Below are positions 1-46,814 of a DNA stretch of 46,814 nt, one piece after another. This DNA is from a virus. Location of the stretch: the IMG/VR virus record IMGVR_UViG_3300020215_000068, positions 1 through 46,814 of that record; one strand, 5' to 3'. Position 1 is the stretch's first letter. The number at the start of each line of letters is the position of its first letter. Position numbers and translations under genes: made by a program. Below the pieces are notes generated by a model. The model was given only the letters and a program-made list of their open reading frames with translations. It was not told the origin of the DNA and searched no databases.

Positions 1-33
1 GCCGCGGTAGGCGATCGGCTCGTCGATCTCGGC
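1..33. repeat. Inverted copy of 45896-45928 at the contig start
   Basis: Bases 1-33 are the exact reverse complement of 45896-45928, which lies inside an internal virion protein gene. Bases 24-33 also belong to the terminal direct repeat, so the two alignments share 10 bases at the junction. Bases 1-23 fit nothing upstream of the matching right-end sequence. A short inverted tag with microhomology is typical of a chimeric read or amplification artefact, so bases 1-23 should probably be trimmed. Confidence 0.85.
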
Positions 34-149
34 CGCTACCTGCCGCAATTCCATGAGCCGGGCGCCCTGCTGCGCGCCGGCTATGAGCGCTGGGCCGAGT
101 TCATCCGGCCGCGCCTCGACCTCGACCGCATGCGCGACCCGCTCACCGG
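24..149. repeat. Terminal direct repeat, left copy (126 bp)
   Basis: Bases 24-149 are identical to 46689-46814 in the same orientation. Joining the copies restores one uninterrupted reading frame, so the molecule is circular or circularly permuted, with a unit of about 46,665 bp. A length of 126 is also what an assembler leaves when it closes a circle with k=127, so a true packaged terminal redundancy cannot be inferred from this alone. Confidence 0.93.
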
Positions 150-1941
150 CGGGCGCCTCTCACCGGAGCGGCTCGAGGAAAGCCTGCGTGTCGCCTATGA
201 GCGGATCACGACGGGCGGCTGGTCGGACCGCGAGCCGACGGCGCGGCCGTTCGGCAAGGGTGCGCTCGCGAACCAGCGCAGCGAGCACCGGTTCCTGCAC
301 TTCCGCACCGCGGACGACTGGCTCGCGTATAACCGCGAGTTCGGGGCCGGCGATCCGCTGAAAGCGATCTTCCAGCACATCAACGGCATGGCGCGCGACA
401 TCGCGGCCATGGAAGTGCTCGGCCCGAACCCGAGCGCCACGGTGGAGTGGCTGAAGCAGGTCGCACAGAGCGAGGCCGCCAAGGCGATCGCGGGCAAGCC
501 GTCGCTCTATGGCACGTCGCAGGCGCCGCCGTTGATCGCCGACAAGCTGGACTATCTGCCCTGGCGCATTCAGTCGGTCTGGGACTATGTCCGCGGCCGC
601 CAGCAGGTCTCCGGCCGATGGGCGACCGGCTTCGCGAACGCTCGCAACTTCCTCACCTCGGCGCAACTCGGCGCCGCCTCGGTGCTCGCGGCCGCGACCG
701 ACCCGTTCCTCGACATGGCAGCGCGCTATCTGTCGGGCCTGCCCATGACCAAGGCGCTCGCCGGCATCGTCGAGGCGCTCCCGGGCCGCGCCGGCATGAC
801 CCGGGAGAAGGCGGTCCGCTCCGGCTTGATCCTCGACGACTTCCTGCACATCCTGGGCGATGAGGCGCGCTATGCGGGCACGCTCGGCGGCTCGGAGTGG
901 TCGCGCTGGCTCGCTGACCGGACCGTCAATCTGTCCGGCCTTGAGCCCATGACGCAGGCGCGCCGGCACGTCTTCGCGCTCGATTTCCAGGCGGCCTTCG
1001 CGGACCACGCTGGCCAAGCGTTCGACGCGCTCCCGGCCTATCTGCGGCGCTCGATGGAGGACTACGGCCTCGATGCGCGCGCGTGGGACATCATGCGCAA
1101 GATCGAGCCGGACCGGCCGGAGGGCGGCGCAGGCATCCTGCGGCCGATCGACGTCGCCAAGCGCTCGCGCCCCGTGGCCGAAAAGTATCTTGAGATGATC
1201 TACGGGCAGATGGAGCGGGCGGTCCCGACCGGCACGGCACGGGCCCGGTCGTTCATCACAGGCACAGCGCCGCGCGGCTCGGTCTTCGGCGAGATCCTCG
1301 AGAGCGGGCTGCAATACAAGTCGTTCGCGCTCTCGTTCACGACGCTGCAGTTCCAGGCAATCCAGCGCGAGCTCCACCAGGGGGGGGCGCGCGGGGCAGC
1401 CTACGCCAGCGGGGTGGCGCTCGCACTCACCCTCGGCGGCGGGCTGGCGATGCAGCTCAAGAGCATCATTGCCGGCAAGGACACGCAGCCCATGGACAAC
1501 CCGAAATTCTGGATCCAAGCGCTGCAGACCGGCGGCGGCTTCGGCCTGATGGGCGATTTCATGTTCTCGGACGTCAACCGCTTCGGCCATTCGCTCGGCG
1601 AGCAGCTGCTCGGCCCGACGGTCGGCGCGCTCTCCGACATCTCTAAACTGACGGTCGGCAACATCCAGCAGGCGATCCAGGGCAAGAAGACGAACGCCGG
1701 CCGCGAGGCGGTGAACTTCGTCGGTCGCTACACCCCAGTGGCCTCCTCGCTCTGGTACACGCGGCTCGGCTACCGGCGCGTGTTCCTGGATCAACTGCAA
1801 TATCTCGCCGATCCGGAGGCCCATAAGGCGTTCCGCGACGCGCAGCGGCGCACGATGCGCGAGACCCATCAGGGCTACTGGTGGCCGCCCGGAGAGGCCG
1901 CGCCCGCGCGCGCACCAGAGGTCAACCTGACGGCTCCGTAG
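25..1941 (+). CDS. Internal virion (ejection) protein, C-terminal part
   Basis: This is the larger piece of an approximately 830-residue protein whose first part is 46114-46814; the frame is continuous across the terminal repeat. It is the last and largest of four consecutive genes after tail tubular protein B, where T7-like podoviruses encode proteins stored in the capsid and ejected into the cell envelope. Gly/Ala-rich hydrophobic stretches occur around the VLAAATDPFLDMAARYLSGLP segment and near GAAYASGVALALTLGGGLAMQLK, compatible with membrane contact. No lysozyme or transglycosylase motif is visible. The family name is inferred from position; the sequence itself resembles uncharacterised long proteins of rhizobial podoviruses. 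Confidence 0.8.
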   Translation, partial: DLGRYLPQFHEPGALLRAGYERWAEFIRPRLDLDRMRDPLTGGRLSPERLEESLRVAYERITTGGWSDREPTARPFGKGALANQRSEHRFLHFRTADDWLAYNREFGAGDPLKAIFQHINGMARDIAAMEVLGPNPSATVEWLKQVAQSEAAKAIAGKPSLYGTSQAPPLIADKLDYLPWRIQSVWDYVRGRQQVSGRWATGFANARNFLTSAQLGAASVLAAATDPFLDMAARYLSGLPMTKALAGIVEALPGRAGMTREKAVRSGLILDDFLHILGDEARYAGTLGGSEWSRWLADRTVNLSGLEPMTQARRHVFALDFQAAFADHAGQAFDALPAYLRRSMEDYGLDARAWDIMRKIEPDRPEGGAGILRPIDVAKRSRPVAEKYLEMIYGQMERAVPTGTARARSFITGTAPRGSVFGEILESGLQYKSFALSFTTLQFQAIQRELHQGGARGAAYASGVALALTLGGGLAMQLKSIIAGKDTQPMDNPKFWIQALQTGGGFGLMGDFMFSDVNRFGHSLGEQLLGPTVGALSDISKLTVGNIQQAIQGKKTNAGREAVNFVGRYTPVASSLWYTRLGYRRVFLDQLQYLADPEAHKAFRDAQRRTMRETHQGYWWPPGEAAPARAPEVNLTAP

Positions 1942-1943
1942 GC

Positions 1944-1952
1944 GGTGCGTTG
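1944..1952 (+). promoter_or_regulatory. GGTGCGTTG late-block motif, tail-fibre gene
   Basis: The 9-mer GGTGCGTTG starts 41 bases before the tail-fibre ATG (1985), in the 43-base gap after the previous stop. The gene has no Shine-Dalgarno sequence. The same word at nearly the same distance precedes four other late genes (5378, 28455, 28935, 38602). Confidence 0.6.
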
Positions 1953-1984
1953 CGGGTATAGCCCTCCCGCCGCACGGTCGCGGC

Positions 1985-4102
1985 ATGACGGTGCCGACCC
2001 TCCCCGATAGTGAACGCCGCACCCGCTACACGGGGGTTTCCTCGTCGACGGGGCCCTTCGACGTCGGTTTCGACCTGTACGGCAACGGGACCGACTATCA
2101 GAACTGGATCGAGGTCTGGGACGACGGCGTGAAGCTGACCGGCGTCACCGACTGGACGATGGACAGCCCGACCGTTTCGATCGCCACCGCCACCGAGCGG
2201 CCGATCACCGACGCCCGGATCACGTTCACGACCGCCCGCTCCGGCACCATCGACATCGTCGGCGCCGACCGCCCGCGGCGCACCGTGCAGCTCACCGAAG
2301 GCACGGGCGAGAGCGCAGCGAACAAGAACCGGACCTATACCCAGCTGGTCGCCCGGCTACGGGAGATGTGGGACAAGTTCTCGCGCGCGGTGCTGGCCCC
2401 ACCGGGCGAGACCATGAACGTGCTTTCGGCGGCCGCCACGCGCGCCAGCCGCTACGCCAAGTTCGACGCCAGCGGGCATCTCACGCACGGCGAAACGGTC
2501 ACGACCATCGAAGGCGGCGCGACCGATGCCGCCGCGAGCGCGGCGGCCGCCGCGGCTTCGGCATCGTCCGCCTCGACCAGCGCCACGAACGCCTCCAACT
2601 CGGCCAGCGCTGCCTCCACGTCGGCCTCGAACGCTTCGACCTCCGCGACGGCTGCGGCGTCGAGCGCTACGGCTGCGGCCGCGGCTGCCGCGGCGCTGGC
2701 GTTCAAATACACATGGGAATCCGACACCGCTGCCTCCGACCCTGGCAGCGGCAAGGTCAGCGTCAACAATGCAGCGCCCGCTTCAGCGACGGCGCTCTAC
2801 ATCTCCGAGACGGACGCGAACAGCAACGGCATCGCGTCTGAGATCGCGCGTTGGGACGACGCGACGAACGCGAGCGGCAAGGCGCGCGTCAAGATCGCGA
2901 AGGACGCGACGAACTTCCTGCTGCTCACCATCACCTCGGCCGAGACCGATAACGGCGCGTGGAAATCCTTCACGGTGTCCGGCGGCATGCTGGTTGGCTC
3001 GCTGGCCGACGGCGACACCGTCTACATCACGGTGGACACGTCCGGCAGCGACGGCTCGGGCACGATCAGCGGCACGGTGGGAACGACCGACAACGCATTC
3101 CCTCGCGCGGATGGTGTCGGCGGGACGACGCTGCAGGGCGGGCGCACCACCGAAAGCGACGCAGGCAAGGTCACCGTCAACTATGAGGACGCCACCACAA
3201 ACACGGTGGTGCACGGCCTGAAGGTCACTCGCACCTCGTCGGGCACGCCGGCCGCCGGTATCGGCACCGGCATCGAGCTCGAGGTCGAGACCGCCGCGGG
3301 GAACAACGAGGTCGGCGCCACGATCGAGGCGGTGACCTCCGACGTGACGTCGACCAGCGAAGACTTCGACCTCGTTCTAAAGACCATGGCCGCCGGCGCT
3401 ACCGCGGCGGAACGGCTGCGCGTTCTGTCCACCGGCGAGATCCGGCGCAGCTCCGGAGGCTTCGACCGCTTCGCTGAAATTGCGGCGCCAAGCACGCCCG
3501 CCTCCGGCAATGTGCACCTCTACGCCAAGACGGACGGGCGCCTCTACGAGAAAGATGACGCCGGGACCGAGCGTGGCCTCTCGTCCGTGGGCAAGCAGCC
3601 GATCTGGATCCCCGCCGGGGCGTGCAAGGCGCGCGCGACGAGTGGCGCGGGCTCCTCGACCTACGACTCCGGCTCGAACGACATCACGATCGCGACGTTC
3701 GATTTCGATACGTCATCGCAGGAATACATCCACACCTGTCCGATCGCCATGCCGAAAGCGTGGAACGAGTCGACGGTGACCGCCGTCATCCATTGGACGA
3801 ACACCGGCGGCGCCTCGACGCAGACCGTGCGCTGGACGGTCGCCGGCTTGGCAGTGTCGGACGACGACACGCTCAACGGCACCTTCGGAACGGCCGTGAA
3901 TATCGACGATACTTGGCTCGCTCAGAACGACGAGCACAAGACCTCGGAGTCTGGTGCGATCACCATCGGGGGCTCGCCCGCCGAGGGGGATCTCGTCATC
4001 TTCCAGATTTCGCGCGACGTTGCGAACGACAACATGGCGGGCGATGCCAACTTCATCGGCATCACGCTGTACATCACCACGAATGCACCCACGGACGACT
4101 GA
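1985..4102 (+). CDS. Tail fibre protein
   Basis: A 705-residue structural protein, probably the host-recognition fibre. Residues about 13-135 (RYTGVSSSTGPFDVGFDLY and following) match the T7 gp17 N-terminal type that anchors the fibre to the tail. A low-complexity Ala/Ser hinge, roughly residues 178-235, is typical of phage tail repeats in trimeric shafts. Repetitive beta-rich Thr/Ser/Gly sequence follows, and the C-terminal third (from KQPIWIPAGA) resembles the knob or receptor-binding end of fibres. The start at 1985 is SD-less and lies 41 bases after a GGTGCGTTG motif. The stop overlaps the next ATG by one base. Confidence 0.85.
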   Translation: MTVPTLPDSERRTRYTGVSSSTGPFDVGFDLYGNGTDYQNWIEVWDDGVKLTGVTDWTMDSPTVSIATATERPITDARITFTTARSGTIDIVGADRPRRTVQLTEGTGESAANKNRTYTQLVARLREMWDKFSRAVLAPPGETMNVLSAAATRASRYAKFDASGHLTHGETVTTIEGGATDAAASAAAAAASASSASTSATNASNSASAASTSASNASTSATAAASSATAAAAAAAALAFKYTWESDTAASDPGSGKVSVNNAAPASATALYISETDANSNGIASEIARWDDATNASGKARVKIAKDATNFLLLTITSAETDNGAWKSFTVSGGMLVGSLADGDTVYITVDTSGSDGSGTISGTVGTTDNAFPRADGVGGTTLQGGRTTESDAGKVTVNYEDATTNTVVHGLKVTRTSSGTPAAGIGTGIELEVETAAGNNEVGATIEAVTSDVTSTSEDFDLVLKTMAAGATAAERLRVLSTGEIRRSSGGFDRFAEIAAPSTPASGNVHLYAKTDGRLYEKDDAGTERGLSSVGKQPIWIPAGACKARATSGAGSSTYDSGSNDITIATFDFDTSSQEYIHTCPIAMPKAWNESTVTAVIHWTNTGGASTQTVRWTVAGLAVSDDDTLNGTFGTAVNIDDTWLAQNDEHKTSESGAITIGGSPAEGDLVIFQISRDVANDNMAGDANFIGITLYITTNAPTDD

Positions 4103-4497
4103 TGCGATACGCCCTGGTAGGACCGACCAACCTGATCGAACGGCTTGCCGAGGACGGCAAGGGCGGCATCGACCCAGCCGTGAAGACAAGGGTGGGATGG
4201 CGCTGGCTGCCGTGCCCGGTCGTCACGCCGCCGTCGTATGATCCGGCGGCGCAAGTCAGGGAAGGTCCGACATTCACGGTCGGCGCATCGTCCGTCACCG
4301 AGAGCTACACGGTGCGTGCCATGACGGCGCAGGAGCTCAGCGACGCCAAGGATCGCGCTGTTGAGGGCATCAATGGCGTGCCGTTTTCGCCGCTGCTGCG
4401 CGTTCTGTTCAACCTGAACAATCGCGTGCGCGCACTCGAGGGGCAGTCGGCGCTTACGGTCGCGCAGTTCCGGGCCGCCATCAAGGCGCTGCTCTGA
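4102..4497 (+). CDS. Tail-fibre-associated hypothetical protein
   Basis: 131 residues, translationally coupled to the fibre (TGATG) and to the next gene (TGATG). The N-terminal half is a short globular segment with paired aromatics (VGWRWLPCPVV). The C-terminal part (MTAQELSDAKDRAVEGINGVPFSPLLRVLFNLNNRVRALEG) is helical and resembles the C-terminal helix found in small proteins next to tail fibres. Being sandwiched between fibre and adhesin-like genes suggests a fibre assembly or accessory role. No known catalytic motif was seen. Confidence 0.7.
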   Translation: MRYALVGPTNLIERLAEDGKGGIDPAVKTRVGWRWLPCPVVTPPSYDPAAQVREGPTFTVGASSVTESYTVRAMTAQELSDAKDRAVEGINGVPFSPLLRVLFNLNNRVRALEGQSALTVAQFRAAIKALL

Positions 4498-5000
4498 TGT
4501 TCATGCTGACGCACCTCGCCGGGTTCGGCGCCGGCGGCAAGTCCGTTGTCGCCGTAGCCGGCGCCACCGGCACCGCGATCGGCGACATGAACGCGGTCGG
4601 TGCGCTCAGCAACGCCTTCGACGGTGTGGCCGAAGCATCCACCGACGCCGACCGCGTCCAGAAGACCAACTCCGACACCGGGTTCGTCGGCAAGGATTGG
4701 GGTGCTGGCAGCACCAAGGAAGTTACCAAGGTCGAGATGCTCGGCACCTCGAACTTGGGCTTCTGCGAGCAACGGACGAACGTCACGATCGAGATCCGCG
4801 GGCATTCCTCGGCGCCGAGCGCGGGAACCGAGGGCACGTTGCTGGGCACCACCGGCTCGATCGCTGACACGACGTCGCTCGTGACCGTCAACGTCGCGAC
4901 CCCGCAGGCCTTCCGCTATGTGTGGGCCTATCTCAGCGCCTCGGGCGGCTCGCTCGGCCATATCTACATGGGCGACATGACCATCTACGAGCAGGTCTAA
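4497..5000 (+). CDS. Discoidin-like tail domain protein
   Basis: 167 residues consisting almost entirely of one beta-rich domain. Its pattern (IGDM, then GALSNAFDG, FVGKDW, VTKVEMLGTSN, VTIEIRGHSSAP-GT-GTLLG, YVWAYLS, YMGDMTIYE) matches position by position a segment of tail tubular protein B, residues about 585-725. Order and spacing look like F5/8 type C (discoidin) or galactose-binding-like folds, which bind glycans. It is coupled to the previous tail gene (TGATG), so it is probably a virion adhesin. The fold is inferred from pattern only. Confidence 0.7.
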   Translation: MFMLTHLAGFGAGGKSVVAVAGATGTAIGDMNAVGALSNAFDGVAEASTDADRVQKTNSDTGFVGKDWGAGSTKEVTKVEMLGTSNLGFCEQRTNVTIEIRGHSSAPSAGTEGTLLGTTGSIADTTSLVTVNVATPQAFRYVWAYLSASGGSLGHIYMGDMTIYEQV

Positions 5001-5305
5001 GCCTCGTCCGGAGGGGCCCGCTCCAGCGCATGCCTGGCGCCTTCGTCCGCCACCCTGTCAATGTACGAGAGGGCCACCCGGGCAGCAGCCACGATCAACG
5101 CCGCGGCCGCGGCCAGGGCCGCAACGACGTTGGCTTGATCCGGCGAAAACCATACGGCGATGATGTAGGCGGCGACCACAAAGTTGATCGGGATCATGGC
5201 CCATCGAACGAAGCCGACGACCGGGTGATCGCTGAGCCAAAACGCCGTGACAGCAGGCAGCGCAACGAGCGACGCCGCACCCACCGGGACCAATACATCA
5301 AGCAT
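4997..5305 (-). CDS. Small triple-TM membrane protein on the opposite strand
   Basis: 102 residues with three hydrophobic segments (about residues 5-24, 33-53 and 57-80) and a charged C-terminus rich in Arg/Asp/Glu. The start at 5305 is chosen because AGGAG lies 8-12 bases upstream. It is the only minus-strand gene in the late tail/lysis region. Its stop overlaps the end of 4497-5000, and its upstream region faces the lysis genes. Topology would fit a holin, antiholin or superinfection-exclusion protein expressed apart from late transcription; the function is inferred. Confidence 0.65.
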   Translation of the reverse strand: MLDVLVPVGAASLVALPAVTAFWLSDHPVVGFVRWAMIPINFVVAAYIIAVWFSPDQANVVAALAAAAALIVAAARVALSYIDRVADEGARHALERAPPDEA

Positions 5306-5377
5306 GGCTTCGCTCCTAATGAGCGCATTGATTACCACTTCGGCGCGAATGTTCCAATAGTCTCCGCGAGAGTTAAC

Positions 5378-5386
5378 GGTGCGTTG
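5378..5386 (+). promoter_or_regulatory. GGTGCGTTG late-block motif, lysis genes
   Basis: GGTGCGTTG starts exactly 41 bases before ATG 5419, in the divergent gap between the minus-strand membrane gene and the lysis cassette. No Shine-Dalgarno sequence precedes that ATG. Confidence 0.6.
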
Positions 5387-5418
5387 CCGCCGGCTGCTCG
5401 CTCGGCACCATGCGAGCC

Positions 5419-5994
5419 ATGCGCTTGCTCCTCGCCATCGGCCTCTGGGCCTCCCTGATGTGTCAGGCCGCCGCTGATGACGCGGCGTTCGAGGCGGCGT
5501 GGGACCGCATTGCAGCCGAAGTGAACCCAGCGAAACCTGCCCCGATCGCGACGTCAGCCGATCGAGCGAACATTTTCGCCCGTTATGAGGCATCACTCCT
5601 GCAGCCGGTGGGAAACTGCCGCGAGTGGGAGACGGTCGACGCACGGGTGAAGCGGGTCGTCTCGGACGCGGCCGCGCACTTCCGCGGCGTGGCGAAGCTG
5701 ACCAGCTGCTACCGCAGCAAGGCCCATAACCGCCGGGTCCGCGGCGCGAAGCGCTCCATGCACATCGCCCGCAAGGCGCTCGACTTCGTGGTCGAGCGCG
5801 AGGGCGCGCCCGTCAACAAGGACGCGCTGGCCAGGTGGGTGCGCCATCACCCGCTCATGCGCAAGCGGGGCGGGGTCGGCCTCTATCGGATGGCCGCGAT
5901 CCACGTCGATTCCGGGAAGTACCGCAATTGGGACCGGCGCAGGGGTAAGGCGCGCAAGAAAGCGCGCACCAGATACGCGGGGTTGAGACGATGA
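5419..5994 (+). CDS. Secreted M15-family peptidase (endolysin/peptidoglycan peptidase)
   Basis: 191 residues. An N-terminal signal peptide (RLLLAIGLWASLMCQAAA) directs export. The catalytic part has the M15 zinc pattern: a His after Ser in SMHIARKALDF (H115, D122) and a final IHVDSG (H162, D164), preceded by SCYRSKAHNRRV. Such enzymes cut D,L or D,D bonds in peptidoglycan cross-bridges. A second ATG at 5410 exists, but 5419 keeps the 41-base distance to the upstream motif. It opens the lysis block and overlaps the next gene by 4 bases (ATGA). An alternative is a periplasmic carboxypeptidase-like accessory. Confidence 0.78.
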   Translation: MRLLLAIGLWASLMCQAAADDAAFEAAWDRIAAEVNPAKPAPIATSADRANIFARYEASLLQPVGNCREWETVDARVKRVVSDAAAHFRGVAKLTSCYRSKAHNRRVRGAKRSMHIARKALDFVVEREGAPVNKDALARWVRHHPLMRKRGGVGLYRMAAIHVDSGKYRNWDRRRGKARKKARTRYAGLRR

Positions 5995-6377
5995 CACGGG
6001 TTCACAAGGATGCGCTGATCGCGCTGGCTCTGGCGGCGATGTTCGTTGTGGGGGTTCGGCATCTTGCACGCGCGCAGGATTATCAAGGGCGCCACGGGCA
6101 CGGACATGACCGCTGGCACGGCGAGTTCTATTCCAAGCTGAAGCGCAACGACACGAAGACGAGCTGCTGCGACCTCTCGGACTGTGTGCCGACCCAGTCG
6201 CGCATGGTCGGCGCGCGCCACCAGGTCATGGTGGATGGCGAGTGGACGGATGTCCCGCCCGAGGTGATCCAGAAAGTCACCGCGCCCGACGGCGGCGCGC
6301 ATGTGTGCTTCCCGAAGCCGAGTCCTCTCTATCCGAAGGGCACGCTGTTCTGCGTCGTCCTGCCCCCGGAGACCTGA
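5991..6377 (+). CDS. Small secreted Cys-rich protein of the lysis cassette
   Basis: 128 residues. The N-terminal segment LIALALAAMFVVGVRHLARAQ is a signal peptide or anchor. The mature part is His-rich at first (GRHGHGHDRWHGEFY) and has conserved-looking Cys pairs (TSCCDLSDC, HVC, FC) that could form disulfides in the periplasm. It overlaps the peptidase gene by ATGA and ends 3 bases before the endolysin. Similar proteins occur near lysis genes and prophages in Hyphomicrobiales, but I know no defined function. Involvement in lysis is inferred from position. Confidence 0.7.
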   Translation: MTRVHKDALIALALAAMFVVGVRHLARAQDYQGRHGHGHDRWHGEFYSKLKRNDTKTSCCDLSDCVPTQSRMVGARHQVMVDGEWTDVPPEVIQKVTAPDGGAHVCFPKPSPLYPKGTLFCVVLPPET

Positions 6378-6380
6378 TAG

Positions 6381-7166
6381 ATGAACCGCGCGGTCCTCTT
6401 CTCCGCATTGCGCGGCCCGCTGTTCAACGGGCGCATGTCGGAGACACAGGTCTCCGGCGTAGAGGCCATTCTCGACGAGTGGCAACGCCGGCGCCTCACG
6501 GACCTGCGCTGGCTTGCCTACATTCTCGCGACGGCGTTCCACGAGACCGGTCGCGCGATGCAGCCCGTCATCGAGACGCGGCAGCTCAGCGAGACGCAGA
6601 ACCCGAGCGTCGACACAGCGATCGCGCGCCTCGAGCGCGCCTGGCGCGACGGCAAGATGCCGTGGGTGAAACGGGCCTATTGGCGCAAGGACAAGAGCGG
6701 GCTCTCGTGGCTCGGGCGCGGCCTGCCGCAGGTCACACACCTAGAGAACTACGCTTGGGCCGAGGAGGCGACCGGCATTCCGTTCACCAAAAACCCGGAC
6801 CTCATGCTGGCAATGGAGAACGCGATCCCGGTGATGTTTATCGGCATGATCGAGGGCAAGTTCACCGGCAAGAAGCTCGGCGACTACTTTGACGTCGACA
6901 CTGAGGACTGGTTCAACGCGCGCCGCATCATCAATGCAACGGAGAGTGCCGAGAAGGTCGCGGGCTACGCAAAGCAGTTCCACAGTGCGCTGCTCACCGC
7001 CCATGCCGCGGCGACCGAGGTGCGCATCCCACCGCCGCCCGACATCGAGCCAATGCCGCCGAAGGCGCCGGACATCGTGCTGCCTTCTCCCGGTGCGCGC
7101 GGCAATCTACCGCCGACGCCGACGTTCTGGGCGGCAGTAAAGCAACTGTTCAGCACGAAGGGCTGA
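6381..7166 (+). CDS. GH19/lysozyme-like endolysin
   Basis: 261 residues. The core resembles glycoside hydrolase family 19 chitinase-like phage endolysins: LAYILATAFHETG places the likely catalytic Glu at position 55 after His54, followed by WLGRGLPQVTHLENYAW and FNARRIINATESAEKVAGYAKQF. It should cleave the glycan strands of peptidoglycan. A Pro-rich tail (about residues 215-250) may be a linker. There is no signal peptide, so it needs a holin, and two holin-like genes follow directly. With the M15 peptidase upstream, the phage carries two different wall-cutting activities. Confidence 0.82.
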   Translation: MNRAVLFSALRGPLFNGRMSETQVSGVEAILDEWQRRRLTDLRWLAYILATAFHETGRAMQPVIETRQLSETQNPSVDTAIARLERAWRDGKMPWVKRAYWRKDKSGLSWLGRGLPQVTHLENYAWAEEATGIPFTKNPDLMLAMENAIPVMFIGMIEGKFTGKKLGDYFDVDTEDWFNARRIINATESAEKVAGYAKQFHSALLTAHAAATEVRIPPPPDIEPMPPKAPDIVLPSPGARGNLPPTPTFWAAVKQLFSTKG

Positions 7167-7169
7167 GCC

Positions 7170-7412
7170 ATGTGGGACCTGAAAAACTGGGGCAGGGTAC
7201 TTGTCTCGATCCTCGTCGTTGCCGGCTTCATCCTGGTGACGCTGCTCTACCTGACGCAGAAGCTCAGCAATAGCGCGGTGCCTGAGATCCTCGCGATCCT
7301 CCTCGGCGCGCTGGCGTCGAACTTCACCTCGGTGGTGTCCTACTGGATTGGCTCCTCGGCGGGGTCGAGCTCGAAGGACGCGGCGATCGAGAGCCTCGCG
7401 AGCAAGCCATGA
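7170..7412 (+). CDS. Two-TM holin-like protein
   Basis: 80 residues with two hydrophobic helices (VLVSILVVAGFILVTLLYL and EILAILLGALASNFTSVVSYWIG) and a short Ser/Lys-rich tail. Size and topology match class II holins. It lies 3 bases after the endolysin stop and overlaps the next holin gene by 4 bases. AAGGG upstream can serve as ribosome-binding site. Which of this and the following gene is holin and which is antiholin cannot be decided from sequence. Confidence 0.7.
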   Translation: MWDLKNWGRVLVSILVVAGFILVTLLYLTQKLSNSAVPEILAILLGALASNFTSVVSYWIGSSAGSSSKDAAIESLASKP

Positions 7413-7963
7413 TCGCAGCGATTACAGCCATCCTCGGGTTCCTGGCGTCGGTCGGACCGGCGCTCGTCCAGCTGTTCACCCTCAAGGAAAACAATGCGCA
7501 GCAACTCGCGGTCCGAAAGCTCGAGCTCGAAGCTGCTCGCCAGGGCACGGCGCTACAGATCGATCTCGCGAGCGCTCAGGCTGATGTTCGACAGGCAGAC
7601 AATCTTTATGGGTTCGCAAGCGGCGCTTCTGGGTATCGCTTTGTGGACGCGCTGGCCGTACTTGTCCGACCTTACATCACGATGGTGATGTTCCACCTGT
7701 GGCTGGCGATCGAGCTCTCGCTGCTGATCTACGGCATCAATCAGGGCTACGACATCGGGCAGCTCTACAAGCTGATCTGGGACGAGCCGACGCAGGCGAT
7801 CTTCGCCGCGATCATGGGCTTCTGGTTCGGCAACCGCATGCTCAATCGCATGAACCAGCAGAGCATGGCCGCCACACTTTCCGTCACCGCGCCCAGGGTA
7901 CAGGTCACGAAGGCGGAGCCGGCGCCCGCTACCATTTCGAAGCCGTTAGGGAGCCGCGACTAA
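7409..7963 (+). CDS. GTA-type 3-TM holin family protein
   Basis: 184 residues: an N-terminal hydrophobic segment, a charged helical stretch (LKENNAQQLAVRKLELEAARQ), then RPYITMVMFHLWLAIELSLLIYG and the C-terminal IFAAIMGFWFGNRMLNR membrane pieces. This arrangement and the final FWFGNRM motif are typical of the three-TM holin family known from gene-transfer-agent release in alphaproteobacteria. It would permeabilise the inner membrane for the endolysin. It overlaps the preceding holin-like gene by ATGA. Confidence 0.78.
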   Translation: MIAAITAILGFLASVGPALVQLFTLKENNAQQLAVRKLELEAARQGTALQIDLASAQADVRQADNLYGFASGASGYRFVDALAVLVRPYITMVMFHLWLAIELSLLIYGINQGYDIGQLYKLIWDEPTQAIFAAIMGFWFGNRMLNRMNQQSMAATLSVTAPRVQVTKAEPAPATISKPLGSRD

Positions 7964-7966
7964 GCG

Positions 7967-8248
7967 ATGATCACGTTCGACACCAGCGTTAACCTGGGGC
8001 ACCTCATTCAGGTCGGCGTTATCGCCGTCGGCGGCCTAGGCGTTATCTGGGCCATGCGCGGCGATCTCAAGGCGCTGGGCGGCAGGATGACCGACGTCGA
8101 GGCGTCGCTCTTGAAGGTCGAGCAAATCCTCATCACCACCGCCCGCCAGGACGAGAAGATCATCCAGCAGGACAAGAGGATTGGGCGTCTCGAGGACGAA
8201 CTCTCAGACCTCCGTCGCGGCCGCGGATTCATCCGGCAGGATGCATGA
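7967..8248 (+). CDS. TM plus coiled-coil lysis accessory (spanin-like)
   Basis: 93 residues: one N-terminal membrane segment (HLIQVGVIAVGGLGVIWAM), then a long charged coiled coil (LKVEQILITTARQDEKIIQQDKRIGRLEDELSDLRRG). It is last in the lysis cassette, followed by the terminator. The topology is like an inner-membrane spanin subunit, but no outer-membrane lipoprotein partner was found, so it could also be a holin regulator. Confidence 0.65.
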   Translation: MITFDTSVNLGHLIQVGVIAVGGLGVIWAMRGDLKALGGRMTDVEASLLKVEQILITTARQDEKIIQQDKRIGRLEDELSDLRRGRGFIRQDA

Positions 8249-8310
8249 ACCACACGGCTGGTGCCGTGCGGGAGGCGTCGACACCACGCCGAGACCTCCC
8301 CTTAGAACTT

Positions 8311-8341
8311 GCCCCGGTCACAAGCCGGGGCTTCTTTTTTG
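8311..8341 (+). terminator. Rho-independent terminator ending the late operon
   Basis: A 7-bp perfect stem (GCCCCGG at 8311-8317 with CCGGGGC at 8325-8331) and a 7-base loop are followed by TTCTTTTTT. It lies 60 bases after the last lysis gene, just before the convergent leftward operon ends at 8346. The U tract is on the plus side only. Confidence 0.9.
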
Positions 8342-8345
8342 TTAT

Positions 8346-8699
8346 TTAGGCATTACCGAGCTTTGCAGCGATGGCGTTCTGGATAGCCCTCCGCTCAGCC
8401 TCACTCGTAGGTTCGTCTCCCGGCTCGAGTATCCCCTGGTTCATTGGCGCCCCGTCGCCTTGCGGGATTCCCATAGCCTTGCAGCACTTCGGGCATCGCT
8501 TGAGCCCCATACGAGAAACGAAGCCGGGCATGGCCAGCCTCCCGCGACGACCGCAGACCGTCGTTCCATCGCCTACGATCATCTCGGCGGGGTCATCGTC
8601 ATCCCATTCGATCTCAGCGACTCGATGAAGGACTCCCCATCGCGGCAACACGAGCCATCGGCTGCGCCAATTCTTCTGCGGGATCGGAAGTGGCTTCAT
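8346..8699 (-). CDS. Hypothetical protein with Cys-rich motif
   Basis: 117 residues, the most distal gene of the leftward operon. The middle holds CGRRGRLAMPGFVSRMGLKRCPKCCKAMG, a spaced Cys set that could bind one zinc ion. The rest is Arg/Trp-rich N-terminally and acidic C-terminally. Similar small proteins occur in rhizobial phages. No function can be assigned. Confidence 0.65.
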   Translation of the reverse strand: MKPLPIPQKNWRSRWLVLPRWGVLHRVAEIEWDDDDPAEMIVGDGTTVCGRRGRLAMPGFVSRMGLKRCPKCCKAMGIPQGDGAPMNQGILEPGDEPTSEAERRAIQNAIAAKLGNA

Positions 8700-8706
8700 C
8701 TCGCGC

Positions 8707-8904
8707 TCATCTCTTGTCTCTCAAAGAGGCTGCCCGCGGCTTGCAGGTCAGCGCAATTCCGTCGCCCGAGTCCATCTTATCCTTCATGTCATCGTACAGC
8801 ACTTGCGCCTGATAGGCATCGCCGCAGTGGATGGAGACCGTCACAACGTCGGCAAGGACGCTGATCTCCACCGTCTTGTTCAACAGGTCGGGCACGTTCT
8901 TCAT
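8707..8904 (-). CDS. Small hypothetical protein
   Basis: 65 residues, alternating hydrophobic beta-like sequence (KTVEISVLADVVTVSIHC) then a charged helix and a basic tail (KPRAASLRDKR). It sits 7 bases upstream of the 8346-8699 gene in operon order. No recognised family. Confidence 0.55.
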   Translation of the reverse strand: MKNVPDLLNKTVEISVLADVVTVSIHCGDAYQAQVLYDDMKDKMDSGDGIALTCKPRAASLRDKR

Positions 8905-8907
8905 CTA

Positions 8908-9090
8908 TCACTCAAAATGGACGCGCACCTGTTCGCAGCGCCATGTGTGTTTGCTGCCAGGCCGGTAGAGCGCTAGCTCGTGGCGCACGGCGGCGTAGGT
9001 CGGGCGCACCACATAGATCTCGCCGTCGCGTAGCAGCGCCCACATTTTGCGCGCGGGCCGCACAGACTCGTCAGGCTTAGCCTTTGGCAT
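8908..9090 (-). CDS. Small hypothetical protein
   Basis: 60 residues from ATG 9090, chosen because GGAGG stands 6-10 bases upstream; the longer version from 9123 has no comparable site. It is basic, with MWALLRDGEIYVVRPTYAAVRHELALYRPGS, resembling a small beta-hairpin plus helix. It overlaps the upstream gene by 14 bases. Function unknown. Confidence 0.6.
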   Translation of the reverse strand: MPKAKPDESVRPARKMWALLRDGEIYVVRPTYAAVRHELALYRPGSKHTWRCEQVRVHFE

Positions 9091-9316
9091 TGGTTCCTCC
9101 GTCCTGTGATTGCCCATCAGCAAAAGTCCACTTCACCCCGAACCCATTCCAGCGCGGCGTGAAGTCGTGCAGCGCGCGAGGGTCCGCGTCCGTAGTTACG
9201 TGCAGGCCGTCGCCCTCAACGGCCACCGTAAATGTGTACGGCGGCCGGATGCTCGTGGCGCCAATCCAGCGCCAGAGGTCGTCCGCATCGCGTTCGGTCG
9301 GTTCCATCGTTGGCAT
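9077..9316 (-). CDS. Small hypothetical protein
   Basis: 79 residues, with Trp-rich ADDLWRWIGATSIRPPYTFTV and a predicted beta-rich middle. It lies in the tandem array of small early genes and ends inside the following gene. No known domain was seen. Confidence 0.55.
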   Translation of the reverse strand: MPTMEPTERDADDLWRWIGATSIRPPYTFTVAVEGDGLHVTTDADPRALHDFTPRWNGFGVKWTFADGQSQDGGTNAKG

Positions 9317-9325
9317 ATCGCTTAT

Positions 9326-9559
9326 CTACGCGACGTGCAGCCGGCCGCGGTCGGCGCTGTGCCAGTCAGTGTTCCATGGCGCCGCCTTGCGCATCTCGGC
9401 GACAGCCTCGTCGAATGCCTTCTGCGCTTGATTTACCTTGTTGCGCGCTTCGGACAGCCGCCGCTCGGTGGCGTCGTTCTCGGCCTTCGCCGTGTCGTGC
9501 TCAGCCATGGCCGCCTTCAGCGCGTTGGCGCAGGCAGTGATGTCCATCTTCATTGCCAT
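9326..9559 (-). CDS. Small coiled-coil protein
   Basis: 77 residues, almost entirely one amphipathic helix from ACANALKAAMAEHDTAKAENDATERRLSEARNKV onward, so probably a dimeric coiled coil. The start at 9559 has GGAGA upstream. It follows another coiled-coil gene (9561-9839) by one base. Function unknown; this type is common among accessory phage genes. Confidence 0.6.
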   Translation of the reverse strand: MAMKMDITACANALKAAMAEHDTAKAENDATERRLSEARNKVNQAQKAFDEAVAEMRKAAPWNTDWHSADRGRLHVA

Positions 9560-9560
9560 C

Positions 9561-9839
9561 TCAGATCTCCGTTTTGTGTGACTGCTCATCAGCGCGCACG
9601 ATCGTCCGCTTCTCCTTGTCGTAAACCAGGAGCATGCCGGCCATGCGGCGCAAGTTGGTGCGCCACCAGAAGGGCCGAGCCTTCTGTGGCTCTGGCCAAA
9701 GATCGCCGAACCATGCGCCGTTGTCGTCAGGCGCCTCGCCGAGCGCCCACCGGATCGCAGCCCGCAGGCGCTCGTTCTCGGCGTGCAGTTCGCCCTTTTC
9801 GCGGTTGAGCGTTTCGAGAGCGGTATGGATGGCGGCCAT
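9561..9839 (-). CDS. Coiled-coil hypothetical protein
   Basis: 92 residues. The N-terminal helix has heptad-like leucines (IHTALETLNREKGELHAENERLRAAIRWALG). The C-terminal half is Trp-rich (AWFGDLWPEPQKARPFWWRTNLRRM) and ends charged. GAGGA lies upstream of the start. Function unknown. Confidence 0.6.
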   Translation of the reverse strand: MAAIHTALETLNREKGELHAENERLRAAIRWALGEAPDDNGAWFGDLWPEPQKARPFWWRTNLRRMAGMLLVYDKEKRTIVRADEQSHKTEI

Positions 9840-9857
9840 TGTTTCCTCGTCTTGTGA

Positions 9858-10100
9858 TCAGGTAGAACTGGACGCGGCCCGCCGCCACTTGAAGTGGTTG
9901 CGCGCGTACACGATCCAAAGGGCCACATTGAGCGGGATCAGGCCCCACGTTCCCGTCACCACGATCCAGATCAGCCACAGCGCTTGATTGCCGAGCCCGA
10001 CAAGCCATGCGCTGCGATGAACGTTGCCGGCGAGCAGCGTCATCCAGATCGTGATGCCGGACAGGAGCCATGGCAGGTAAACGCGGATCGCGTCAGTCAT
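9858..10100 (-). CDS. Small three-TM membrane protein
   Basis: 80 residues from ATG 10100 (GAGAAGG upstream). Three hydrophobic segments (VYLPWLLSGITIWMTLLAG, WLVGLGNQALWLIWIVVTG, LIPLNVALWIVYAR) leave almost no soluble part apart from a basic tail. It overlaps the preceding gene by 8 bases. It is one of five membrane genes in the leftward operon, as expected for exclusion or envelope-modifying early proteins, but nothing specific can be claimed. Confidence 0.65.
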   Translation of the reverse strand: MTDAIRVYLPWLLSGITIWMTLLAGNVHRSAWLVGLGNQALWLIWIVVTGTWGLIPLNVALWIVYARNHFKWRRAASSST

Positions 10101-10299
10101 TGGTCTGCACCTTCTCACCGTGACCGCGAGGCGCCCAATGGGTCGGCGTGTAGTAGACGTACATGCTGCCGTCCTCGAACCACCAAAGGCGCCCGCGGCG
10201 GACTAGGCGCTGGTCGTTGCGAAAGCCGTCCTTGTCCAGGATACAGGTGCGCACCGGGACGTTTTCGGGTGCGGAGTCGATCGTGGCCCAGTGTGTCAT
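10093..10299 (-). CDS. Small hypothetical protein
   Basis: 68 residues, aromatic-rich (RGRLWWFEDGSMYVYYTPTHWAPRG), probably a small beta-sheet protein. It overlaps the genes on both sides by 4-8 bases and has a strong GGAGGAGGAG upstream. Related short proteins, MTHWATID followed by a W-rich core, are frequent in phages of many proteobacteria; role unknown. Confidence 0.6.
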   Translation of the reverse strand: MTHWATIDSAPENVPVRTCILDKDGFRNDQRLVRRGRLWWFEDGSMYVYYTPTHWAPRGHGEKVQTND

Positions 10300-10571
10300 C
10301 GCTTCTCCTCCTCCTCACCGTGACCGCGAAGGGCGGCCTCCATAGCGGCCTTGATCGCCGCGCCCATCATCGGCGCCTGCGTTCCGTCCCACTTGTCGTC
10401 GAACATGGCCTCATAAGCGGCAGCCATCATTTCGTCTGTCGGATCGCTCAGCGCCTGGATTGCCGCGCGGGCGCAATTTTCCAACAGAACCGTGTCGTCC
10501 GGCAGGCCTGGAGGTTGCGAAGCGCCATCAATGGCGGCGGCGACCCGCTCAAGCATCGTCTGGTGAGTCAT
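10296..10571 (-). CDS. Conserved phage hypothetical protein
   Basis: 91 residues, largely helical (MLERVAAAIDGASQ, NCARAAIQALSDPTDEMMAAAYEAMFDD). The LERVA-ARAAI-PTDEMM arrangement is one I associate with a widespread small protein of rhizobial phages and prophages without a known role. It is coupled to its neighbours by ATGA-type overlaps. Confidence 0.65.
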   Translation of the reverse strand: MTHQTMLERVAAAIDGASQPPGLPDDTVLLENCARAAIQALSDPTDEMMAAAYEAMFDDKWDGTQAPMMGAAIKAAMEAALRGHGEEEEKR

Positions 10572-10756
10572 CGAGACTGCGGCTCCTTGAACCAGATTTC
10601 GACTTCACAGTTCGTGAAGTTGTGGGTGTCCACTTCCACATGTCCGACCCTCAAGCCCGTTGCGGCTTCCAGGTCGAGCAAGATGCTCTTGACCTTGATC
10701 TCGGCCTCGGAGCGCAGCGCGCGATGTCTGTCGTTGATGCCGTCGCTCAATTCCAT
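10568..10756 (-). CDS. Small hypothetical protein
   Basis: 62 residues with an N-terminal charged helix followed by a beta-like segment (GLRVGHVEVDTHNFTNCEVEIWF). GGAGG lies close upstream of the start. It overlaps the next gene by 4 bases. Function unknown. Confidence 0.58.
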   Translation of the reverse strand: MELSDGINDRHRALRSEAEIKVKSILLDLEAATGLRVGHVEVDTHNFTNCEVEIWFKEPQSR

Positions 10757-10757
10757 G

Positions 10758-11123
10758 TCAGCCCTCCTGAGGCGGTTGTGTGATGTCAGCGCGAGCGGCG
10801 TCCGTCGTGACCTTTATGCCGGTCGCCAGCTCTGTTTCGGCCATGATGGCGCGGAACGCTCGGTCCCCGAAATCGAGTTCGGAATAGAAGTCTGGGATGT
10901 CGTCGCACTCGCTCCGTGGATTGACGTAGAACAGGAGGGCGTCGCGCAGGATTCTGTTGCACTGCCGGAGCGTGTCGTAGTCACGCTTGCATTGGTCCAC
11001 GAACGCGACGGCTGTCGCGAGCTCCCTACGAAGTCGGCGCACTTCCGGGTGTTCATGGCTCCCGTCGCACTGTTCGATGCGCACCACAGGCAACGGGGTA
11101 ACTTTCGGCTCCAAGTCGTCCAT
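10758..11123 (-). CDS. Coiled-coil protein, paralogue of 15859-16086
   Basis: 121 residues. The N-terminal block LPVVRIEQCDGSHEHPEVRRLRRELA is almost the same as LPVVRVEQCDGSHEHPEVQRLRAEIA in the gene at 15859-16086, and in both it leads into a helical coiled-coil stretch. The C-terminal half (ECDDIPDFYSELDFGDRAFRAIMAETELA) is specific to this copy. The start at 11123 has a GGTGAG ribosome site like its paralogue. The shared C-D-G-S-H-E-H block might bind metal; unproven. Confidence 0.65.
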   Translation of the reverse strand: MDDLEPKVTPLPVVRIEQCDGSHEHPEVRRLRRELATAVAFVDQCKRDYDTLRQCNRILRDALLFYVNPRSECDDIPDFYSELDFGDRAFRAIMAETELATGIKVTTDAARADITQPPQEG

Positions 11124-11125
11124 TC

Positions 11126-11398
11126 TCACCACCCGCAGTCGCATTTCGGGAAATTGCAGAAGTCGTCCTTGCAGCCGCCGCCGTTCTGGCGCCACATCCC
11201 CGGCTCATCGCCGGGGCGAATGGTGACGCGCGGGCTGGGCGTTTTCTCAGGCTCCGGCACCGGATGCCCCGTAAGACCTAGGATCAGGTCGGCTACTTGA
11301 TCCTTCTGCCACGGGTTCCAGCGGCCCATGGTTGGTACGCTGCCGGCGCGAACCATGCTCGCGACGTGGCGTAGCCAGCCGATCTCTTCGCGAGTCAT
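11126..11398 (-). CDS. Hypothetical protein with Cys-rich C-terminus
   Basis: 90 residues: a helical N-terminus (MTREEIGWLRHVASMVRAG), a Pro-rich linker, and a terminal CKDDFCNFPKCDCGW cluster that could coordinate zinc. It overlaps the RMF-like gene by ATGA. No recognised family. Confidence 0.6.
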   Translation of the reverse strand: MTREEIGWLRHVASMVRAGSVPTMGRWNPWQKDQVADLILGLTGHPVPEPEKTPSPRVTIRPGDEPGMWRQNGGGCKDDFCNFPKCDCGW

Positions 11399-11604
11399 TC
11401 GTCGCCCTCTTCCGCAGGAGGGGTGCCGGTCTCCTCCCACTCGGCGTCGTCCCAGCCGCCTTGCCAGTGCTGAGCTTCCGGTGTTCCCCTCGGGTAGGGG
11501 CACCGCTTCACCTTCATGGCATAGGACTTGTGGCCCTCCGCGTAGCAGGCTTCCAGCTTGTCCAGGTAGGACATGAACATCGCGTCCTTTTCTTCGGGGC
11601 TCAT
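11395..11604 (-). CDS. Ribosome modulation factor (RMF)-like protein
   Basis: 69 residues. The pattern A-EGHKSYAMKV-RCPYP, then about nine residues, then HWQGGWDDAEWEE reproduces the hallmark of RMF: a helix ending in Gly, a CPY triplet (35-37) and W-x-x-GW-x-x-A (47-54). RMF joins 70S ribosomes into inactive 100S dimers. Short RMF-family proteins are common in alphaproteobacterial phages; their action there is uncertain. The acidic C-terminal tail is unlike the enterobacterial protein. AGGAAG lies about 13 bases upstream of the start. Assignment rests on motif, not on alignment. Confidence 0.65.
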   Translation of the reverse strand: MSPEEKDAMFMSYLDKLEACYAEGHKSYAMKVKRCPYPRGTPEAQHWQGGWDDAEWEETGTPPAEEGDE

Positions 11605-11618
11605 TCGGGCCGCGCTTC

Positions 11619-11798
11619 CTATTGAGGACTGGACGCTGCGCGGCGCGCGTTGACGGCTTCGCAGATGAGGCGCGCGTTCTGCTCCGCATCTTCTGCACCA
11701 TGACCGACCGGCAGCCATGCGATCAGGCTCACCTCGTCGCTATCGATCCGGTAGCCGGGGCGTCCTTGCGCGTCCTTGTCGAAGCTGTAGCGCCACAT
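11619..11798 (-). CDS. Very small hypothetical protein
   Basis: 59 residues, ATG at 11798 with GGAGAA 7-12 bases upstream. It begins MWRYSFDKDAQGRPGYRI and ends with a helix (GAEDAEQNARLICEAVNARRA) that resembles the DAEANARLI helix common in small phage proteins. Its stop is 14 bases before the RMF-like start. Role unknown. Confidence 0.6.
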   Translation of the reverse strand: MWRYSFDKDAQGRPGYRIDSDEVSLIAWLPVGHGAEDAEQNARLICEAVNARRAASSPQ

Positions 11799-11828
11799 GG
11801 TCAGTTCTCCGTCTGCGGTCTGCTGCTG

Positions 11829-12038
11829 TCATCGCGAGCGGCGCACAGCGTCGATGTCCTCAATCGTGATCTTCTCGGCCATCAGAAGGCGCAGCAGGAT
11901 CGCCACGCATTCGGGCACGGCGCGCTCCCCGAGAGCCCATCGGCGGCCGGTGCGAGGATCGGCGCCGACAAGGGCCGCCGCCCCGGCCTGCGAGAGGCCG
12001 AGGCGGTCGAGCGCAGAGCGGAACTGGTTGGGGGTCAA
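11829..12038 (-). CDS. Small HTH DNA-binding protein with TTG start
   Basis: 69 residues: TPNQFRSALDRLGLSQAGAAALVGADPRTGRRWALGERAVPECVAILLRLL is a clear XRE-like helix-turn-helix (recognition helix near DPRTGRRWALG). The start is taken as TTG 12038, because it forms a TTGA overlap with the stop of the upstream 44-residue gene. The protein is paralogous in plan to 27036-27233. An inverted-repeat operator lies 180 bases upstream (12217-12253), so autoregulation of the small-gene operon is plausible but inferred. Confidence 0.68.
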   Translation of the reverse strand: MTPNQFRSALDRLGLSQAGAAALVGADPRTGRRWALGERAVPECVAILLRLLMAEKITIEDIDAVRRSR

Positions 12039-12169
12039 ACCGGGAGCCCCTGCAGCTCGCGAAGGCGCCGCCAGAAGTGGGACCGCACAAGCAGTTGCTG
12101 ACGAAGGGGGCCGCGCGTGCTGAGGATGAACTTGAGGTCTGCTTTGAAGGCTGCCCATGTATCGGTCAT
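12035..12169 (-). CDS. Very small basic protein
   Basis: 44 residues (MTDTWAAFKADLKFILSTRG to WRRLRELQGLPV). GGAG lies upstream of ATG 12169. It is the first gene after the operator/promoter at 12217-12260 and is coupled to the HTH gene by TTGA. It is helical and basic; no family recognised. Confidence 0.55.
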   Translation of the reverse strand: MTDTWAAFKADLKFILSTRGPLRQQLLVRSHFWRRLRELQGLPV

Positions 12170-12216
12170 CTCGCTCTCCATCTCGGGGCGTCATTGCCCG
12201 CTGCTGATGCACACAA

Positions 12217-12260
12217 TATAGGGCCAAAGAGCCTATAGGGCAAGTGGCCCTATTGTCACG
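12217..12260 (-). promoter_or_regulatory. Promoter with two overlapping inverted-repeat operators
   Basis: Two imperfect palindromes sit head to tail: TATAGG (12217-12222) with CCTATA (12232-12237), and ATAGGGC (12235-12241) with GCCCTAT (12247-12253). On the minus strand GTGACA followed by TATAGG 16 bases on could serve as -35/-10, placing the operators over the promoter. It is the longest gap between 8346 and 14128 and the most AT-rich stretch nearby. It would drive the genes from 12169 leftward. Confidence 0.55.
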
Positions 12261-12277
12261 AATTGTTACAAGCGCGC

Positions 12278-12472
12278 TCACGACTGTTCTGCGCGGGCCA
12301 GGGCCTCGCGGCCCGCATCCGTGACGTGAGTGGTGCTTGACCAGCGACCCTCCACCACCTCGACGAGACCGGCATCCCGCAGCTTCACCAGGGGCGGGTA
12401 TGTGTCGGAGACGTATCGGGGCTTCTCCGACAGCTCGCGGAGCAGGGATCTTTGGGGGCCGCTAAGCTTCAT
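12278..12472 (-). CDS. Small winged-helix-like protein
   Basis: 64 residues: LSGPQRSLLRELSEKPRYVSDTYPPLVKLRDAGLVEVVEGRWSSTTHVTDAGREAL has the helix-helix-wing layout of small MarR/PadR-like phage proteins (the L-x-x-LRDAGLVE helix followed by a beta wing and TDAGREAL). It is probably DNA binding. It lies just upstream of the operator region at 12217-12260 and could act there; this is inference. Confidence 0.62.
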   Translation of the reverse strand: MKLSGPQRSLLRELSEKPRYVSDTYPPLVKLRDAGLVEVVEGRWSSTTHVTDAGREALARAEQS

Positions 12473-12499
12473 CGCTCGGTCTCCTGTGGTCAGCGTCGA

Positions 12500-12862
12500 T
12501 CAGCCGGCGATGCCGATCTTGATCTTGGCGGCGTGGCGGCGCTGCCATTCCTCTTTCGGAATCGCCCGTATGCGGTCCCACTCGCGCCGCTCCTCGGCCT
12601 CAGGCTCGACGCCGATGTTCCAAGCGAAGGCATTCAGGGTCATGCGCGCCTGGCCGATCTCTTTCGCGATCTCGCCCGCCGGCCGCGAGTAGACGCGCTG
12701 GCTGATCTTGTCGACGGTGCGAAGATCCACACCGGCCGCGTGCGCCAACTCGATCGCCTCCTCAAGGAAGCGGTGCGCGCGCTCGTGCTTGTCGCGGGCG
12801 ACAGGGCCGAACATTTCCTCGGCCCACTGCACGACTTCCCAGGGCGGCACGTAGTTGTTCAT
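12500..12862 (-). CDS. MazG-like NTP pyrophosphatase family protein
   Basis: 120 residues. ERAHRFLEEAIELAHAAG (Glu34, Glu35, Glu38) carries the EExxE helix of all-alpha NTP pyrophosphohydrolases, and RPAGEIAKEIGQARMTLNAFA supplies the later acidic helix that completes the Mg site. Such enzymes hydrolyse (d)NTPs to monophosphates, and in phages they may modify nucleotide pools or (p)ppGpp. No PurZ partner is present, so there is no sign of a Z-genome pathway. The start has ACCGAGGACC upstream, shared with the next gene. Confidence 0.7.
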   Translation of the reverse strand: MNNYVPPWEVVQWAEEMFGPVARDKHERAHRFLEEAIELAHAAGVDLRTVDKISQRVYSRPAGEIAKEIGQARMTLNAFAWNIGVEPEAEERREWDRIRAIPKEEWQRRHAAKIKIGIAG

Positions 12863-13074
12863 CGGTCGGTCCTCGGTGATCCTGTGGCAGTGCGGCGCGG
12901 GCGGCGGTTGGCCAGGCAATCGCGGCGCCGCCGCTCCCGCGTTTCGAGCGAGCATGGTTCAAAGCACGCGCTGCAGCCAGGCTTGCCAAGGCTGTGGTCG
13001 CACCAGCCGCAGAGGTAGCGGCGCAGATACCGGCGCTCGGCGGCCGTGTAGCCCGCGAGGTCGTCTTGCATCAT
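12859..13074 (-). CDS. Small Cys-rich protein
   Basis: 71 residues. LCGWCDHSLGKPGCSACFEPC holds five cysteines in CxxC-type spacing and probably binds zinc. The C-terminal tail (RRPRRTATGSPRTDR) is encoded by the repeated leader that contains the ribosome site of the next gene, and its wording recurs in the tail of 13548-13733. Confidence 0.6.
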   Translation of the reverse strand: MMQDDLAGYTAAERRYLRRYLCGWCDHSLGKPGCSACFEPCSLETRERRRRDCLANRRPRRTATGSPRTDR

Positions 13075-13355
13075 GGTTGGGTCCTCGGTGATACCGTGCC
13101 AGCGCGAGGCAGTTCGCCCGTCTCGACGAAGTGCTGTAGGAGCGGGATGAGGTCGGCGGCCATGTCGCGTGTCAGATGCATCCGTGCCCCGCACGGTTCA
13201 CCGGTAACGTGATGGCGCTCCTCGTGGTCGCATCCGAGCCAGATGCAGTCCTCCGTCGCCAGAGAGCTTTTCTGTATGCTGCACTCCGCTCCGTAGCGGT
13301 CCTTGAACTCGCCGCGCAGGAACCCACGGCCAGTCTCGACAAGCTCAATTGCCAT
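13071..13355 (-). CDS. Conserved phage hypothetical protein
   Basis: 94 residues: MAIELVETGRGFLRGEFKDRYGAECSIQKSSLATEDCIWLGCDHEERH and ARMHLTRDMAADLIPLLQHFVETGEL are patterns I recognise from a widespread small protein in phages of Hyphomicrobiales and other proteobacteria. It is probably a compact beta-then-helix fold; no role is known to me. Confidence 0.68.
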   Translation of the reverse strand: MAIELVETGRGFLRGEFKDRYGAECSIQKSSLATEDCIWLGCDHEERHHVTGEPCGARMHLTRDMAADLIPLLQHFVETGELPRAGTVSPRTQP

Positions 13356-13551
13356 TGTGCGGCTTCCTCTTTGGGTCGCGGAACCACATCGCGATGCTGG
13401 CGATGCACTCAGTCAATTCCCACCATGCCAGCGGGTCCTCATCCGCGACCCAGTAGCGATGCGTGCCGCGCCCGCGGCCCCACTTCTCCCGGCCCATGGC
13501 GATCCGGGCGAGTTCGCCGGCCTTCGCATAAAGCTCCTGCTCGCGGGTCAT
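13345..13551 (-). CDS. Small hypothetical protein
   Basis: 68 residues from ATG 13551. Helical, with MTREQELYAKAGELARIAMGREKWGRGRG and a Trp-rich second half (LAWWELTECIASIAMWFRDP). It overlaps the previous gene by 11 and the next by 4 bases. Function unknown. Confidence 0.58.
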   Translation of the reverse strand: MTREQELYAKAGELARIAMGREKWGRGRGTHRYWVADEDPLAWWELTECIASIAMWFRDPKRKPHNGN

Positions 13552-13733
13552 GCGCTGTCTCGCGTTGATGCCGCGGCAGTGCGACGGGGGCGCCTCGCGG
13601 GTCGGCAAGTGCAGTAGTTGTGAAGCGGCTCCATGTTCTCGACCCGCTTCCAGATGGCGTAGCCCGATCGGCTCCAGTGGCACTCGTCCACGTACTCATC
13701 CGCCTCCTTGGGCACTGCGAGGCGCTTCGTCAT
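13548..13733 (-). CDS. Small basic hypothetical protein
   Basis: 61 residues: VDECHWSRSGYAIWKRVENMEPLHNYCTCRPARRPRRTAAAS. The His/Cys-containing middle might bind metal. Its tail echoes RRPRRTA of 12859-13074, because both are encoded by a similar leader repeat ahead of the next gene. Function unknown. Confidence 0.55.
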   Translation of the reverse strand: MTKRLAVPKEADEYVDECHWSRSGYAIWKRVENMEPLHNYCTCRPARRPRRTAAASTRDSA

Positions 13734-13915
13734 CGTGCGCTCCTCTCCTCCGCCGCCATCCGCAGGAGCACATCGAATACGCTTTCGCCCCGCGGGTTCA
13801 GGTCGTCGTTCAGCCGGTCGAAGAAGTCGTTGGGCACGACCACTTGGCCGCCGACCACCTTGCCCTCTCGGGCGACGGCCTCACGGATTGTTTGGATGTC
13901 CTTCTCTGCGCTCAT
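13730..13915 (-). CDS. Small hypothetical protein
   Basis: 61 residues, acidic and helical, with a beta-like GKVVGGQVVVPNDFFDRL middle. ATGA overlaps bind it to both neighbours, and its leader contains AACGCGAGAGGAA. No family recognised. Confidence 0.57.
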   Translation of the reverse strand: MSAEKDIQTIREAVAREGKVVGGQVVVPNDFFDRLNDDLNPRGESVFDVLLRMAAEERSAR

Positions 13916-14127
13916 GCCGTTTCCTCTCGCGTTGATGCAGCGTCAGCACCGAGCGCGGCTCGGACCACCATCAGGTCCAAGTCCAGTTGCGAGATCCGGC
14001 CGTCGAGAACGGCTCTGGTATGGCCGGCGCTTTCGCTCCAGTCGTCCAGAAGCGCCAAATATCGATCGAGGATCTGGGCGCGCTTGGCCGCGAACTTCTG
14101 CTCAATCATGGTCAGGGGATCGCTCAT
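13912..14127 (-). CDS. Small helical hypothetical protein
   Basis: 71 residues, a long helix (MIEQKFAAKRAQILDRYLALLDDWSE) and a second one (RISQLDLDLMVVRAALGAD). It is the first gene after the 195-base gap that follows the integrase. Function unknown. Confidence 0.58.
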   Translation of the reverse strand: MSDPLTMIEQKFAAKRAQILDRYLALLDDWSESAGHTRAVLDGRISQLDLDLMVVRAALGADAASTREETA

Positions 14128-14322
14128 GCCTGCTCCTCTCGCGCTGTCACCATGCTAGCGCCCCATGGGGCCGCATGGCGTTTGGGGAAGGGGCGATGAC
14201 TGACTAGTCCGTTATTTTTCAACAACGTGACCCACGTCACGGGGCACCGACAGAATTGGAATTGCTGAGACATTTCAATCGGCCCGTAAGTCATCGTCAG
14301 TCATCACCCTTCGCGTCTCGTT
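14128..14322. other. Non-coding gap after integrase: candidate attP region
   Basis: The gap is 195 bases, more AT-rich than its surroundings. GGGCGATGACTGAC (14191-14204) recurs inverted as GTCAGTCATCACCC (14296-14309), with one mismatch, and a further AGTCATC lies at 14289-14295. Between them is a perfect hairpin CGTGAC-N4-GTCACG (14226-14241) next to a TTATTTTTC run. Repeats flanking a short AT-rich core next to an integrase are what attP arm sites look like, but the core cannot be named without the host site. Confidence 0.45.
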
Positions 14323-15558
14323 CTAGCCGTCCGTTCGCTTCTTGTTCCGGTGCTCGACCCGGATCTTCATCACGTTCGCGACCTTATCGACCGAGCCGCG
14401 GCTGTAGTTCTGGGTCGTGCTGATGTCGCTGTGGGTCGCGGCGTGCCGGATGTGCTCGAGATCGGCCCCGGCGTCCGTGGCCTCGCTGATCGCGCCCGCG
14501 CGGCTGTCCATGTTGCGGACGGTCTTCGGCAGGCCGGCGGCGTCGGCCACCATGCGCCATTCCCGGCGGAATTGGTGGGAGTGATAGGGCAGGGCCGTCG
14601 CCTCGTAGATGATCAGCGGCCCGGAGGTCGGCAGCGCGCCGCGCTCTTTGATGATGCGGCCGAGCTCTTCCATGACCATCGGGCAGTTGTGCAGATCCAC
14701 CTCGATCGCCTTCAGGCGCTTGCTGGTGACGTGCCGGAACACGAGGTTGGCGTCGATCTCCTCCCAGCGGGCGCCGCGCAGCCACTTCTCCTGGCCAAAC
14801 GTCGTGTCCGACAGGCCCGGCTCAGACATGGGCACCCACTCGCCGATCACGTCCTTTTGCCGGAGCATGAGGTCGAACTGCATCGCCTGGGCGAAGCCGA
14901 TCGAGTGCAGGCCGAGATAGTGGGCCTTCTCGCGCACGGCGCACGCCTGCTCGTAGGTCAGACGCTCGTTGCGCGGCTTCGGCATCTTGAAGCGCATGCG
15001 GTGCAGGACGCCCGCAAGGCGCTCGCATTCGTCGTTTTCGAGGATGGTGGCGCCGAAGTTGAACAGCGTGCGGAGCATGCCGACCAGGCTGTGCGCCATG
15101 GCAATGTGGCCGCCGGCCGTCCAGCCCTCATGCCATCGCAGGATGTCGCGGGCCTTGATGCTGTGCAGCTCGATCTCGCCGCAGTCGCGCACCAGCCGGC
15201 GCGTCAGGCTGCCGTACTGCTCGCGAGTGTGGAAGCGCAGCTTGCGGTACGATGAGTCCGGGTCTGTTTCATAACAGGCAATCAGGCTCCGCATCGTGCC
15301 CGTGAAGCTGGTGGCATCGGGCAGGCCACCGCGGCCCCAGACCAGCATTTCGGCCTGCAGCTTGCCGCAGCGGTCCTGAATGAACGCGATCTCCGCGGCC
15401 GTGGGCACGGTGCCCTTCCACAGCCGGATCGTCTTGGGCGTGAAGCCACGCTTCACCAGATCCGTGCGAGCCTGCCAGCGCGCTTCCCAGCCGACTAGGC
15501 GTGGGCGCCACGTTAGCCCCGGTGCATTCTCGATCACCGGAGGACCATTAGATGTCAT
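14323..15558 (-). CDS. int: Tyrosine recombinase integrase
   Basis: 411 residues. Catalytic candidates are Arg233 (LMLRQKD), Lys280 (TSKRLK), box II Arg353 (NMDSRAG, where the usual His is Asp), His376 (HAATHSD) and nucleophile Tyr385 (TTQNYSRG). It joins phage and host att sites, making the phage temperate. The start overlaps the stop of the excisionase-like gene (ATGA). The variant D-S-R in box II is seen in related rhizobial phage integrases as I recall them. It is part of the leftward early operon. Confidence 0.9.
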   Translation of the reverse strand: MTSNGPPVIENAPGLTWRPRLVGWEARWQARTDLVKRGFTPKTIRLWKGTVPTAAEIAFIQDRCGKLQAEMLVWGRGGLPDATSFTGTMRSLIACYETDPDSSYRKLRFHTREQYGSLTRRLVRDCGEIELHSIKARDILRWHEGWTAGGHIAMAHSLVGMLRTLFNFGATILENDECERLAGVLHRMRFKMPKPRNERLTYEQACAVREKAHYLGLHSIGFAQAMQFDLMLRQKDVIGEWVPMSEPGLSDTTFGQEKWLRGARWEEIDANLVFRHVTSKRLKAIEVDLHNCPMVMEELGRIIKERGALPTSGPLIIYEATALPYHSHQFRREWRMVADAAGLPKTVRNMDSRAGAISEATDAGADLEHIRHAATHSDISTTQNYSRGSVDKVANVMKIRVEHRNKKRTDG

Positions 15559-15875
15559 CGCTCTCTCCCGTTGTTAGATGGGGGCGCGATCTTAAGTCCG
15601 TTCGTGGCGTCCAGGTAAGCCCGAACAGCCGGCCAGTAGCGCCGATCCCCCCACAATTTTTGCTTCTTCGGAAAGCCGCTGCGCGGATCTTTATCGAGCA
15701 TAGCGATTGCTTCTCGCGCGACCTTCTCAGGCACCTGTAGCTTCTCGATCATCTCGGCGTCGGTGACGAACAGCCCGCCGCGCTTCTTCGTGCGCGGCTT
15801 GCGCTCGATCTCTTGCGGGGCATAGGCATCCATCACTTTGACTCGCTTTGAGTAGAAGTCACTGCGGCTCGACAA
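15555..15875 (-). CDS. Excisionase-like protein
   Basis: 106 residues from TTG 15875 (GGATGAAG just upstream); ATG 15833 would give 92 residues. GGLFVTDAEMIEKLQVPEKVAREAIAMLDKD plus a basic wing WGDRRYWPAVRAYLDA resembles the winged-helix layout of AlpA/Xis-type recombination directionality factors. It is immediately upstream of the integrase and overlaps it by 4 bases, the usual xis-int arrangement. Its job is inferred from position and fold pattern. Confidence 0.62.
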   Translation of the reverse strand: MSSRSDFYSKRVKVMDAYAPQEIERKPRTKKRGGLFVTDAEMIEKLQVPEKVAREAIAMLDKDPRSGFPKKQKLWGDRRYWPAVRAYLDATNGLKIAPPSNNGRER

Positions 15876-16086
15876 GCTTCATCCGCAAGGCGCATATCTC
15901 GGCGTCCTTCCGGTCCAGCATTTCCTGGACGGAATCGAGAAGCTCGGAGTAATTCGTCTTCCAGCCGTCGATCTGGCTCTTTAGCTCTGCGATCTCAGCG
16001 CGAAGACGCTGGACCTCCGGGTGCTCGTGCGAGCCGTCGCACTGCTCAACGCGCACGACTGGCAGCACTTTCACTTTGTCCGCCAT
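15859..16086 (-). CDS. Coiled-coil protein, paralogue of 10758-11123
   Basis: 75 residues: the shared block LPVVRVEQCDGSHEHPEVQRLRAEIA then a coiled coil (ELKSQIDGWKTNYSELLDSVQEMLDRKDAEICALRMKL). The pair arose by duplication inside this genome or by two acquisitions from one family; 4.7 kb separates the copies. Role unknown. Confidence 0.65.
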   Translation of the reverse strand: MADKVKVLPVVRVEQCDGSHEHPEVQRLRAEIAELKSQIDGWKTNYSELLDSVQEMLDRKDAEICALRMKLVEPQ

Positions 16087-16253
16087 ATCTCACCCATTTT
16101 GGAAAGCACTTCGGTCAGGGCCTCTTTGCGGCCCGTGTCATAGCCAGCGCCGTAACTGTTCTGCGCAATGCGGCTGCTCTCGTGCGCGTTGTCCTGGGCG
16201 CGCATGATCTCGATGCTGAGCCAGTCGATGAACTTGTTCTCGCACTCCATCAT
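16071..16253 (-). CDS. Small hypothetical protein
   Basis: 60 residues, helical (CENKFIDWLSIEIMRAQDNAHESSRIAQNSYGAGYDTGRKEALTEVL). It starts inside the stop of the methyltransferase gene (ATGA) and overlaps the next gene by 16 bases. The G-x-G-Y-D-T-G-R-x-E-A motif is common in small phage proteins. Function unknown. Confidence 0.6.
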   Translation of the reverse strand: MMECENKFIDWLSIEIMRAQDNAHESSRIAQNSYGAGYDTGRKEALTEVLSKMGEIWRTK

Positions 16254-17290
16254 TGCGACACCTCTGCAAACAACGGAGCATCCCCCTGGATGCGCCGTTC
16301 AGCTATGGCTGCGTATTCGGGGTTCAGCTCGATCAGGATCGCATTGCGCTGCAGGCGGTCTGCTACGAGTCCCGTTGTGCCGGCGCCCCCGAAGGGATCC
16401 AAGACGGTTCCGCCGACTGGGCACCCCGCCTTGATGCAAGGCTCAATCAGGGCGGGCGGGAACGTCGCGAAATGCGCCTCCGAGAAACCCTCGGTGGTCA
16501 CAGGCCATACGCTGCGCTTGTTGCGGTGCGTGACGGGAAGGCTGCACGCAGCCGTGAAACTCTCGTTGTTCTTGATCCCGCTGCCGGCCGCAGTAGTCTT
16601 TGGCCCGGCTCCAACCGCCTTCATATTGCCATTCGTTTTACGGCCGCCATTCGCTCGTGCGCTGCCCACCTGAGCGGCAACGTCCTGCGATAGCCGGGCG
16701 TGCGTGTTCGGGCTGACCGGCTCCATGATTGACTCGGCGTCGTAGAAGTAGCGGACGCCCTTGGTCAGCAGGAAGATGTATTCGTGTGCGGTCGAAGGCC
16801 GGTCCCGCACGCTCTCCGGCATGGGGTTGAGCTTGTGCCAGATGATGTCACGGCGCAGATACCAGCCATCAGCCCGGAGGGCGAAGGCGACGAGCCACGG
16901 GATCCCGATCAGGTCCTTTTCCTTCAGGTCTCCATCGCTGCGGGACATGCGGACGCCGCCGCGCGCCGCGCGTTCGGCCCAGTTGTCGTCCACAAAGCCG
17001 TTGAGGGCAGGCTGGTGACTGCTGGTGCGGACTTTCGTCCGGTTGTTGTAGCTGTCTCCCAGGTTAACCCATGCCGTCCCGTCCTGGCGCAGAACGCGGC
17101 GCACCTCCCGAAAGACGCCAACCATCTCGGCTACGAAGTCAGCAGGCGACGGCTCAAGTCCGATCTGCCCCGCAACGCCATAGTCCCGCAGGCCGAAGTA
17201 GGGCGGGCTCGTCACGACGCAATGCACGCTCTCGTCCGGGAGGCCCCGGAGCACTTCGCGGCAGTCGCCTTTGAGGATGGTGACGGTCAT
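16250..17290 (-). CDS. Solitary DNA methyltransferase (SPPY type)
   Basis: 346 residues. Motif IV is TSPPYFGLRDYG (SPPY at 28-31) and motif I, DPFGGAGTTGLVADRL, is near the C-terminus: the beta-class order. SPPY suggests N4-cytosine methylation, though some N6-adenine enzymes share it. Typical intermediate blocks are LRQDGTAWVNLGDSYNN, GWYLRRDIIWHKLNPMPESVRDRP and HEYIFLLTKG. No restriction endonuclease is nearby, so it probably protects phage DNA. It is the third of three tandem methyltransferases. The leader contains AACGCGAGAG. Confidence 0.85.
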   Translation of the reverse strand: MTVTILKGDCREVLRGLPDESVHCVVTSPPYFGLRDYGVAGQIGLEPSPADFVAEMVGVFREVRRVLRQDGTAWVNLGDSYNNRTKVRTSSHQPALNGFVDDNWAERAARGGVRMSRSDGDLKEKDLIGIPWLVAFALRADGWYLRRDIIWHKLNPMPESVRDRPSTAHEYIFLLTKGVRYFYDAESIMEPVSPNTHARLSQDVAAQVGSARANGGRKTNGNMKAVGAGPKTTAAGSGIKNNESFTAACSLPVTHRNKRSVWPVTTEGFSEAHFATFPPALIEPCIKAGCPVGGTVLDPFGGAGTTGLVADRLQRNAILIELNPEYAAIAERRIQGDAPLFAEVSQ

Positions 17291-17307
17291 GGCTCTCGCG
17301 TTTTCAA

Positions 17308-18138
17308 TCAGACACTGCGTTCGGCTCGCATGATGGCGCGGCCGATGATTTCGGGGATTTGCGGGACGACGGCGTTGCCGAGGCTTTTAAGTCGGTCCAC
17401 CCGAGCGGGAACCCCATTAGCCACTCGACCCACGTCGGGTTCAGTGCGCCACCAACCAGCGCTGCTAGGGGCACTTCGTTGCGCCTGTATTCCGATGGGC
17501 TGCCGTTGTCCTTCCACATGCGCGCCACCGGCGTTGGCCACCGCTTCACAACCTGCGCCAGATCCACCTGAACCTTCTTGCCATTGTGATAGGCAGTCCG
17601 CCCACGCCACTCGTTGACGTGCGCTACCGACCGTCCCCCGTTCGGGACAACTGGGGTAGGCCACAAGCCAGAGCCGGTCTCTTCGGTGAGGGGCACCAAC
17701 GGCGGAAGCTGGTATGCAGTGCCATTCCGCATCAAACCCGAGCGTGGCCAAGTCTCCGAGAACACGGTCAAGCCCTCGACCAAGCAGAGCTGAGACGTTC
17801 TCCACGACGACGTACTGCGGTCGTAGCTCGCCAATAAGTCGGGCGTACTCTGACCATAGGCCGCTGCGCTCGCCCTCAATGCCTGCGCCTTTTCCGGCGA
17901 GGCTGATGTCCTGGCAGGGGAAGCCGCCACAGATGACATCGGGAGCAATTCCATCTGCGCTGAGCCGCTCAGCGGTAAGACTTCGCACGTCGTCGTAGAT
18001 GGGGACGCCTGGCCAGCGCTTGGCGAGGACGGCGCGGCAGAACGGCTCGATCTCGCAGAACGCGACGGTTCGCATCCCGGCTCGTTCGAGGCCGAGGCTG
18101 AAGCCGCCGATTCCGCTGAAGAGGTCGAGGACATTCAT
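17308..18138 (-). CDS. DNA cytosine-C5 methyltransferase (solitary)
   Basis: 276 residues. Motif I DLFSGIGGFSLGLERAG, motif IV GGFPCQDIS (catalytic Cys75), motif VI VVENVSALL, motif VIII APHRRDRLW and motif X GNAVVPQIPEIIG are all present. The target recognition region is short (about residues 165-240). It forms 5-methylcytosine by transfer from SAM. The start at 18138 is the ATG before NVLDLFSG, with GCGAGAG upstream. No cognate nuclease was seen, so anti-restriction or epigenetic control is likely. Confidence 0.92.
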   Translation of the reverse strand: MNVLDLFSGIGGFSLGLERAGMRTVAFCEIEPFCRAVLAKRWPGVPIYDDVRSLTAERLSADGIAPDVICGGFPCQDISLAGKGAGIEGERSGLWSEYARLIGELRPQYVVVENVSALLGRGLDRVLGDLATLGFDAEWHCIPASAVGAPHRRDRLWLVAYPSCPERGTVGSARQRVAWADCLSQWQEGSGGSGAGCEAVANAGGAHVEGQRQPIGIQAQRSAPSSAGWWRTEPDVGRVANGVPARVDRLKSLGNAVVPQIPEIIGRAIMRAERSV

Positions 18139-18161
18139 GCGCTCTCGCGTTGTTCCGTCAT

Positions 18162-18752
18162 CTACGCGGCCCGTTCGGCGGGCGGGTTTTTCTCGTATCC
18201 GATGGCCGTCATGCCGCACTCCTCGGCCGCCCGGAGGATCGCGCCGCTGCCGGCGAACGGGTCGAGCATCACGCCGCCCGGCACCGCGAACGGCTTGACC
18301 ATCCACATCGCGACTTCGGGCGGCAGCTCGGCGCGGCGGCCGTTGATGATTGGCGGGGCGGTGATGTGGTCGAGATCCGAAGCCGCGCAGTCGTCGATCG
18401 CCTTGCCCTTTCGGCACGCGATCACGTTGACGCTGGCCCATTTCCAGCCGGTGGTCTCGACCTTGGTCCGCGCCGCCGGCTTGCACCAGGTCGCGATGCG
18501 GACGGGCTCCACAATGCCGCGGACGGCCTCCACCATGTAGGCGGTGGACCGCCAACTCGATGCGCACATGATGAGCATCCAACGACCCTTGGCGAGCCGT
18601 GTGGCTGCTTCCCGCAGCACTACGGCCACGGTCGCCGAGATCGCGTGCTCGCTTCCAGAGCCGCCGAAGGCATAGGGCGGGTCCGTGACGATCAGGTCAG
18701 GGACCGCCGTCTCGGCAAGGATGAGGTCTAGGCTATCGCCGGGCTTGATCAT
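18162..18752 (-). CDS. DNA methyltransferase (DPPY type, compact)
   Basis: 196 residues from ATG 18752. DLIVTDPPYAFGG gives motif IV (DPPY 24-27), and GGVMLDPFAGSGAILRAAEECG gives the SAM-binding motif near the C-terminus, as in beta-class N6-adenine methyltransferases. It is unusually short, with little room for a target-recognition domain. No good Shine-Dalgarno sequence is visible. First of the methyltransferase trio in transcription order. Confidence 0.82.
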   Translation of the reverse strand: MIKPGDSLDLILAETAVPDLIVTDPPYAFGGSGSEHAISATVAVVLREAATRLAKGRWMLIMCASSWRSTAYMVEAVRGIVEPVRIATWCKPAARTKVETTGWKWASVNVIACRKGKAIDDCAASDLDHITAPPIINGRRAELPPEVAMWMVKPFAVPGGVMLDPFAGSGAILRAAEECGMTAIGYEKNPPAERAA

Positions 18753-18768
18753 TTGTTGTGATGCTTCA

Positions 18769-18891
18769 TCATCGCCATTCAGGCCCGTTGAACGGCCACC
18801 ATCCTTTGTAGAAGGCCAAGTTCGTGAGGAGCGTGCCAATCACGCCGCCGACGAAAAGACCGATCAGAAACCGAACAAAGTCGAATTCCAT
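18769..18891 (-). CDS. 40-residue single-TM peptide
   Basis: MEFDFVRFLIGLFVGGVIGTL starts a protein with one Gly-rich membrane helix, then KGWWPFNGPEWR. A perfect GGAGGG lies four bases before ATG 18891, the best ribosome site around. It lies between the 57-residue gene (18906-19079) and the methyltransferases. Could be an exclusion or holin-like peptide; unproven. Confidence 0.62.
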   Translation of the reverse strand: MEFDFVRFLIGLFVGGVIGTLLTNLAFYKGWWPFNGPEWR

Positions 18892-18905
18892 GTGCCCTCC
18901 GGCGC

Positions 18906-19079
18906 TCATTCATCATCAGTGACGCGCTTGCCGGTCCCGACCAGCGCCTCCGCGATCTCCAGCGCCGTTTCGAGCGTGTAGCCGCCAAGGCGACGCTCCA
19001 GAGAGCGACGGAATAGGATCTGCTCGACCGTGTTCGTGATGGCCGCATAGCGCAGAGGGTGTTCATCTAGATTCGCCAT
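18906..19079 (-). CDS. Small hypothetical protein
   Basis: 57 residues: MANLDEHPLRYAAITNTVEQ then RRSLERRLGGYTLETALEIAEALVGTGKRVTDDE, a charged helix pair. Fits the 7- and 15-base gaps between neighbouring genes. No family recognised. Confidence 0.55.
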   Translation of the reverse strand: MANLDEHPLRYAAITNTVEQILFRRSLERRLGGYTLETALEIAEALVGTGKRVTDDE

Positions 19080-19085
19080 TGGCGT

Positions 19086-19271
19086 TCATTCCGAATCTCT
19101 GCTCCGCGGCACAGGCTCGACCCAAACGCCTCCCGTGCCGTTCTCGCGCACGATCACCTCTCCGCGCGCCTGCATCTGTCGCGCCGTGGTGATGACGTGC
19201 GGCATGCAGCCAGTGATCTCGCACGTTCCGGCCCACGCCATTGTTCTGCGGATGATGTCCTCGTTGCTCAT
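19086..19271 (-). CDS. Small hypothetical protein
   Basis: 61 residues: MSNEDIIRRTMAWAGTCEITGCMPHVITTARQMQARGEVIVRENGTGG. It overlaps the RecA-like ATPase gene stop by 4 bases. Compact helix then beta-hairpin pattern, like a small winged helix. Function unknown. Confidence 0.58.
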   Translation of the reverse strand: MSNEDIIRRTMAWAGTCEITGCMPHVITTARQMQARGEVIVRENGTGGVWVEPVPRSRDSE

Positions 19272-20293
19272 GGCTCAGCCCTCGCATCGACGTATTCGGC
19301 TGTCTTCTTGTGCACGCCATCGAGGCGGGGCCGCAGCGCGTCGCGCGCCTCGGCGCTGATCTCCTTCCACGCCGCCTTGAGCTCACTCATGCCCTTCCTT
19401 GCCGCGTCCGCGAGATCCTTGTCGGCGACCTCGTAACCGGCAGGGATCCCCGGCACCCCAGCATCCGCCCCGCCAGCACCCGGGAGGTCTTGGGCGCTGG
19501 ACGGGGCGGGGTCCGCCGCTGGGGTCTGGGGGGACGTGGGCCGCGGCGAAGGCTGATCGCCCTTTGCCCATCGCGCGAAGGCGGCGCCCATCTGCTCAGA
19601 GAGCGGCTTGCCTTCGTTGATGTAGGGCGCGAGATAGTTCGGCAGCTTGATGATGAAGTCCTCGCCGATCTTGTCGGAATGCCACACGGGCACGCCGTCG
19701 GCGCGCGGCGGAAGGATGCACGTCAGATCGAGGGTGTGGACGATCTCGAGCGGCGCGACTGGCTGCCAGCCGATGTTCGTGACCACCTTCTTGCCGTTCT
19801 GGACGTCCTGCTTCGTCTTCTCGCGCGCGCGGAACGTGAAGATCAGTGGCACCTTGATCTTGAGAATGCCGCTGATGAGTTGCTTGCGCGCGGCCTTCGG
19901 CTTCGCCCAGGCGGCCCACTCGTTATTCCCCATCTTCGGCACCATCTCGTCGTGCCAGGCGAGGTACTGCTCGTGCTCGTCGCTCATGGAGTCGACGATG
20001 ATGGCGGCTGGGTTGCTCGGCATCTGCGCGGTGATGGCCGCGAGGAAGTCGGTCGAGCGCGCGTCGGGCGGCATCTCGACGATCTTGAACGGGATCAGGT
20101 CGGAATACTTGCGCGAGCGTCCGGCCTCGGTGTCGATCATCACGATGTCGCCGCCGCGCACGGACTGAATGCCCTTGGCGAGCTTCAAGGCGGAGAGCGT
20201 CTTGCCGCCGCCGGGCGGGCCGATCATGCCGAGCAGCAGCGGCTCCTCGGCGCGGACGGCTGGCTTGGCTTCAAAGCGAGCGGGGGCGTTCAT
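19268..20293 (-). CDS. RecA-like recombination ATPase (Sak4/AAA_24-like)
   Basis: 341 residues. Walker A GPPGGGKT at 25-32, IVMIDTEAGRSRKYSD after it, and Walker B AAIIVDSMSDEHE around residue 100; then a linker rich in Pro/Ala (about 247-275) and a helical tail. This is the layout of phage RecA-core ATPases (AAA_24, Sak4-like) that act in single-strand annealing or recombination. It is co-transcribed with the PDDEXK exonuclease (20484-21452), as exonuclease-recombinase pairs usually are. Confidence 0.78.
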   Translation of the reverse strand: MNAPARFEAKPAVRAEEPLLLGMIGPPGGGKTLSALKLAKGIQSVRGGDIVMIDTEAGRSRKYSDLIPFKIVEMPPDARSTDFLAAITAQMPSNPAAIIVDSMSDEHEQYLAWHDEMVPKMGNNEWAAWAKPKAARKQLISGILKIKVPLIFTFRAREKTKQDVQNGKKVVTNIGWQPVAPLEIVHTLDLTCILPPRADGVPVWHSDKIGEDFIIKLPNYLAPYINEGKPLSEQMGAAFARWAKGDQPSPRPTSPQTPAADPAPSSAQDLPGAGGADAGVPGIPAGYEVADKDLADAARKGMSELKAAWKEISAEARDALRPRLDGVHKKTAEYVDARAEP

Positions 20294-20487
20294 GGTTCTG
20301 CACCCATTTCTTTGGCGGCCAACTCTGCGAAGACCAGCATTCGGGCGCGGTGCAGATAGAGGTGCCTGCTGCGCTTCCGCAGCGGCTCGCCTATTACGGA
20401 CTTGCCGCGCATGGACGCGCGAAGAATGCCAATGAGGATTTGGTGAGCCTCAAACTTCTTCTGCCGTTCTCTCGCTTTCACGATCAT
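20290..20487 (-). CDS. Small basic hypothetical protein
   Basis: 65 residues, strongly basic and helical (VKARERQKKFEAHQILIGILRASMRGKSVIGEPLRKRSRHLYLHRARML). Lies between exonuclease and ATPase genes with ATGA overlaps on both sides, so may assist recombination or bind DNA; unproven. Confidence 0.6.
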   Translation of the reverse strand: MIVKARERQKKFEAHQILIGILRASMRGKSVIGEPLRKRSRHLYLHRARMLVFAELAAKEMGAEP

Positions 20488-21452
20488 CCTCCGGGCAACA
20501 GGATCTCAGCAGGAGCGCGGCGCCCTTCGGCGAGCGCCTGCACATTCTCGTGGAACGCCGTGGTCTCCTCGCGCTCGAGCCACTTCCGCTCCTGCCATTC
20601 GGGATATTCGGGACGCAGCGGCACGGCCGGATATGCGGGCCAGCGGTTGCGCGTGAGGCAGTCGCGCCAGACATCGATCGCGCGCTGCAGCTTCTTGCGA
20701 CCCATCGTGAGCCACGCCTCGGTCAGCTCGACGGGCGTCAGCGCGTAGGGCGGCTCGTTCTCCTGCGCGACGAAGCGAAACTTGCGGCGGCCGGCATTCT
20801 CGGGGTCGAGCACGTCGAGCCCGCGCTCGTGCATCGCGGCCTGGATGTCCCAGCCGGCATCGATGCCGAGCAACGGGATGGTGTGCGGGGCGGTCGACTT
20901 GCCGCTGGTCTTGTAGTCGTAGAGCTCGACCGAGGACGTCATCCAGTCGATCATCGACCGGAACCACAGGCCGTGTTCCTGCCAGGCGATCACCACCTCG
21001 CCGGCGCCCTGGTCGAATGCCGACTTCCAGCCGACGCGCGCGAGCTGCACGCGACCCTCCGCGACCATGTCCTCGGCGCGCCGGAGGTGTTTCGTCAGGA
21101 TGACGATCTTGCCGGCGGCGTGTTGCTCAAGCCTGAATGCTTGCGCTGCCTTACTGCGCCAGTCGTCGAACTTACCCTCGGCGACCACGCGGCCGCGACC
21201 GATCATGAGCGCGTGCGCTGCGTTGCCAATCGCCTGCGCGGCGACATACTTCTCGGCTTCCTCCTCACCCTCGACGACAGGCGCGAGACGCGGATGCTCA
21301 AGCCGCGCATGCGCCGGCGAGCGGTCGAGGATCACCTTGGCGATGCTCTGTGTGAACGACGGCTTCGGACACGGATCCGCATGATAAGCGGCGGGGTCGA
21401 AGTCAACGTAGATGCCGGGCTGGTCGATCTTCACGCGCGCCTCCGTTGCCAT
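20484..21452 (-). CDS. PDDEXK exonuclease (RecE/exodeoxyribonuclease VIII-like)
   Basis: 322 residues from ATG 21452. Begins QPGIYVDFDPAAYHADPCPKPSFTQSIAKVILDRSPAHARLEHPRL, as in the DUF3799/PDDEXK_1 family. AIGNAAHALMIG gives the conserved His, and WFRSMIDWMTSSVELYDYKTSGKST gives the Asp and the D-x-K pair of the nuclease core. It would resect double-stranded ends for phage recombination, together with the RecA-like ATPase two genes on. Confidence 0.85.
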   Translation of the reverse strand: MATEARVKIDQPGIYVDFDPAAYHADPCPKPSFTQSIAKVILDRSPAHARLEHPRLAPVVEGEEEAEKYVAAQAIGNAAHALMIGRGRVVAEGKFDDWRSKAAQAFRLEQHAAGKIVILTKHLRRAEDMVAEGRVQLARVGWKSAFDQGAGEVVIAWQEHGLWFRSMIDWMTSSVELYDYKTSGKSTAPHTIPLLGIDAGWDIQAAMHERGLDVLDPENAGRRKFRFVAQENEPPYALTPVELTEAWLTMGRKKLQRAIDVWRDCLTRNRWPAYPAVPLRPEYPEWQERKWLEREETTAFHENVQALAEGRRAPAEILLPGG

Positions 21453-21640
21453 GCTCGCCGAAACTTCGTGCTCAGGTCTGGGCGCCGCAGCGGCACGCCG
21501 CGCGTCCGCGCCAGATAGGTTATGTGGCCGATCCGCACCCGATGCCGCAGCGCAATCAATTCGATCTTCTCGGAGCTCTCGCTGTAGTCGCGCAAGATCG
21601 CCTCGCGCTGAAACTCGGTGAGGCGCCACGTCCCGCTCAT
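21431..21640 (-). CDS. Small HTH protein
   Basis: 69 residues: LTEFQREAILRDYSESSEKIELIALRHRVRIGHITYLARTRGVPLRR has a transposase-like/homeodomain-like helix-turn-helix, followed by a basic tail. It overlaps the exonuclease start by 22 bases. Probably DNA binding; target unknown. Confidence 0.62.
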   Translation of the reverse strand: MSGTWRLTEFQREAILRDYSESSEKIELIALRHRVRIGHITYLARTRGVPLRRPDLSTKFRRAWQRRRA

Positions 21641-21846
21641 TGCGGCACCGCCGTGAGGAACTGCACCGCATGCCAGCCGACCGCGGCGGCGGCGAACACA
21701 ATGCCCATGATGCTCAGCGACATGACCGTGAGGCCGAGCGAGCGGTCGCTGAACGGCCAGCAGATCACGGCCCAGGCGAGCGCCCCGAGGACAGCCAGAA
21801 GCGGCAGCAGCGGCCAGTAGAGGTGACGGAGCGCGCCGGGCTTCAT
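21637..21846 (-). CDS. Two-TM small membrane protein
   Basis: 69 residues from ATG 21846, which forms an ATGA overlap with the upstream stop and has GGAG upstream. Hydrophobic segments LLPLLAVLGALAWAVICWPF and LTVMSLSIMGIVFAAAAVGW. Topology suggests an inner-membrane protein; role unknown. Confidence 0.63.
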   Translation of the reverse strand: MKPGALRHLYWPLLPLLAVLGALAWAVICWPFSDRSLGLTVMSLSIMGIVFAAAAVGWHAVQFLTAVPQ

Positions 21847-22142
21847 GCGCCGCTCCATTGCAGAAAGGCAGCGCCAGCCAGGAAAACGCAGCCGAGCAGG
21901 ATCATCGCGCTGATCGGCGCGGTGCGGCAGTCGGAGGTGCCCGCGACGATCTCGTCGTCCTCGCGCCTGGCGCGTTCGATCTCGCGCTCAAAATCGGCGC
22001 GCATATAGCCGATCCACTCCCGCGCAAGGTCAGTCTCTTTGGCGGCAACGAGGCGCTCGATCGTGTCGAGGCTGATCTTTGAGCCGATCACGGTGGCCAG
22101 CAGCCGGCCGGAGCGGCGGGCGTACATCTCCCCAGGGCTCAT
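21843..22142 (-). CDS. C-tail-anchored membrane protein
   Basis: 99 residues: a helical, charged cytoplasmic region (TIERLVAAKETDLAREWIGYMRADFEREIERARREDDE), then one TM segment SAMILLGCVFLAGAAFLQW at the end. It overlaps both neighbours by 4 bases. Function unknown. Confidence 0.62.
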   Translation of the reverse strand: MSPGEMYARRSGRLLATVIGSKISLDTIERLVAAKETDLAREWIGYMRADFEREIERARREDDEIVAGTSDCRTAPISAMILLGCVFLAGAAFLQWSGA

Positions 22143-22321
22143 GCGGCCCTCCGCGCGTGCGCTGGCCGGCTGGCGACGATCTTCGCCAGGATCCGGTCAG
22201 CCTCTTCACGGGAGCGGGTCAGCGTCAGGAAGGCGGCTGCAGCCGCAAACTCGCCCAAGGTGGCGCCGGGCATTGCCTCGGCGACCATGCGATCGATCTC
22301 ATTGTCTGTAAGCTCGCCCAT
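22139..22321 (-). CDS. First gene of the leftward early operon, hypothetical
   Basis: 60 residues from ATG 22321, with GGGGG at a suitable distance; ATG 22327 would be too close to it. Helical (LTDNEIDRMVAEAMPGATLGEFAAAAAFLTLTRSREEADRILAKIVASR). It lies about 20 bases after the predicted start of pL transcripts, the place of an antiterminator in lambda, but nothing in the sequence shows that activity. Confidence 0.58.
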   Translation of the reverse strand: MGELTDNEIDRMVAEAMPGATLGEFAAAAAFLTLTRSREEADRILAKIVASRPAHARRAA

Positions 22322-22346
22322 GTGCATCCCCCGATGTCTGAGCCGG

Positions 22347-22422
22347 AGGATAGTTCGCACCTTGCGAACGCGTCAAGCAAAAAAATTCGCAACATGCGAA
22401 CCTCTGTCTGCAAGTTGCGAAT
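22347..22422 (-). promoter_or_regulatory. Leftward early promoter pL with three repressor operators
   Basis: On the minus strand TTGACG (22371-22376) and TATCCT (22347-22352) stand 18 bases apart. The spacer 22353-22370 holds a perfect palindrome GTTCGCA-CCT-TGCGAAC (22353-22369). Further copies lie upstream: ATTCGCA-ACA-TGCGAAC (22385-22401) and the weaker GTCTGCA-AGT-TGCGAAT (22406-22422). Bound repressor would block RNA polymerase directly. This mirrors the rightward promoter at 22742-22797. Confidence 0.85.
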
Positions 22423-22439
22423 CTTTTGGGGAAAATCGG

Positions 22440-22706
22440 TCAGGCAGCGAGGCTGCCTATCCTACGGTAAACCTGAGCCGGAAGCGCAGAAGCGTCACCG
22501 ACATAGATCCAGTCGAGCGGTATATTGAACCGCGCCTTGATCCTCATCGCGACGTCGAGGGTAATTCGCCGCTTGCCCTTTTCAAAGGGATTGTAGACGT
22601 TTTTCTCGACGCCGATCTCTTTGCAAAATTCCGCTTGAGAGGAAAAGCCCAGGGCTTCTCGGGTCTCGACTAGTCGGCGGGCGATATTTTTTACGGTCTC
22701 GGCCAT
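22440..22706 (-). CDS. CI-like repressor, DNA-binding domain only
   Basis: 88 residues: IARRLVETREALGFSSQAEFCKEIGVEKNVYNPFEKGKRRITLDVAMRIKARFNIPLDWIYVGD is a typical XRE helix-turn-helix (about residues 8-65) with the five-helix lambda-repressor plan. It lies between two clusters of one 17-bp palindrome, so it is the lysogeny repressor. It lacks the S24 peptidase half, so RecA-stimulated self-cleavage is not possible and induction must work another way. No clear Shine-Dalgarno sequence before ATG 22706. Confidence 0.85.
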   Translation of the reverse strand: MAETVKNIARRLVETREALGFSSQAEFCKEIGVEKNVYNPFEKGKRRITLDVAMRIKARFNIPLDWIYVGDASALPAQVYRRIGSLAA

Positions 22707-22741
22707 GGGGACAAGTGGAACATGGCCTGCCGCTAAAGTCG

Positions 22742-22797
22742 TTTCGCGTGTTGCGAACTCTTGACTGGTTCGCAGGTTGCGAACTATGTTCTGCGAC
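22742..22797 (+). promoter_or_regulatory. Rightward early promoter pR with repressor operators
   Basis: TTGACT (22761-22766) and TATGTT (22785-22790) are 18 bases apart, and the spacer contains the perfect palindrome GTTCGCA-GGT-TGCGAAC (22768-22784). A weaker copy, TTTCGCG-TGT-TGCGAAC, is at 22742-22758. The expected transcription start falls on or next to ATG 22798, so the cro mRNA is probably leaderless. Geometry is identical to pL. Confidence 0.85.
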
Positions 22798-23022
22798 ATG
22801 CTCACGCCGGACACAGTCATCGACGACCTTGGGGGCACTGGCGCGGTTTCATCGCGCTTGGGCCTCCCAGCCCCTACCGTCAGCAGTTGGCGTTCGCGCG
22901 GCATCCCGCCGAGGCGGTGGCCCGAGATCGTCCGGCTCGCCTCCGAGGCTGGATGCAGCCATATCACGTTTGAGGCCCTGGCCACCGCACGCCCGGCCGA
23001 GCCTGCTGAGGCCCGCGCATGA
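22798..23022 (+). CDS. Cro-like regulator
   Basis: 74 residues: LTPDTVIDDLGGTGAVSSRLGLPAPTVSSWRSRGIPPRRWPEIVRLASEAG is a Cro/YdaS-type helix-turn-helix (recognition helix APTVSSWRSRG). First gene of the rightward operon, divergent from the repressor, with only 7 bases between the -10 box and ATG. It probably competes for the same operators to start lytic growth. An upstream ATG (22777) lies inside the operator and is unlikely to be transcribed. Confidence 0.82.
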   Translation: MLTPDTVIDDLGGTGAVSSRLGLPAPTVSSWRSRGIPPRRWPEIVRLASEAGCSHITFEALATARPAEPAEARA

Positions 23023-23246
23023 CGGCGCCCCGCCAGGAACTTCACCACGACTCCCATTTTTGGTTTCCCCGATTTTCGGCCAGGAGCGGCCGATCACCCC
23101 AAGGTAGAAACCTTGTCTTAACCGTTCTATACGGTGAAACCCACAGTTTTCTATATCATTTGATAATGGGGGCAGCGTCCCACCCGGCCCCCTTCCAGCC
23201 ACATTCCACACCTGCATACTACCGTAATTCAGGGGACGTTCGTTGA
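23019..23246 (+). CDS. Doubtful small gene overlapping an AT-rich stretch
   Basis: Open frame of 75 codons with ATGA overlap to cro and TTGA overlap to the next gene, which argues for translation. But the sequence (SHFWFPRFSARSGRSPQGRNLVLTVLYGETHSFLYHLIMGA) is not like a folded protein, and 23100-23175 is markedly AT-rich, as expected of a promoter, leader or origin. I keep it as uncertain. Confidence 0.3.
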   Translation: MTAPRQELHHDSHFWFPRFSARSGRSPQGRNLVLTVLYGETHSFLYHLIMGAASHPAPFQPHSTPAYYRNSGDVR

Positions 23247-23443
23247 ACGCGCCCCTCGACAGCATTTCGGAACACCCCGTTCCGAATTCGGAACGCTCCC
23301 GCATCCGGATCGAGCTCTGCGAGCGCATGTCGGAGCGCATCCGTCGGGTCGCGTCCATCGGCGGCAGCTCTCCTGAGAGGGCGATCATCACGGCTTTACG
23401 AAACGCGTTTGGCGACGCGTGCAACAGCGAGGGAACCACATGA
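23243..23443 (+). CDS. Small regulator-like hypothetical protein
   Basis: 66 residues from TTG 23243 with AGGGGA upstream. NSERSRIRIELCERMSERIRRVASIGGSSPERAIITALRNAFGDA is helical and basic. It precedes and overlaps (ATGA) the CII-like gene. Possibly a small DNA-binding protein; no family recognised. Confidence 0.55.
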   Translation: MNAPLDSISEHPVPNSERSRIRIELCERMSERIRRVASIGGSSPERAIITALRNAFGDACNSEGTT

Positions 23444-23976
23444 CGAGAGTTCTTGCGAATTCGGTGGGTGCCGAAACGTGCACCGTTTCGGCCCAGAATG
23501 GGGGCACGAATGCTGCGATCTCCCAGGTTTTGCGGGAGATTTTCCCGGCAAAAGCCTGGTCGCACATCGGCGCTCTGCTCGGCCTTGGCGAGCGCTCGGC
23601 GAAGCACCGTATGGCCACCACGCGCGAGTTCACGGCGGACGAAATCGCCGCGCTGCTGCACCAGCCCTTCGGCTTCAAGGTCGTGGCCGCGATCATGGCG
23701 CAATGCGAGCGGCCGCCGCTCTGGTGGCGGGTCTGCAAGCCGCTGATGGAACTTGCCGACGTGCAGCAGGCGCAGCTCGCGGCCCGGCGCAAGGTCGAAC
23801 GCATGCTCAAGGGGGCTATGGATGCCGACGCCGATCTCACCGCCGCCATCGCACGCGCCGAGGCTGTGGCTGTTCACGATCCGGAATTTCATCGCCCAGG
23901 CATTGATGCGCTGCGCTCAAAGCGCCGCGTACCGCATCGCGCCGTGGCTGCGGCCGCCGGCAAAACCAGACGCTGA
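23440..23976 (+). CDS. CII-like transcription regulator (candidate)
   Basis: 178 residues from ATG 23440 (ATGA overlap). The region AAISQVLREIFPAKAWSHIGALLGLGERSAKHRMATTREFTADEIAALLHQPFGFKVVAAIMAQ has a helix-turn-helix with the target-specific helix at GERSAKHRM. It occupies the cII slot, between cro and replication genes, and is followed by a strong hairpin. The C-terminal third is helical with a basic end. Assignment to CII function rests on order and HTH only. Confidence 0.6.
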   Translation: MTRVLANSVGAETCTVSAQNGGTNAAISQVLREIFPAKAWSHIGALLGLGERSAKHRMATTREFTADEIAALLHQPFGFKVVAAIMAQCERPPLWWRVCKPLMELADVQQAQLAARRKVERMLKGAMDADADLTAAIARAEAVAVHDPEFHRPGIDALRSKRRVPHRAVAAAAGKTRR

Positions 23977-23986
23977 CTGATCGGCG

Positions 23987-24011
23987 GGCCCTCCCGGGGC
24001 GCGGGAGGGCC
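23987..24011 (+). terminator. Strong GC hairpin between CII-like gene and gapR
   Basis: A 9-bp perfect stem GGCCCTCCC (23987-23995) with GGGAGGGCC (24003-24011) and a 7-base loop, followed by TTG but no long U run. Position corresponds to lambda tR1, so it may act as a leaky or factor-dependent terminator before the replication genes. Confidence 0.5.
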
Positions 24012-24067
24012 TTGCCCTGTGTCGTGAGTGCCGGCCGACGCGGCGTTTCTGTCGGGGGGACATCACC

Positions 24068-24376
24068 ATGTCGGACATCGGCCACAACAGTGGCGCGACA
24101 CTCGTCGCGCGCGATCAACTCAAGAGCATCGTCGAGCGCCTCGAACGGCTCGAGGAAGAGAAAGCCGCCCTCGCCAGCGACATCCGCGACGTCTACGCCG
24201 AGGCCAAGGGCAACGGCTTCGACGTGAAGGCTCTGCGCGCCATCGTGCGGCGCCGGAAGCAGGACAAGGCCGCGCTCGCCGAGCACGAGGCGCTCATCGG
24301 AACCTATATGGTGGCGCTCGGCATGCTCGCCGACACCCCGCTGGGCCAGGCTGCGATCGCGCGCGCGGGGCACTGA
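24068..24376 (+). CDS. gapR: GapR-like nucleoid protein (DUF2312)
   Basis: 102 residues. RDQLKSIVERLERLEEEKAALASDIRDVYAEAKGNGFDVKALRAIVRRRKQD is the DUF2312 signature of GapR, the alphaproteobacterial protein that encircles overtwisted DNA ahead of polymerases and aids topoisomerases. Here a C-terminal segment (ALAEHEALIGTYMVALGMLADTPLGQAAIARAG) extends it. It opens the replication block, coupled to the RuvC-like gene by a one-base overlap. A phage copy could tune supercoiling during its own replication. Confidence 0.88.
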   Translation: MSDIGHNSGATLVARDQLKSIVERLERLEEEKAALASDIRDVYAEAKGNGFDVKALRAIVRRRKQDKAALAEHEALIGTYMVALGMLADTPLGQAAIARAGH

Positions 24377-24882
24377 TGGGCGAACACTCCCCGTCGATGA
24401 CAGACCCGCCTTTTGCGGTGCCCGTGCACACCGGCGTGATCTTGGGCATTGACCCCGGCGTGACCGGCGGGATCGCGTACCTCTACCCGGACGGCCGCGT
24501 TGTCGCCGAAGACATCCCCGTGGCCGGCGGCGAGGTTGACGTTGACTCGCTGGCCGCCAGAATCCGCACATATCGTCCGTGCATGGCGGTGATCGAGCGC
24601 GCCGGCGCGATGCCGGGGCAGGGTGTCTCGAGCACGTTCAAGTTCGGGGCAGCCTATGGTGCCCTGCGCGCCGTGGTCGCCGCTCTGGAGATCCCGCAGC
24701 ACATCGTCGGTCCGGCCGTGTGGAAGCGGCATTTCAGCCTCGACAAGGACAAGGAGCGCTCTCGGGCGCTCGCCATTCGCCTCTGGCCGGGCACCGGCTG
24801 GTTTTCCCGCAAGAAAGACCACGGCCGCGCCGAGGCTGCGCTGATCGCGCGCTACGGCGCTGAAGCGATCGGGAGGCCGTAG
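24376..24882 (+). CDS. RuvC-like Holliday junction resolvase
   Basis: 168 residues. ILGIDPGVTGGIAYL gives the first catalytic Asp (D26) on beta strand 1, AVIERAGAMPGQGVSSTFKFGAAYGALRAVV the Glu on strand 4, and KKDHGRAEAALIARYGAE the C-terminal acidic residues of the RNase H-fold resolvases. It would cut branched DNA before packaging or during recombination. The start at 24376 overlaps the gapR stop (TGATG). Confidence 0.85.
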   Translation: MGEHSPSMTDPPFAVPVHTGVILGIDPGVTGGIAYLYPDGRVVAEDIPVAGGEVDVDSLAARIRTYRPCMAVIERAGAMPGQGVSSTFKFGAAYGALRAVVAALEIPQHIVGPAVWKRHFSLDKDKERSRALAIRLWPGTGWFSRKKDHGRAEAALIARYGAEAIGRP

Positions 24883-24883
24883 A

Positions 24884-25618
24884 GTGGGAAAGCTGCGCTG
24901 GTACAAGCGAGACCCGCATGCCGCGCTGGATGGCATGATGGAGCTCACGCTTGAGGAGCGCGGCGCCTACAACACGGTGCTCGACCTGATTTATGCGCGC
25001 GACGGCGCGGTGGCTGACGACATGCGGTTCCTCGCCGGGTGGTGCCGCTGCGACATCCGAGTGTGGAAGCGGATCCGGGAGCGTCTTCTCAGCCTCGGGA
25101 AACTGTATCTCGCCGACGGGATGTTGCGTAATTCCCGGGCAGATGCCGAGGTAGATAAGGGCCTACTGAGGATCGCATCCTCCGAAGAGGCAGGCCGAGC
25201 GTCGGCTCGCAAGCGCAGCGGCGCTATCAATAATAACAATGACTTGGCGTCAACGGCCGCTGAACGTGACCTTCAACCTATAACAACCACAACCACAAAA
25301 GAAAAGAATAGCGCGGCTCTGCCGCGAGAGATGGTCGATCAAGCCTTCGATCGCTTCTGGGCGTCGTACCCAAGGCGCGAAGGCACCAGCCCGAAGAAGC
25401 CGGCCAAGGCCAAGTTCGAGGCCTTTGTCCGAAAAGGCATTGACCCGGAAGTCATCATCGCTGGCGCCAAGCGCTACGCGGACGAATGCGCCCGCCTTCG
25501 GACAGAGCCTCGATACGTGAAGATGCCCACGACCTGGCTCAACGCCGAGGCGTGGAACGATCACGCCGCGAGCGCGGCGCAACAGCAATCCTCATTCAGG
25601 GAGTTTCTCGCGCTATGA
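24884..25618 (+). CDS. DUF1376 replication-initiator-like protein
   Basis: 244 residues from GTG 24884, GGGAGG upstream. LRWYKRDPHAALDGMMELTLEERGAYNTVLDLIYARDGAVADD is the DUF1376 (YdaU-like) N-terminal domain. A low-complexity Asn/Thr linker (NNNN, TTTTT, about residues 115-140) leads to a C-terminal DnaD/O-protein-like region (FDRFWASYPRREGTSPKKPAKAKFEAFVRKGIDPEVIIAGAKRYA). Immediately upstream of the helicase, it probably loads it at the origin, like lambda O/P systems. Confidence 0.78.
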   Translation: MGKLRWYKRDPHAALDGMMELTLEERGAYNTVLDLIYARDGAVADDMRFLAGWCRCDIRVWKRIRERLLSLGKLYLADGMLRNSRADAEVDKGLLRIASSEEAGRASARKRSGAINNNNDLASTAAERDLQPITTTTTKEKNSAALPREMVDQAFDRFWASYPRREGTSPKKPAKAKFEAFVRKGIDPEVIIAGAKRYADECARLRTEPRYVKMPTTWLNAEAWNDHAASAAQQQSSFREFLAL

Positions 25619-26433
25619 GCATGTTCGCGAAGGGGCGGCACGGTCAGGCTGGATATTTTACTCTTGCCGATCTCCCGCAGGCCGCTGGAGATCTGGACGC
25701 GATTGGCACCGGCTGGTGGGAGCTCGACCAGATTTTCAAGCTCTATGCGGGGCAGTTCACGATCACGACGGGCCTCGCCGGAAGCGGCAAGTCGACGCTG
25801 TGGCTGAACCTGATCTGCAATCTAGCGGCCGGCGAGCGCGGGATCCGGTCGTTCATGTACGTGCCGGAGAACGAGGTTCTGATCGATCGCAAATTGCGCG
25901 CGATCTGGGGCAACCGCGACGGCTGGAACTACTTCCGCACCGAGCAGTGCTACGTGCAGAGCGCGCAGCCCGAGCACTACGACGACGAGCCGAAGACGAT
26001 CGAATGGGTGCTCGACAAGGCCGTGATCTCGATGAAGAACGATGGGGTCGGGCTGCTGTTCATCGACCCGTGGAACGAGCTCGAGCGCGCCAAGCCGCCG
26101 GATATGCTGCTGACGGACTACATCGGGAAATGCCTGATGTACCTCAAGCAGTTCTGCCGCGCGTACCACGCCATGGTCGTGGTCGTGGCGCATCCGACCA
26201 AGGCCGGAGTCGAGCACGGCCGCCAGCCTACGCTCGCCGACGTCGAAGGCTCGATGAATTGGTACAACAAGGCCGATAACGGCCTGATCGTGGTGCGCGA
26301 GCCCGAGGGCAATACGTGTCGCGTCGTGAGCGCCAAGGTGCGCGAGATCGGCGCCGGCAAGCTCGGCCAGTGCTTCTTCAAGGTGGACGACAAAACCGGG
26401 CTGTTCACGCCCCAATACGGGGCCGCTGGCTGA
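25615..26433 (+). CDS. DnaB/Twinkle-type helicase (no primase domain)
   Basis: 272 residues. Walker A GLAGSGKST (53-61), then SFMYVPENEV, Walker B GLLFIDPWNELE, and VVVVAHPTKAG with NWYNKADNGLIVVRE, the order found in Twinkle and T7 gp4 C-terminal helicase domains. It unwinds DNA as a ring. The N-terminal primase part is absent, so priming must come from the host. The start overlaps the initiator-like gene by ATGA. Length is close to a bare RecA-fold helicase domain. Confidence 0.85.
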   Translation: MSMFAKGRHGQAGYFTLADLPQAAGDLDAIGTGWWELDQIFKLYAGQFTITTGLAGSGKSTLWLNLICNLAAGERGIRSFMYVPENEVLIDRKLRAIWGNRDGWNYFRTEQCYVQSAQPEHYDDEPKTIEWVLDKAVISMKNDGVGLLFIDPWNELERAKPPDMLLTDYIGKCLMYLKQFCRAYHAMVVVVAHPTKAGVEHGRQPTLADVEGSMNWYNKADNGLIVVREPEGNTCRVVSAKVREIGAGKLGQCFFKVDDKTGLFTPQYGAAG

Positions 26434-26594
26434 TGCGCAACTACGGGCGCGAAGACATCCCGCTGGTGAAGCGGCAGATCGAGGTGCAGCTCCGCGAATA
26501 CGAGGAGGCGATTGCGGCTTATCGGGCGTGGGTCGACGCCTGGTATGCCCGCCAAGCCCCAGCGCGGCCCGCTGATGCGGAAAAGTCGGCATGA
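26433..26594 (+). CDS. Small helical protein
   Basis: 53 residues: REDIPLVKRQIEVQLREYEEAIAAYRAWVDAWYARQ, one long amphipathic helix. Coupled to the helicase (TGATG) and the next gene (ATGA). May be a helicase partner; unproven. Confidence 0.6.
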   Translation: MRNYGREDIPLVKRQIEVQLREYEEAIAAYRAWVDAWYARQAPARPADAEKSA

Positions 26595-27166
26595 GCGACA
26601 ACGGCCGCCGCATCGCCGTTGTCCGCTCATACGACGAGCTGCACGCCGTGCTACGGGCGCGCGCCAACGAGCTCCAGGTGACGCGGGAAGGCCTCGACGC
26701 GGTATCCGGCCTGCAGAACGGCTACTGCGCCAAGCTGCTCGCGCCGGTGCCGATCAAGGCGATCGGGCCCGTGTCCATGGGGCCGCTGCTCGGCGCACTC
26801 GGGCTCATGCTGATCGTGGTTGAGGATGCCGAAATGCTGGCCCGGATCGCGAGCCAAATGCAGCTCCGAGAGCGCCCAATTCCGGCCGATGCCGACCACA
26901 AGATGCCGACCACAAAAAGGCGCAAACGGTGGAGGTTTCCGAAGGGTCCGGAGTTTGCGAAATTGATGCGCGCGCGATCACTCGTGAAGATGTCCGACGC
27001 AGAGCGCCGGCGCCTCGCGCGTCGTGCCGCGCGCCTCAGATGGCGGCGACGTCGGAAGGTGAAAGCTGCAGCCGAACCATCAGTCGCAGCAGCTTTGCCA
27101 CCGGCCCAGGAATCGAAGTCGTCCCGGCCGACATCCGGAAGGCCGTCCGCCGGGAAATCCCGATAA
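26591..27166 (+). CDS. Degenerate HTH protein with Arg-rich tail
   Basis: 191 residues. The first 80 (YDELHAVLRARANELQVTREGLDAVSGLQNGYCAKLLAPVPIKAIGPVSMGPLLGALGLMLIVVEDAE) match a common XRE-like protein of Hyphomicrobiales that reads as a relaxed helix-turn-helix. A second part (MSDAERRRLARRAARLRWRRRRKVKAAAEP) is extremely basic and probably binds nucleic acid. The last 44 codons overlap 27036-27233 on the other strand, so the tail may be constrained by that gene. Last gene of the rightward operon. Confidence 0.72.
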   Translation: MSDNGRRIAVVRSYDELHAVLRARANELQVTREGLDAVSGLQNGYCAKLLAPVPIKAIGPVSMGPLLGALGLMLIVVEDAEMLARIASQMQLRERPIPADADHKMPTTKRRKRWRFPKGPEFAKLMRARSLVKMSDAERRRLARRAARLRWRRRRKVKAAAEPSVAAALPPAQESKSSRPTSGRPSAGKSR

Positions 27167-27233
27167 TCGGCCACACAGTATGGGCGGTCAGGCCGAGCGC
27201 CGCCAGCGCTTCGTTAAACTCGGGTGCGGTCAT
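27036..27233 (-). CDS. Small HTH DNA-binding protein
   Basis: 65 residues: TAPEFNEALAALGLTAHTVWPIIGISRRTAFRMSAGTTSIPGPVAKLLRLMVRLQLSPSDV, an XRE-like helix-turn-helix of the same plan as 11829-12038 (FNEALAALGL / FRSALDRLGL, IPGPVAKLLRLM / VPECVAILLRLL). GAGGGAA upstream supports ATG 27233. It overlaps the 3' end of 26591-27166 by 131 bases on opposite strands. Candidate repressor of the 28374-28417 operator promoter, by position only. Confidence 0.7.
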   Translation of the reverse strand: MTAPEFNEALAALGLTAHTVWPIIGISRRTAFRMSAGTTSIPGPVAKLLRLMVRLQLSPSDVAAI

Positions 27234-27328
27234 AGCGTTCCCTCGCGTGGCCATGATAAATTCGCCTTGGTCGTTCGATCAGTTCCGGGTGAGCCCTCGC
27301 GGGCCTTGGGATAGGTCGTTCGGCAAGT

Positions 27329-27358
27329 GGCCCGGGACGGCGCCAACCGTCCCGGGCC
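27329..27358. terminator. Perfect 12-bp GC hairpin
   Basis: GGCCCGGGACGG (27329-27340) pairs fully with CCGTCCCGGGCC (27347-27358) around a 6-base loop. It has no U tract on either side. It lies 8 bases after the stop of 27366-27839 and about 95 bases upstream of the 27036-27233 start, so it could end or attenuate the small minus-strand operon or protect its 3' end. Confidence 0.55.
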
Positions 27359-27365
27359 GCGTGCT

Positions 27366-27839
27366 TCACGCCTTGGCGGTCTCGCGGTTGATCTCCCAAG
27401 GCGCATCCTCGATGTGAGGCAGCGCACGGATTGCCGCAGCCTGGATCTCTTGAATGATCCGGTGCGCCAGTGATTCCTCGTAGTCGTCGGTCTCGCAGGC
27501 TTGGTAGTCGTAGCAGCGGCAGCCGTTGAGGATCCACGCACACTGCTTGCCCTTCGGCAGCCGATAGAGCTCGGCGAACTCGCGGAACGTGTAGCTTGCC
27601 GCCTCCTCACCGATGGTGCCAGGCAGGTCGGCGCTTGAGCGGTAGCGGTGCCGAACCGAGCGCTCGTTCTCATCGAGCAGGATGCGCCCCACCTCGGTAA
27701 CGGTGTCGCTGTCGATATCGACTCGCGTGCCGCCCGGCTTGTTACAGATGCGCTGCGGCACGTAGTACGAAACCCGATGCAGCTTCGCGAAGGTGAGAAG
27801 CGCGTCGATGTGGTCGTGGGAAACGATGAAAGCTGACAT
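27366..27839 (-). CDS. Conserved hypothetical protein
   Basis: 157 residues. MSAFIVSHDHIDALLTFAKLHRVSYYVP, the acidic RVDIDSDTVTEVGRILLDENERSVRHRY region and the CDS-like C-terminal CAWILNGCRCYDYQACETDDYEESLAHRIIQEIQAAAIRALPHIEDAPWEI are typical of a protein family scattered through proteobacterial chromosomes and phages without known role. Its leader is ACCGCGAGGAA, and it is the third gene after the promoter at 28374-28417. Confidence 0.7.
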   Translation of the reverse strand: MSAFIVSHDHIDALLTFAKLHRVSYYVPQRICNKPGGTRVDIDSDTVTEVGRILLDENERSVRHRYRSSADLPGTIGEEAASYTFREFAELYRLPKGKQCAWILNGCRCYDYQACETDDYEESLAHRIIQEIQAAAIRALPHIEDAPWEINRETAKA

Positions 27840-27892
27840 GGTAGTTCCTCGCGGTGTTGAGGGCCCGCGCCAACGGGCCCGTTGGGGAAGGG

Positions 27893-28135
27893 TTAGAGCA
27901 GTCCAAAAGCCTTGCGGGTCTGGAGCGGGTAGCGGTTGAGCCCGTCGCACGTCCGGAAAGCCCGCGCCTGATCGGCGGTCATGCCTGCGGGCTTGTGTGT
28001 CACGCATGAGGTAGAAAACACGATCACCTCAAAGCATTCGCCGGTCTGGATCACGTAAGCGCACGGGCCTTCGTGCACGATGCGGCTTTCCTTATGGGCC
28101 AGAGGTGCGAAGCCGAAGGCATTGGAGGTGATCAT
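27893..28135 (-). CDS. Small hypothetical protein
   Basis: 80 residues: SRIVHEGPCAYVIQTGECFEVIVFSTSCVTHKPAGMTADQARAFRTCDGLNRYPLQTRKAFGLL, beta-rich with three cysteines. Lies between two other small genes of the same operon. No family recognised. Confidence 0.6.
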   Translation of the reverse strand: MITSNAFGFAPLAHKESRIVHEGPCAYVIQTGECFEVIVFSTSCVTHKPAGMTADQARAFRTCDGLNRYPLQTRKAFGLL

Positions 28136-28137
28136 GA

Positions 28138-28332
28138 TCAGGCCTCTTGCACGGTCCACTCGGTGCCGAGATCGCACCACTTGCCATTCGAGATGATGTA
28201 GCGGCGGCCGGCCTGGTCGCGGTGATATTCGCAATAGCCGCCCTCACCGGGATTGCCGAAGGAAGCGGACCAGCGCGCGTCGGCCGGGAGTTGGGCGGCC
28301 GCGTCGCTGTATGACGGGTAGGTGGTGGACAT
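28138..28332 (-). CDS. Small hypothetical protein
   Basis: 64 residues: ADARWSASFGNPGEGGYCEYHRDQAGRRYIISNGKWCDLGTEWTV, a short beta-sheet pattern. First gene after the 28374-28417 promoter. The leader AACCGCGAGGAACCC gives a good ribosome site. Function unknown. Confidence 0.6.
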   Translation of the reverse strand: MSTTYPSYSDAAAQLPADARWSASFGNPGEGGYCEYHRDQAGRRYIISNGKWCDLGTEWTVQEA

Positions 28333-28373
28333 CCTGGGTTCCTCGCGGTTAAGAGGCGCGCCAACGCCTCAGT

Positions 28374-28417
28374 GGTGCCAATATGACACCTCATGCCGTG
28401 AGTGTCAATCTGGCACC
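28374..28417 (-). promoter_or_regulatory. Strong sigma-70-like promoter with two operators
   Basis: Read on the minus strand, TTGACA (28403-28408) and CATATT (28380-28385) are 17 bases apart. Operator copies overlap each box: GGTGCCA-ATA-TGACACC (28374-28390) over the -10 and AGTGTCA-ATC-TGGCACC (28401-28417) over the -35, centred 27 bases apart. It drives the genes from 28332 leftward. The palindrome differs from the CI operators, so a second regulator is implied. Confidence 0.75.
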
Positions 28418-28454
28418 TGATCACGAAATGTAACAGCCTCGCGCCGAGCATCAT

Positions 28455-28463
28455 GGTGCGTTG
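28455..28463 (+). promoter_or_regulatory. GGTGCGTTG late-block motif, first rightward late gene
   Basis: GGTGCGTTG starts 42 bases before ATG 28497, which has no Shine-Dalgarno sequence. It lies in the divergent gap opposite the 28374-28417 promoter. Confidence 0.58.
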
Positions 28464-28496
28464 GAAACCCGCGCCAAATGGGCACAACTCGCCAGC

Positions 28497-28682
28497 ATGG
28501 CAACAGACAGACAGATTGAGCTCGCCGCGATCGCAATCCGCGACGCATTCGGCAACCGCAACCTGGATCGCAGGGGCCGACCCGCCGGCCGGGCATGGTC
28601 GGACCTGCCCGAGCAGCTCCGCGAGGCTTACCGGCAAGAGGCGCGCGCGGCGCTTGCCGCCTATGAAGCCGCGATGGATTGA
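28497..28682 (+). CDS. Small hypothetical protein at the start of the late region
   Basis: 61 residues: TDRQIELAAIAIRDAFGNRNLDRRGRPAGRAWSDLPEQLREAYRQEARAALAAYEAAMD, resembling the small helical W-x-x-L-x-x-x-YR-EARAAL proteins of many phages. The start is chosen because it follows the GGTGCGTTG motif by 42 bases; a TTG lies inside the motif itself. No Shine-Dalgarno sequence. Function unknown. Confidence 0.6.
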   Translation: MATDRQIELAAIAIRDAFGNRNLDRRGRPAGRAWSDLPEQLREAYRQEARAALAAYEAAMD

Positions 28683-28976
28683 TGCGCGAAGCACCCTTTT
28701 GCTCACAAGCTGACAAAGCAGGGCAAAAAGCGTGCCAGCATCCGTCAACTCACAAATTAAATGCGGCAGCAGGGCTGACCAATAGCCAAGCGATTGGCGC
28801 GCAAAGCCAATCTCGATGCCGACCACAACATGCGAAATGGGTGCGTTGAGCAACACGCCGCGAAATGCGACCACCACTAGGCCTGCCTCGCGCGCGCATC
28901 CCCCCAGCCTCTCCCCTCGCTCAGCGCCCCCGCTGGTGCGTTGCCGCCCGCCCAGCACGGCACCACCCTCCCGCCC
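28683..28976 (+). other. Non-coding stretch before terS
   Basis: No convincing gene in these 294 bases. It contains a 7-bp hairpin GATTGGC/GCCAATC (28792-28798, 28806-28812), a GGTGCGTTG at 28840 with no start codon 41-42 bases on, and the functional-looking copy at 28935. It is a candidate for late regulation or for a packaging site next to the terminase genes. Confidence 0.5.
28935..28943 (+). promoter_or_regulatory. GGTGCGTTG late-block motif, terminase operon
   Basis: GGTGCGTTG starts 42 bases before ATG 28977. The bases before that ATG are pyrimidine-rich and offer no Shine-Dalgarno sequence. Confidence 0.58.
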
Positions 28977-29486
28977 ATGCCACGCCAAGGCCTCCCAGCA
29001 ACCATCCCCGACCACGAAGCACCCGAGACCGCTCGCCGGGTGCGCATCCCGCCCAAGGTCCGTCAAGCCGTTAATCTGCTCGCCTCCGGTGAGTGCAAGA
29101 CCCAGAAAGCCGCCGCAGCCCGCGTCGGACTGAGCCCAGAGCACCTGAGCAGATCGCTGGCAATGCCTCATGTAAGGATGTTCATCGCTCAGGAAGCGCG
29201 CAAAACCATCGCCACGGGCGCCGCTCGAGCGTCCATCCGCATGCTGGAGTTGGTCGACGCCGGATCCGAGCACGTCAGCCTCGACGCAGCCAAGCACGTG
29301 CTGGCGATCGAGGGCATCAAGCCTCGCGCCGATGCGCAAGTCTCTGTGAACATTGACATAAAAGCTGGCTACGTCATCGACCTGAGCGAGCCAGGCGCCA
29401 GTGGTGCAGTCATGGCTCATGACCGCGCAACCGATGCTAAGCCATTGATTGAACACGAGACAGTCAGGAACGACCATGGGGAATGA
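28977..29486 (+). CDS. terS: Terminase small subunit
   Basis: 169 residues. RIPPKVRQAVNLLASGECKTQKAAAARVGLSPEHLSRSLAMPHVRMFI is the N-terminal helix-turn-helix that binds the packaging site. Helical oligomerisation segments follow (AARASIRMLELVDAGSEHVSLDAAKHVLAIEGI), and a beta-like end DAQVSVNIDIKAGYVIDL resembles the TerS C-terminal barrel that docks on the portal/TerL. It precedes TerL with two small genes between. Start 28977 is the ATG before PRQGLPATIPDHE. Confidence 0.82.
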   Translation: MPRQGLPATIPDHEAPETARRVRIPPKVRQAVNLLASGECKTQKAAAARVGLSPEHLSRSLAMPHVRMFIAQEARKTIATGAARASIRMLELVDAGSEHVSLDAAKHVLAIEGIKPRADAQVSVNIDIKAGYVIDLSEPGASGAVMAHDRATDAKPLIEHETVRNDHGE

Positions 29487-29520
29487 GGGGCAATGGCTGG
29501 CGACCGTGCACCGCAGCAGA

Positions 29521-29571
29521 GGGGGCGGGGTGGGTCTCTCAGGCCTCGCCCGTGCCGGGGTGGGGTGGGGG
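29521..29571 (+). other. G-tract cluster (possible quadruplex/packaging signal)
   Basis: Two dense G runs, 29521-29534 (5, 4 and 3 Gs) and 29557-29571 (4, 4 and 5 Gs), lie in the 180-base gap after terS. They are followed by a run of seven Ts at 29641 and six Gs before ATG 29667. This could fold as a G-quadruplex on the plus strand. Being next to terS, it is a candidate pac/cos area, but no experimental analogue is known to me. Confidence 0.4.
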
Positions 29572-29666
29572 CAAAAACGAAAACGCCTCAGCCATCTGGC
29601 TTCCCCCTCTCCCGATTTTTCCTTGGACCGTCGTGTGGGATTTTTTTCTGCTCGGGGGGTTGTGTG

Positions 29667-29966
29667 ATGGACGCGGTTTTCGAGCGGATCCCTGAGTTGT
29701 TTGTGAAGGTGTACGACGCGCAGTTGCGGGCGTGGGGTCGCGATCTGGCGAAGGTTGGGAAGATCGGGACGGTTCGTCTGCGGAAGCCGGTTGAGCCGCT
29801 GATCATTCATGCGGGGGCGAAGCGGATTGTGGGGGTGAGGCTTATTGCCGAGCCGGAGCGTGGACCTGATGGGGCGACGCGGCTGGTGATTTCGCCGTCG
29901 ACGGATGCGGACGAGGAGGCGATCCGGCGGCATGTGCGGGATCTGGCGGCGGAGATGTTGCATTGA
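29667..29966 (+). CDS. Hypothetical protein upstream of TerL
   Basis: 99 residues: VFERIPELFVKVYDAQLRAWGRDLAKVGKIGTVRLRKPVEPLIIHAGAKRIVGVRLIAEPERG. GGGGGG precedes ATG 29667. Third codon positions use more G/T than neighbouring genes, hinting at a different origin for this short stretch. No domain recognised. Confidence 0.62.
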   Translation: MDAVFERIPELFVKVYDAQLRAWGRDLAKVGKIGTVRLRKPVEPLIIHAGAKRIVGVRLIAEPERGPDGATRLVISPSTDADEEAIRRHVRDLAAEMLH

Positions 29967-30166
29967 TGGTCGATCTCACGCCGGGCGCGCGGGTTTTGTG
30001 GAACGGTGCGGATGGCACCGTGAAGCGTGTGCGCGGCGAGCGGGTCGAGGTTGAGCTCGACAACGGGCAGACCTGCATCACGACATTGGAGGTTCTTGAG
30101 TCGCATCAGCCGCCGCCGCGTGTTCGCCGCGGCCGATCGATCCTGAGCCATGAGGACGGCGCATGA
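29966..30166 (+). CDS. Small SH3/KOW-like protein
   Basis: 66 residues: LTPGARVLWNGADGTVKRVRGERVEVELDNGQTCITTLEVLESH has the beta-barrel wording of KOW/SH3-like nucleic-acid or protein-binding modules, with a basic tail. TGATG coupling to the previous gene and ATGA to TerL. Possibly a packaging cofactor. Confidence 0.62.
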   Translation: MVDLTPGARVLWNGADGTVKRVRGERVEVELDNGQTCITTLEVLESHQPPPRVRRGRSILSHEDGA

Positions 30167-31707
30167 TCGAGCACGATCCTCAGACCGGCTTCCCGATCTT
30201 TCGGCCTGACGGCAGGGTGCTGCGTGCCTTCATGCGGGACCAGACGTCGCGGGTGAAGATCATCCAGGGGCCGCAGGGGTCGGGCACCTCGACGGTGTGC
30301 TGCCTGCACATTTTCCAGCGGGCGCTCGCGCAGCCGACGCAGCGGGATGGCAAGCAGCGGTTCCGCGCGCACGTCTTCCGCGAGACCTACTCGAAGCTGG
30401 AGGAGACCGCGATCAAGACCTGGAAGGACTGGTTCCCGCCCGGGACGGGGCCGGGGCAGTTCGGCCGGTTCTATGAGACGCGGCCCTATCTGCACGAGGT
30501 GCGGGTTGGCCCGCTGGAGCTCGACGTGACGTTTGTCGCGATGGAGGACATCAGCGACGCGAAGGCGTTCTTCATGTCGCTCGAGACGTCGTTGATCTGG
30601 TTCAACGAGGGTCAGTTCGCGCAATACGAGGTGATCCGCGAGGCGGTCGGCCGCGTGTCGCCGCCGCGCTATCCGGCGATGAAGGACGGCGGCTGTGCAT
30701 GGGGCGGGCTGATCCTCGACACGAACGCCCCGCCGGCCGACCACTGGATCCCGATCATGCGGGGTGATGTTGCCCCGCCGGACTGGATGACCGAGGAGAA
30801 GCGCAAGGCGCTGGTCAAGCCGGACAACTGGGAGTTCTACACGCAGCCGGCTGGGCTGATCGAGATTTACGACGACAAGGGGAACTTCACGGGCAAGTAT
30901 CGGCCGAACCCTGAGGCCGAGAACCTCAGGTACCTGCCGCCGAATTTCTACATGGAGAAGATCGCGGGGCAGACCAAGAGCTGGATCGACGCAAATATCA
31001 TGAACCGCTCGTCGGTCGTGGTCGACGGTCAGCCGGTCTATCCGCAGTTCCGCCGCGACGTGCATGTGAGCGATCGGCCGCTCGAACCGGTGCCCGGCGT
31101 CCCGGTGGTGGTCGGGCTCGACTTCGGCCGGCAGCCCGCGGCGCTGACGGGGCAATGCTTGCGCGCAGACTGGTTCGTGCAGCGCGAGTTTATCGGCCGC
31201 GATATCTCGGCGAGCGAGTTCGCACCGGCGCTCAAGAGCTTCCTGCGTCAGCACTACCCCGGCTTCGATTTCGTGTTCTGGGGCGACCCGGCGGGCGCGC
31301 AGCGCGGCCAGGCGAATGACCAGACGCCGTTCGACGTGTTCCGCCAGCACGGCATGATCGTGCGGCCGGCGCCGAATCCGCAGAACCAGTTCTCGGTCCG
31401 GCATGAGGCGGTGAACGCCGTGATGATGCGGCGATCGCAGACTGGCCGCCCATCGTCGCTGCTCGTCGATCCGCGCTGCGTGACGTTCATCACCGGCATG
31501 GCGGGCGGCTATCACTTGCGCCGCATCCGCGTGTCGGGCGAGCGCTACGCCGAGGAGCCGGAGAAGAATCAGTATTCGCACGTCTGCGAGGCAGGCGAGA
31601 ACATGCTGCTCGGCGGCGGTGAGGGCAAGGCCGTCACCATGGGTGGACATGTGCCGAAGGGGGTCCGCTACCACAAGGGCCGCGGCACGCGGCGGCGGGT
31701 GGCATGA
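30163..31707 (+). CDS. terL: Terminase large subunit
   Basis: 514 residues. ATPase: GPQGSGTSTV (36-45) is a variant Walker A with Thr-Ser after Gly, and SLIWFNEGQF near residue 145 is Walker B with the catalytic Glu. Nuclease: VVVGLDFGRQPAAL (about 313-326) and FVFWGDPAGAQRGQANDQTPFD (about 370-391) supply the acidic residues of the RNase H-like fold. It cuts concatemers and pumps DNA into the procapsid through the portal. Overlaps its neighbours by ATGA at both ends. Confidence 0.92.
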   Translation: MIEHDPQTGFPIFRPDGRVLRAFMRDQTSRVKIIQGPQGSGTSTVCCLHIFQRALAQPTQRDGKQRFRAHVFRETYSKLEETAIKTWKDWFPPGTGPGQFGRFYETRPYLHEVRVGPLELDVTFVAMEDISDAKAFFMSLETSLIWFNEGQFAQYEVIREAVGRVSPPRYPAMKDGGCAWGGLILDTNAPPADHWIPIMRGDVAPPDWMTEEKRKALVKPDNWEFYTQPAGLIEIYDDKGNFTGKYRPNPEAENLRYLPPNFYMEKIAGQTKSWIDANIMNRSSVVVDGQPVYPQFRRDVHVSDRPLEPVPGVPVVVGLDFGRQPAALTGQCLRADWFVQREFIGRDISASEFAPALKSFLRQHYPGFDFVFWGDPAGAQRGQANDQTPFDVFRQHGMIVRPAPNPQNQFSVRHEAVNAVMMRRSQTGRPSSLLVDPRCVTFITGMAGGYHLRRIRVSGERYAEEPEKNQYSHVCEAGENMLLGGGEGKAVTMGGHVPKGVRYHKGRGTRRRVA

Positions 31708-32165
31708 TCCGCGTTCTCGACGACGTCGGCGAGCCGCGACACTGGTTCATCTGCTTCGTGAAGGAGTCGCAGGCCTGGTGGGTGAGGTGGCTCGCCTGCG
31801 GGCGCTACGACCATGTACGCTGTTTTGCGGCGATCGGCGGCATGAACCTCTGGGTGTTCTACGACGTGACGCTGAAGGGGGTCACGCTGCAGGTCGCTCG
31901 CGACGGGCCGGCGGCCGAGAAACTGATCGCCGCATGGATCGCTGGCGCGGACGTCCTGCATTTCGAGCGGCGGGAGGCGGGCGGGCTGCCGCGCTGGCCG
32001 GTCTGGTCATGCGTCACGGCAGTGAAGCACCTCGTTGGCCTGCCCGGCGGTGCGTTGCGGCCTGACCGGCTCTGGCGTGACCTCGTCGCGCACGGAGCCC
32101 GAACGTTCGATGATGCGAAGCCCGCCGCAGCCGCAGCAGACGCCGCAGCGCGATCCCCAGCTTGA
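31704..32165 (+). CDS. Hypothetical protein, possible Cys-peptidase-like fold
   Basis: 153 residues. WLACGRYDHVRCFAAIGGMNLWVFYDVTLKGVTLQ then PVWSCVTAVKHLVGLPGGALRPDRLWRDLVAHGA; the C-x-x-AVKHLLG region looks like the active-site helix of NlpC/P60-type papain-like folds, though the catalytic His is not clear. Found between TerL and portal. An Ala-rich tail (about 140-153) overlaps the next gene. Confidence 0.6.
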   Translation: MIRVLDDVGEPRHWFICFVKESQAWWVRWLACGRYDHVRCFAAIGGMNLWVFYDVTLKGVTLQVARDGPAAEKLIAAWIAGADVLHFERREAGGLPRWPVWSCVTAVKHLVGLPGGALRPDRLWRDLVAHGARTFDDAKPAAAAADAAARSPA

Positions 32166-32313
32166 AGCGATCCAGGCGCAGGCGCAGCAGGATAAGGCCG
32201 CCGCGATCCAGGACCGCGTCTCGAAAGAGACCATGTCCCTCTTGCGCCGCTATGGCGCGCGCGCCGCACTGTCCGGCGCCGCGGTGCAGCCGCCCCTCGC
32301 CATGGGGGCCTAG
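32113..32313 (+). CDS. Small head-proximal protein
   Basis: 66 residues: Pro/Gln-rich N-terminus, then DPQLEAIQAQAQQDKAAAIQDRVSKETMSLLRRYGARAALSG and a short tail. The helical QQDKAAAIQDR-SLLRRYGARAAL wording is familiar from proteins just before the portal in podoviruses of proteobacteria. Overlaps the previous gene by 53 bases in another frame; ATG 32110 is an alternative start. Confidence 0.62.
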   Translation: MRSPPQPQQTPQRDPQLEAIQAQAQQDKAAAIQDRVSKETMSLLRRYGARAALSGAAVQPPLAMGA

Positions 32314-32316
32314 TCC

Positions 32317-33921
32317 GTGGCGAAGAAGCCCGCACCGGCCGCGGCTGGGCCCTACGAGGAAATCAGCAAAGAGGCCTGCGCGCGGCTCGACGCCTGCGTG
32401 AAGCAGAAGGAGGTCTTCGACCTCGACATCCGCGAAAGCTACTTCTTCGCGGCACCGCATCGCGCGCGCGAGATCCGATCCTCGATCGCGCCGTCCTCAA
32501 TCAAGCGCGGCGATGAGGGCGAGCTGCAGACCGGCCTTGCCTCCGAGCTCTCGCGCGATTTCGTCACCGAGCTCGTCGAGGCATTCATGCCTCCGGCCGA
32601 GCCGTGGGCCGAGCGGCGCCCCGGCATGTACCTGCCTGACGAGGTGAAGGAGCAGGCGAAGAAAATCGCGGCCGACCAGGACCCGATCATCTTCGACGCG
32701 ATCCGCGCATCCAACCTTTACTCCGAGGTGCCGAAAGCCTTCGCGCCGGACATCGCGATCGGCACCGCGGCGCTCTGGATCGACGACCCGCGGCCGAACG
32801 AGAACATCGTCGTGCAGGCCGTGCCGCTGCACGAGCTCGAGATCAACATCGGCCCGTTCGGCGACATCGACGACCGGTTCGTGGTGCGCCACACGAAGAA
32901 CAAGCATGTCAAGGCGCTGGTCGGCGAAGGGATCTACGCGAAGATCCCAGAGAACGTGAAGACCAAGATCGAGGGCAAGCCGGACGAGCGCACCATCGTG
33001 CGCTGGGGTTTCTGGCGCCTGTGGGACCGGCGCGACGACGTCGTGTGGTGCCATGTCGTGATGATCGACAAGGTCGTGGTCGAGAAGCTCGAATTGATCG
33101 GCGAGGGCGCCTGCAAGCTGATCGTGATGCGCTTCAACCCGTCGCCGGAGTGGGCGTATGGCACGGGCCCGCTGATCGAGGCGCTCCCCGACTTCCGCCT
33201 CCTCGACGCGATCGAGGGCGACAAGATCGACCACATCGAGATCAGCCTGCGCCCGCCGACCGGCTTCCCAGACGACTCGTTCGCGGCGGTCGAGGAAGGC
33301 ATCGAGCCCGGTTCGGCCTATCCGATCCGGTCGGGTAGCGAGGGCGCGATCAAGCCGATCTTCGAGGGCGGCGACATCGATGGCGCCCTGTTCGAGACCG
33401 CGGCGATCGAGGATCGTCTGCGCCGCAAGTTCTTCCTCGGCTTCCCGCAGCAGAAGGGCAAGACGCCGCCGACCGCGACGCAGTGGATCGATGAGATGAT
33501 CGAGAAGCAGCGCCGCATCGGCACGCCCGGCATGCCGTTCTGGAAGGAAGGGCCCGCGCAGATTTTCCTGCGCTTCAAGCATCTCCTCGAGAAGCGCGGC
33601 CGCATCGAGCCCGTGAAGGTGAACGGCAAGATGGTCTCGCTCGAGCCGTACAATCCGGCTCAACGCGCGGCCGAGCAGCAGGAGGTGGCGATGGCGCTGC
33701 GCTTCCTGCAGATCGCGGGCCCGACCTGGCCGGAGGAGTTTCGGCTGATGGTCGACGGCGGCGCCACGATGACGGCGATCGCCGAGAAGATGCGCGTCAC
33801 CGGCTTGGTGAAGTTCCGCACCCAGGAGCAGCAGCAGGAGGTCGTCGGCATGATCAGCCAGCTGATCGAGGGGCGGCAGCGCGTGCAGCCGCCCGGACCT
33901 GAAGCCGCGGGTGGCCTGTGA
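32317..33921 (+). CDS. Portal protein (T7 gp8-like)
   Basis: 534 residues from GTG 32317. The head-to-tail connector family is indicated by the N-terminal LDACVKQKEVFDLDIRESYFFAAPHRAREIRSS, the SELSRDFVTELVEAFMPPAEPWAERRP block, PNENIVVQAVPLHELEINIG, RWGFWRLWDR and the helical AATQWIDEMIEKQRRIGTPGMPFW region. It forms the dodecameric ring at one capsid vertex for DNA entry and tail attachment. Position after TerL and before scaffold supports it. Confidence 0.88.
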   Translation: MAKKPAPAAAGPYEEISKEACARLDACVKQKEVFDLDIRESYFFAAPHRAREIRSSIAPSSIKRGDEGELQTGLASELSRDFVTELVEAFMPPAEPWAERRPGMYLPDEVKEQAKKIAADQDPIIFDAIRASNLYSEVPKAFAPDIAIGTAALWIDDPRPNENIVVQAVPLHELEINIGPFGDIDDRFVVRHTKNKHVKALVGEGIYAKIPENVKTKIEGKPDERTIVRWGFWRLWDRRDDVVWCHVVMIDKVVVEKLELIGEGACKLIVMRFNPSPEWAYGTGPLIEALPDFRLLDAIEGDKIDHIEISLRPPTGFPDDSFAAVEEGIEPGSAYPIRSGSEGAIKPIFEGGDIDGALFETAAIEDRLRRKFFLGFPQQKGKTPPTATQWIDEMIEKQRRIGTPGMPFWKEGPAQIFLRFKHLLEKRGRIEPVKVNGKMVSLEPYNPAQRAAEQQEVAMALRFLQIAGPTWPEEFRLMVDGGATMTAIAEKMRVTGLVKFRTQEQQQEVVGMISQLIEGRQRVQPPGPEAAGGL

Positions 33922-34259
33922 TTCTGAAAGACCACGAGGTCGACGAGGCGATCGGGAGGATTGCGCTCACGAATGATGGGCGCGCGCTCTACGTCCGCCT
34001 GCAGCGGATCCTGATGGAGGTCAGCCCGTCCACCGACCCCGGTGCGTTGAACAGGCAGGAGGGTCGCCGCAGTCTCGCGCACGATTTGAAGGTCCTCATG
34101 GACCGAACCCTATCGGAGAACGCGAGTGCCGGATCCCGTCACGACCCCGACAAGCCCGTCGTCGTCGTCCCCCGCCAGCCCGTCGCCGTCGCCGGCCGCT
34201 CCGGCACCCAGCGCCGCGTCCAGCCCTACGCCGGACCCGACGCCAGCGCCGAAGGCTGA
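33918..34259 (+). CDS. Hypothetical protein overlapping scaffold start
   Basis: 113 residues. The first 65 (ILKDHEVDEAIGRIALTNDGRALYVRLQRILMEVSPSTDPGALNRQEGRRSLAHDLKVLMDR) look folded and conserved. The rest is a Pro/Arg/Val-rich tail that overlaps the first 134 bases of the scaffold gene in another frame. ATGA coupling to the portal. Role unknown; genes here often help head assembly. Confidence 0.65.
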   Translation: MILKDHEVDEAIGRIALTNDGRALYVRLQRILMEVSPSTDPGALNRQEGRRSLAHDLKVLMDRTLSENASAGSRHDPDKPVVVVPRQPVAVAGRSGTQRRVQPYAGPDASAEG

Positions 34260-34899
34260 GCGTCCGTCCTACATCCCGGAGCAGTTCTGGGATCCGCAGG
34301 CGAACACGGTCAAGGAGCAGGACTTCTCGGCCGAGCTCAATCGCCTCACCGCGGTGGACCTCGAGAACAAGACGCGCCTCGCTGCGGTGCCCGCGAAGCC
34401 TGACGACTATCAGCTCGTCAACTCGTCCGACTTCAAGCTGCCCGACGATTTCGCTTTCGAGTTCGACGCCGCGAATCCGGGTTACGCCGCGCTGCGCGAG
34501 TTCGCGCAGGCGAATGGCGTCTCGCAGACCGGCTTCTCGAAGCTGCTCGACATCTACGTGCAGGACAAGGTCGCCGAGGCGCAGTTCGTCCAGGCCGAGA
34601 GCGCGAAGCAGGTCGAGAAGCTCGGCGCCAACGGCCCGGCCCGCGTCGACACCGTGAAGGCCTGGTTCAAGGCGCGCCTCGGTGAGGAGGCCGCGGCAAT
34701 CATCATGGAGCGCCCCGTCATCGCGGCCGAGATCGAGGCCTACGAGAAACTGATGGCGGCGTTCTCGAATGTCGTGCCGTTCAGCAACCAGAACCGCGAA
34801 CGGCCGACGAACCAGCCCTCCGAAGAGGAGTGGAACAAGCTGAACCCGAGCGCACGCCTCGCTCTCGGGCGCAAACTCGAACAGACCACCGGTCGCTGA
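34126..34899 (+). CDS. Scaffolding protein
   Basis: 257 residues from GTG 34126 with GGAGAA upstream. A disordered Pro/Ser/Ala/Thr N-terminus (about 1-48), then PSYIPEQFWDPQANTVKEQDFSAELNRL, a sequence typical of podovirus capsid assembly scaffolds, and long charged helices to the C-terminus. It guides shell formation and then leaves the head. Immediately upstream of the major capsid gene. Confidence 0.82.
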   Translation: MPDPVTTPTSPSSSSPASPSPSPAAPAPSAASSPTPDPTPAPKAERPSYIPEQFWDPQANTVKEQDFSAELNRLTAVDLENKTRLAAVPAKPDDYQLVNSSDFKLPDDFAFEFDAANPGYAALREFAQANGVSQTGFSKLLDIYVQDKVAEAQFVQAESAKQVEKLGANGPARVDTVKAWFKARLGEEAAAIIMERPVIAAEIEAYEKLMAAFSNVVPFSNQNRERPTNQPSEEEWNKLNPSARLALGRKLEQTTGR

Positions 34900-34912
34900 A
34901 AGGGCCTGACAG

Positions 34913-35854
34913 ATGGCACAGATGACGCTCAACGAATACGCCAAGGGCCTGCCCATGGGCACGCGGCGCGCGGTGATCGAGATGTTCGCCGAGTCGTCGG
35001 ACATCTTCCAGGCCTTGCCCTTCGAGGGCATGAACGGCCCGGTCTATGAGAACCACCGCCAGGTCTCGCTGCCTGCTCCGGCCTTCCGCGGCATCAACGA
35101 GAATTCGTCCACCGGCGCCGGCCGCCTGGAGCCCTTCCAGGAGGCGAGCTACCTGATGGACCACGATATCGACATCGATATCGCGCTGGTCCGCCGCTAC
35201 GGCGAGGAGCGCCGCGCGCAGAACGAGCGCATGGTGATCGCGGCCGCCGGCAAGAAGTGGGTCGACACCTTCATCGGCGGCGACAACGCCACCGAGCCGC
35301 GCGAGTTCAACGGCCTGCAGGCGCGCTCCGCGCTCTACTCGCGCACGCTGGCGAACTCCAATGCCTCGGGCGGCGCGGCGCTCTCCCTCGCCAAGCTCGA
35401 TCAGGCCATCAACATGGTCAACAAGAGCGGCGGCAAGAGCTACATCATCGCGCCGTTCGACTCGATCCCGCTCTGGATCGCGGCCGCGCGCACCACCACG
35501 CTCTCCGGCTTCGTCATCCAGACATGGGACGAGATCGGCAAGCCCAAGATGAGCTACGGCGGCCTGCCGTTCCTCTGGGGCTACGAGAAGGACGACCACA
35601 CCCCGGTGCTGGCCTTCGACGAGGTCGGCAGCGGCGGCGGATCGGCGGTGACGGCCTCGCTCTACGTCGTTTGCTTCGGCGAGGGCAAGGTGCACGGCCT
35701 GCAGCAGTCGCCGATGGCGGTCGACGATGTCGGCCTCCTCGAGGACCGCATCACCATGCGGACGCATCTCTCTTGGGACGTCGGCCTTGTCGACGGCCAC
35801 AAGTATTCCTTCGCCCGACTGACGTCGTGGACCAACGCGGCGATTGTCGCCTGA
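34913..35854 (+). CDS. Major capsid protein
   Basis: 313 residues, HK97-fold expected. Begins MTLNEYAKGLPMGTRRAVIEMFAESSDIFQALPFEGMNG, then KWVDTFIGGDNATEPREFNGLQARS, a stretch typical of capsid proteins of this podovirus group, and ends HLSWDVGLVDGHKYSFARLTSWTNAAIV. AAAGGG upstream. Follows scaffold and precedes a cement protein, the standard head order. Confidence 0.88.
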   Translation: MAQMTLNEYAKGLPMGTRRAVIEMFAESSDIFQALPFEGMNGPVYENHRQVSLPAPAFRGINENSSTGAGRLEPFQEASYLMDHDIDIDIALVRRYGEERRAQNERMVIAAAGKKWVDTFIGGDNATEPREFNGLQARSALYSRTLANSNASGGAALSLAKLDQAINMVNKSGGKSYIIAPFDSIPLWIAAARTTTLSGFVIQTWDEIGKPKMSYGGLPFLWGYEKDDHTPVLAFDEVGSGGGSAVTASLYVVCFGEGKVHGLQQSPMAVDDVGLLEDRITMRTHLSWDVGLVDGHKYSFARLTSWTNAAIVA

Positions 35855-35870
35855 CCAAGAGGAGGGCCCC

Positions 35871-36311
35871 ATGGGTCGCCGCACGTACAACTACGACAAC
35901 GACCAGCTGATGAAGGACGCCGGCCTCGTCGCAGCTTCGGCTGCGGCTCAGGTTGGCGGCTCCAACAAGATCCTCGACATGGGTGCCGGCCGCTTCGAGG
36001 GCGTGCTGGTGGTCGACGTGACCGCAATCGAGATCGCGTCGAACGACGAGGAATACGACATCATCGTGCAGGGCTCCTCGTCCTCGTCCTTCGCGTCGGA
36101 CATCCAGAACCTGGGCCAGCTCAACCTCGGCGCCACCGAGGTGCGGCAGGGCGGCGCGATCGACAGCACCACGGGTCGCTACGAGCTTCTGTTCACGAAC
36201 GAGCAGGACGATACGGTCTACCGCTACATCCGGGTCTACACGGTTGTCGCGGGCTCGATCGCCACAGGCATCAACTACACGGCGTTCGTTGCGCCGCTGC
36301 CCGGCAAGTGA
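35871..36311 (+). CDS. Bbp16-like capsid cement protein
   Basis: 146 residues from ATG 35871 (AGAGGAGGG upstream). ILDMGAGRFEGVLVVDVTAIEIASNDEEYDIIVQGSSSSSFASDIQNLGQLNLGATEV and RYELLFTNEQDDTVYRYIRVYTVVAGSIATGINYTAFVAPLP follow the Bbp16 jelly-roll family that stabilises Bordetella phage BPP-1 heads. Directly behind the capsid gene, as there. Confidence 0.75.
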   Translation: MGRRTYNYDNDQLMKDAGLVAASAAAQVGGSNKILDMGAGRFEGVLVVDVTAIEIASNDEEYDIIVQGSSSSSFASDIQNLGQLNLGATEVRQGGAIDSTTGRYELLFTNEQDDTVYRYIRVYTVVAGSIATGINYTAFVAPLPGK

Positions 36312-36324
36312 TCGGAGAACAGCG

Positions 36325-36483
36325 ATGCCAGCGATCGTGAAACTGTGGGACGCCGAGAAGGGTGACTTCGTGGACATGTTCGCCATCAAGGCGCGCGAAG
36401 CCCTGAAGAACGACTCGAAGCGCTATTCGTCCGAGAAGCCGGAGCCGAAGGCGGCGAAGGCCGACGGCAAGAAGGAGGCCTGA
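36325..36483 (+). CDS. Small Lys-rich protein
   Basis: 52 residues: MPAIVKLWDAEKGDFVDMFAIKAREALKNDSKRYSSEKPEPKAAKADGKKEA, a short fold with a Lys/Ala-rich tail. Between cement and the secreted-type gene. Homologues occupy this place in related phages as I recall; function unknown. Confidence 0.6.
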   Translation: MPAIVKLWDAEKGDFVDMFAIKAREALKNDSKRYSSEKPEPKAAKADGKKEA

Positions 36484-36485
36484 CC

Positions 36486-37076
36486 ATGATCCGCCGCGCG
36501 TTCGCGCTTGTGACGCTCGCCGCGCTCGCGCTCGGCGGGCTCCTTGTCGAAGGCTGGCGCTCGCCAGCCGATGCCGCCTCCCTCCAGATGTGCGCCCCGT
36601 CCCGCGCGGGTGCCGCGCTCGGCCCGGCTCGCTGGGTTGCGCCGACCTCCGGCACGACCTACGGGCTGAATGCCCGCGGGTGCGCCCTGATCTCGTCCAC
36701 GGACAACGGCGACGCGGTCGCGGCGGGCTTTGTGCTCGACGCTCCGCACGGCTCGGTGGTCCGTTCCGGCATCACGACGTCGGCGAGCGGCAACACGCTG
36801 GTCATTCCGGCTGGCGCGGTTCCGGTCGGCGGCATCGTGCAGGAGACGTCGGGCGGAACAGTCTCGGGCAACCTGAAGCTCGGCACGACGAACGGCGGAA
36901 CGCAGATGTTCAACGGGACGATGACCATCCCGGCGAGCACCGCGAAGATCCTGAGCCAGGCGCACTTCGCGATTACGAACTACACGCCGTCCTCGCCGAC
37001 GACGATCTACGTCGACACGACTGGCCAGTTCGGCACGGGCGCGGTCTCGGTGACGATTTTCTACGCCTACTACTGA
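36486..37076 (+). CDS. Secreted/structural protein with signal peptide
   Basis: 196 residues. The N-terminus (RRAFALVTLAALALGGLLVEGWRSPADAA) is a signal peptide, unexpected among head genes. The rest is Gly/Thr/Ser-rich beta sequence (IPAGAVPVGGIVQETSGGTVSGNLKLGTTNGGTQMF and a final AVSVTIFYAYY) like a phage tail or capsid-decorating domain. GGAGG precedes ATG. It leads into the O-antigen ligase-like gene 9 bases on, so it may act in the periplasm rather than in the virion. Confidence 0.65.
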   Translation: MIRRAFALVTLAALALGGLLVEGWRSPADAASLQMCAPSRAGAALGPARWVAPTSGTTYGLNARGCALISSTDNGDAVAAGFVLDAPHGSVVRSGITTSASGNTLVIPAGAVPVGGIVQETSGGTVSGNLKLGTTNGGTQMFNGTMTIPASTAKILSQAHFAITNYTPSSPTTIYVDTTGQFGTGAVSVTIFYAYY

Positions 37077-37085
37077 CCCGCGTTC

Positions 37086-38165
37086 GTGGGAGCGTTCACG
37101 GGTCAGCAAATGGGGCCAGCGGCGGTCGGGTTCGTCCCGGCCGCCGTTGCATTTCTGCTGACCGTCGCCTTCGTCCCTTGGTTCACGAACGCCGCGACCG
37201 CGCCGCGCTGGGCGCTGCTGAGCGTGGCGGTGCCGGCATTGCTTTACATTTCCGGCCGGAATGTGCGTCACGCTGAATATGCGTCGCTCCTCGGCCTCGC
37301 CTTCCTCGCCTACGCCGCTGCGTCGCTCGCCTGGGCGCCCGACCCCTATCAGGGCGCATGGCTGCTCTGGCAGTGGGCGTTGCTCGCCGGCTGCTTCGTG
37401 GTCGGGGCGCGGCTGCCGTCGCTGCGGCCGGTGGTGATCGCGGCCGGGATCGGGCTGGCGATCAGCGGTGCGCTCGCGATCGCGCAGGCCTTCGGCTGGC
37501 GCGGCATCCCGCAGAACAATGCCCCGGCCGGGCTGTTCGTGAACCGCAACTACCTCGCCGAGGCCGCGGTGCTCGCGCTGGTCGGCGCCGTCGGCTATCG
37601 GCTCTGGTGGCTCGCGGTGGCGCTGGTCCCGGCCGTGGTGCTGCCCACCGCGCGCGGCGCGGCCGTGGCGCTCGCTGGCGTGGGTGCCGCGTGGCTGTGG
37701 ACAAGGTCGCGCGCGACGGCGCTGTGGTTGATAGCCCTGGGGATGATCGGGGTTTCGCTCACGTTCTCAGCGCACAACGCCAGCATGGCGCAGCGCCTCG
37801 ACCTGTGGAAATCCACAGTTGCGGGCCTGACCTGGGCGGGTTCCGGCATCGGCTCGTTCTATGCGCGGTTCCCGTCTCATGCGCCGTCGTGGCCGCTGCT
37901 CGAGCACCGCCCCGTGCACGCGCACAGCGACCCGCTTGAGCTCGTCTACGAGTTCGGGATCGGCGCCGCGCCGATAGGTGCGTTGCTGGTGATCCTGATG
38001 TGGGGCCCTCTCACTCCTGCGCGGGCGATGCTGCTCGCATTCCTGATCGAGGGCGCCTTTGGCTTCCCGCTTCGCTGGCCCGTTACGGCGTTCCTTGCGG
38101 CCCTGGCTGCTGGGCACCTTTGCCGCGAGCGGGATGGTGGTTGCGGCCGCGCTGCTCACCGCTGA
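37086..38165 (+). CDS. O-antigen ligase/polymerase-like membrane protein (Wzy_C type)
   Basis: 359 residues from GTG 37086 (ATG 37110 possible), about ten membrane helices. The Wzy_C/WaaL pattern is clear: GLFVNRNYLAEAAVLAL, a conserved Arg in PTARGAAVALAG, then a large outer loop (SMAQRLDLWKSTVAGLTWAGSGIGSFYARFP) ending HAHSDPLELVYEFGIGAAPIG. Such proteins polymerise or ligate surface polysaccharide in the periplasm. It sits inside the head-tail operon without its own promoter. The TPR gene after it probably completes it. Likely seroconversion or receptor alteration; inferred. Confidence 0.8.
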   Translation: MGAFTGQQMGPAAVGFVPAAVAFLLTVAFVPWFTNAATAPRWALLSVAVPALLYISGRNVRHAEYASLLGLAFLAYAAASLAWAPDPYQGAWLLWQWALLAGCFVVGARLPSLRPVVIAAGIGLAISGALAIAQAFGWRGIPQNNAPAGLFVNRNYLAEAAVLALVGAVGYRLWWLAVALVPAVVLPTARGAAVALAGVGAAWLWTRSRATALWLIALGMIGVSLTFSAHNASMAQRLDLWKSTVAGLTWAGSGIGSFYARFPSHAPSWPLLEHRPVHAHSDPLELVYEFGIGAAPIGALLVILMWGPLTPARAMLLAFLIEGAFGFPLRWPVTAFLAALAAGHLCRERDGGCGRAAHR

Positions 38166-38508
38166 GATCCTTCACGCCGTCGCGTTCACTCAGACCCATC
38201 GCCCAGCCGCGATGCTGCTGCTGCAGCGCTCGGCCGGGGTTTTCCCGCTCGATTTCCGGCTGCGGCAGGCGCCGGCGGTGTTCTGCTCCGAGACGCGCTG
38301 GAAGGGCTCCGGGCCCGACTGCATTGCGGCGCTGCGCGCCGAACTGCGGGTCAACCCGTTCTCGGCCGACCTGCGGCGAAATCTGGCGGGCTTCCTGATC
38401 GAGGCGGGCGACATGGAAGGGGCCAAGCGCGAGCTCGGCGTTGTTTCCGCTCTGCAGCCTGGGCGCAACATCGTTCTTTCGGTCAACGTCAACCCGGGGA
38501 CACGCTGA
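38131..38508 (+). CDS. Membrane-anchored TPR-like protein
   Basis: 125 residues from ATG 38131; a TTG at 38059 would add 24. An N-terminal anchor (VVAAALLTAEILHAVAF), then repeated helices and one clear TPR unit: NPFSADLRRNLAGFLIEAGDMEGAKRELGVVSALQPG. Chromosomal Wzy_C proteins often carry TPRs at their C-terminus; here they seem to be a separate gene overlapping the polymerase by 35 bases. The ALL-SAG-FPLDFRLRQAPAVF region also resembles those fusions. Confidence 0.68.
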   Translation, partial: GMVVAAALLTAEILHAVAFTQTHRPAAMLLLQRSAGVFPLDFRLRQAPAVFCSETRWKGSGPDCIAALRAELRVNPFSADLRRNLAGFLIEAGDMEGAKRELGVVSALQPGRNIVLSVNVNPGTR

Positions 38509-38600
38509 TGTGGTGGTGGATCGCCACGGTCGGCTTCTCGATCTGCCTCGCCGTGCTGATCTGCTGGGGCGAGGAGATCGAGGCGGCTCTCGACCGATAG
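38508..38600 (+). CDS. 30-residue single-TM peptide
   Basis: MWWWIATVGFSICLAVLICWG then EEIEAALDR. The start overlaps the TPR gene stop (TGATG). One membrane helix with Trp-rich start. It closes the membrane block, 42 bases before the tail genes. May be a polymerase subunit, holin-like peptide or translation spacer. Confidence 0.58.
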   Translation: MWWWIATVGFSICLAVLICWGEEIEAALDR

Positions 38601-38601
38601 G

Positions 38602-38610
38602 GGTGCGTTG
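38602..38610 (+). promoter_or_regulatory. GGTGCGTTG late-block motif, tail genes
   Basis: GGTGCGTTG starts 41 bases before ATG 38643, in the 42-base gap after the membrane peptide. No standard Shine-Dalgarno sequence precedes that ATG. Confidence 0.6.
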
Positions 38611-38642
38611 CCACATGCGGGTCCGGGGCGGATCGTCCCAGC

Positions 38643-39251
38643 ATGGCCTATTCCAAGCTCAGCATCATCAACACCGCCCTCCTGCTGAAGGGCCAGAACA
38701 CCGTCAACGAAGAGGATGACGGCTCCCAGGAGTGGAACGTCTGCTCGGCCGCCTATGACCAAGGCGCCAAGCACCTCCTGCAGGAGCACGACTGGAAGTT
38801 TGCCACCGACATCATCCAGCTGACCCGGCTCGGTGACAGCCCGGACCACAATTATGAGGACGAATACCAGAAGCCGGCCGGCACGCTGCAGATCGTCTGG
38901 GTGAAGCTGACGGACGACGCGGACGACGTCGATTCCGGCTTCGAGAGTACCGACTGGAAGGTCGTCAACAACAAGATCCTGTTGACTGATGACGACAGCG
39001 AGGTGGTTGCCAAGGTCGTGCTCGAGCCCGACCCGAACGACTGGCCGCCGATGTTCGTCTCCGCGCTGCAGGAGTACGTGTTCGCCGGGATCGAGGGTGG
39101 CCTGAAAAAAGATACCAGAGCGCAGATGGCGCACCAGGCGAGCGCGCTGGAGTTCCTCACCCGGGCGAAAACGCGCACCGACCAGCAGGAGCCGAAGCGC
39201 GCTCTCTTCAAGACGAGGCACCGCACCGCCCGCCTTGTCCGGAGGGGATAG
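38643..39251 (+). CDS. Tail tubular protein A (T7 gp11-like)
   Basis: 202 residues: MAYSKLSIINTALLLKGQNTVNEEDDGSQEWNVCSAAYDQGAKHLLQEHDWKFA is the N-terminal signature of the podovirus adaptor (gp11, NTALLLLG-then-HDWKFA) that binds the portal ring. The C-terminal part is helical with a basic end. Stop and next start share bases, as usual for gp11/gp12. Confidence 0.88.
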   Translation: MAYSKLSIINTALLLKGQNTVNEEDDGSQEWNVCSAAYDQGAKHLLQEHDWKFATDIIQLTRLGDSPDHNYEDEYQKPAGTLQIVWVKLTDDADDVDSGFESTDWKVVNNKILLTDDDSEVVAKVVLEPDPNDWPPMFVSALQEYVFAGIEGGLKKDTRAQMAHQASALEFLTRAKTRTDQQEPKRALFKTRHRTARLVRRG

Positions 39252-41926
39252 TGTCCCAGCGGCAGCGCCAGCTTTTCCGGCAGCGAGACTTCTCCGGCGG
39301 CGAGATCGTCCCCTACGCCAAGCGCCGGGACGACCTCGAGATGGTGCGCGCCGGCTGCCGTCAGCTCAAGAACCGGCGCATCCTACAGACGGGCGGCACC
39401 GAGCAACGACCTGGCCGGTCGGCGCTGTTCTGCGATGGCGCGCGTGTCGACGACGTGCGGATGTCCGCCACCGTCACCTATCGCCTCTGCTTCGCGGCCG
39501 GTGTCCTGCGCATCCGCAACTCGTCCGGTGTGGTGGTTGCGACCCTGGGCGGCATGCCGTGGACGACGGCGGCGCTCGATAAGATCCGCTGGGCCCGCTA
39601 CAACAACGACATCTTCATCTGCTTCACGGCGATGAAGCCGATCGTCGCGACGTGGGACGGCTCGTCCACATGGACGTTTGCCGAATTCGCGTTCCGCAAC
39701 GGCCCTGATGGCGTTCCGCGCATGCCGTTCTATCGCTTCGCCGCGAGCGGCGTGACGCTGACGATTTCCGGCTCTCCTTCGGCGTCAGGCATGACCGGGT
39801 CGCTCACGGTTACGGCCTCGTCGAGCGTGTTCGTTTCATCGCATGTCGGCGTCGTGTTCCGCTTCCATGAGCGGCTATTCCGGGTCACCGGCTACACGTC
39901 CGGGACGCAGGTCACGGTTACGGCGCTCGAAGCGCTGTCGCCGACCTGCACCGTCGGTGTGACGTCGGGCGCCGACTATTCGGTGGGCGATGTGGTCGAG
40001 GGCGCCGACACTGGCGCGCAGGGTTATATCGCGGCGATCAGCACGAACAACCTGTCCGTGATCCTGACCTATCGCATGACAGGCTTCTCCGGCGCCGCCG
40101 CGGAACTGATCGTCGGCCCGCGTGGCAAGCAGGCGACCTCGGGCGCGTCGACCTTCCCGGCAAGTAACTCGCCGAGCCCGGTGTGGGACGAACAGATCAT
40201 CTCGGATTATCGCGGCTGGCCGCAGTCGGTGTCGGTCGATCAGAACCGCCTGATCTTCTCCGACCTTGTGAGCGTGCCGGGCGCGGTGCTCTGGTCGGCG
40301 ATCGGTGACCCCTACGACTTCAAGGTGACCGCCGATGCGGACGGCGCGATCGCCGAGATCGTGCCCGGCAACCCACGCGTCTATGACGTCGTGGGCGCTC
40401 TGTCCGACGAATTCGTGTTCACCGATCAGGGTATCCGCAATGTTCCGATCTCGGTGTCGAACCCGCTCACGCCCGGCTCGGTCGCATTCAACCTGATCAC
40501 CGACGAGCCTGCGTCGCAGGTCCGCCCGATCCCGACGAACGAGGGCGTGTTCTTCGTCAACGACGCGCAGAACCGCGTGAAGGTGGTCGTCGGCACCGGT
40601 CAGAGCGCGCGTCCCTACGTGGTCCGCGACGTCTCCGAGATGCACGGACATCTGTTCTCGGGCGTGAAGAAACTCGCGGTCACGTCGGGCGCGGGCGAGG
40701 TCGTCGACCGCTACATCTACGCGCTCAACGACGACGGCACGATGGCCGTGGGCAAGCTCAACGCCGCGAAGGACTGGATCGGCTGGACGCCATGGGAGAG
40801 CGGCGGGTCCGGCACCTTCTCCTGGGTATCCTCGCTCGGCGGCGATGTTCTCACGACCTCGCTCTACGGCTCGCGCTATCTCACCGAGGTGATCGACGCG
40901 GACGCCTACCTTGACGCGCAGGTCACGCTCAACAGCATCCCGACGGCGCTCGGCACCGGCACCGACAGCGACATTCAATTCGCTCATTGGGCTGGCTCGC
41001 GCATCGGCGACATGACGGCGTCCGGGGGCCTTGCCGCCGGCTTCGACAATACGACGAGCCAGGCCGCGAGCGCGTGTGCCGGCAAGTCGTCGGCCACGAC
41101 TGCCTATATCGGGAAGACGCTGACCACGGCGTTGCCGATCAAGAAGGTCGTGGTGCACGGCTCAAGCGATGCCGGCTACGTGTCGGGCGCGAACCCCTCC
41201 GTGACGATCACGCTCTACGGCAAGAACGGCTCGGCGCCGGCGAACGGCACAGACGGGACGTCGCTCGGCTCCACGACGTTCACCGACACGGCGAATGAAT
41301 CCTCCGGCCGAACGATCAACTCCAGCGACACCGCGACCGCCTACACGCATGTCTGGGTGTACGTGACGCAGGCTGGCGCTGCCGCGACGATGTCGGTCGC
41401 CGAGGTGGTTTTTCACACGCCCGGCCTGACGCGCGCGGCGAGCGGCGGCGGCACGGGCTCGCTCTGGTTCCTGGAGAGTCAGACGATCGACATGATGGAC
41501 GGGCTCTCGTATCTCGGCGACCGCGCCGTAGAAGCGGACGGCGACGTCACGGCCGAGGAGGGCGACGACCTCACGGTCGCCACGCTGGTCACCGGCTTCA
41601 AGTGGGAAGAGGTCATCGAGCCCTTCGTCCCGCATGTCGGCGAGGGGCAGTCGGTCAACCAGACCATGCAGCGCCGCAATCTCGGCAACGCAGCCATCGC
41701 GGTGCAAAACTCGGTCGGCTTCCTGGTGCGCAAGACCGACGGAACGTTGCTGCGCCGGATCGATCCCTACCGCGTTGGCGACAACCAGGACGAGGAACCG
41801 ACCGTGCGCGAAGAGGTGTGGGTCGTGCCCGTCAACGGCTCCGACTTCGATCCGCGTTTCGAGGTCGCGCGCGACGTGCCTGGCCCGAACCGCATCCTTG
41901 AAATCTCCTTCGACCCCGAGGTCTGA
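39251..41926 (+). CDS. Tail tubular protein B (T7 gp12-like) with inserted domain
   Basis: 891 residues from GTG 39251; T7 gp12 is about 794. Typical start SQRQRQLFRQRDFSGGEIVPYAKRRDDLEMVRAGCRQLKNRRILQTGGTEQRPG and middle WDEQIISDYRGWPQSVSVDQNRLIFSDLVSVPGAVLWSAIGDPYDF form the beta-propeller nozzle. Residues about 585-725 (IGDMTASGGLAAGFDN to SVAEVVFH) are an added discoidin-like domain, the same type as the 4497-5000 gene, and account for the extra length. The nozzle serves as tail tip and DNA channel. Confidence 0.88.
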   Translation: MSQRQRQLFRQRDFSGGEIVPYAKRRDDLEMVRAGCRQLKNRRILQTGGTEQRPGRSALFCDGARVDDVRMSATVTYRLCFAAGVLRIRNSSGVVVATLGGMPWTTAALDKIRWARYNNDIFICFTAMKPIVATWDGSSTWTFAEFAFRNGPDGVPRMPFYRFAASGVTLTISGSPSASGMTGSLTVTASSSVFVSSHVGVVFRFHERLFRVTGYTSGTQVTVTALEALSPTCTVGVTSGADYSVGDVVEGADTGAQGYIAAISTNNLSVILTYRMTGFSGAAAELIVGPRGKQATSGASTFPASNSPSPVWDEQIISDYRGWPQSVSVDQNRLIFSDLVSVPGAVLWSAIGDPYDFKVTADADGAIAEIVPGNPRVYDVVGALSDEFVFTDQGIRNVPISVSNPLTPGSVAFNLITDEPASQVRPIPTNEGVFFVNDAQNRVKVVVGTGQSARPYVVRDVSEMHGHLFSGVKKLAVTSGAGEVVDRYIYALNDDGTMAVGKLNAAKDWIGWTPWESGGSGTFSWVSSLGGDVLTTSLYGSRYLTEVIDADAYLDAQVTLNSIPTALGTGTDSDIQFAHWAGSRIGDMTASGGLAAGFDNTTSQAASACAGKSSATTAYIGKTLTTALPIKKVVVHGSSDAGYVSGANPSVTITLYGKNGSAPANGTDGTSLGSTTFTDTANESSGRTINSSDTATAYTHVWVYVTQAGAAATMSVAEVVFHTPGLTRAASGGGTGSLWFLESQTIDMMDGLSYLGDRAVEADGDVTAEEGDDLTVATLVTGFKWEEVIEPFVPHVGEGQSVNQTMQRRNLGNAAIAVQNSVGFLVRKTDGTLLRRIDPYRVGDNQDEEPTVREEVWVVPVNGSDFDPRFEVARDVPGPNRILEISFDPEV

Positions 41927-41928
41927 CA

Positions 41929-42392
41929 TGGGCGCCGTTGCTGCACCGATTGCCATAGGAGCCTCGATCGCCTCGGTCGGATTCTCGGCTCAGGCCGAGC
42001 GCGAGAAGGCGCGAGGCGACGCCGCGGCCGCGCAGTTTGAGGCCGACCGCGCCAAGCGGGCCGCCGCCTACGGCCGCATCCGCGCAGATCAGACCGACGC
42101 GCAGCTGCGCGAGGAGCTTTCCACCACGCTCGCCAATATCGAGGCGGTGCGCGCCGCGCAGAACGTCAGCCCGGACAGCCCGACCGCGCTCGCGCTCGCC
42201 GGCGAGGAAACGCGCGTCGCCGATCGCGAGCGGCGCAACCGCGTCTTCTCGATCCAGGCGCAGGCGGATGAGGATGATCGCACGGCGCTCTACAAGCAGC
42301 GGGTCGCATCCGATGCGCTGCGCTCCGGCAACACACGCGCGCTGGCGAAACTTGTCGGCGGGGCCGGCACGCTCGCGAGCAATTACCGATAG
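41929..42392 (+). CDS. Internal virion protein B-like (gp14 type)
   Basis: 154 residues. A hydrophobic N-terminus (VAAPIAIGASIASVGFSA) followed by a long Ala/Arg/Glu helix (QAEREKARGDAAAAQFEADRAKRAAAYGRIRADQTDAQLREELSTTLANIEAVRAAQNVSPDSPTALALAGEE) is the layout of T7 gp14-like ejected proteins that insert in the outer membrane. GAGG upstream of ATG. First of the four ejection genes. Confidence 0.78.
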
Positions 42393-42401
42393 GAGCGGCT
42401 G

Positions 42402-44633
42402 ATGGCATCGACTCCGCGCGGCCCTCGTCGGCTGACCCTCGTCGAGGCGCCTAAATCCTCGCTCACCGGCGCGGACATTGCCTCGCCCTACAAGCGCCTC
42501 GCCGGCGACCTGTCGGCGATCGGCGAGACGCTCGACGACATCTCGGTGCCGTTCGCGGAGAGTGCCGGCTATTCGGCCGTGACGCACGACGAGCAGGGCA
42601 ACGTCCAGGTCCAGAAGCTGCCGCTGATGGGTAAGGCCGCGCCGGCATATGGCCGCGCGGTGAAGATCGCGGCGCTGGCCGACGGCGAGGGCACGGCGCG
42701 CCGCGACATCCTCGACATGCGGACCAAGTTCCACAACGACCCGGACGGCTTCCTGAAAGCCGCGACGTCGTACCGCGAAGAGAAGATCAGGCAGTACGGC
42801 AGCGCCGCCGGGCAGGAGGTTGCGATCGCGCTCGGCCGCGCCATCGATTCCTCGACCACGGACGTCTACCGCACGCTGCAGAACGAGAAGGAGCGGCTCG
42901 ATCTCCAGCGGGCCACGACCTCGATCCAGACGCGCATTGAGCAGGCCGAAGCGGAGGCCGAGGCGCTCGCGCGCAATGGTGACACGTCGTCCCCGAAATT
43001 CAGGGAGACGATGGAGACGATCGGCACGCTGCGCCGCGAGCTGACCGCAAACCCGCGCCTCGCCTATCCGAAGGAGAAGGCGGACGCGGACGACGCGCGC
43101 AGCATGAGCCGCGTGAAACTGGCCGCGGTGTCGCACAGCATCGTCGGCGAGGGCGGCGTTTTCGAGAAGAAGGGCTATGAGGAGGCGCTGAAGGCCGCCG
43201 AAGCGATCAAGACCGATACGAGCCTGAAGCTGGGCGCGGATGAACGCTATGCCGCATTCAACAAGGTGGTCGGCGAGATCAACCTGAAGCGCTCCGGGCA
43301 GAACCTCCTCGTCAATCGCCAGGAGAACGAGATCGCGGCCGTCGAGGCGCTGTCTGCGGCGGGCGAGAAGGTACCCGAGGCACAGCTCGCGGCGGTCCGC
43401 ACCAGCGTGGCGGGCCTCAGCAATCCGGACCTGACGGCCCGCATGCAGCGCGCCGAGGCTGTGGTGCGCTTCACCGACACGGCGCGCACGATGCGGCCCG
43501 GCGACCTGGAGCGCTCGATCGACGCGCTCGATCAGACCATGGCGGGCCGCCCGCCCACCGAGATCCTCGCCGTCAAGGCGGCGGGCACGAAACTGCTCGG
43601 CGCGATGCGCAAGGGCATCGAGAGCGACCCGCTGACCTGGGCGGTGCGCGCGGGCGTGACGGACATCCCGCCGATCGACGTCAACAATCCCGCCTCGATG
43701 CGCGACCGCGTGGCGCGCGCCGAGACCGTGGCGCAGCACTACGGGATCAAGCCGACCTATCTCACCCCGCAGGAGACGGCCGCGCTCGAGGCTGCCACCG
43801 CCCAGGGCGGCGCGCCGATGCTGGCGGCCGCGCGGGCGATCTCGGAAGGCTTCGGCGACCGGGCGCCGCGGGTGTTCGCCGAGGTGTCGAAGCAGGCGCC
43901 GGTGCTCGCGCACATGGGCGCGCTCTACTCGCACGGCGGCTCGGTCAACTTCCTCTCGGACGTGGCCGAGGCCGTGAAGCTGCGCCAGGACGCGAATTTC
44001 AAGCTGCCGCGCTGGCTGGATGTCCCGCCGGAGAAGATCCGCGCGTCTCAGGGCGCGCGCCGCAGCGAGGTGTACGGCGGGGCGTTCGTGCTCGGCCCCG
44101 ACTCCATGCGCGCGGCCGAGGGCTCGGCGCAGCAGGCGTTCTTCGCGCGCGCCTATCGCCGCAATCTGTCGCCGATCCTGGAGGAATCTTCGGATGCGCG
44201 GGCGGCCTATGACCGGGCCCTGCAGGAGGCGGCCGGCGCGCGCTTCAACGCGGACGGCGTGCAGTACGGCGGCATCGGCACGGTAGGCGGCTGGGGATCG
44301 TTCACGGGCCGCACGTCCGCGAAGGTGCTGGTGCCCGCGAACGTGCGCGCGGACAGTTTCGATAAGGTGATCAGCGCTGTCTCGGACGCCGACCTCGCCG
44401 CGCTGCCGACACCCCCAAAGACGGCTGACGGGCGGGCCTACACGGCGCGCGACCTGCAGGCCGCCACGCCGGTGGCTGACCGAAACGGCTATCGCTTTGC
44501 GCTCGGCGACCCGCAGTCGGCCGACCCGAAGTGGATCCGCGGCGCCGACGGCAACCCGTTCGTGCTGGACTTCGCGCGCCTCGAGCCGGAGCTGCGCAAG
44601 CGCGTGCCGGGCGCCTTCATGGGTGGCCGCTGA
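42402..44633 (+). CDS. Internal virion protein C-like (large ejection protein)
   Basis: 743 residues from ATG 42402 with GGAG upstream. Mostly helical and charged: N-terminal LVEAPKSSLTGADIASPYKRLAGDLSAIGETLDDIS, coiled-coil regions (QAEAEAEALARNG, AEAIKTD), and C-terminal WIRGADGNPFVLDFARLEPEL. Size and order correspond to gp15-like proteins of the T7 core stack. No transglycosylase motif seen. TGATG coupling to the next gene. Confidence 0.75.
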   Translation: MASTPRGPRRLTLVEAPKSSLTGADIASPYKRLAGDLSAIGETLDDISVPFAESAGYSAVTHDEQGNVQVQKLPLMGKAAPAYGRAVKIAALADGEGTARRDILDMRTKFHNDPDGFLKAATSYREEKIRQYGSAAGQEVAIALGRAIDSSTTDVYRTLQNEKERLDLQRATTSIQTRIEQAEAEAEALARNGDTSSPKFRETMETIGTLRRELTANPRLAYPKEKADADDARSMSRVKLAAVSHSIVGEGGVFEKKGYEEALKAAEAIKTDTSLKLGADERYAAFNKVVGEINLKRSGQNLLVNRQENEIAAVEALSAAGEKVPEAQLAAVRTSVAGLSNPDLTARMQRAEAVVRFTDTARTMRPGDLERSIDALDQTMAGRPPTEILAVKAAGTKLLGAMRKGIESDPLTWAVRAGVTDIPPIDVNNPASMRDRVARAETVAQHYGIKPTYLTPQETAALEAATAQGGAPMLAAARAISEGFGDRAPRVFAEVSKQAPVLAHMGALYSHGGSVNFLSDVAEAVKLRQDANFKLPRWLDVPPEKIRASQGARRSEVYGGAFVLGPDSMRAAEGSAQQAFFARAYRRNLSPILEESSDARAAYDRALQEAAGARFNADGVQYGGIGTVGGWGSFTGRTSAKVLVPANVRADSFDKVISAVSDADLAALPTPPKTADGRAYTARDLQAATPVADRNGYRFALGDPQSADPKWIRGADGNPFVLDFARLEPELRKRVPGAFMGGR

Positions 44634-46117
44634 TGGCGCTGTTTCCCTTCCTTGAGACATCGCGCGACCTCGCCCCGACCTTCGCTGAGCCCGGGGAAGG
44701 GCGATCGTTCACGGCCGCCCTGATCGACGGCTTCCGCAGCGACGATCCGATCAAGACGCCGGTCGGGACCATGTTCGGCTTCGACCCCGGCGACAGCCCC
44801 GCGGACGACAGCCCGTGGCTCAAGGCGGCGCGCGCGGCCTACCGGGCGCAGGTCGTGGTGGACAACACCTATGCGCGCCAGGAGGCGCTCGAAGAGGCGG
44901 CGGACCGCCGGATCAAGGCGATCGAGCAGGCGACCGGCGAGCGGCTGCGCAACTTTGCCCGGGTGCCGCCGACCACCTCGACCATGGCCGGGTTTGTCCC
45001 GGACGAGCCGACCGGCGAGAGCCCGCGCCAGGAATTCGACCGGCGGCTGATCGAGCTGCAGCAGAAGCACCCCGAGCTTGCCGACGTGATCCGGGCGAAC
45101 GTGCCGATCGAGGAGGACGCCCGGGAGATCGCGCGCGAGGCTGAAGGCGCGCTGAAGGCGGCACTGGCCGACCCGAACCTCTCGGCTGGAGGGGCGCTTT
45201 TCGGGAGCCTGGCGGGCGGCGTCGCGGGGTCGTTCCGCGACCCGCTTCAGGTCTCGACCCTGTTCGCGGGCGGCGGCGCGGGCACGGCCGGCACTGCGGC
45301 GGCGCGCATCGCCCAGGTCGCGGTCCGGGAGGCGCTCTACAATGCTGGCGCCGTGGCTCTGAGCCAGCCAGCGGTCCAGGCATGGCGCGAGGAGGCGGGC
45401 ATCCGCTCCGGCATCGTGCCGGCGCTGGAGAACATCGGCATGGCCGCCCTGTTCGGCGCCATCATCGGCGGGCCGATCCAGGGGCTAAGGGAAATCAAGG
45501 GAGCAGAGCGGGCTGCCATTGAACGGGTGTTTGCCGGGGCTGGGAGCCCCGAGGATGCGGTCACGGCTGCCCGGGTCATGGACATACCCCCCGAGACGGT
45601 GAGCGCGCTACGGGTCGCGGCTGAGTCCGTGGATGCGGACGCAGCGGCGATCGGGAAGGCGCCGAAGGACGTGCCGCCCGATTTGCACGACGACCTCGTG
45701 GCCGCCGCCGTGCGGCACGCGGAAGATCCTGTAGCCAACCCGCCGCCCGCCGCGCTGGTCGCCGAGGCCATGCAGGACCCTGCGATCGCGACCCGAGTCG
45801 CCGAGGCGCAGCCGCGCAGCCTTGCCGAGGCGCGTGCGGTCGCGACCGATGCCATGGAAGAGATCGGCACCCGCAACGTGGTGGACCGGGCGCGCGCCGA
45901 GATCGACGAGCCGATCGCCTACCGCGGCGCCGACGGCGAGCCGGTGCCGCCGCCGAAGCCGGACGCCGAGCCGGAGAAGCGGCCCCGCGGCGACCCGTTC
46001 GACAAGGTGCCGTTTGTGCGTGAGGACGGTACGCCTGCGCTGCTGAGCCGCGGCGACGTCGCGCGCGTGGGCCAGCGGCAGACCGAATTGGCAGATCTCG
46101 TGAGGGCCTGCAAATGA
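44633..46117 (+). CDS. Internal virion protein with Gly/Ala membrane segment
   Basis: 494 residues from ATG 44633. N-terminal region with DPIKTPVGTMFGFDPGD, then helices; residues about 185-235 (GGALFGSLAGGVAGSFRDPLQVSTLFAGGGAGTAGTAAARIAQVAV) and 267-285 (NIGMAALFGAIIGGPIQGL) are Gly/Ala-rich and likely to enter a membrane. Acidic, Pro-rich C-terminus. It overlaps the 830-residue gene by ATGA, suggesting fixed ratios of the two ejection proteins. Confidence 0.75.
   Translation: MALFPFLETSRDLAPTFAEPGEGRSFTAALIDGFRSDDPIKTPVGTMFGFDPGDSPADDSPWLKAARAAYRAQVVVDNTYARQEALEEAADRRIKAIEQATGERLRNFARVPPTTSTMAGFVPDEPTGESPRQEFDRRLIELQQKHPELADVIRANVPIEEDAREIAREAEGALKAALADPNLSAGGALFGSLAGGVAGSFRDPLQVSTLFAGGGAGTAGTAAARIAQVAVREALYNAGAVALSQPAVQAWREEAGIRSGIVPALENIGMAALFGAIIGGPIQGLREIKGAERAAIERVFAGAGSPEDAVTAARVMDIPPETVSALRVAAESVDADAAAIGKAPKDVPPDLHDDLVAAAVRHAEDPVANPPPAALVAEAMQDPAIATRVAEAQPRSLAEARAVATDAMEEIGTRNVVDRARAEIDEPIAYRGADGEPVPPPKPDAEPEKRPRGDPFDKVPFVREDGTPALLSRGDVARVGQRQTELADLVRACK
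45896..45928. repeat. Source of the inverted tag at bases 1-33
   Basis: Reverse complement is identical to bases 1-33. It lies inside the 494-residue virion gene and has no sign of being a natural repeat elsewhere in the genome. Confidence 0.85.
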
Positions 46118-46814
46118 GCTTCCGCGATTGCGTGATCTCGGCCCGCGACCAGGGCGTGCTTAGCGAAGACGAGGCGGACGACCTGATCGGCCGCTGGCAG
46201 CGTCACTGGGAGGCGCGGCGCGGCGCCGGCGAGGCGGACCCGGAGGGCGGCGCGCGCACCGCGGTCATCGCCGAGCTCGAGGAGGAGGCCGCCCGCAAGG
46301 CACAGCTGGCCGCGCTCTCGGCCGCGAAGCAGGAGGAGCTTTCGGCCTACCTCTCGGGCTACCGGGACGTGAAGGGCCGCCCTGACGTGTTCGGCGGCAT
46401 CATCAACCTGTTCGAGAACTTCGGCACCGGCGCGGGCACCTCGTCCGTCGCGGGTCGCGCCAAGGCGATCACCGCCCTCGCGCATGGCGAGCTCGCTGAC
46501 ATGCTTTCGACCTTCCGCCGCTCGCGCCTGACCGGTCGCCGCTTCAACAAGCCGGGCGTCGACAACGTGGTCCGCGAGGTGCTCGGCGAGTCCTCCGGCG
46601 ACGAGGCGGCGCGCGGCATGGGTGAGGCGGTCGCCCGGGTGTTCGAGCATCTGCGCGAGCGCTTCAACGCCGCGGGCGGGCAGATCGGCGATCTCGGCCG
46701 CTACCTGCCGCAATTCCATGAGCCGGGCGCCCTGCTGCGCGCCGGCTATGAGCGCTGGGCCGAGTTCATCCGGCCGCGCCTCGACCTCGACCGCATGCGC
46801 GACCCGCTCACCGG
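46114..46814 (+). CDS. Internal virion (ejection) protein, N-terminal part
   Basis: The first 233 residues of the approximately 830-residue protein that continues at the left end (residue 227 onward repeats there). MSFRDCVISARDQGVLSEDEADDLIGRWQRHWEARRGAGEADPEGGART begins it, followed by a long Ala/Glu helix (AVIAELEEEAARKAQLAALSAAKQEELSAYLSGYRD) and FGGIINLFENFGTGAGTSSVAGRAKAI. ATG overlaps the previous stop (ATGA). It is cut only by the end of the sequence, not by mutation. Confidence 0.82.
   Translation, partial: MSFRDCVISARDQGVLSEDEADDLIGRWQRHWEARRGAGEADPEGGARTAVIAELEEEAARKAQLAALSAAKQEELSAYLSGYRDVKGRPDVFGGIINLFENFGTGAGTSSVAGRAKAITALAHGELADMLSTFRRSRLTGRRFNKPGVDNVVREVLGESSGDEAARGMGEAVARVFEHLRERFNAAGGQIGDLGRYLPQFHEPGALLRAGYERWAEFIRPRLDLDRMRDPLT
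46689..46814. repeat. Terminal direct repeat, right copy (126 bp)
   Basis: Identical to bases 24-149; see the left copy. Both copies code for the same residues (DLGRYLPQFHEPGALLRAGY and following) in the same frame, which shows that the ends join. Confidence 0.93.

Follow-up and report, generated by a model that had tools for sequence, protein, structure and literature searches.

What would a tailed phage gain from a membrane glycan transferase encoded between its capsid and tail genes? The question is raised by a soil phage (IMG/VR virus record IMGVR_UViG_3300020215_000068), whose whole 46,814-nt sequence is referred to here as the window. A sequence-only reading of the window had proposed two overlapping genes there, an O-antigen ligase or polymerase and a TPR partner, and both open reading frames are present on the plus strand, at 37086 to 38165 and at 38059 to 38508. 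Upstream of the first, on the same strand, lie genes for a Head-tail_con portal, a scaffold-like protein, a GP7-type major capsid protein (34913 to 35854; PF20911, E value of 2.2e-12; phrog_212, 1e-42), two small proteins, and a 196-amino-acid protein (36486 to 37076). The next gene downstream of the pair encodes a tail protein (38643 to 39251; phrog_394, 2.9e-26), and a phrog_376 tail protein is likewise encoded downstream on the plus strand. The proposed location between capsid and tail genes is thus borne out. So is the proposed lack of a recognizable promoter for the pair: only 9 bp separate the 196-amino-acid protein gene from the transferase gene, the late strand block is unbroken, and no sigma-70-like site was found in 34800 to 39300 (0.3 expected), under a model from which rhizobial promoters may differ. 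Expression of the pair is presumably late. A tyrosine integrase gene on the minus strand (14323 to 15558; PF00589, 4.3e-6) indicates that the phage is probably temperate, which leaves room for expression of the pair in lysogens. The last ∼125 bases of the window (about 46690 to 46814) repeat positions 25 to 149, exactly over at least the final 25, and the record is therefore probably a complete genome that closes into a circle, apart from a short unrelated stretch at its start.

Enzyme class and partner protein

The 359-amino-acid protein is read from a GTG start, with an in-frame ATG at 37110 as a possible true start, and contains NRNYLAE, ARGA, QRLDLW, and RPVHAHSDPLELVYEFG, as previously described. 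Taken singly, it matched Pfam Wzy_C weakly (E value of 1e-3, 19.4 bits versus a gathering cutoff of 31.7), and relatives were gathered for that reason. Widening the Wzy-like profiles brought the family to 22 different phage members, the window protein among them, which form alignment A9. All 22 matched PF04932 (Wzy_C), the best at 6.9e-11, and the 22-row profile matched the WaaL structures 7TPG and 7TPJ from Cupriavidus metallidurans with an E value of 3.4e-6, whereas 3-row and 6-row profiles did not find WaaL in the PDB. The protein was not recognized by PHROGs. The sequence-only reading had called for structure prediction, and the enzyme was modeled with AlphaFold. Four homologs gave an unusable model (pLDDT of 44), but the 22 in A9 sufficed (pLDDT of 87.4, pTM of 0.88). 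A Foldseek search of the PDB with this model returned WaaL as the sole match below 0.001 (E value of 1e-4, probability of 1.00, TM of 0.60). The assignment to the Wzy_C/WaaL class, which agrees with the original proposal, is well supported.

Three residues of the phage family align with WaaL residues when counted from the A9-profile alignment, the first of them in a weaker flanking segment. R190 of the ARGA motif (codon at 37653 to 37655) aligns with WaaL R191 and R237 of the QRLDLW motif (37794 to 37796) aligns with R265, each being kept in at least 90% of the 22 members. H280 of the HAHSD motif (37923 to 37925) is kept in 22 of 22 and aligns with H313, the proposed catalytic histidine of WaaL. 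The phage enzyme is thus like WaaL in its fold, two aligned arginines, and a histidine, but it is only ∼16% identical in sequence, has an overlapping TPR-like partner, and is encoded in a phage late operon. In a separate search of a viral structure library, the best match was protein A0A3G2KG04 of Arthrobacter phage Faja (probability of 0.99, TM of 0.48, E value of 0.07). This uncharacterized protein may perhaps be a Wzy/WaaL-type protein in an actinophage, a lead only.

The 149-amino-acid partner has an arginine-rich N terminus, one hydrophobic helix, and a TPR-like C-terminal stretch. Its reading frame overlaps the end of the transferase gene by 107 bp, or by 71 bp from an alternative, ATG-like start at 38095. 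An overlapping downstream partner frame was found with a partner profile at 22 of 22 homologous loci, so the proposal of a partner gene holds; its TPR identity is weaker, with TPR_19 giving an E value of 0.003 (18.4 bits, cutoff of 25) for the window protein and matching 3 of the 22 partner homologs, the best at 8.7e-8. Across the aligned rows, the partner frame contains an FPxxxxxR-type motif within the TPR-like stretch. At some loci, L101 and L108 among them, the Wzy frame continues well beyond the core and overlaps the partner frame over a long distance. The partner match of weak members falls partly within the overlap, and their E values are therefore not independent evidence, but partner conservation beyond the Wzy core is visible in the alignment. 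The positive-inside rule would place the TPR-like part in the periplasm. Bacterial Wzy_C proteins fused to TPR repeats have the same order, Wzy_C and then a TPR-like region, in one polypeptide, whereas the phage uses two overlapping genes.

Distribution of the pair among phages

Relatives of the capsid protein first gave the same gene trio in two other loci, L002 and L003. All of the phage homologs in A9 come from metagenomic contigs, for which gene starts and gene calls were made in this analysis. L091 was found to repeat L019, and L106 lies at or near L094. The homologs are 32 to 51% identical to the window Wzy-like protein. A GP7-type capsid is common to the window, L002, L003, L019, L066, and L093. 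L007 differs in its terminase and portal (phrog_38 and phrog_1216), and the gene layouts of L092, L094, and L096 resemble that of L007; the capsid relation was not seen in the remaining loci within the contig sequence examined. In a phylogenetic tree, the phage proteins separate from 11 Rhizobiales homologs with a support of 1.00, and the L007 and L092 proteins nest among the GP7-type members with supports of 0.75 to 0.81, which suggests exchange between phage types. As a module, the pair recurs in 22 phages with several head types, and it stands in the late operon in every locus examined.

Within its phage family, the pair is accessory. In L004, which lacks the pair, a methyltransferase-like gene (14224 to 15135, minus strand) stands at the same place, antisense to the late genes, so the spot seems to hold accessory genes. 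No relatives of the Wzy-like protein were found in 50,697 phage records, or by direct searches of plasmids and genome contigs. Bacterial genomes with relatives of the capsid protein suggest hosts in the Rhizobiales (Bosea, Microvirga, Methylocystaceae, and Rhizobium); one Arenimonas metagenome-assembled genome also has such a relative. The partner profile gave no match in the short flanks of the Rhizobiales homologs examined.

Exported proteins encoded beside the pair

The 196-amino-acid protein encoded at 36486 to 37076 begins with a signal peptide of the Sec type and carries two conserved cysteines, and a gene of its family stands directly upstream of the transferase gene in the window, L002, L003, L019, and L066. 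It belongs to a wider pattern, as phages of this capsid family carry, between their capsid and tail genes, many genes whose products start with Sec-type signal peptides. Signal peptides were scored by a homemade rule (a basic start, a hydrophobic core, and small residues at -3/-1), which was positive for 38 of 41 members of the 36486 family and for 2 of 41 tail proteins, 0 of 84 capsid proteins, and 0 of 78 and 0 of 38 members of two neighboring families. Cysteine parity provides a sign of export independent of this rule, as even cysteine numbers are a mark of exported, disulfide-bonded proteins. Among mature, nonredundant signal-peptide proteins, 52 have even and 8 have odd cysteine counts (P = 3e-9), while the other nonredundant proteins are divided 50 to 57. 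The alignment of the 36486 family contains exactly two conserved cysteine columns, each occupied in 45 of 45 sequences.

A signal-peptide gene lies immediately upstream of the transferase gene in 14 of the 21 loci with upstream sequence, a count in which related loci are not independent, and most of the other loci have at least one such gene downstream within a few genes. A minority of the 82 signal-peptide neighbors match PHROG tail-fiber or virion families, a beta helix, or a domain of the arabinofuranosidase or esterase kind. The fiber-like protein of the window (1985 to 4102) has no signal peptide; by eye, its N-terminal domain was seen to follow signal peptides in L004, L024, and L025. 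The window also encodes two more small signal-peptide proteins at 5410 to 6377, the second of them (5991 to 6377) cysteine rich, adjoining a lysozyme-like gene (6381 to 7166) in a probable lysis region. Runs of Sec-type signal-peptide genes occur in the late operons of L011 (12831 to 15691), L018 (12697 to 18513), L020 (12455 to 15681), L072 (12792 to 15988), L093 (10127 to 16157), and L107 (9215 to 18080). Their products are beta rich and partly fiber-like with even cysteine counts, and such runs occur also in phages without the pair. That tailed phages should export proteins of virion type would be surprising in itself.

Possible acceptors

Wzy_C enzymes act at the periplasmic face on undecaprenyl-pyrophosphate-linked glycans, and the biological role of the phage enzyme may be sought in the acceptor that it serves. 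Our tentative first choice is a glycan transferase that acts late and faces the periplasm, most probably as an O-oligosaccharyltransferase with exported phage proteins as its acceptors. We infer the glycan source, the topology, the acceptor, and the way in which exported proteins would join virions as follows. The transferase would act late in the inner membrane together with its TPR-like partner, which would be held in the membrane by a single helix, its C-terminal part extending into the periplasm. A host-made undecaprenyl-pyrophosphate-linked glycan would be taken and transferred on the periplasmic side; inspection of the gene lists by eye showed no glycosyltransferase genes next to the pair, which would therefore depend on a glycan of the host. 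The most likely acceptor would be the Sec-exported phage protein encoded adjacently, that at 36486 to 37076 in the window and, in other phages, fiber-like proteins as well. The exported proteins would then meet virions at cell lysis.

Bacterial systems offer parallels. The pilin glycosylation gene tfpO is encoded beside the gene for its pilin substrate, pilA (PMC11626772), and PglS has a WaaL-like core and a periplasmic C-terminal domain (PMC12800693). TfpO, PglS, and PglL share the Wzy_C core with the phage enzyme, and the phage gene, like tfpO, adjoins the gene for a small exported protein. The extra periplasmic part that PglS carries within the enzyme is represented in the phage by a separate partner protein. 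A Pfam scan detected no PglL-specific domain in the phage family, its 22 members matching Wzy_C only. Because the late operon, the exported protein encoded just upstream, and the periplasmic partner parallel TfpO and PglS, we favor protein glycosylation over a change of lipopolysaccharide (LPS) or capsule. The sequence-only reading had listed a virion role solely as "unknown," and neither the recurrence of the pair nor its exported neighbors are visible from the window alone. A recurrent module with Sec-exported, disulfide-type, and partly fiber-like neighbors shifts the balance toward such a role, namely, protein glycosylation.

Other observations count against an exported phage protein as the acceptor. 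In 27 of the 32 complete loci with a member of the 36486 family, the pair is absent, so the 36486 protein does not need the pair. Exclusive co-occurrence of the two was not supported (Fisher P = 0.14), and the 36486 protein shows no Ser/Thr enrichment where it is encoded beside the pair. Tailed phages assemble in the cytoplasm, and thus the export of virion proteins itself needs explaining.

The enzyme might instead modify the host surface, as the earlier reading had suggested for the dying cell. It would ligate or polymerize O-antigen, capsule, or exopolysaccharide of the host, either late in infection or, from an internal promoter, in lysogens. Receptors would thereby be masked, which would keep progeny from sticking to debris or would block superinfection. 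We consider this the main rival explanation, somewhat less probable than protein glycosylation. Among solved structures, the O-antigen ligase WaaL is the nearest, and the pair is accessory in its phage family, as is usual for surface-modifying genes. D3 Wzy-beta and VarioGold VG_p25 are also phage-borne polytopic proteins of the O-antigen polymerase or ligase kind, and known phage Wzy-type genes such as these have been discussed as O-antigen modifiers (PMC9658991, PMC4815439). However, wzy-beta is oriented opposite to the late genes of D3, and the VarioGold O-antigen-ligase-like gene is also opposite to late genes (PMC9658991), whereas the window gene lies inside the late strand block and its homologs share the late-operon location at all loci examined, in place of a separately promoted gene. 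Kinship with D3 Wzy-beta was sought and rejected, as neither hmmsearch nor hhalign gave a match to the A9 family. The contrast with D3 drawn in the earlier reading is therefore upheld. Surface modification also leaves the dedicated partner and the recurrent exported-protein neighborhood unexplained.

It appears unlikely that the enzyme is a Wzy-type polymerase, extending or relinking lipid-linked repeat units of the host to yield a polysaccharide bound by the fiber-like proteins. Polymerases are included in Wzy_C, a TPR-like partner could set chain length, and some signal-peptide neighbors resemble polysaccharide-acting enzymes (arabinofuranosidase and esterase), but the A9 profile matches WaaL and not D3 Wzy-beta, and a Wzz-like gene was not seen beside the pair. 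That the frames arose by chance in GC-rich sequence, or are the decaying remains of a host gene picked up by the phage, might be read from the single-sequence Pfam and TPR scores under their cutoffs, but it is refuted by conservation of the pair and its catalytic residues in 22 phages at 32 to 51% identity to the window protein, including a contig whose terminase and portal differ.

Should the acceptor be LPS or capsule, the pair would alter the surface late, in contrast to classical lysogenic conversion. The genes around the pair raise a larger question, that is, why tailed phages with cytoplasmic assembly would send fiber-like proteins through Sec. A few, literal literature searches on signal-peptide fibers and phage glycosylation yielded no title on either. 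A bolder reading, which we hold to be possible, is that tailed phages run their own protein O-glycosylation, in which Sec-exported, disulfide-bonded, fiber-like virion proteins would be glycosylated in the periplasm with a host lipid-linked glycan by the phage Wzy_C enzyme and its TPR-like partner, to be added to virions when the cell lyses. With a phage protein as the acceptor, the transferase would be, to our knowledge, the first phage-encoded oligosaccharyltransferase, and the virions would be wearing host glycans.
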